A stretch of 14,127 nt of DNA from Bacteroidota bacterium (GTDB lineage: Bacteria > Bacteroidota > Bacteroidia > Bacteroidales > Prolixibacteraceae), in assembly GCA_030691295.1 (NCBI GenBank), contig JAUYEQ010000394.1:1-14127 (forward strand), given 5' to 3'. The notes below the pieces were generated by a model. That model had not been told where the DNA came from and did no database searches. It saw only the letters and a program-made list of their open reading frames with translations. A program made the position numbers and the translations under genes. Every line of letters starts with the position of its first letter. The first letter of the stretch is position 1. This document shows, piece after piece, positions 1-14,127 of this stretch.

Positions 1-515
1 AACAACGGAAATACGAACAAATGCCGCAGGGCGTATATACAGGTTTTATTGCAGAATCGGGTGTCTGTCCTCAAAAGGGAATTATTGCCTTATTGGGTTA
101 TCCGGCAAAAAAACCGAAGGAAAGAAATCAAATCTATCAGATCCACGATTTGATTTATATAAATATGAGTGGCGAATTGGTTCTGCTAAATCAAAAAGAA
201 GTGTTGGATGCCCTTACCGTTCACAAAGATAAACCTCGCTATGTAACCGATGGAGTTGATAAAGGTGAAGAAACTGATATAACTGAATTGGTAAATGCTT
301 TTAAACAGTGGTTGGAAAAACAATCTTCAGCGGAAGAAATACAGGAAGATGGATCAACTAAAAAAGTAATGGGGAAGGAAACCAAAGATATTCTCGCAAA
401 ATTGAAGCATGGTAGTAAAGATGCTGTTCAACGTATGAAACAGAATTTAAAAGTAAACGATAAATTTCAATCCGACAATTTCGACTTAATCACTTGGTTC
501 TTAGTAAATAATTAA
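1..515 (+). CDS. C-terminal fragment of a large protein upstream of the methyltransferase, probably helicase-related (partial)
   Basis: The reading frame is open from the first bases of the window (codons before the first visible ATG at 21 read QRKYEQ), so this is the 3' end of a longer gene and the ATG at 21 is probably internal. About 170 residues are visible. They include a hydrophobic, Gly-rich stretch (GIIALLGYPAKKP) and a Lys-rich C-terminal helical part ending in DNFDLITWF. No helicase motif lies in the visible part. The helicase-like assignment rests on resemblance, from memory, to C-terminal ends of helicase-related proteins encoded just upstream of Eco57I-type methylases in Bacteroidota, and on the position only 3 nt before the methyltransferase start. 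It is very likely co-transcribed, and perhaps translationally linked, with that gene. It could equally be another restriction or anti-phage accessory subunit. Confidence 0.5.
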   Translation, partial: QRKYEQMPQGVYTGFIAESGVCPQKGIIALLGYPAKKPKERNQIYQIHDLIYINMSGELVLLNQKEVLDALTVHKDKPRYVTDGVDKGEETDITELVNAFKQWLEKQSSAEEIQEDGSTKKVMGKETKDILAKLKHGSKDAVQRMKQNLKVNDKFQSDNFDLITWFLVNN

Positions 516-518
516 AAT

Positions 519-3500
519 ATGAACTTATCCGCCTTCAATCAATCTGACTTTCTAAGCGCACTAAAATCATTTTTCAAAGATTTAAAAGTCCCGGTAAATT
601 ACCTTGCAGACGAACCTGATTCTGCAAAAAATATCCTGTCTTCAACATACCGCGATAATGAAGCCTTTCAACTCATGGATGATGTTTACATTCTGGGTAT
701 GATTGACGATGCCGCTTTTGCCGGAAACAAAAGTCCTGACGTATCAAACATCCATTCTGATTACGATGGTATCCTGATTTTTGGAGTAACCCTCAAAAAG
801 CGGAGTAATGGATTATTGCCTACACGTGGACAGTTAGCCGAAATGTCACGGGCGTTCAACCGGGAATTTCATTATACTCCGGTAGTTGTAATTTTTAAAT
901 ACGACGGCCAAATTGCATTTGCCAATACCGAACGACTAAAATATAAACAAGGTTGGCGTGAAGGTGAAAAGTCTGGTAAAGTTTCTGTTTTACGTGATGT
1001 AAATATTCAGTCTCCCCACCGTGGACATCTCGAAATATTGAAAGAATTGGAGATCCCAACATCAGGAAAAAATACTGTTGACTCATTTTCGACTTTATAC
1101 AAGTATTGGCAAGAGGTATTTAGTGTTTCTATCCTGAATAAGAAGTTTTACAACGAATTACAAAACTGGTATTTTTGGGCGATTAAAGAGGTGACTTTCC
1201 CAAATACGCCCAACCGTTTTGACTTTGAAACCAACGAAAAATTCGATGAAGCTATTAAGGAACACAAGGGAAAGAATGTGATTCGATTGCTCACCCGAAT
1301 CCTGTTTATCTGGTTTATCAAAGAGAAAAAATTAATTCCGGAGCAGCTTTTTGATGAAAAGTTCATTGCCAATAAACTGATCAAAGATTTTACACCACAA
1401 AAACCACAGGGCATTTTTGCTACCGGAAAACAAAATAGCCCGTATTACCGTGCCATTTTACAGAACCTATTTTTTGCAACCTTGAATCAGGAAATGGGGA
1501 AGCGTGCTTTTCGTGGCGATGGGCAACATCAAAATGTAACCAACCTGATGCGTTACAAATCGTATTTTAAGGCTCCTGATTATTTTATACAACTCATGGA
1601 AGAGGTTGTGCCGTTTATGAATGGCGGTCTCTTTGAATGTTTAGACAAACCACACCCCACAATAAAAGGAAAACAGGGTGGCGACATCATTATTTATAAC
1701 GATGGGTTCTCAGATCGTGACGATAACCTGTTGGTTGTGCCTGATTACCTGTTTTTTGATGTAGAAGAAGATGTTGATTTAAGCGATGACTTTGGCAATA
1801 AGGTATATAAAAATGCAAAGACCAGAGGATTACTCGAAATTTTACAATCGTATAAATTTACTATTACTGAGAACACCCCAATTGAAGAAGACGTTGCCCT
1901 CGACCCTGAGTTGCTTGGTAAAGTGTTCGAAAACCTGTTGGCAAGTTACAATCCGGAAACAAAAACAACGGCACGAAAACAAACAGGCTCATTCTATACT
2001 CCACGTGAGATTGTGAATTACATGGTGGATGAAAGTCTTGTTGCTTACCTGAAAAGTACCGTAAGCTTCCAGCTTACGGCTGTTCCCGAAGCTTCCAGTG
2101 TATCCGAAGCTTCCAGCTTCGGGATTGACCAAAGCAAGGATGCTTTGGGTACGGTGGGTACTTTCTTTGATCCTGATTCGGAGATTGATATCCACAATGG
2201 CAACCTTCCTCACTGGCATCAAAAAGATGTCTGGTATTTTGTAACCTTCCGTCTTTCCGATTCAATTCCTTTGGATAAAGTTGAAGAATTGAAAAAAGAT
2301 CGTGAAATATGGAAGCTCAAACATAAAGGAAAAACCAAAAATGAATTCACCAAGGACGACTGGAAAGAATACCATCGCTTGTTTTCAGAACGTGTTGAAG
2401 GATGGATGAATGCCAGTTACGGAGCTTGTGTTTTAAGAGATGCTGAAAACGCGAAAATTGTTGCAAATGCCATTAAATACTTTCAAGGTTCAAGGTATGA
2501 GCTTGATGAATGGGTGGTTATGCCAAACCATGTACATATTCTGGTAAAACCATTAAATGAACATACTTTACCACAAATTTGCCATTCGTGGAAGTCGTTT
2601 ACTGCAAATGAAATAAACAAACGAACCGGAAACAATGGGCAATTATGGATGCACGAATCTTATGACCATATAGTTAGAAATGGGCAGGCTTTAGCTGCAA
2701 TTCGAAATTACATCAGACAAAATCCGGCGAAAGCAGGCATCGTATCCGAAGCTTCCAGCTTCGGGATCTCTGTTTCAACTGCTTCCAGCTTCGGGATTAT
2801 TCAAAGCAAGGATGCTTTGGGTACTGCTACTGTTGACCAAAGCAAGGATGCTTTGGATACAATGCTGCACCAACTACTTTCTTACGATACGATAAACCCG
2901 TTTCAGGACAATCCTGCGATACAAAAACAGCTAATCAAAGCATTAGACCAATGCACCATTCTTGATCCCGCTTGTGGTTCAGGAGCATTTCCGATGGGGA
3001 TATTACAAAAAATGGTACATGTGCTACACAAAATTGACCCGAAAAATACCGAATGGGAACAACGGCAAATCGACAGGGTAAACAAAGCAATTGAAAGCCT
3101 TGAAGAGATTGATGATGTTCGTTTTAGAGAGCAAAGTATAAAAGAACTGAAAACACAAATAAAAGATATTGAAGATTCTTTCGAAAACAACGAACTGGAT
3201 TATGGTCGTAAATTGTACTTAATCGAAAACTGTATTTATGGCGTTGACATTCAATCCATCGCAACGCAGATTTCGAAACTCCGGTTTTTTATTTCGTTAA
3301 TTGTTGACCAAAAAATTGACAAGACCAAAGAAAATTTTGGAATACGGCCTTTACCCAACCTCGAAACCAAATTTGTTGCTGCAAATACACTCATTGGTAT
3401 TAATAAACCCAAAGTTGGCGATTTTACAGGGAGTCTTTACGATAATCAGGAGATTAAAAAACTGGAAGCCGAATTAAAAAAGGTACGCCACAAATTGTTT

Positions 3501-4880
3501 AGTGCTAAGGTTCCAGCAACAAAACGTAAACTACGTGAACAAGATAAGGAATTACGAAATCGGATTGCTGATCTTTTAATAAACGATGGCTGGGAAAACC
3601 AAACTGCCCGACAATTGGCAAGTTGGGATCCTTATGACCAAAACGAATCATCACCATTTTTTGACCTCGAATGGATGTTTGATATCAAAGAAGGTTTTGA
3701 TGTGGTGATTGGGAATCCTCCTTATGGAGCAAAGTTTACAGATGAAGAAAAAACGTTGTTTAAAAAGATCTTTAAACATCAAGATTATCAACCTGAAAGT
3801 TTCCTGTTTTTTACTGAAAAAAGTTTTGAATTGTTAAAGTATGGTGCTGTTCTTTCTTTCATAATTCCAAATACATGGCTCACAAATTTAAAGCTAATCA
3901 AAATACGAAAATTCTTAACAGCAGATAATGCAATCCTTAATATATCGCACTATCACAAGTCTGTTTTTGATGCAGTAGTCGATACAGAAGTAGTAATTTT
4001 CAGAAAGGGTTATGTTGCACAAAATCAAGTAAATGTATTTATTCACGAAACAACAGATTCTATACTGAAAATTGCACATAATCAAGATAAATGGAAAGAA
4101 CATAATGGTGAAGTAATTAACATCTTTAGTAACAAGAAAATTGAGAAAGTAATTGATTCAATTAAGAATAATACATATAAAATCAGCGAATTCTGCAATG
4201 TTGTGGTAGGTATGAAACCCTATCAAGTTGGTAAGGGTAAACCAAAACAAGACAGACATTGTGTAGAAAATAGAATATTCGATTCAGAACTAAAAGTAGA
4301 TGATTCGTATAGAAGGCTTCTTAGAGGTAGAGATATTGAAAAGTATAAAATAAACTGGGATGGTAAACGCTGGATAAAATTTGGTGATTGGTTAGCTGAA
4401 CCAAGATATTCAGCAAATTTTGAGGCGATTGAGAAAATTGTACTTAGACAAACTGGTGATTCATTAATAGCTTCCCTTGATACAACACAGTTTATTTGCA
4501 TGAACAATCTACATGTTTTAACAAACAAATCTGATAGTTTATCGCTGAGTTATATATTAGCCCTATTGAATTCTTCGCTACTTAATTTTTACTTTCAATA
4601 TCTTAATCCGGAAATCGGAGAAGCATTAGCAGAAGTAAAAAAGGAAACGGTAGAAAAATTACTGATCAAAGAAACTTCTAATCAAAAACCATTTATAAAC
4701 CTTGTCAATCAAATTCTATCAACAAAAAAAGGCAACCCAAAAGCAAATACCATAAAACTTGAGCGACAGCTTGACGAAATGGTTTTTAAATTATATGAGT
4801 TGACCTACGAAGAAGTAAAGGTAGTGGCCCCTGATTTTTGGTTGAGTGAAGCAGAGTATGAGGCGGTAGAAATTGAATAG
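519..4880 (+). CDS. Eco57I-type (type IIG-like) N6-adenine DNA methyltransferase with a transposase embedded in frame
   Basis: This 1453-residue ORF is a restriction-modification-type adenine methyltransferase that should transfer a methyl group from SAM to adenine in DNA. Residues 1-~490 are an N-terminal region with the family-typical FMNGGLFECLD segment. About 488-502 is the GSFYTPREIVNYM segment. The SAM-binding motif I DPACGSG is at 816-822 and the catalytic NPPY at 1066-1069. The C-terminal ~300 residues look like a TaqI-like target-recognition domain. No clear PD-(D/E)xK nuclease site is visible: the candidate strand near residue 88 (DYDGILIFGVTLKK) lacks the expected acidic-x-Lys. Residues ~513-781 are not methyltransferase but an inserted RAYT transposase with REP hairpins; without them the protein would be ~1185 residues, a normal size for such enzymes. 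The start at 519 lies 3 nt after the previous stop. Whether the chimeric protein folds and methylates cannot be told from sequence. Confidence 0.88.
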   Translation: MNLSAFNQSDFLSALKSFFKDLKVPVNYLADEPDSAKNILSSTYRDNEAFQLMDDVYILGMIDDAAFAGNKSPDVSNIHSDYDGILIFGVTLKKRSNGLLPTRGQLAEMSRAFNREFHYTPVVVIFKYDGQIAFANTERLKYKQGWREGEKSGKVSVLRDVNIQSPHRGHLEILKELEIPTSGKNTVDSFSTLYKYWQEVFSVSILNKKFYNELQNWYFWAIKEVTFPNTPNRFDFETNEKFDEAIKEHKGKNVIRLLTRILFIWFIKEKKLIPEQLFDEKFIANKLIKDFTPQKPQGIFATGKQNSPYYRAILQNLFFATLNQEMGKRAFRGDGQHQNVTNLMRYKSYFKAPDYFIQLMEEVVPFMNGGLFECLDKPHPTIKGKQGGDIIIYNDGFSDRDDNLLVVPDYLFFDVEEDVDLSDDFGNKVYKNAKTRGLLEILQSYKFTITENTPIEEDVALDPELLGKVFENLLASYNPETKTTARKQTGSFYTPREIVNYMVDESLVAYLKSTVSFQLTAVPEASSVSEASSFGIDQSKDALGTVGTFFDPDSEIDIHNGNLPHWHQKDVWYFVTFRLSDSIPLDKVEELKKDREIWKLKHKGKTKNEFTKDDWKEYHRLFSERVEGWMNASYGACVLRDAENAKIVANAIKYFQGSRYELDEWVVMPNHVHILVKPLNEHTLPQICHSWKSFTANEINKRTGNNGQLWMHESYDHIVRNGQALAAIRNYIRQNPAKAGIVSEASSFGISVSTASSFGIIQSKDALGTATVDQSKDALDTMLHQLLSYDTINPFQDNPAIQKQLIKALDQCTILDPACGSGAFPMGILQKMVHVLHKIDPKNTEWEQRQIDRVNKAIESLEEIDDVRFREQSIKELKTQIKDIEDSFENNELDYGRKLYLIENCIYGVDIQSIATQISKLRFFISLIVDQKIDKTKENFGIRPLPNLETKFVAANTLIGINKPKVGDFTGSLYDNQEIKKLEAELKKVRHKLFSAKVPATKRKLREQDKELRNRIADLLINDGWENQTARQLASWDPYDQNESSPFFDLEWMFDIKEGFDVVIGNPPYGAKFTDEEKTLFKKIFKHQDYQPESFLFFTEKSFELLKYGAVLSFIIPNTWLTNLKLIKIRKFLTADNAILNISHYHKSVFDAVVDTEVVIFRKGYVAQNQVNVFIHETTDSILKIAHNQDKWKEHNGEVINIFSNKKIEKVIDSIKNNTYKISEFCNVVVGMKPYQVGKGKPKQDRHCVENRIFDSELKVDDSYRRLLRGRDIEKYKINWDGKRWIKFGDWLAEPRYSANFEAIEKIVLRQTGDSLIASLDTTQFICMNNLHVLTNKSDSLSLSYILALLNSSLLNFYFQYLNPEIGEALAEVKKETVEKLLIKETSNQKPFINLVNQILSTKKGNPKANTIKLERQLDEMVFKLYELTYEEVKVVAPDFWLSEAEYEAVEIE
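2056..2152 (+). repeat. Left REP cluster (two complete and one truncated + hairpin, one - hairpin)
   Basis: Unit 1 has foot GTAC at 2056-2059, arms 2060-2067 and 2071-2078 (CGTAAGCT / AGCTTACG), and loop TCC. A truncated unit at 2086-2098 keeps only the left arm and loop. Unit 2 has foot GTAT at 2100-2103, arms 2104-2111 and 2115-2122 (CCGAAGCT / AGCTTCGG), and loop TCC. Unit 3 is in the opposite orientation, with arms 2129-2136 and 2141-2148 (CCAAAGCA / TGCTTTGG), loop AGGA, and GTAC foot at 2149-2152. Unit 3 read on the minus strand has the same layout: GTAC, arm, TCCT loop, arm. In the host frame the units read as SEASSFGI and QSKDALGT. Confidence 0.87.
2154..2742 (+). other. RAYT domain (REP-associated tyrosine transposase, TnpA_REP / Y1 HUH family) within the methyltransferase ORF
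   Basis: RAYTs are single-domain Y1 nucleases related to the IS200/IS605 transposases; they nick and rejoin single-stranded REP hairpins. All family marks are present. The N-terminal LPHWHQ and YFVTFRL segments lie near host residues 560-575. The HxH metal site is in VMPNHVHILV, with His671 and His673. The KSFTANEIN segment and a LWMHESYDHIVR segment follow. The C-terminal NYIRQNPAKAG holds the presumed catalytic Tyr731. Length (~190 residues) is normal. The position where relatives often have an initiator Met before FDPDxE is here FFDPDSE, with no ATG. The nearest in-frame alternative start is a GTG at 2154, which lies right behind a REP hairpin. The transposase may therefore be made only as part of the long fusion, or from that GTG. 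The catalytic residues look intact, so activity is possible. Confidence 0.9.
2742..2860 (+). repeat. Right REP cluster (one complete and one degraded + hairpin, two - hairpins)
   Basis: The first + unit has GTAT at 2742-2745 and arms 2746-2753 and 2757-2764 around TCC, identical to left unit 2. A second + copy at 2781-2795 keeps only GCT, the loop and the right arm; its left arm has decayed to CAACT. The first - unit has arms 2802-2808 and 2813-2819 (outer pair weakened by a C-to-T change), with GTAC at 2821-2824. The second - unit has arms 2837-2844 and 2849-2856, with ATAC at 2857-2860, which is GTAT on the minus strand. The order is + units then - units, the same as in the left cluster. 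Confidence 0.87.
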
Positions 4881-4962
4881 GGTTTCGACGGGCAAATAGG
4901 AAATTGATTAGGAAGCGTCTCTGGATATTCAGGGAGGCTTTGAAGATGAAAAACAAGAAACT

Positions 4963-5970
4963 ATGGATAAAGATTTAACAAATTCAGGAATTGAGCGGCA
5001 AAATATACTGAATAACAAATATGCCCTCAAACGCATTCAGGAATATATTGGGTTTGAAGGAATGTTATTTGAAGGAGAATACCGTTTTACAAAAAAAATG
5101 ATAGCCGATTTTTTTCAAGTCGATACATCAACTATCGAAAGGTATTTAAGCTCCCACGAATCTGAAATAAAACACAACGGATATATTTTAAGTAAGGGTA
5201 AACAACTGAAAGAATTCAAGTTGCAATTTGGTCACCTCATTGATAAGGCGACCAAAACAACTTCATTGGGTTTGTTTAATTTTCGTTCGTTCCTTAATCT
5301 TGCCATGTTGCTCAAAGAAAGTGAAAATGCTCAATTGCTTCGGAGCAAGATGCTTGATATTGTGCTTGATACGATAAATCAGCGAACCGGAGGCGGAACC
5401 AAATTCATCAATCGTCGGGATGCAAACTATTTACCTGCTGCAATGAAGGAGAGTAAATACCGGAAAGATTTCACCTCTGCATTAAGTCGCTATGTGAACA
5501 TGGATAACTACAAATATTCCCTCTTTACTGATCGGATTTATCAGAGTATTTTTAAAGAGAATGCCAAAGAATACAAGCAAATTTTAAAATTAGCTGAAGA
5601 TGACAACGCCCGAGATACAATGTATGCTGAGGTTTTAAACAGTATTGCCTCATTCGAAACCGGTCTGGCTTACGAGATCGGGAAGCGTAGCAAAGAACTT
5701 GGTCGAAAGCTCGAAAAAGAGGAAGTTGATCAACTATTTATTGATTTCGCAAAACACCCGCAACAACATCCATATATTGAAGATGCTCGGTTTAAGATGG
5801 CATCACGCGATCTGCATTTTCGCGATGCACTGCATTTAAAACTTGAAGAGTATATTCAATCCGTTTCTCCTTCTGACTTTGAACGTTTCCTTGGAGAACA
5901 AGGAGTAAGTTTTGAAAAACAACTTGATGATGTTGCCGAAGTGATGAAACGTCTAAAAGAAAGCGAATAA
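4963..5970 (+). CDS. DNA-binding protein, RhuM-like, probable partner of the Doc toxin
   Basis: This is a 335-residue soluble protein. Residues ~40-63 (RFTKKMIADFFQVDTSTIERYL) read as a helix-turn-helix, with a short basic stretch after it. The middle part contains RSFLNLAMLL and LRSKMLDIVLD, a layout that recalls RhuM/Bro-type proteins. The C-terminal ~130 residues are strongly helical and charged. I place it near the RhuM-like DNA-binding proteins often encoded beside Fic/Doc proteins; the exact family is uncertain. The stop codon overlaps the ATG of the Doc gene by one base (TAATG), a sign of translational coupling, so it is likely the antitoxin, the regulator, or both. The start at 4963 is the first ATG after an in-frame stop at 4941. 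It lies 82 bp after the methyltransferase in the same direction, so it may be read from the same transcript. Confidence 0.6.
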   Translation: MDKDLTNSGIERQNILNNKYALKRIQEYIGFEGMLFEGEYRFTKKMIADFFQVDTSTIERYLSSHESEIKHNGYILSKGKQLKEFKLQFGHLIDKATKTTSLGLFNFRSFLNLAMLLKESENAQLLRSKMLDIVLDTINQRTGGGTKFINRRDANYLPAAMKESKYRKDFTSALSRYVNMDNYKYSLFTDRIYQSIFKENAKEYKQILKLAEDDNARDTMYAEVLNSIASFETGLAYEIGKRSKELGRKLEKEEVDQLFIDFAKHPQQHPYIEDARFKMASRDLHFRDALHLKLEEYIQSVSPSDFERFLGEQGVSFEKQLDDVAEVMKRLKESE

Positions 5971-6431
5971 TGGATTGTATTTATTTCAAGGATATCAATG
6001 AAGTCATTGCCATTCATCAAAAAACAATTGAGGTAAGCGGCGGCGGTGCGGATGGAATAATCAATCTAAATTCATTGGATTGCGCTCTGGAACAAATCCA
6101 AAACGACATGTATTATCCTGAATTTGAAGATAAATTGACACACCTTTTTTGGGTAGCCAATAAAAGTCACGGTTTTCAGGATGGAAATAAAAGAATTGCA
6201 ATCACGATTTGTGGCATGTTCCTGTTTAAAAACGGTTTTATGGGTGTAGTAAAAGATTTCATGTTTAAAATGGAATCCATCAGTTATCATGTTGCTGCCG
6301 GAAATATCGAAAAAGAATTGCTCCACGAAGTAATCACTTCTATTCTTTATGAAGAAGATTATAGCGAACCGCTCAAATTGAAACTTATGGAAGCATTTTC
6401 AAAAAATCTAATAGACGATGAGGAATATTGA
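5970..6431 (+). CDS. doc: Death-on-curing (Doc) family toxin, Fic fold
   Basis: This 153-residue protein carries the signature loop HGFQDGNKR at residues 67-75. It matches the Doc form of the Fic motif (HxFxDxNKR) rather than the classical AMPylating form HxFxxGNGR: His67 is the catalytic base, Asp71 the metal ligand, and Asn73, Lys74 and Arg75 contact phosphate. The N-terminal part (EVIAIHQKTIEVSGG, then a Leu-rich helix) is also typical of Doc. Phage P1 Doc phosphorylates elongation factor Tu with ATP; the same target here is only an inference. The gene is coupled by a one-base overlap to the DNA-binding gene before it. Together they look like a toxin-antitoxin pair linked to the methyltransferase. 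Length is slightly above the usual 120-150 residues owing to an acidic C-terminal tail. Confidence 0.82.
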   Translation: MDCIYFKDINEVIAIHQKTIEVSGGGADGIINLNSLDCALEQIQNDMYYPEFEDKLTHLFWVANKSHGFQDGNKRIAITICGMFLFKNGFMGVVKDFMFKMESISYHVAAGNIEKELLHEVITSILYEEDYSEPLKLKLMEAFSKNLIDDEEY

Positions 6432-6485
6432 TTTGAATATCAGAGAATTATCCTGAACTAAATCCTTCACTCGCCGCCCCTTCGG

Positions 6486-6624
6486 TTTAATTTTCGTCAT
6501 GGTTTTTGTACCAAACCCACTGGCAACACATTGTTTGTTGCTTTTGAAGGTTCAATTATAATTGTAAAAGCAAAACCAAAGAGTTGCCCCAGCCCACAAA
6601 CAAAAACATACGCCAAAAATTAAA
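6486..6624. repeat. ~139-bp nested imperfect inverted repeat (cruciform or MITE-like element)
   Basis: Successive arms pair around a centre near 6556. TTTAATTTT (6486-6494) pairs with 6616-6624. GTTTTTGT (6502-6509) pairs with 6600-6607. CTGGCAAC (6520-6527) pairs with 6583-6592 with a two-base bulge. TTGCTTTT (6538-6545) pairs with 6566-6573. The palindrome CAATTATAATTG sits at 6553-6564. Symmetry stops abruptly outside the outer arms. It begins 54 bp after the Doc stop codon. It could be a non-autonomous mobile element, a structured RNA or terminator, or a recombination site. I see no coding potential in it. Confidence 0.7.
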
Positions 6625-6648
6625 TCACTAATCTATTGATACATATCG

Positions 6649-6716
6649 CGCTATTCTATAACAGGGAATCCCCCAGCTTGAATCCCGAAAAACGGCTGGA
6701 CTGTCATAGAATCACG
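6649..6716. repeat. ~68-bp imperfect hairpin
   Basis: The 16-base arm at 6649-6664 matches the reverse complement of 6701-6716 at 13 of 16 positions. An inner stem CCAGC (6673-6677) / GCTGG (6695-6699) continues the fold. A further small stem GCTAT/ATAGC follows near 6715-6729. With the larger inverted repeat before it, this fills most of the 322-bp stretch between the Doc gene and the next ORF; nothing else is recognisable there. Function is unknown. Confidence 0.5.
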
Positions 6717-6753
6717 CTATGTGCAATAGCCGCGCAAACCCCTCCCACACGGT

Positions 6754-7152
6754 ATGCGATCATCATCTAATCCTACACAGGCTGAAGTTTCCGGTTCACA
6801 GGTCGCGGTTTCCTATATCAGGAAGCCAAATTATTATATTTCTGCCCAAATTGCTGAAGCCACCAATCAAAAAGCAAAATACATCAAAAACAGAGGCTTT
6901 AAAGATGAACACTATAAAAAAATGGTACTCGATTTCCTTCGCAAATATGGCAAGGCCACCAAAGAAGAGATTGACAACCTTCTTTTAGACATACTTCCGG
7001 ATGTTTTAGATGAAGGGCAAAAGAAAAATAAGGTCAGAAATTTGATGTATGCCCTGCATAAACGAGACCGAACGATTGAAAATAAAGGTACTACAAGAAA
7101 CCCTCTTTGGATATTGAGTTTATCTAATTCAGCTGAAAATGAAATGAATTAG
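6754..7152 (+). pseudogene. C-terminal remnant of an AlbA_2/ATP-binding (Schlafen-like) regulator
   Basis: The open frame is 132 residues. Only residues from about 24 on (RKPNYYISAQIAEATNQ, nt ~6823) look like real protein. That part resembles the C-terminal ~100 residues of the large AlbA_2/HATPase-type predicted DNA-binding regulators of Bacteroidota, with the AxxTNQKAKYIKN and KATKEEIDNLLLD segments of a small helical, winged-helix-like domain. The first ~23 residues are low-complexity and Ser/Thr/Val rich and look like translated non-coding DNA joined to the fragment. The N-terminal AlbA_2 and ATPase domains, several hundred residues, are absent. I therefore call it a broken remnant; a short expressed DNA-binding protein is the alternative. 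The family assignment is from memory of typical sequences. Confidence 0.5.
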
Positions 7153-7156
7153 ATAA

Positions 7157-7360
7157 ACTTTAGACAAACTTTTTAGACAAACAGCATACTCAAAACTCAA
7201 TTCTCTCCATGGCAGTATCAAAGACAATATCCTCCGGTTGACCTTTCCAGATATTACCCATGCAATGAAAAATGAGGGAGTAAATAAAGGAGTAAAAGAA
7301 GAATTGGAGCTATTATACATGCAAATAGCAAAACATCCCCAAAAAAAACTAACGAATTAA
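7157..7360 (+). pseudogene. Second remnant resembling an AlbA_2/ATP-binding regulator
   Basis: From the in-frame stop at 7154-7156 to the stop at 7358-7360 this frame has no start in its first part and reads DNILRLTFPDITHAMKNEG, then GVNKGVKEELELLY. The pattern of an ILRLTFPD strand followed by EGVNKGV-type repeats is typical of the joint between the ATPase part and the C-terminal winged helix in AlbA_2-type regulators. Only ~67 codons remain and both ends are missing. It lies in a different frame from the remnant before it and represents an earlier part of such a protein, so the two probably come from separate gene copies or from rearranged pieces of one. A short tandem repeat with TTTAGACAAAC units (about 7160-7183) lies at its beginning. 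Confidence 0.4.
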
Positions 7361-7608
7361 ACGAACAAATAAACAAGAGTGTTGCAACCTTGAGCGTTTG
7401 CAGACGAGTTAATCCATTTTATCAGGAGAAAAATATTTCTGCTGAATTTCAAAATACAAATTCAATAGTTTGTGAAATGTTGTTGATTGTTAAGAAAAAC
7501 AGAAATAAAAGAAACTCTTCATTCCATAACATTGCAGTCACAAAATTTCTTGACAAAAAAGAATTCTCCAACTTTCTTTCGTTGATCTGAGATTTAATAA
7601 TTTTTACG
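7361..7608. other. Intergenic stretch without a recognisable gene
   Basis: This AT-rich stretch lies between the remnants and the 3' end of the CoA ligase gene. A 66-codon frame at 7390-7590 (+) exists, but its composition is not protein-like and I recognise no family. I see no clear hairpin terminator for the minus-strand ligase gene here. Confidence 0.5.
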
Positions 7609-9669
7609 TTATTTCTCGATCCGTATCCGAACATCCACTGCCATTAGTTTTTCGCCATCACCCATCAGCGGATTGATATCCATTTCCTTGATTTCGACGG
7701 CAAAACGCAAAAGCGTTGACAGGCGCACCATTATTTCGGCAAACTTGCGTTCGTTCACACCATTCTTTCCACGGTAGCCTTTGATAATCTGATATGAACG
7801 GAGACTTTTTATCATAGAAGCAGCTTCGCACATGGTAAGCGGCGCCAGGCCCGAGGTCACATCTTTGAAGACTTCCACAAAAATTCCACCTATGCCACAC
7901 AAAATAATATGGCCGAACTTGTCTTCGTATTTGGCGCCCAGAAACAATTCAATTCCTGAAGCCATTTCTGCCATCAGCACTGCAGTGGTATGTTTTATTT
8001 TTATCAACCGCTGAAATTCGCGCTGAACTGTTTCGATGTCTTTAACATTCAACACCACTCCGTCAACATCGGTTTTGTGTACAGGCCCCACCACTTTCAT
8101 AACCAATGGGAACCCAAGCTGACGGGCAGTTTCGAGTGCTGCATCTTCGGTTGTCACGGTAATTTCCCTGACCATTGGAATTCCTGCAGCGGCAAATAGT
8201 TTGTGAATGGTTTCCGGGGATTGAAATCCATCTTCAGCGTGTTCGATGATGCGACGAATTTCAGGAATATCAATTTTATCGAGGAAGATCTTTTCTTCGT
8301 GCGGACGAGCCGTTTTTAAAATGGAAGCCAAGGCTTTACCCAACAAAACTTCATCAGGAAAATATACGTTTCCCTGTGCGATGAAATAGGCCACATCGTC
8401 TTTTACATTGATAATGGACGGCAGAATGGGGAAAATTGGTTTTTTGCAGGTTTGCATTTTATCGTTCAGAACCTGATAAACATCGTGAACAGGTGTTAAT
8501 CCCGGGCTGCCAAAAATTACAGCCATCCCGTCAATTTCATCAAATTCATTTTCGCAGGCATCGATAATTGAAGCAAGCTGTTCCGCATTTCCGGTTGCGA
8601 GGAAGTCAATGGGGTTCTCGACCGATGATCCCGGAAAAAGTCTGCTTTTTAGCTTTTGCCGGGCTTCCGAATCTTTGATTTGTGGAATGTGCAGTCCGCC
8701 GCTTTCGAGCGAATCGGTTAGCATAACAGCCGGGCCACCCGCGTGGGTAATGATGGCCAGCCGTTTGCCCTTCATTGGTTTGCAATGAAAAACATTGGCC
8801 ACTGTAGTCAGTTCTTCGCGGCCATAACAACGCACAATCCCGGCTTTGCGGAAAAGCGCCTCAACTGCCAGATCCGAATTTGCCATGGCGCCGGTATGCG
8901 ACGCGGCCGCCCGGCTTCCTGACTGACTGCTTCCGGCTTTTATCGCCGCTATTTTACAACCTTTGCGGATGAGTGATGAAGCATGTTTCAATAATTTATC
9001 GGGATTCTTTATGCTTTCGATGTACAGCAGTTTTACCCTGGTGCTGGTTTCATGATTAAAAACATCGTCCATAAACTCCAGGATTTCTTCAACGCCGTTT
9101 TGCGCAGAATTTCCCACAGAGAATACACTTGCAAAATGAAGTCCTTTAGGAATTCCCGATTCCATGATAAAAACAGCAGTTGCTCCGGAACTCGAAATCA
9201 GGTCGCAACTCATTTGCACTAGCTTTGGAATGGGAGTGGTAAAAACACTGGTGTGGGCATAAGTGATGATGCCAATACAATTCGGTCCTATCAGGCTTCC
9301 GTTATTTTCCTCGATTATTTTTACAATCTGCTGTTCAAGTATCCGGCCCTCTTCGCTTTCCTCACTAAATCCTGCCGAAATGATGATAAATCCTTTTGCT
9401 CCTTTTTGTGTTGCCAGAACTTCAACCGCTTTAACACAAGCTGCTGCCGGAATAGCCAAAACCGCCAAATCAACCTGTGGCAAATCTTCAGGACTTGAAA
9501 AAGAACGAATTCCCTGAACTTCTGATTCATTTGGATTGACCACCCAAAGATCGCCTTTAAAGTTGTTGTCGATCAGGTTTTTAAGGAGTTTTCCACCGGG
9601 TTTCGACGTGTTGTTCGAAGCGCCAATTACAACAATACTTCGGGGGGCAATCAATTCTTTTGTAATCAT
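7609..9669 (-). CDS. ADP-forming acyl-CoA (acetate-CoA) ligase, fused alpha and beta parts
   Basis: This 686-residue cytoplasmic enzyme belongs to the NDP-forming acyl-CoA synthetase superfamily. The expected reaction is acetyl-CoA (or another acyl-CoA) + ADP + Pi to the acid + ATP + CoA. Order of parts: CoA-binding Rossmann domain at residues ~1-130 (SIVVIGASNN near the N-terminus; GSLIGPNCIGI at ~124-134); two succinyl-CoA-ligase-like flavodoxin domains to ~460, containing SRAAASHTGAM with the phosphorylated His258; and an ATP-grasp domain at ~470-686 with FPLVMKVVGPVHKTDVDGVV and a closing EMDINPLM. The length fits single-chain members. Acyl specificity cannot be read from sequence. Such enzymes make ATP during fermentation of sugars or amino acids, so a neighbouring secreted dipeptidase would fit a peptide-degrading lifestyle (inference). 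The gene is transcribed away from the universal stress gene, with 362 bp between them. Confidence 0.88.
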   Translation of the reverse strand: MITKELIAPRSIVVIGASNNTSKPGGKLLKNLIDNNFKGDLWVVNPNESEVQGIRSFSSPEDLPQVDLAVLAIPAAACVKAVEVLATQKGAKGFIIISAGFSEESEEGRILEQQIVKIIEENNGSLIGPNCIGIITYAHTSVFTTPIPKLVQMSCDLISSSGATAVFIMESGIPKGLHFASVFSVGNSAQNGVEEILEFMDDVFNHETSTRVKLLYIESIKNPDKLLKHASSLIRKGCKIAAIKAGSSQSGSRAAASHTGAMANSDLAVEALFRKAGIVRCYGREELTTVANVFHCKPMKGKRLAIITHAGGPAVMLTDSLESGGLHIPQIKDSEARQKLKSRLFPGSSVENPIDFLATGNAEQLASIIDACENEFDEIDGMAVIFGSPGLTPVHDVYQVLNDKMQTCKKPIFPILPSIINVKDDVAYFIAQGNVYFPDEVLLGKALASILKTARPHEEKIFLDKIDIPEIRRIIEHAEDGFQSPETIHKLFAAAGIPMVREITVTTEDAALETARQLGFPLVMKVVGPVHKTDVDGVVLNVKDIETVQREFQRLIKIKHTTAVLMAEMASGIELFLGAKYEDKFGHIILCGIGGIFVEVFKDVTSGLAPLTMCEAASMIKSLRSYQIIKGYRGKNGVNERKFAEIMVRLSTLLRFAVEIKEMDINPLMGDGEKLMAVDVRIRIEK

Positions 9670-10031
9670 TGTCAGGATTTTAATTCGCTGGCTAAATTAC
9701 TAAAAGCAATTTGAAGAGGAACTGATTTTTTACTGCATTCCGGCATGCTTCTCAATCGCAAAAAATCAATTGGAGCCCCATCCCCAACCCTTCCCCGAGA
9801 GGGAAGGGAGCAGGTCGTCAATGTTTCAAAAAGCATTTTGTTTGTCGAATCCTTTTTGGCAACCCTTAAAAACTGTTGAAAGTATAATGTTCCTTCTTTG
9901 CTGGAAAGCTCGAGATAACTGGGGTATGGCGCGGAAAATTTGATAACTTTGGCAATCAGCAAACATATTTTGCTTTATTTTGGAATCCAAGCGAATTTAT
10001 TTTTAAGGACTTAATTTTTTATTTCAGTCTG
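9670..10031. promoter_or_regulatory. Divergent intergenic region between CoA ligase and universal stress gene
   Basis: Both genes start from this 362-bp region, so it must hold their promoters. On the + strand TAACTTTG at 9944-9951 fits the Bacteroidota -7 consensus TAnnTTTG, but no TTTG lies at the proper distance upstream, so it is only a candidate. A 96-codon minus-strand frame (9672-9962) crosses the C-rich hairpin repeat at 9774-9811. Part of its translation is simply that repeat, and I do not believe it is a gene. Confidence 0.45.
9774..9811. repeat. C-rich intergenic hairpin repeat, copy 1
   Basis: The unit starts GAGCCCC, continues with CCCCAACCC, and ends in a perfect 8-bp hairpin: CCCTTCCC (9788-9795) and GGGAAGGG (9801-9808) around a 5-base loop. 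Copies at 10843-10878 and, inverted, at 10986-11018 share the plan. It lies upstream of two divergent genes, so it is not acting as a simple terminator here. Confidence 0.7.
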
Positions 10032-10841
10032 ATGCCGAACAATCAGGAACAAAAAATAATTGCAATTTGTGATTTTTCAGAGCGAATGAAAGAAGTCATT
10101 GTGCACGCGGCACGCATGGCCGGCATTCTGAGAAAGGAACTTTGCCTGACAGTTCTCTGGCAAAATCAGGTTCAGAAAATTCAGCTTCAGGAGAAAATAA
10201 TGCTAACGGTACAAACCCTGAAATCAAATCTTCCCAACATGCAGATTTCATGGTTACTCCTTCAGAAATCGTTGTACAACAACATGGAGAAACTGGTGGA
10301 CGATTACAGTGCGGTTTTGGTAGTGCTGCATCAGACCGACATTAACTGGGCATTAAAAGCTTTCCAGCAGAGCAGTATCGCATTTCTTTTTGTTAACGGT
10401 GATTCTCCTGAATTCTTAAGTTACAAAAATGTGCTTGTTCCGGTCGATTACCGCAAGGCTTCAAAAGAAACTTCGCTTTGGGCATCGTATTTTGGCAGGT
10501 TCAACCGCTCGCAGGTTCAATTGATCTATGCGCGGGAGACGAATAAAGAAGATGCTGCCAGATTAATGAGAAACCTTGAATTTTTTAAAAAATTTCTATC
10601 GAGCCTGAATGTCCGTCATCATGAAACTGCGGGAAAGTCATCGAGTTGGGGAATATGCAACGAAACGCTTGGTATTGCCAATGAGTGGAAAGGCGATGTA
10701 ATGATATTTTCAGGGAGCAGCTCCATTTCACTGATTGATTTGCTGATCGGGCTTCCTGAGAAAAAATTAATCTTAAAAGCGGGCAATTTGCCGGTTTTGA
10801 TGATCAATCCGAGAAAAGACAGTTGTGTGCTGTGCGATTGA
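10032..10841 (+). CDS. Universal stress protein family, tandem UspA domains
   Basis: This is a 269-residue cytoplasmic protein of two diverged Usp domains. The first spans about residues 6-125 (KIIAICDFSERMKEVIVHAA). The second starts with KNVLVPVDYRKASKETS near residue 137, which has the V-P-V-D strand and following helix typical of Usp. Near the end, MIFSGSSSISLIDLLIG followed by LPVLMINP sits where ATP-binding members have the G-2x-G-9x-G(S/T) loop, but the glycine spacing is not kept, so ATP binding is doubtful. Usp proteins of this tandem type are common in Bacteroidota and usually link to starvation or redox stress; no specific role can be given. It runs divergently from the CoA ligase and convergently with the DPP11 gene. 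Confidence 0.75.
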   Translation: MPNNQEQKIIAICDFSERMKEVIVHAARMAGILRKELCLTVLWQNQVQKIQLQEKIMLTVQTLKSNLPNMQISWLLLQKSLYNNMEKLVDDYSAVLVVLHQTDINWALKAFQQSSIAFLFVNGDSPEFLSYKNVLVPVDYRKASKETSLWASYFGRFNRSQVQLIYARETNKEDAARLMRNLEFFKKFLSSLNVRHHETAGKSSSWGICNETLGIANEWKGDVMIFSGSSSISLIDLLIGLPEKKLILKAGNLPVLMINPRKDSCVLCD

Positions 10842-10842
10842 T

Positions 10843-10878
10843 AAGCCCCACCCAAACCCTCCCCAAAAGGGAGGGCTT
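10843..10878 (+). terminator. C-rich intergenic hairpin repeat, copy 2, probable terminator of the stress gene
   Basis: It begins two bases after the stop codon of the stress gene. CCCTCCC (10857-10863) pairs with GGGAGGG (10869-10875) around a 5-base loop, and outer AAGCCC can pair with GGGCTT. A short T run (cttta) follows, too weak for a classical intrinsic terminator. It is the same repeat family as 9774-9811. Confidence 0.55.
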
Positions 10879-10985
10879 TAAAAAGCAATATGAACGGATA
10901 GTAGCTTCTAAAGAATCGCTTTTAAGTTTTTTGTTCGGATGGGGAAATAATTATTGGCTGAACAAATTTTATTAGGGCAATTTTT

Positions 10986-11018
10986 TCTCCCCTCCTTCTG
11001 AGGGGTTGGGGGAGGCTC
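10986..11018 (-). terminator. C-rich intergenic hairpin repeat, copy 3 (inverted), probable terminator of the DPP11 gene
   Basis: It directly abuts the stop codon of the peptidase gene. Read on the minus strand it has the GCCTCCCCCAACCCC plan and a 6-bp hairpin (arms 11000-11005 and 10989-10994). With copy 2 it forms a facing pair between convergent genes, 107 bp apart. It is followed on the minus strand by A-rich rather than T-rich sequence, so termination by the hairpin alone is uncertain. Confidence 0.5.
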
Positions 11019-13166
11019 TTATTCTATTTCCATCTCATCAATTAAATATCCGGCTCCAGCCAGTTTGTCGGTGATGAAAAGCGCATAACGGATGTCGAGT
11101 GCAATGTTGCGGCACCGCTCCGGGTCGAACATCAGGTCGCTCATGGTTCCCTCCCAGCAACGGTCGAAATTGAGGCCAATCAGTTTTCCTTCGGCATTGA
11201 TTACCGGACTTCCGGAGTTACCGCCGGTGGTATGGTTTGAAGCAGCGAAACATACATTCATCGTTCCGTCTTTTCCATATCTCCCGTAATCTTTTTTCCC
11301 GTGCAAGTCTCGCAGTGTTTGCGGAACATTGTAATCGTATATTTCAGGATTGTCTTTTTGCATAATTCCTTCGAGCGTGGTGAAATAGTCGTAAATCACG
11401 CCGTCCATCGGTTCGTAGCCTTCCACTTTTCCATAGGCAACACGTAGCGTTTTGTTGGCATCGGCCCAAAGTGGTTTCCCTTCGCTCATTTCCAAAATGC
11501 CGGCCACATAAGTTTTCATGTTCCCGTCAATCTGTTTCTGAATCGTGTTGAAATACGGTTCAACATTCATCTCAAAGTGTTTTTTCAGGCTCCTGAATAT
11601 TTTAAAAGCCGGATCGTTGCTGAGCTTTTTTAGTTTCTTTCCTGAAAGGTTGGATGTGGAGGCCGTCAGCTTTGAATAATCTGAAAAGACTGATTTCCTG
11701 TAAACTTTATCTATCAATTCTTTCGAAGTTGTTTTGCCCATAAGAGTTCTAAAATCTTCGGGTAAATATTGTGGCGCGATATCGTTGACATACAAGCGAA
11801 GCAATTCGTCAAATATTTTCTCATCGGTTTCGCGGTTGTAATCCTTAAAATGTTCTTCAATTTTTTGTTTCACAGCCTCCTGAATTAATTCCTGATATTC
11901 GGATGAAATGCCTGACCAGCGGGCTTCGATCGCCTCGAAAAAAGAGATAATGCTGAAAATATCCGTGCCTCTGCCAACAATTTCAGTATGATAATCATTG
12001 GCTTTGGTGAAAGGTCCGAGTTGGCTGTAAAGTTTCTCAAATGTTGGAAGTACTTCTCTATATAGGTTTTTCCGTTCAGGATTGGCATCTACCCAATTCT
12101 TAAATTCAATTTCTTCGGCTTGTTTAACGGCAACAGCATTCAATCGTTTCAAGCCTTTAACTTCACCCTGCCATTTTTTCCACGCATTGCTTGTTGTCTG
12201 ATATTTTGAAGCATACTGAATACGGATTTTTGCATCTCTTTCCATATCGGCAGCAAGCAAGCTAAGTTTGATGCCACGTATCTTTATTTTATCCGGATCG
12301 CCCTGTTCCATAATTTGACGGATGGCCTGTGAAGGTAAAAATTGCTGGGTAGTTCCCGGAAATCCAAAGACGAGGGTGAAATCTTCGGGTTGAACTCCTT
12401 TGAGAGATATTTTGAAGAATTTTTTTGGCTTGAAAGGAACATTGTCAACTGAATATTTGGCTGGCAGATTGTCTTTTCCGGCATAGACCCGGAACATTGA
12501 AAAGTCGCCGGTATGGCGCGGCCACATCCAGTTATCGGTATCGCCTCCAAATTTACCGATCGAAGTAGGTGGAGCACCTACCAACCTTACATCCTCGAAA
12601 ACCTGATAAACGTATAGAAAGTATTGATTTCCGTAGAAAAGCGGCTTCACTGTCGCCTCAAATTTGCCTTTTTGGGCTGCTTCATCAGTTATTATTTTCG
12701 CGTTCCGGGCAATGATCACGGAAAGAGAATCTTCTGGTTTACCTTCAGTTCCGGCAAGAACAGACTGAGAAACATCTTCCATACGATCGAGAAAGCGGAC
12801 ACTCAAGCCGGAATTCGGCAGTTCTTCCTGACGGTTTTTAGCCCAGAATCCGTCCGTCAGATAATCGTTTTCGAGCGAACTGTGTTTCTGTATGGCATCG
12901 AAACCGCAATGGTGGTTGGTAATCAGCAATCCGTCGTTTGAAATCAGGTTGCCGGTACAACCTGTCCCAAATAGCACCACTGCATCTTTCATACTTTCCT
13001 TTTTGACACTGTAAATGTCTTCCGCAGTGAGCTTGAAACCCATTTGCTGCATTTCCGCAATGTTGTATTTATCGAGCAAAGTAGGTATCCACATTCCCTC
13101 TTTGGCAAACAATGCCGAAAAGGTAATCAGGACAAGGCCAACGAGAAGTCCGGTTTTTCTGATCAT
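11019..13166 (-). CDS. dpp11: Secreted S46-family dipeptidyl-peptidase, DPP11 type (Asp/Glu-specific)
   Basis: This is a serine exopeptidase that removes dipeptides from the N-termini of peptides in the periplasm. A signal peptide is clear (MIRK, hydrophobic core, cleavage after SALFA). I start at the ATG at 13166; a TTG nine codons upstream would put extra residues before the signal peptide and overlaps the promoter box. The trypsin-like catalytic triad is visible: the His next to Cys in LLITNHHCGF (~86), Asp in WPRHTGDF (~221), and Ser in TTGGNSGSPV (~651). At Ser+18 stands an Arg (GLNFDRCWEG, ~669), the residue that gives DPP11 its preference for Asp/Glu at P1, whereas DPP7 has Gly there. 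The length of 715 residues fits DPP11. No type IX secretion tail is seen. Its products would feed peptide uptake and amino-acid fermentation. Confidence 0.92.
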   Translation of the reverse strand: MIRKTGLLVGLVLITFSALFAKEGMWIPTLLDKYNIAEMQQMGFKLTAEDIYSVKKESMKDAVVLFGTGCTGNLISNDGLLITNHHCGFDAIQKHSSLENDYLTDGFWAKNRQEELPNSGLSVRFLDRMEDVSQSVLAGTEGKPEDSLSVIIARNAKIITDEAAQKGKFEATVKPLFYGNQYFLYVYQVFEDVRLVGAPPTSIGKFGGDTDNWMWPRHTGDFSMFRVYAGKDNLPAKYSVDNVPFKPKKFFKISLKGVQPEDFTLVFGFPGTTQQFLPSQAIRQIMEQGDPDKIKIRGIKLSLLAADMERDAKIRIQYASKYQTTSNAWKKWQGEVKGLKRLNAVAVKQAEEIEFKNWVDANPERKNLYREVLPTFEKLYSQLGPFTKANDYHTEIVGRGTDIFSIISFFEAIEARWSGISSEYQELIQEAVKQKIEEHFKDYNRETDEKIFDELLRLYVNDIAPQYLPEDFRTLMGKTTSKELIDKVYRKSVFSDYSKLTASTSNLSGKKLKKLSNDPAFKIFRSLKKHFEMNVEPYFNTIQKQIDGNMKTYVAGILEMSEGKPLWADANKTLRVAYGKVEGYEPMDGVIYDYFTTLEGIMQKDNPEIYDYNVPQTLRDLHGKKDYGRYGKDGTMNVCFAASNHTTGGNSGSPVINAEGKLIGLNFDRCWEGTMSDLMFDPERCRNIALDIRYALFITDKLAGAGYLIDEMEIE

Positions 13167-13190
13167 TTTTATTTGAGTATTTACAGGCGC

Positions 13191-13198
13191 CAAATATA
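13191..13198 (-). promoter_or_regulatory. Candidate -7 box for the DPP11 gene
   Basis: On the minus strand this reads TATATTTG, a perfect match to the Bacteroidota TAnnTTTG element, ending 24 bases before the ATG. No TTTG at the usual ~19-base spacing is present; a TTTG lies 11 bases upstream. The placement implies a leader of ~15-20 bases and supports the ATG over the TTG start. Confidence 0.5.
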
Positions 13199-13260
13199 TT
13201 GATTTGTCGCAAATCCGTTTAGGGAATTTGATATGAAAGGAAAGCTTACAAAAAGTTGTT

Positions 13261-14127
13261 TTACTGGTTTATTTCAGCAGCGCTATGAAATCCCGAAGCT
13301 ATTACACTTGTTTCGATGTTGTCTTTGTTCACGATGCTTGCATTAATCAGGATCGACTTTACCAACACTTTGCCATTGCTTTCGGTGGTAAACTGATTTT
13401 TGACAGTTTTACCATTTGCCAAATTTATTGCAAGCTCTGCTGTTGCCAGGGCAGTTTCTTTCAGTGGTTTTAAAACTGTGCAGGTCTGCAATCCGTTTTT
13501 AATAGCCCTGATATTTTCTAATTCAGCATCCTGACTGGCAAGCAGTATTTTTCCTTCCAGTCCAGACTCTTTCAGTGCCATCATGGCTCCCAATGCCTGA
13601 TTATCATTCCCGCAGATGATTCCGGTCAGTCCTTCCGAATATTTTTCCATGATAATTTTTGCCTGGCGGTATCCGTCTTCTTTTGTCCATTCTTCGCCAA
13701 ATTCGCTGTAAACAAGTTTTACATCGCCAGTTTCCATAAGTGGCTGAAGAACATTCATCTGGCCAAGGAAAAGTCGTAGGGAGTTGTTGTCGATACTTGA
13801 ACCGCCAATCAATGCATAATTTCCTTTGGGCTGAAGTGAGAGCAGGTATTTTGCCTGAATTTCTCCGGTAACTACACTATTGGTTGAAACGTAATAGTCG
13901 AGTGGGCAGCCATTGATCAACCGATCGTATGCAATCACTTTCACCTCTTTTTCATGCGCCAGTTCCACAATTTTGGCGGCTTCGTCCTGGTCAATCGGAA
14001 TCACAATCAGTACTTTTGCACCATTATTGATCATTTTCTGTGCCTGGTCAATCTGCTTTTGCTGATCGTTGTCGGCTACTTCCAGCAAAACTTCAGCACC
14101 CATTTTGGTCAGATTTTCTACCAGATA
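13261..14127 (-). CDS. XylF-like periplasmic sugar-binding protein of an ABC transporter (partial, N-terminus outside window)
   Basis: The frame is open to the window edge (YLVENLTK precedes the first visible Met), so the N-terminus with the signal peptide lies beyond 14127. The visible ~288 residues follow the type I periplasmic-binding fold (Peripla_BP_4) and match D-xylose-binding protein XylF in pattern: NGAKVLIVIPIDQDEA, VKVIAYDRLINGCPLDYYVS, GNYALIGGSSIDNNS, GIICGNDNQALGAMMAL, KILLASQDAELENIRAI and TVLKPLKETA. Asp/Arg in YDR and Asn/Asp in GNDN and QDAE are the usual sugar contacts. Xylose is the best guess; another aldose is possible. The gene stops 94 bp upstream of the DPP11 ATG, on the same strand. 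The permease and ATPase genes should lie nearby if the transporter is complete, but are not in the window. Confidence 0.82.
   Translation of the reverse strand, partial: YLVENLTKMGAEVLLEVADNDQQKQIDQAQKMINNGAKVLIVIPIDQDEAAKIVELAHEKEVKVIAYDRLINGCPLDYYVSTNSVVTGEIQAKYLLSLQPKGNYALIGGSSIDNNSLRLFLGQMNVLQPLMETGDVKLVYSEFGEEWTKEDGYRQAKIIMEKYSEGLTGIICGNDNQALGAMMALKESGLEGKILLASQDAELENIRAIKNGLQTCTVLKPLKETALATAELAINLANGKTVKNQFTTESNGKVLVKSILINASIVNKDNIETSVIASGFHSAAEINQ

Follow-up and report, generated by a model that had tools for sequence, protein, structure and literature searches.

The stretch of DNA analysed here, called the window, comprises 14,127 nt of contig JAUYEQ010000394.1 (GCA_030691295.1). An open reading frame (ORF) of 1453 codons was found on its forward strand at 519..4880, which forms a single open frame without an internal stop and predicts a protein of 167.7 kDa. 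The ORF listing, Pfam and PADLOC identified it as an Eco57I/type IIG-like methylase. The Pfam scan matched Eco57I at residues 904–1150 and TaqI_C at residues 1267–1381 (PF07669 and PF12950), as well as N6_Mtase, and the top PADLOC match was REase_MTase_IIG (7.5e-57). The methylase motifs and the TaqI-like specificity domain expected of a type IIG enzyme are present. The catalytic motifs DPACGSG (residues 816–822; 2964–2984) and NPPY (residues 1066–1069; 3714–3725) lie on the forward strand at 2964..3725, which is 3' of an insert across which the frame continues. The host segment 5' of the insert (1992..2054, +), FYTPREIV...VDESLVAYLK, is conserved in three aligned empty alleles. Residues 1–500, where an N-terminal nuclease would be sought, gave no Pfam match at E 0.01, and no intein domain was among the matches of the ORF at that threshold. 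At 4963-6431, 3' of the methylase, PADLOC gave the candidate pair PDC-M59A/PDC-M59B, the second with a Fic/Doc domain above the cut-off, which may be a defence or toxin-antitoxin pair. Two short ORFs on the reverse strand (9672-9962 and 10619-10888) encode peptides like LPSRGRVGDG and LPFGEGLGG, which we take to resemble translated palindromic repeats.

The insert is a nested REPtron, consisting of REPs, a RAYT and REPs again, which occupies 805 nt at 2056..2860 (+), stop-free in the host frame, between the host peptides VDESLVAYLK and TMLHQLLSY. Its ends are those of the outermost REPs: GTAC starts at 2056, and GATAC finishes at 2860. A sequence-only reading of this DNA had described a complete REPtron within the 1453-codon methylase ORF, with an intact-looking RAYT between hairpins, and this description was borne out; its bounds proved exact to the base, and its residue range of 513–781 was also right. 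The Y1/HUH domain is flanked on both sides by clear REPs, six in all with three in each orientation, together with one or more worn copies. On the 5' side, REP 1 (2056..2079, +) consists of GTAC and a hairpin with a 9-bp stem and is translated as KSTVSFQLTA, REP 2 (2100..2122, +) consists of GTAT and a hairpin (VSEASSFG), and the inverted REP 3 (2129..2152, −) has a GGGTAC end (QSKDALGT). The RAYT (Y1/HUH) domain follows at 2160..2741 (+; residues 548–741). On its 3' side lie REP 4 (2742..2764, +), which has the same hairpin as REP 2, is placed 642 nt (214 codons) 3' of it and also has a terminator-like score; a worn forward REP (2778..2797, +); the inverted REP 5 (2802..2824, −), 672 nt (224 codons) from REP 3; and the inverted REP 6 (2837..2860, −), whose terminal GGATAC is the right end of the element. 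The direct-repeat spacings among the hairpins (642, 672 and 36 nt) are each a multiple of three.

The RAYT retains its catalytic motifs, HxH in NHVHIL (residues 670–675; 2526–2543) and Tyr in NYIRQNP (residues 730–736; 2706–2726), and its first in-frame ATG is at 2406. Y1_Tnp (PF01797) matched residues 653–735 at 35.7 bits, which exceeds the cut-off of 23. The best NCBIfam match was REP_Tyr_transpos at residues 639–748, which gave 74.9 bits when the whole fused ORF was scored, below the cut-off of 80. The best match by sequence among solved structures was 4er8 (E 1.6e-4). As expected of a REPtron, hairpins in both orientations were observed on both sides of the RAYT; a GTAG head was absent from REPs in the window, whose heads are GTAC or GTAT.

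Single-stranded DNA folding of the two insert flanks gave z = −6.0 and −4.1 against 200 shuffles, so that both form much more stable folds than the shuffled sequences. In a comparison of 18 REPs from the window and seven loci, 88.9% of the stem cells were paired, versus 71.3% after shuffling and 21–46% when the helix was slid, a control that is biased toward the helix because the helix was derived from the same sequences. Double changes in the stems amounted to 33, versus 12.0 in the shuffled set. These 18 remained of 30 hairpins after the removal of four with 3-base loops that belong to the window, four of L090 and four of L089 that are near-copies. On this comparison, REPs with covarying stems lie on both sides of the RAYT.

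Wide dispersal is a mark of classic REPs. The exact hairpins of the window were found nowhere else in its genome and are confined to the methylase gene, and wide dispersal was likewise not seen in G132, G191, G297, G446 and G407, each searched with one hairpin pattern. All five pattern matches in G132 lie within 128 bases adjoining the nested RAYT, and the six in G191 lie within 3.5 kb. G297 has ten, eight of them on the host's contig and six of these inside the host frame; G446 has five, three on the host's contig, and G407 has one. These results bear on the proposal of the sequence-only reading that a recent mobilisation was "caught in the act", which would mean that a local REPtron moved once, and recently, into the gene. 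Hairpin cores that are identical among several copies in the gene fit this proposal, as does an empty homologue (L022) that is 92% alike over the N part. Against it, the window's genome holds neither a second near-identical RAYT nor dispersed exact REPs, so that movement was not seen; its best other RAYT match has 35% identity, the nearest RAYT in the RAYT tree is 70% alike, and same-site inserts exist in many distant hosts. Transposition from a local donor was hence rejected, and a recent single mobilisation is considered very improbable.

Nested RAYTs in other proteins and genomes

A search of long proteins with words from the RAYT part alone gave 549 matches, of which the 120 listed were studied. 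By the Pfam column or by motif, their hosts are 95 IIG/N6 methylases, 21 HsdR proteins, three DUF1156 proteins and one methionine synthase (MetH), which means that 116 of 120 are IIG/N6 methylases or HsdR. The DUF1156 proteins are methylase-like, as a relative (L122) has a MethyltransfD12 match below the cut-off. Among the matches listed, the RAYTs are flanked by repeat peptides, for example SIPADG/SKDAS, SEASSFG/SKDALGT or VAGASSS/ELEAPAT, and some of the proteins are annotated "transposase" or "partial". Two RAYTs in one long protein were observed in P0062, P0077, P0093 and P0101 (methionine synthase and DUF1156 proteins).

In 149 related genomes, the six best matches besides the window's own were located in frames of 1019, 1270, 1381, 212, 1285 and 1313 codons, and one of the 27 weaker matches (to E 1e-10) was in a long frame (881 codons). 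Across 395 genomes from the phylum, frames of 468 (at a contig edge) to 1332 codons contained the seven best matches, and all 50 weaker matches (to E 1e-20) were in frames of 144–272 codons. The closest RAYTs to that of the window are thus almost all in frames of 468–1381 codons, and the remoter ones are almost all alone. Thirteen nested matches from whole genomes reside in Eco57I-type genes (three settings), HsdR (two places) and DUF1156 hosts (two places). Eleven of these hosts were scanned, ten being called by Pfam and L117 by its flanks; the hosts of L118 and L123 were called because they share 99% and 88% identity with scanned hosts. Recurrence in more than 100 other long proteins suggests an established lifestyle of such elements rather than a one-off accident.

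The same arrangement in independent assemblies answered the question of misassembly raised by the sequence-only reading. The window's genome is a 721-contig draft, which could favor an assembly or annotation artefact; however, nested RAYTs occur in many independent assemblies, including that of P0064 (source-named Flavobacterium branchiophilum ATCC 35035; longest contig 3.79 Mb), and the one-contig genome G191 carries one in a DUF1156 host. An artefact is hardly credible as an explanation.

The window's genome holds a second nested RAYT (L006 or L160, G000:C523), which is unrelated to the first but behaves in the same way; it lies immediately ahead of motif IV in a different gene of the Eco57I type. 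In related genomes, relatives of this RAYT were located at 22 further gene places, 16 of them in frames of at least 1133 codons, three in frames of 569–883 codons and three in short frames. The same host segment precedes the RAYT in 12 of 12 loci read, and the motif IV segment follows in ten, the two exceptions being L169, which is frame-shifted, and L174, which was read only in part. This lineage keeps one site across genera. Its hairpin, a 20-base palindrome, is restricted in the window's genome to its own contig and the L006 gene.

Filled and empty linkers, and the histories of host and RAYT

The linker position of the insert in the window's host is called site A. A contig scan confirmed with tblastn, for which an open frame was unnecessary, showed that the host segments on either side of the insert also enclose a RAYT in L009, L010, L011 and L047. 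In L019, a same-site RAYT was observed at which the locus ends within the RAYT; the RAYT identity of these five is 59–69%. A different RAYT is present at the same site in L015, with masked N in the insert. Zero stops or frame changes were found in all six. Only a short linker is present in L022, L012, L016, L017, L018 and L020. Of 121, the best 80 yielded the 78 distinct loci used here. A RAYT word was among the six scan words, and the listed proteins were selected for a RAYT, so that the set is biased toward inserts and we therefore give no prevalence figure.

A host tree was constructed from 143 of 199 candidate rows (the window, 120 proteins and 78 loci), after 33 without the N motif, ten without the C motif, nine too short and four without an ORF were dropped. 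Genes with and without the insert both exist, as the sequence-only reading had suggested looking for: 81 of the 143 rows have a RAYT at site A, 59 are empty and three have a DUF559 nuclease. P0084 and P0086 were scored as empty at this site, although each has a RAYT elsewhere. The linker measures 49–97 aa in the 59 empty rows and 313 aa in the window. A "stable chimera" made as one protein, which that reading had offered as its other option, is too simple a description because close homologues have no insert or a different one. In the C part of the closest empty homologue (L022:7594-9623), the first 167 residues are 93% alike and the remainder 42%, with a one-base frame offset where the identity drops; this may reflect an exchanged specificity half, a frameshift or a sequencing error.

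REP hairpins were found in 8 of the 59 empty linkers and in 9 of 59 control stretches. Solo-REP scars were hence rejected as a general feature of empty sites. L017, L045 and L054 look like single cases of such a scar.

On the host tree, RAYT presence requires at least 29 changes at site A, of which 23 are forced by starred, well-supported branches; shuffled labels gave 46.8. All trees were made with FastTree only, and many of their forks are weak. P0030, which has a RAYT, is 93.7% alike over 685 residues to L038, which is empty. Host and RAYT identities were compared for 3081 pairs of 79 site-A rows and gave a Spearman correlation of 0.50. The RAYTs are more alike than the hosts in 2912 of the 3081 pairs, which therefore indicates slower RAYT evolution as a rule, and this may explain part of the signal in which distant hosts carry similar RAYTs. 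Individual pairs nevertheless clash in both directions, P0019 and L009 with the RAYTs more alike (host 53%, RAYT 82%) and P0017 and P0041 with the hosts more alike (host 89%, RAYT 71%). RAYTs less alike than their hosts were also obtained for HsdR and DUF1156 proteins, namely L118/L119 (HsdR; host 99%, RAYT 93%), L122/L123 (host 88%, RAYT 69%) and L092/L093 (host 85%, RAYT 70%), which therefore speaks for separate histories. The synonymous distance between L118 and L119 is 0.055 for the host and 0.216 for the RAYT, four times as much, as if the RAYT had been replaced after the hosts diverged.

Mapping of host class on the RAYT tree gave 36 changes, with a minimum of 5 and a shuffled mean of 111. 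This clustering fits long residence and some exchange better than free jumping. A branch shared with HsdR-nested RAYTs holds 33 of 41 stand-alone RAYTs, which were picked by eye from 120 listed on contigs of at least about 9 kb (at least P0160, at 9.9 kb, was missed). Taken together, the trees and identities are consistent with long residence accompanied by gain, loss and exchange, with which transposition and homologous recombination are both compatible.

These data bear on whether the insert is an old domain, that is, whether a single insertion of a RAYT into the linker of an ancestral IIG enzyme gave rise to an ordinary accessory domain, which many lineages then lost by deletion. Most site-A inserts share the boundary YLKS.VS and its phase, and 57 of 81 show that phase only (peptide patterns); this, the correlation of host and RAYT identities, purifying selection on the RAYT and the single site of the L006 type would all fit such an origin. 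Its difficulty is that the histories of RAYT and host clash in both directions, left-boundary REPs are translated in at least two phases (peptide patterns), and the same RAYT clade is found in HsdR, with wider kin in DUF1156 proteins and MetH. The sequence-only reading held that the same insert at large phylogenetic distance would mean an old normal domain; such distant same-site inserts were indeed found, but the empty sister of P0030 shows that the insert is no fixed domain. An old domain is thus regarded as unlikely.

Site A is also used by another enzyme. In L013, L023 and L061, a DUF559 nuclease is located there between other repeat-coded peptides. DUF559 gave 155 long-protein matches, of which 120 were listed (P0241-P0360); these nucleases are nested in frame between palindrome-coded peptides such as SPPAKGE, TPPLKGGE and similar ones (seven flanks), and their hosts are IIG, ISP, HsdM and HsdS proteins. 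Metabolic or essential hosts among the matches listed are leucyl-tRNA synthetase (4), methylmalonyl-CoA mutase (4), methionine synthase (1) and urocanase (1). If the RAYT served the enzyme, its HUH nuclease would add a restriction or defence function for which the pair is kept. The retained catalytic residues are compatible with this, and so is the preponderance of restriction-modification hosts, both in the 120 proteins listed and in the 13 whole-genome matches. Yet the presence of the RAYT is patchy among close relatives, its site varies between hosts, DUF559 takes the same site, and a defence role is unlikely for the DUF559 inserts of metabolic enzymes and leucyl-tRNA synthetase. We consider this explanation more doubtful still than that of an old domain.

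Probable translation of the insert and selection on the RAYT

No in-frame ATG is present in the insert ahead of residue 630, and the only promoter-like site, on the opposite strand, compares with 1.8 in shuffles. An independent start of the RAYT was rejected on these grounds. A shorter product could begin at the ATG of host M502 just 5' of the insert or at the GTG at 2154, and the terminator-like REP 4 could lower read-through. In 121 nested proteins, a Met within 15 residues ahead of the RAYT was found in 6 and was lacking in 106, the other 9 being unscored. However, 25 of 35 scored stand-alone RAYTs also have no nearby Met, their starts lying further upstream, and the missing Met is weakened from a proof of host-driven expression to a weak sign of host dependence because stand-alone RAYTs mostly do without it too. 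Fewer than 40 residues precede the RAYT in 4 of 121 proteins (the 120 listed and the window), and in none do fewer than 40 follow it. Expression of the RAYT through the host frame is likely.

Of 126 nested domains, 123 match the HxH pattern and 124 match a loose Tyr pattern; one HxH miss and one Tyr miss are halves of the RAYT of P0029, which another insert divides in two. For L118, L119 and L120, three related HsdR genes that carry the RAYT at one site, dN/dS of the RAYT was 0.19, 0.13 and 0.11, and that of the host was 0.13 and 0.10 for two overlapping pairs. The values for the RAYTs of L092/L093/L095 and L122/L123 were excluded, as their synonymous sites are saturated. Purifying selection on the nested RAYT is hence evident from the substitutions in this one set of three related genes. 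Broken nested copies were also observed: the HsdR frame at L095:1336-3540 stops 54 codons past the RAYT, beside intact hosts, and in G048 the copy is split across two frames.

Proposed lifestyle and comparison with known elements

Judged by its sequence, the element is nested in frame, keeps its catalytic residues, is recurrently present and absent at one site, has a history that clashes with that of its hosts, and resides in several host families. We propose, with a probability of roughly 70%, that it belongs to a REPtron lineage adapted to life as a translated insert in tolerant linkers, for which the inside of genes would be the usual home and the host gene the means of expression. In this proposal, an element made of REPs with GTAY hairpins, a RAYT without a stop or a head ATG, and REPs again would sit in the linker of a restriction-modification protein with its phase open throughout. 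Translation of the host would run through the insert and yield one polypeptide of about 168 kDa, in which the methylase acquires an extra HUH nuclease domain joined by REP-encoded peptides. The position of the linker between conserved parts would make this tolerable to the host. For the element, the gain would be expression that needs no promoter within it, together with transport on horizontally spreading genes. It may move when the RAYT cuts its own REPs as single strands, or be moved by homologous recombination. The fusion would be made and not processed, with both activities working. The dispensability, multi-domain build and mobility of restriction-modification proteins may account for their prevalence among the hosts. 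Because the direct repeats are spaced by whole codons (642, 672 and 36 nt), a REP–REP deletion could remove the RAYT and leave the host frame intact.

A lineage that gains, loses and swaps places in restriction-modification frames would have a lifestyle between those of an insertion sequence and an intein, and would show a route to transposase expression without a promoter. Natural allele pairs with and without the insert make the question of RAYT function testable. On a wider scale, at somewhat less than even odds, the RAYT and DUF559 inserts may represent a general class of autonomous mobile elements that are transparent to translation. Its members would carry a RAYT or DUF559 nuclease gene with palindromic repeat ends, reside stop-free and permanently in the frames of large proteins, even the essential leucyl-tRNA synthetase, be made as an unspliced domain of the host, and relocate among favored linkers in unrelated genes.

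The general view of RAYTs is that they are domesticated, occur in single copy and lie outside genes. The window element shares with known RAYTs and REPtrons (PF01797, NF047646; TnpA-REP of PDB 4er8) the HUH and Tyr motifs and the REP hairpins on both sides in both orientations. It differs in that its RAYT has no stop codon and lies within the frame of a host gene, its REP heads are GTAC/GTAT instead of GTAG, and its exact REPs are undispersed. IS200/IS605 TnpA belongs to the same Y1 family, but the match to NF033573 is weak (26.5 bits against a cut-off of 55), and the hairpin array and habitat of the window element are different. Inteins with homing endonucleases are a known case of a nuclease in frame within a host protein. 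Unlike these, the product of the window is expected to be an unspliced fusion, in keeping with the Pfam result for intein domains described above.

The sequence-only reading regarded the arrangement as undescribed, and a report of a complete RAYT in frame inside another gene was indeed not found in the literature searched. The same-linker inserts in many distant homologues show that the arrangement recurs. Among known elements, intragenic REPs and Rickettsia palindromic elements (RPE) are palindromes translated in frame within functional genes, of up to 82 aa (PMC3733652). Those are hairpin repeats for which the sections consulted mention no enzyme gene in the host frame, whereas a whole unit including the RAYT is inserted here. 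In a large survey of Y1 enzymes, unexpectedly long proteins were excluded as gene fusions or annotation errors (PMC6006769). Annotators should hence be cautious, as nested-RAYT proteins may carry the names "transposase" or "partial". The same survey describes REPs inserted into RAYTs of subclass 2.4 (PMC6006769); the L006-type RAYT, with a repeat peptide in its interior, resembles these and is a candidate member. Repeat peptides inside the nested RAYT itself, splitting it, were observed in P0029, L173, L174 and others.
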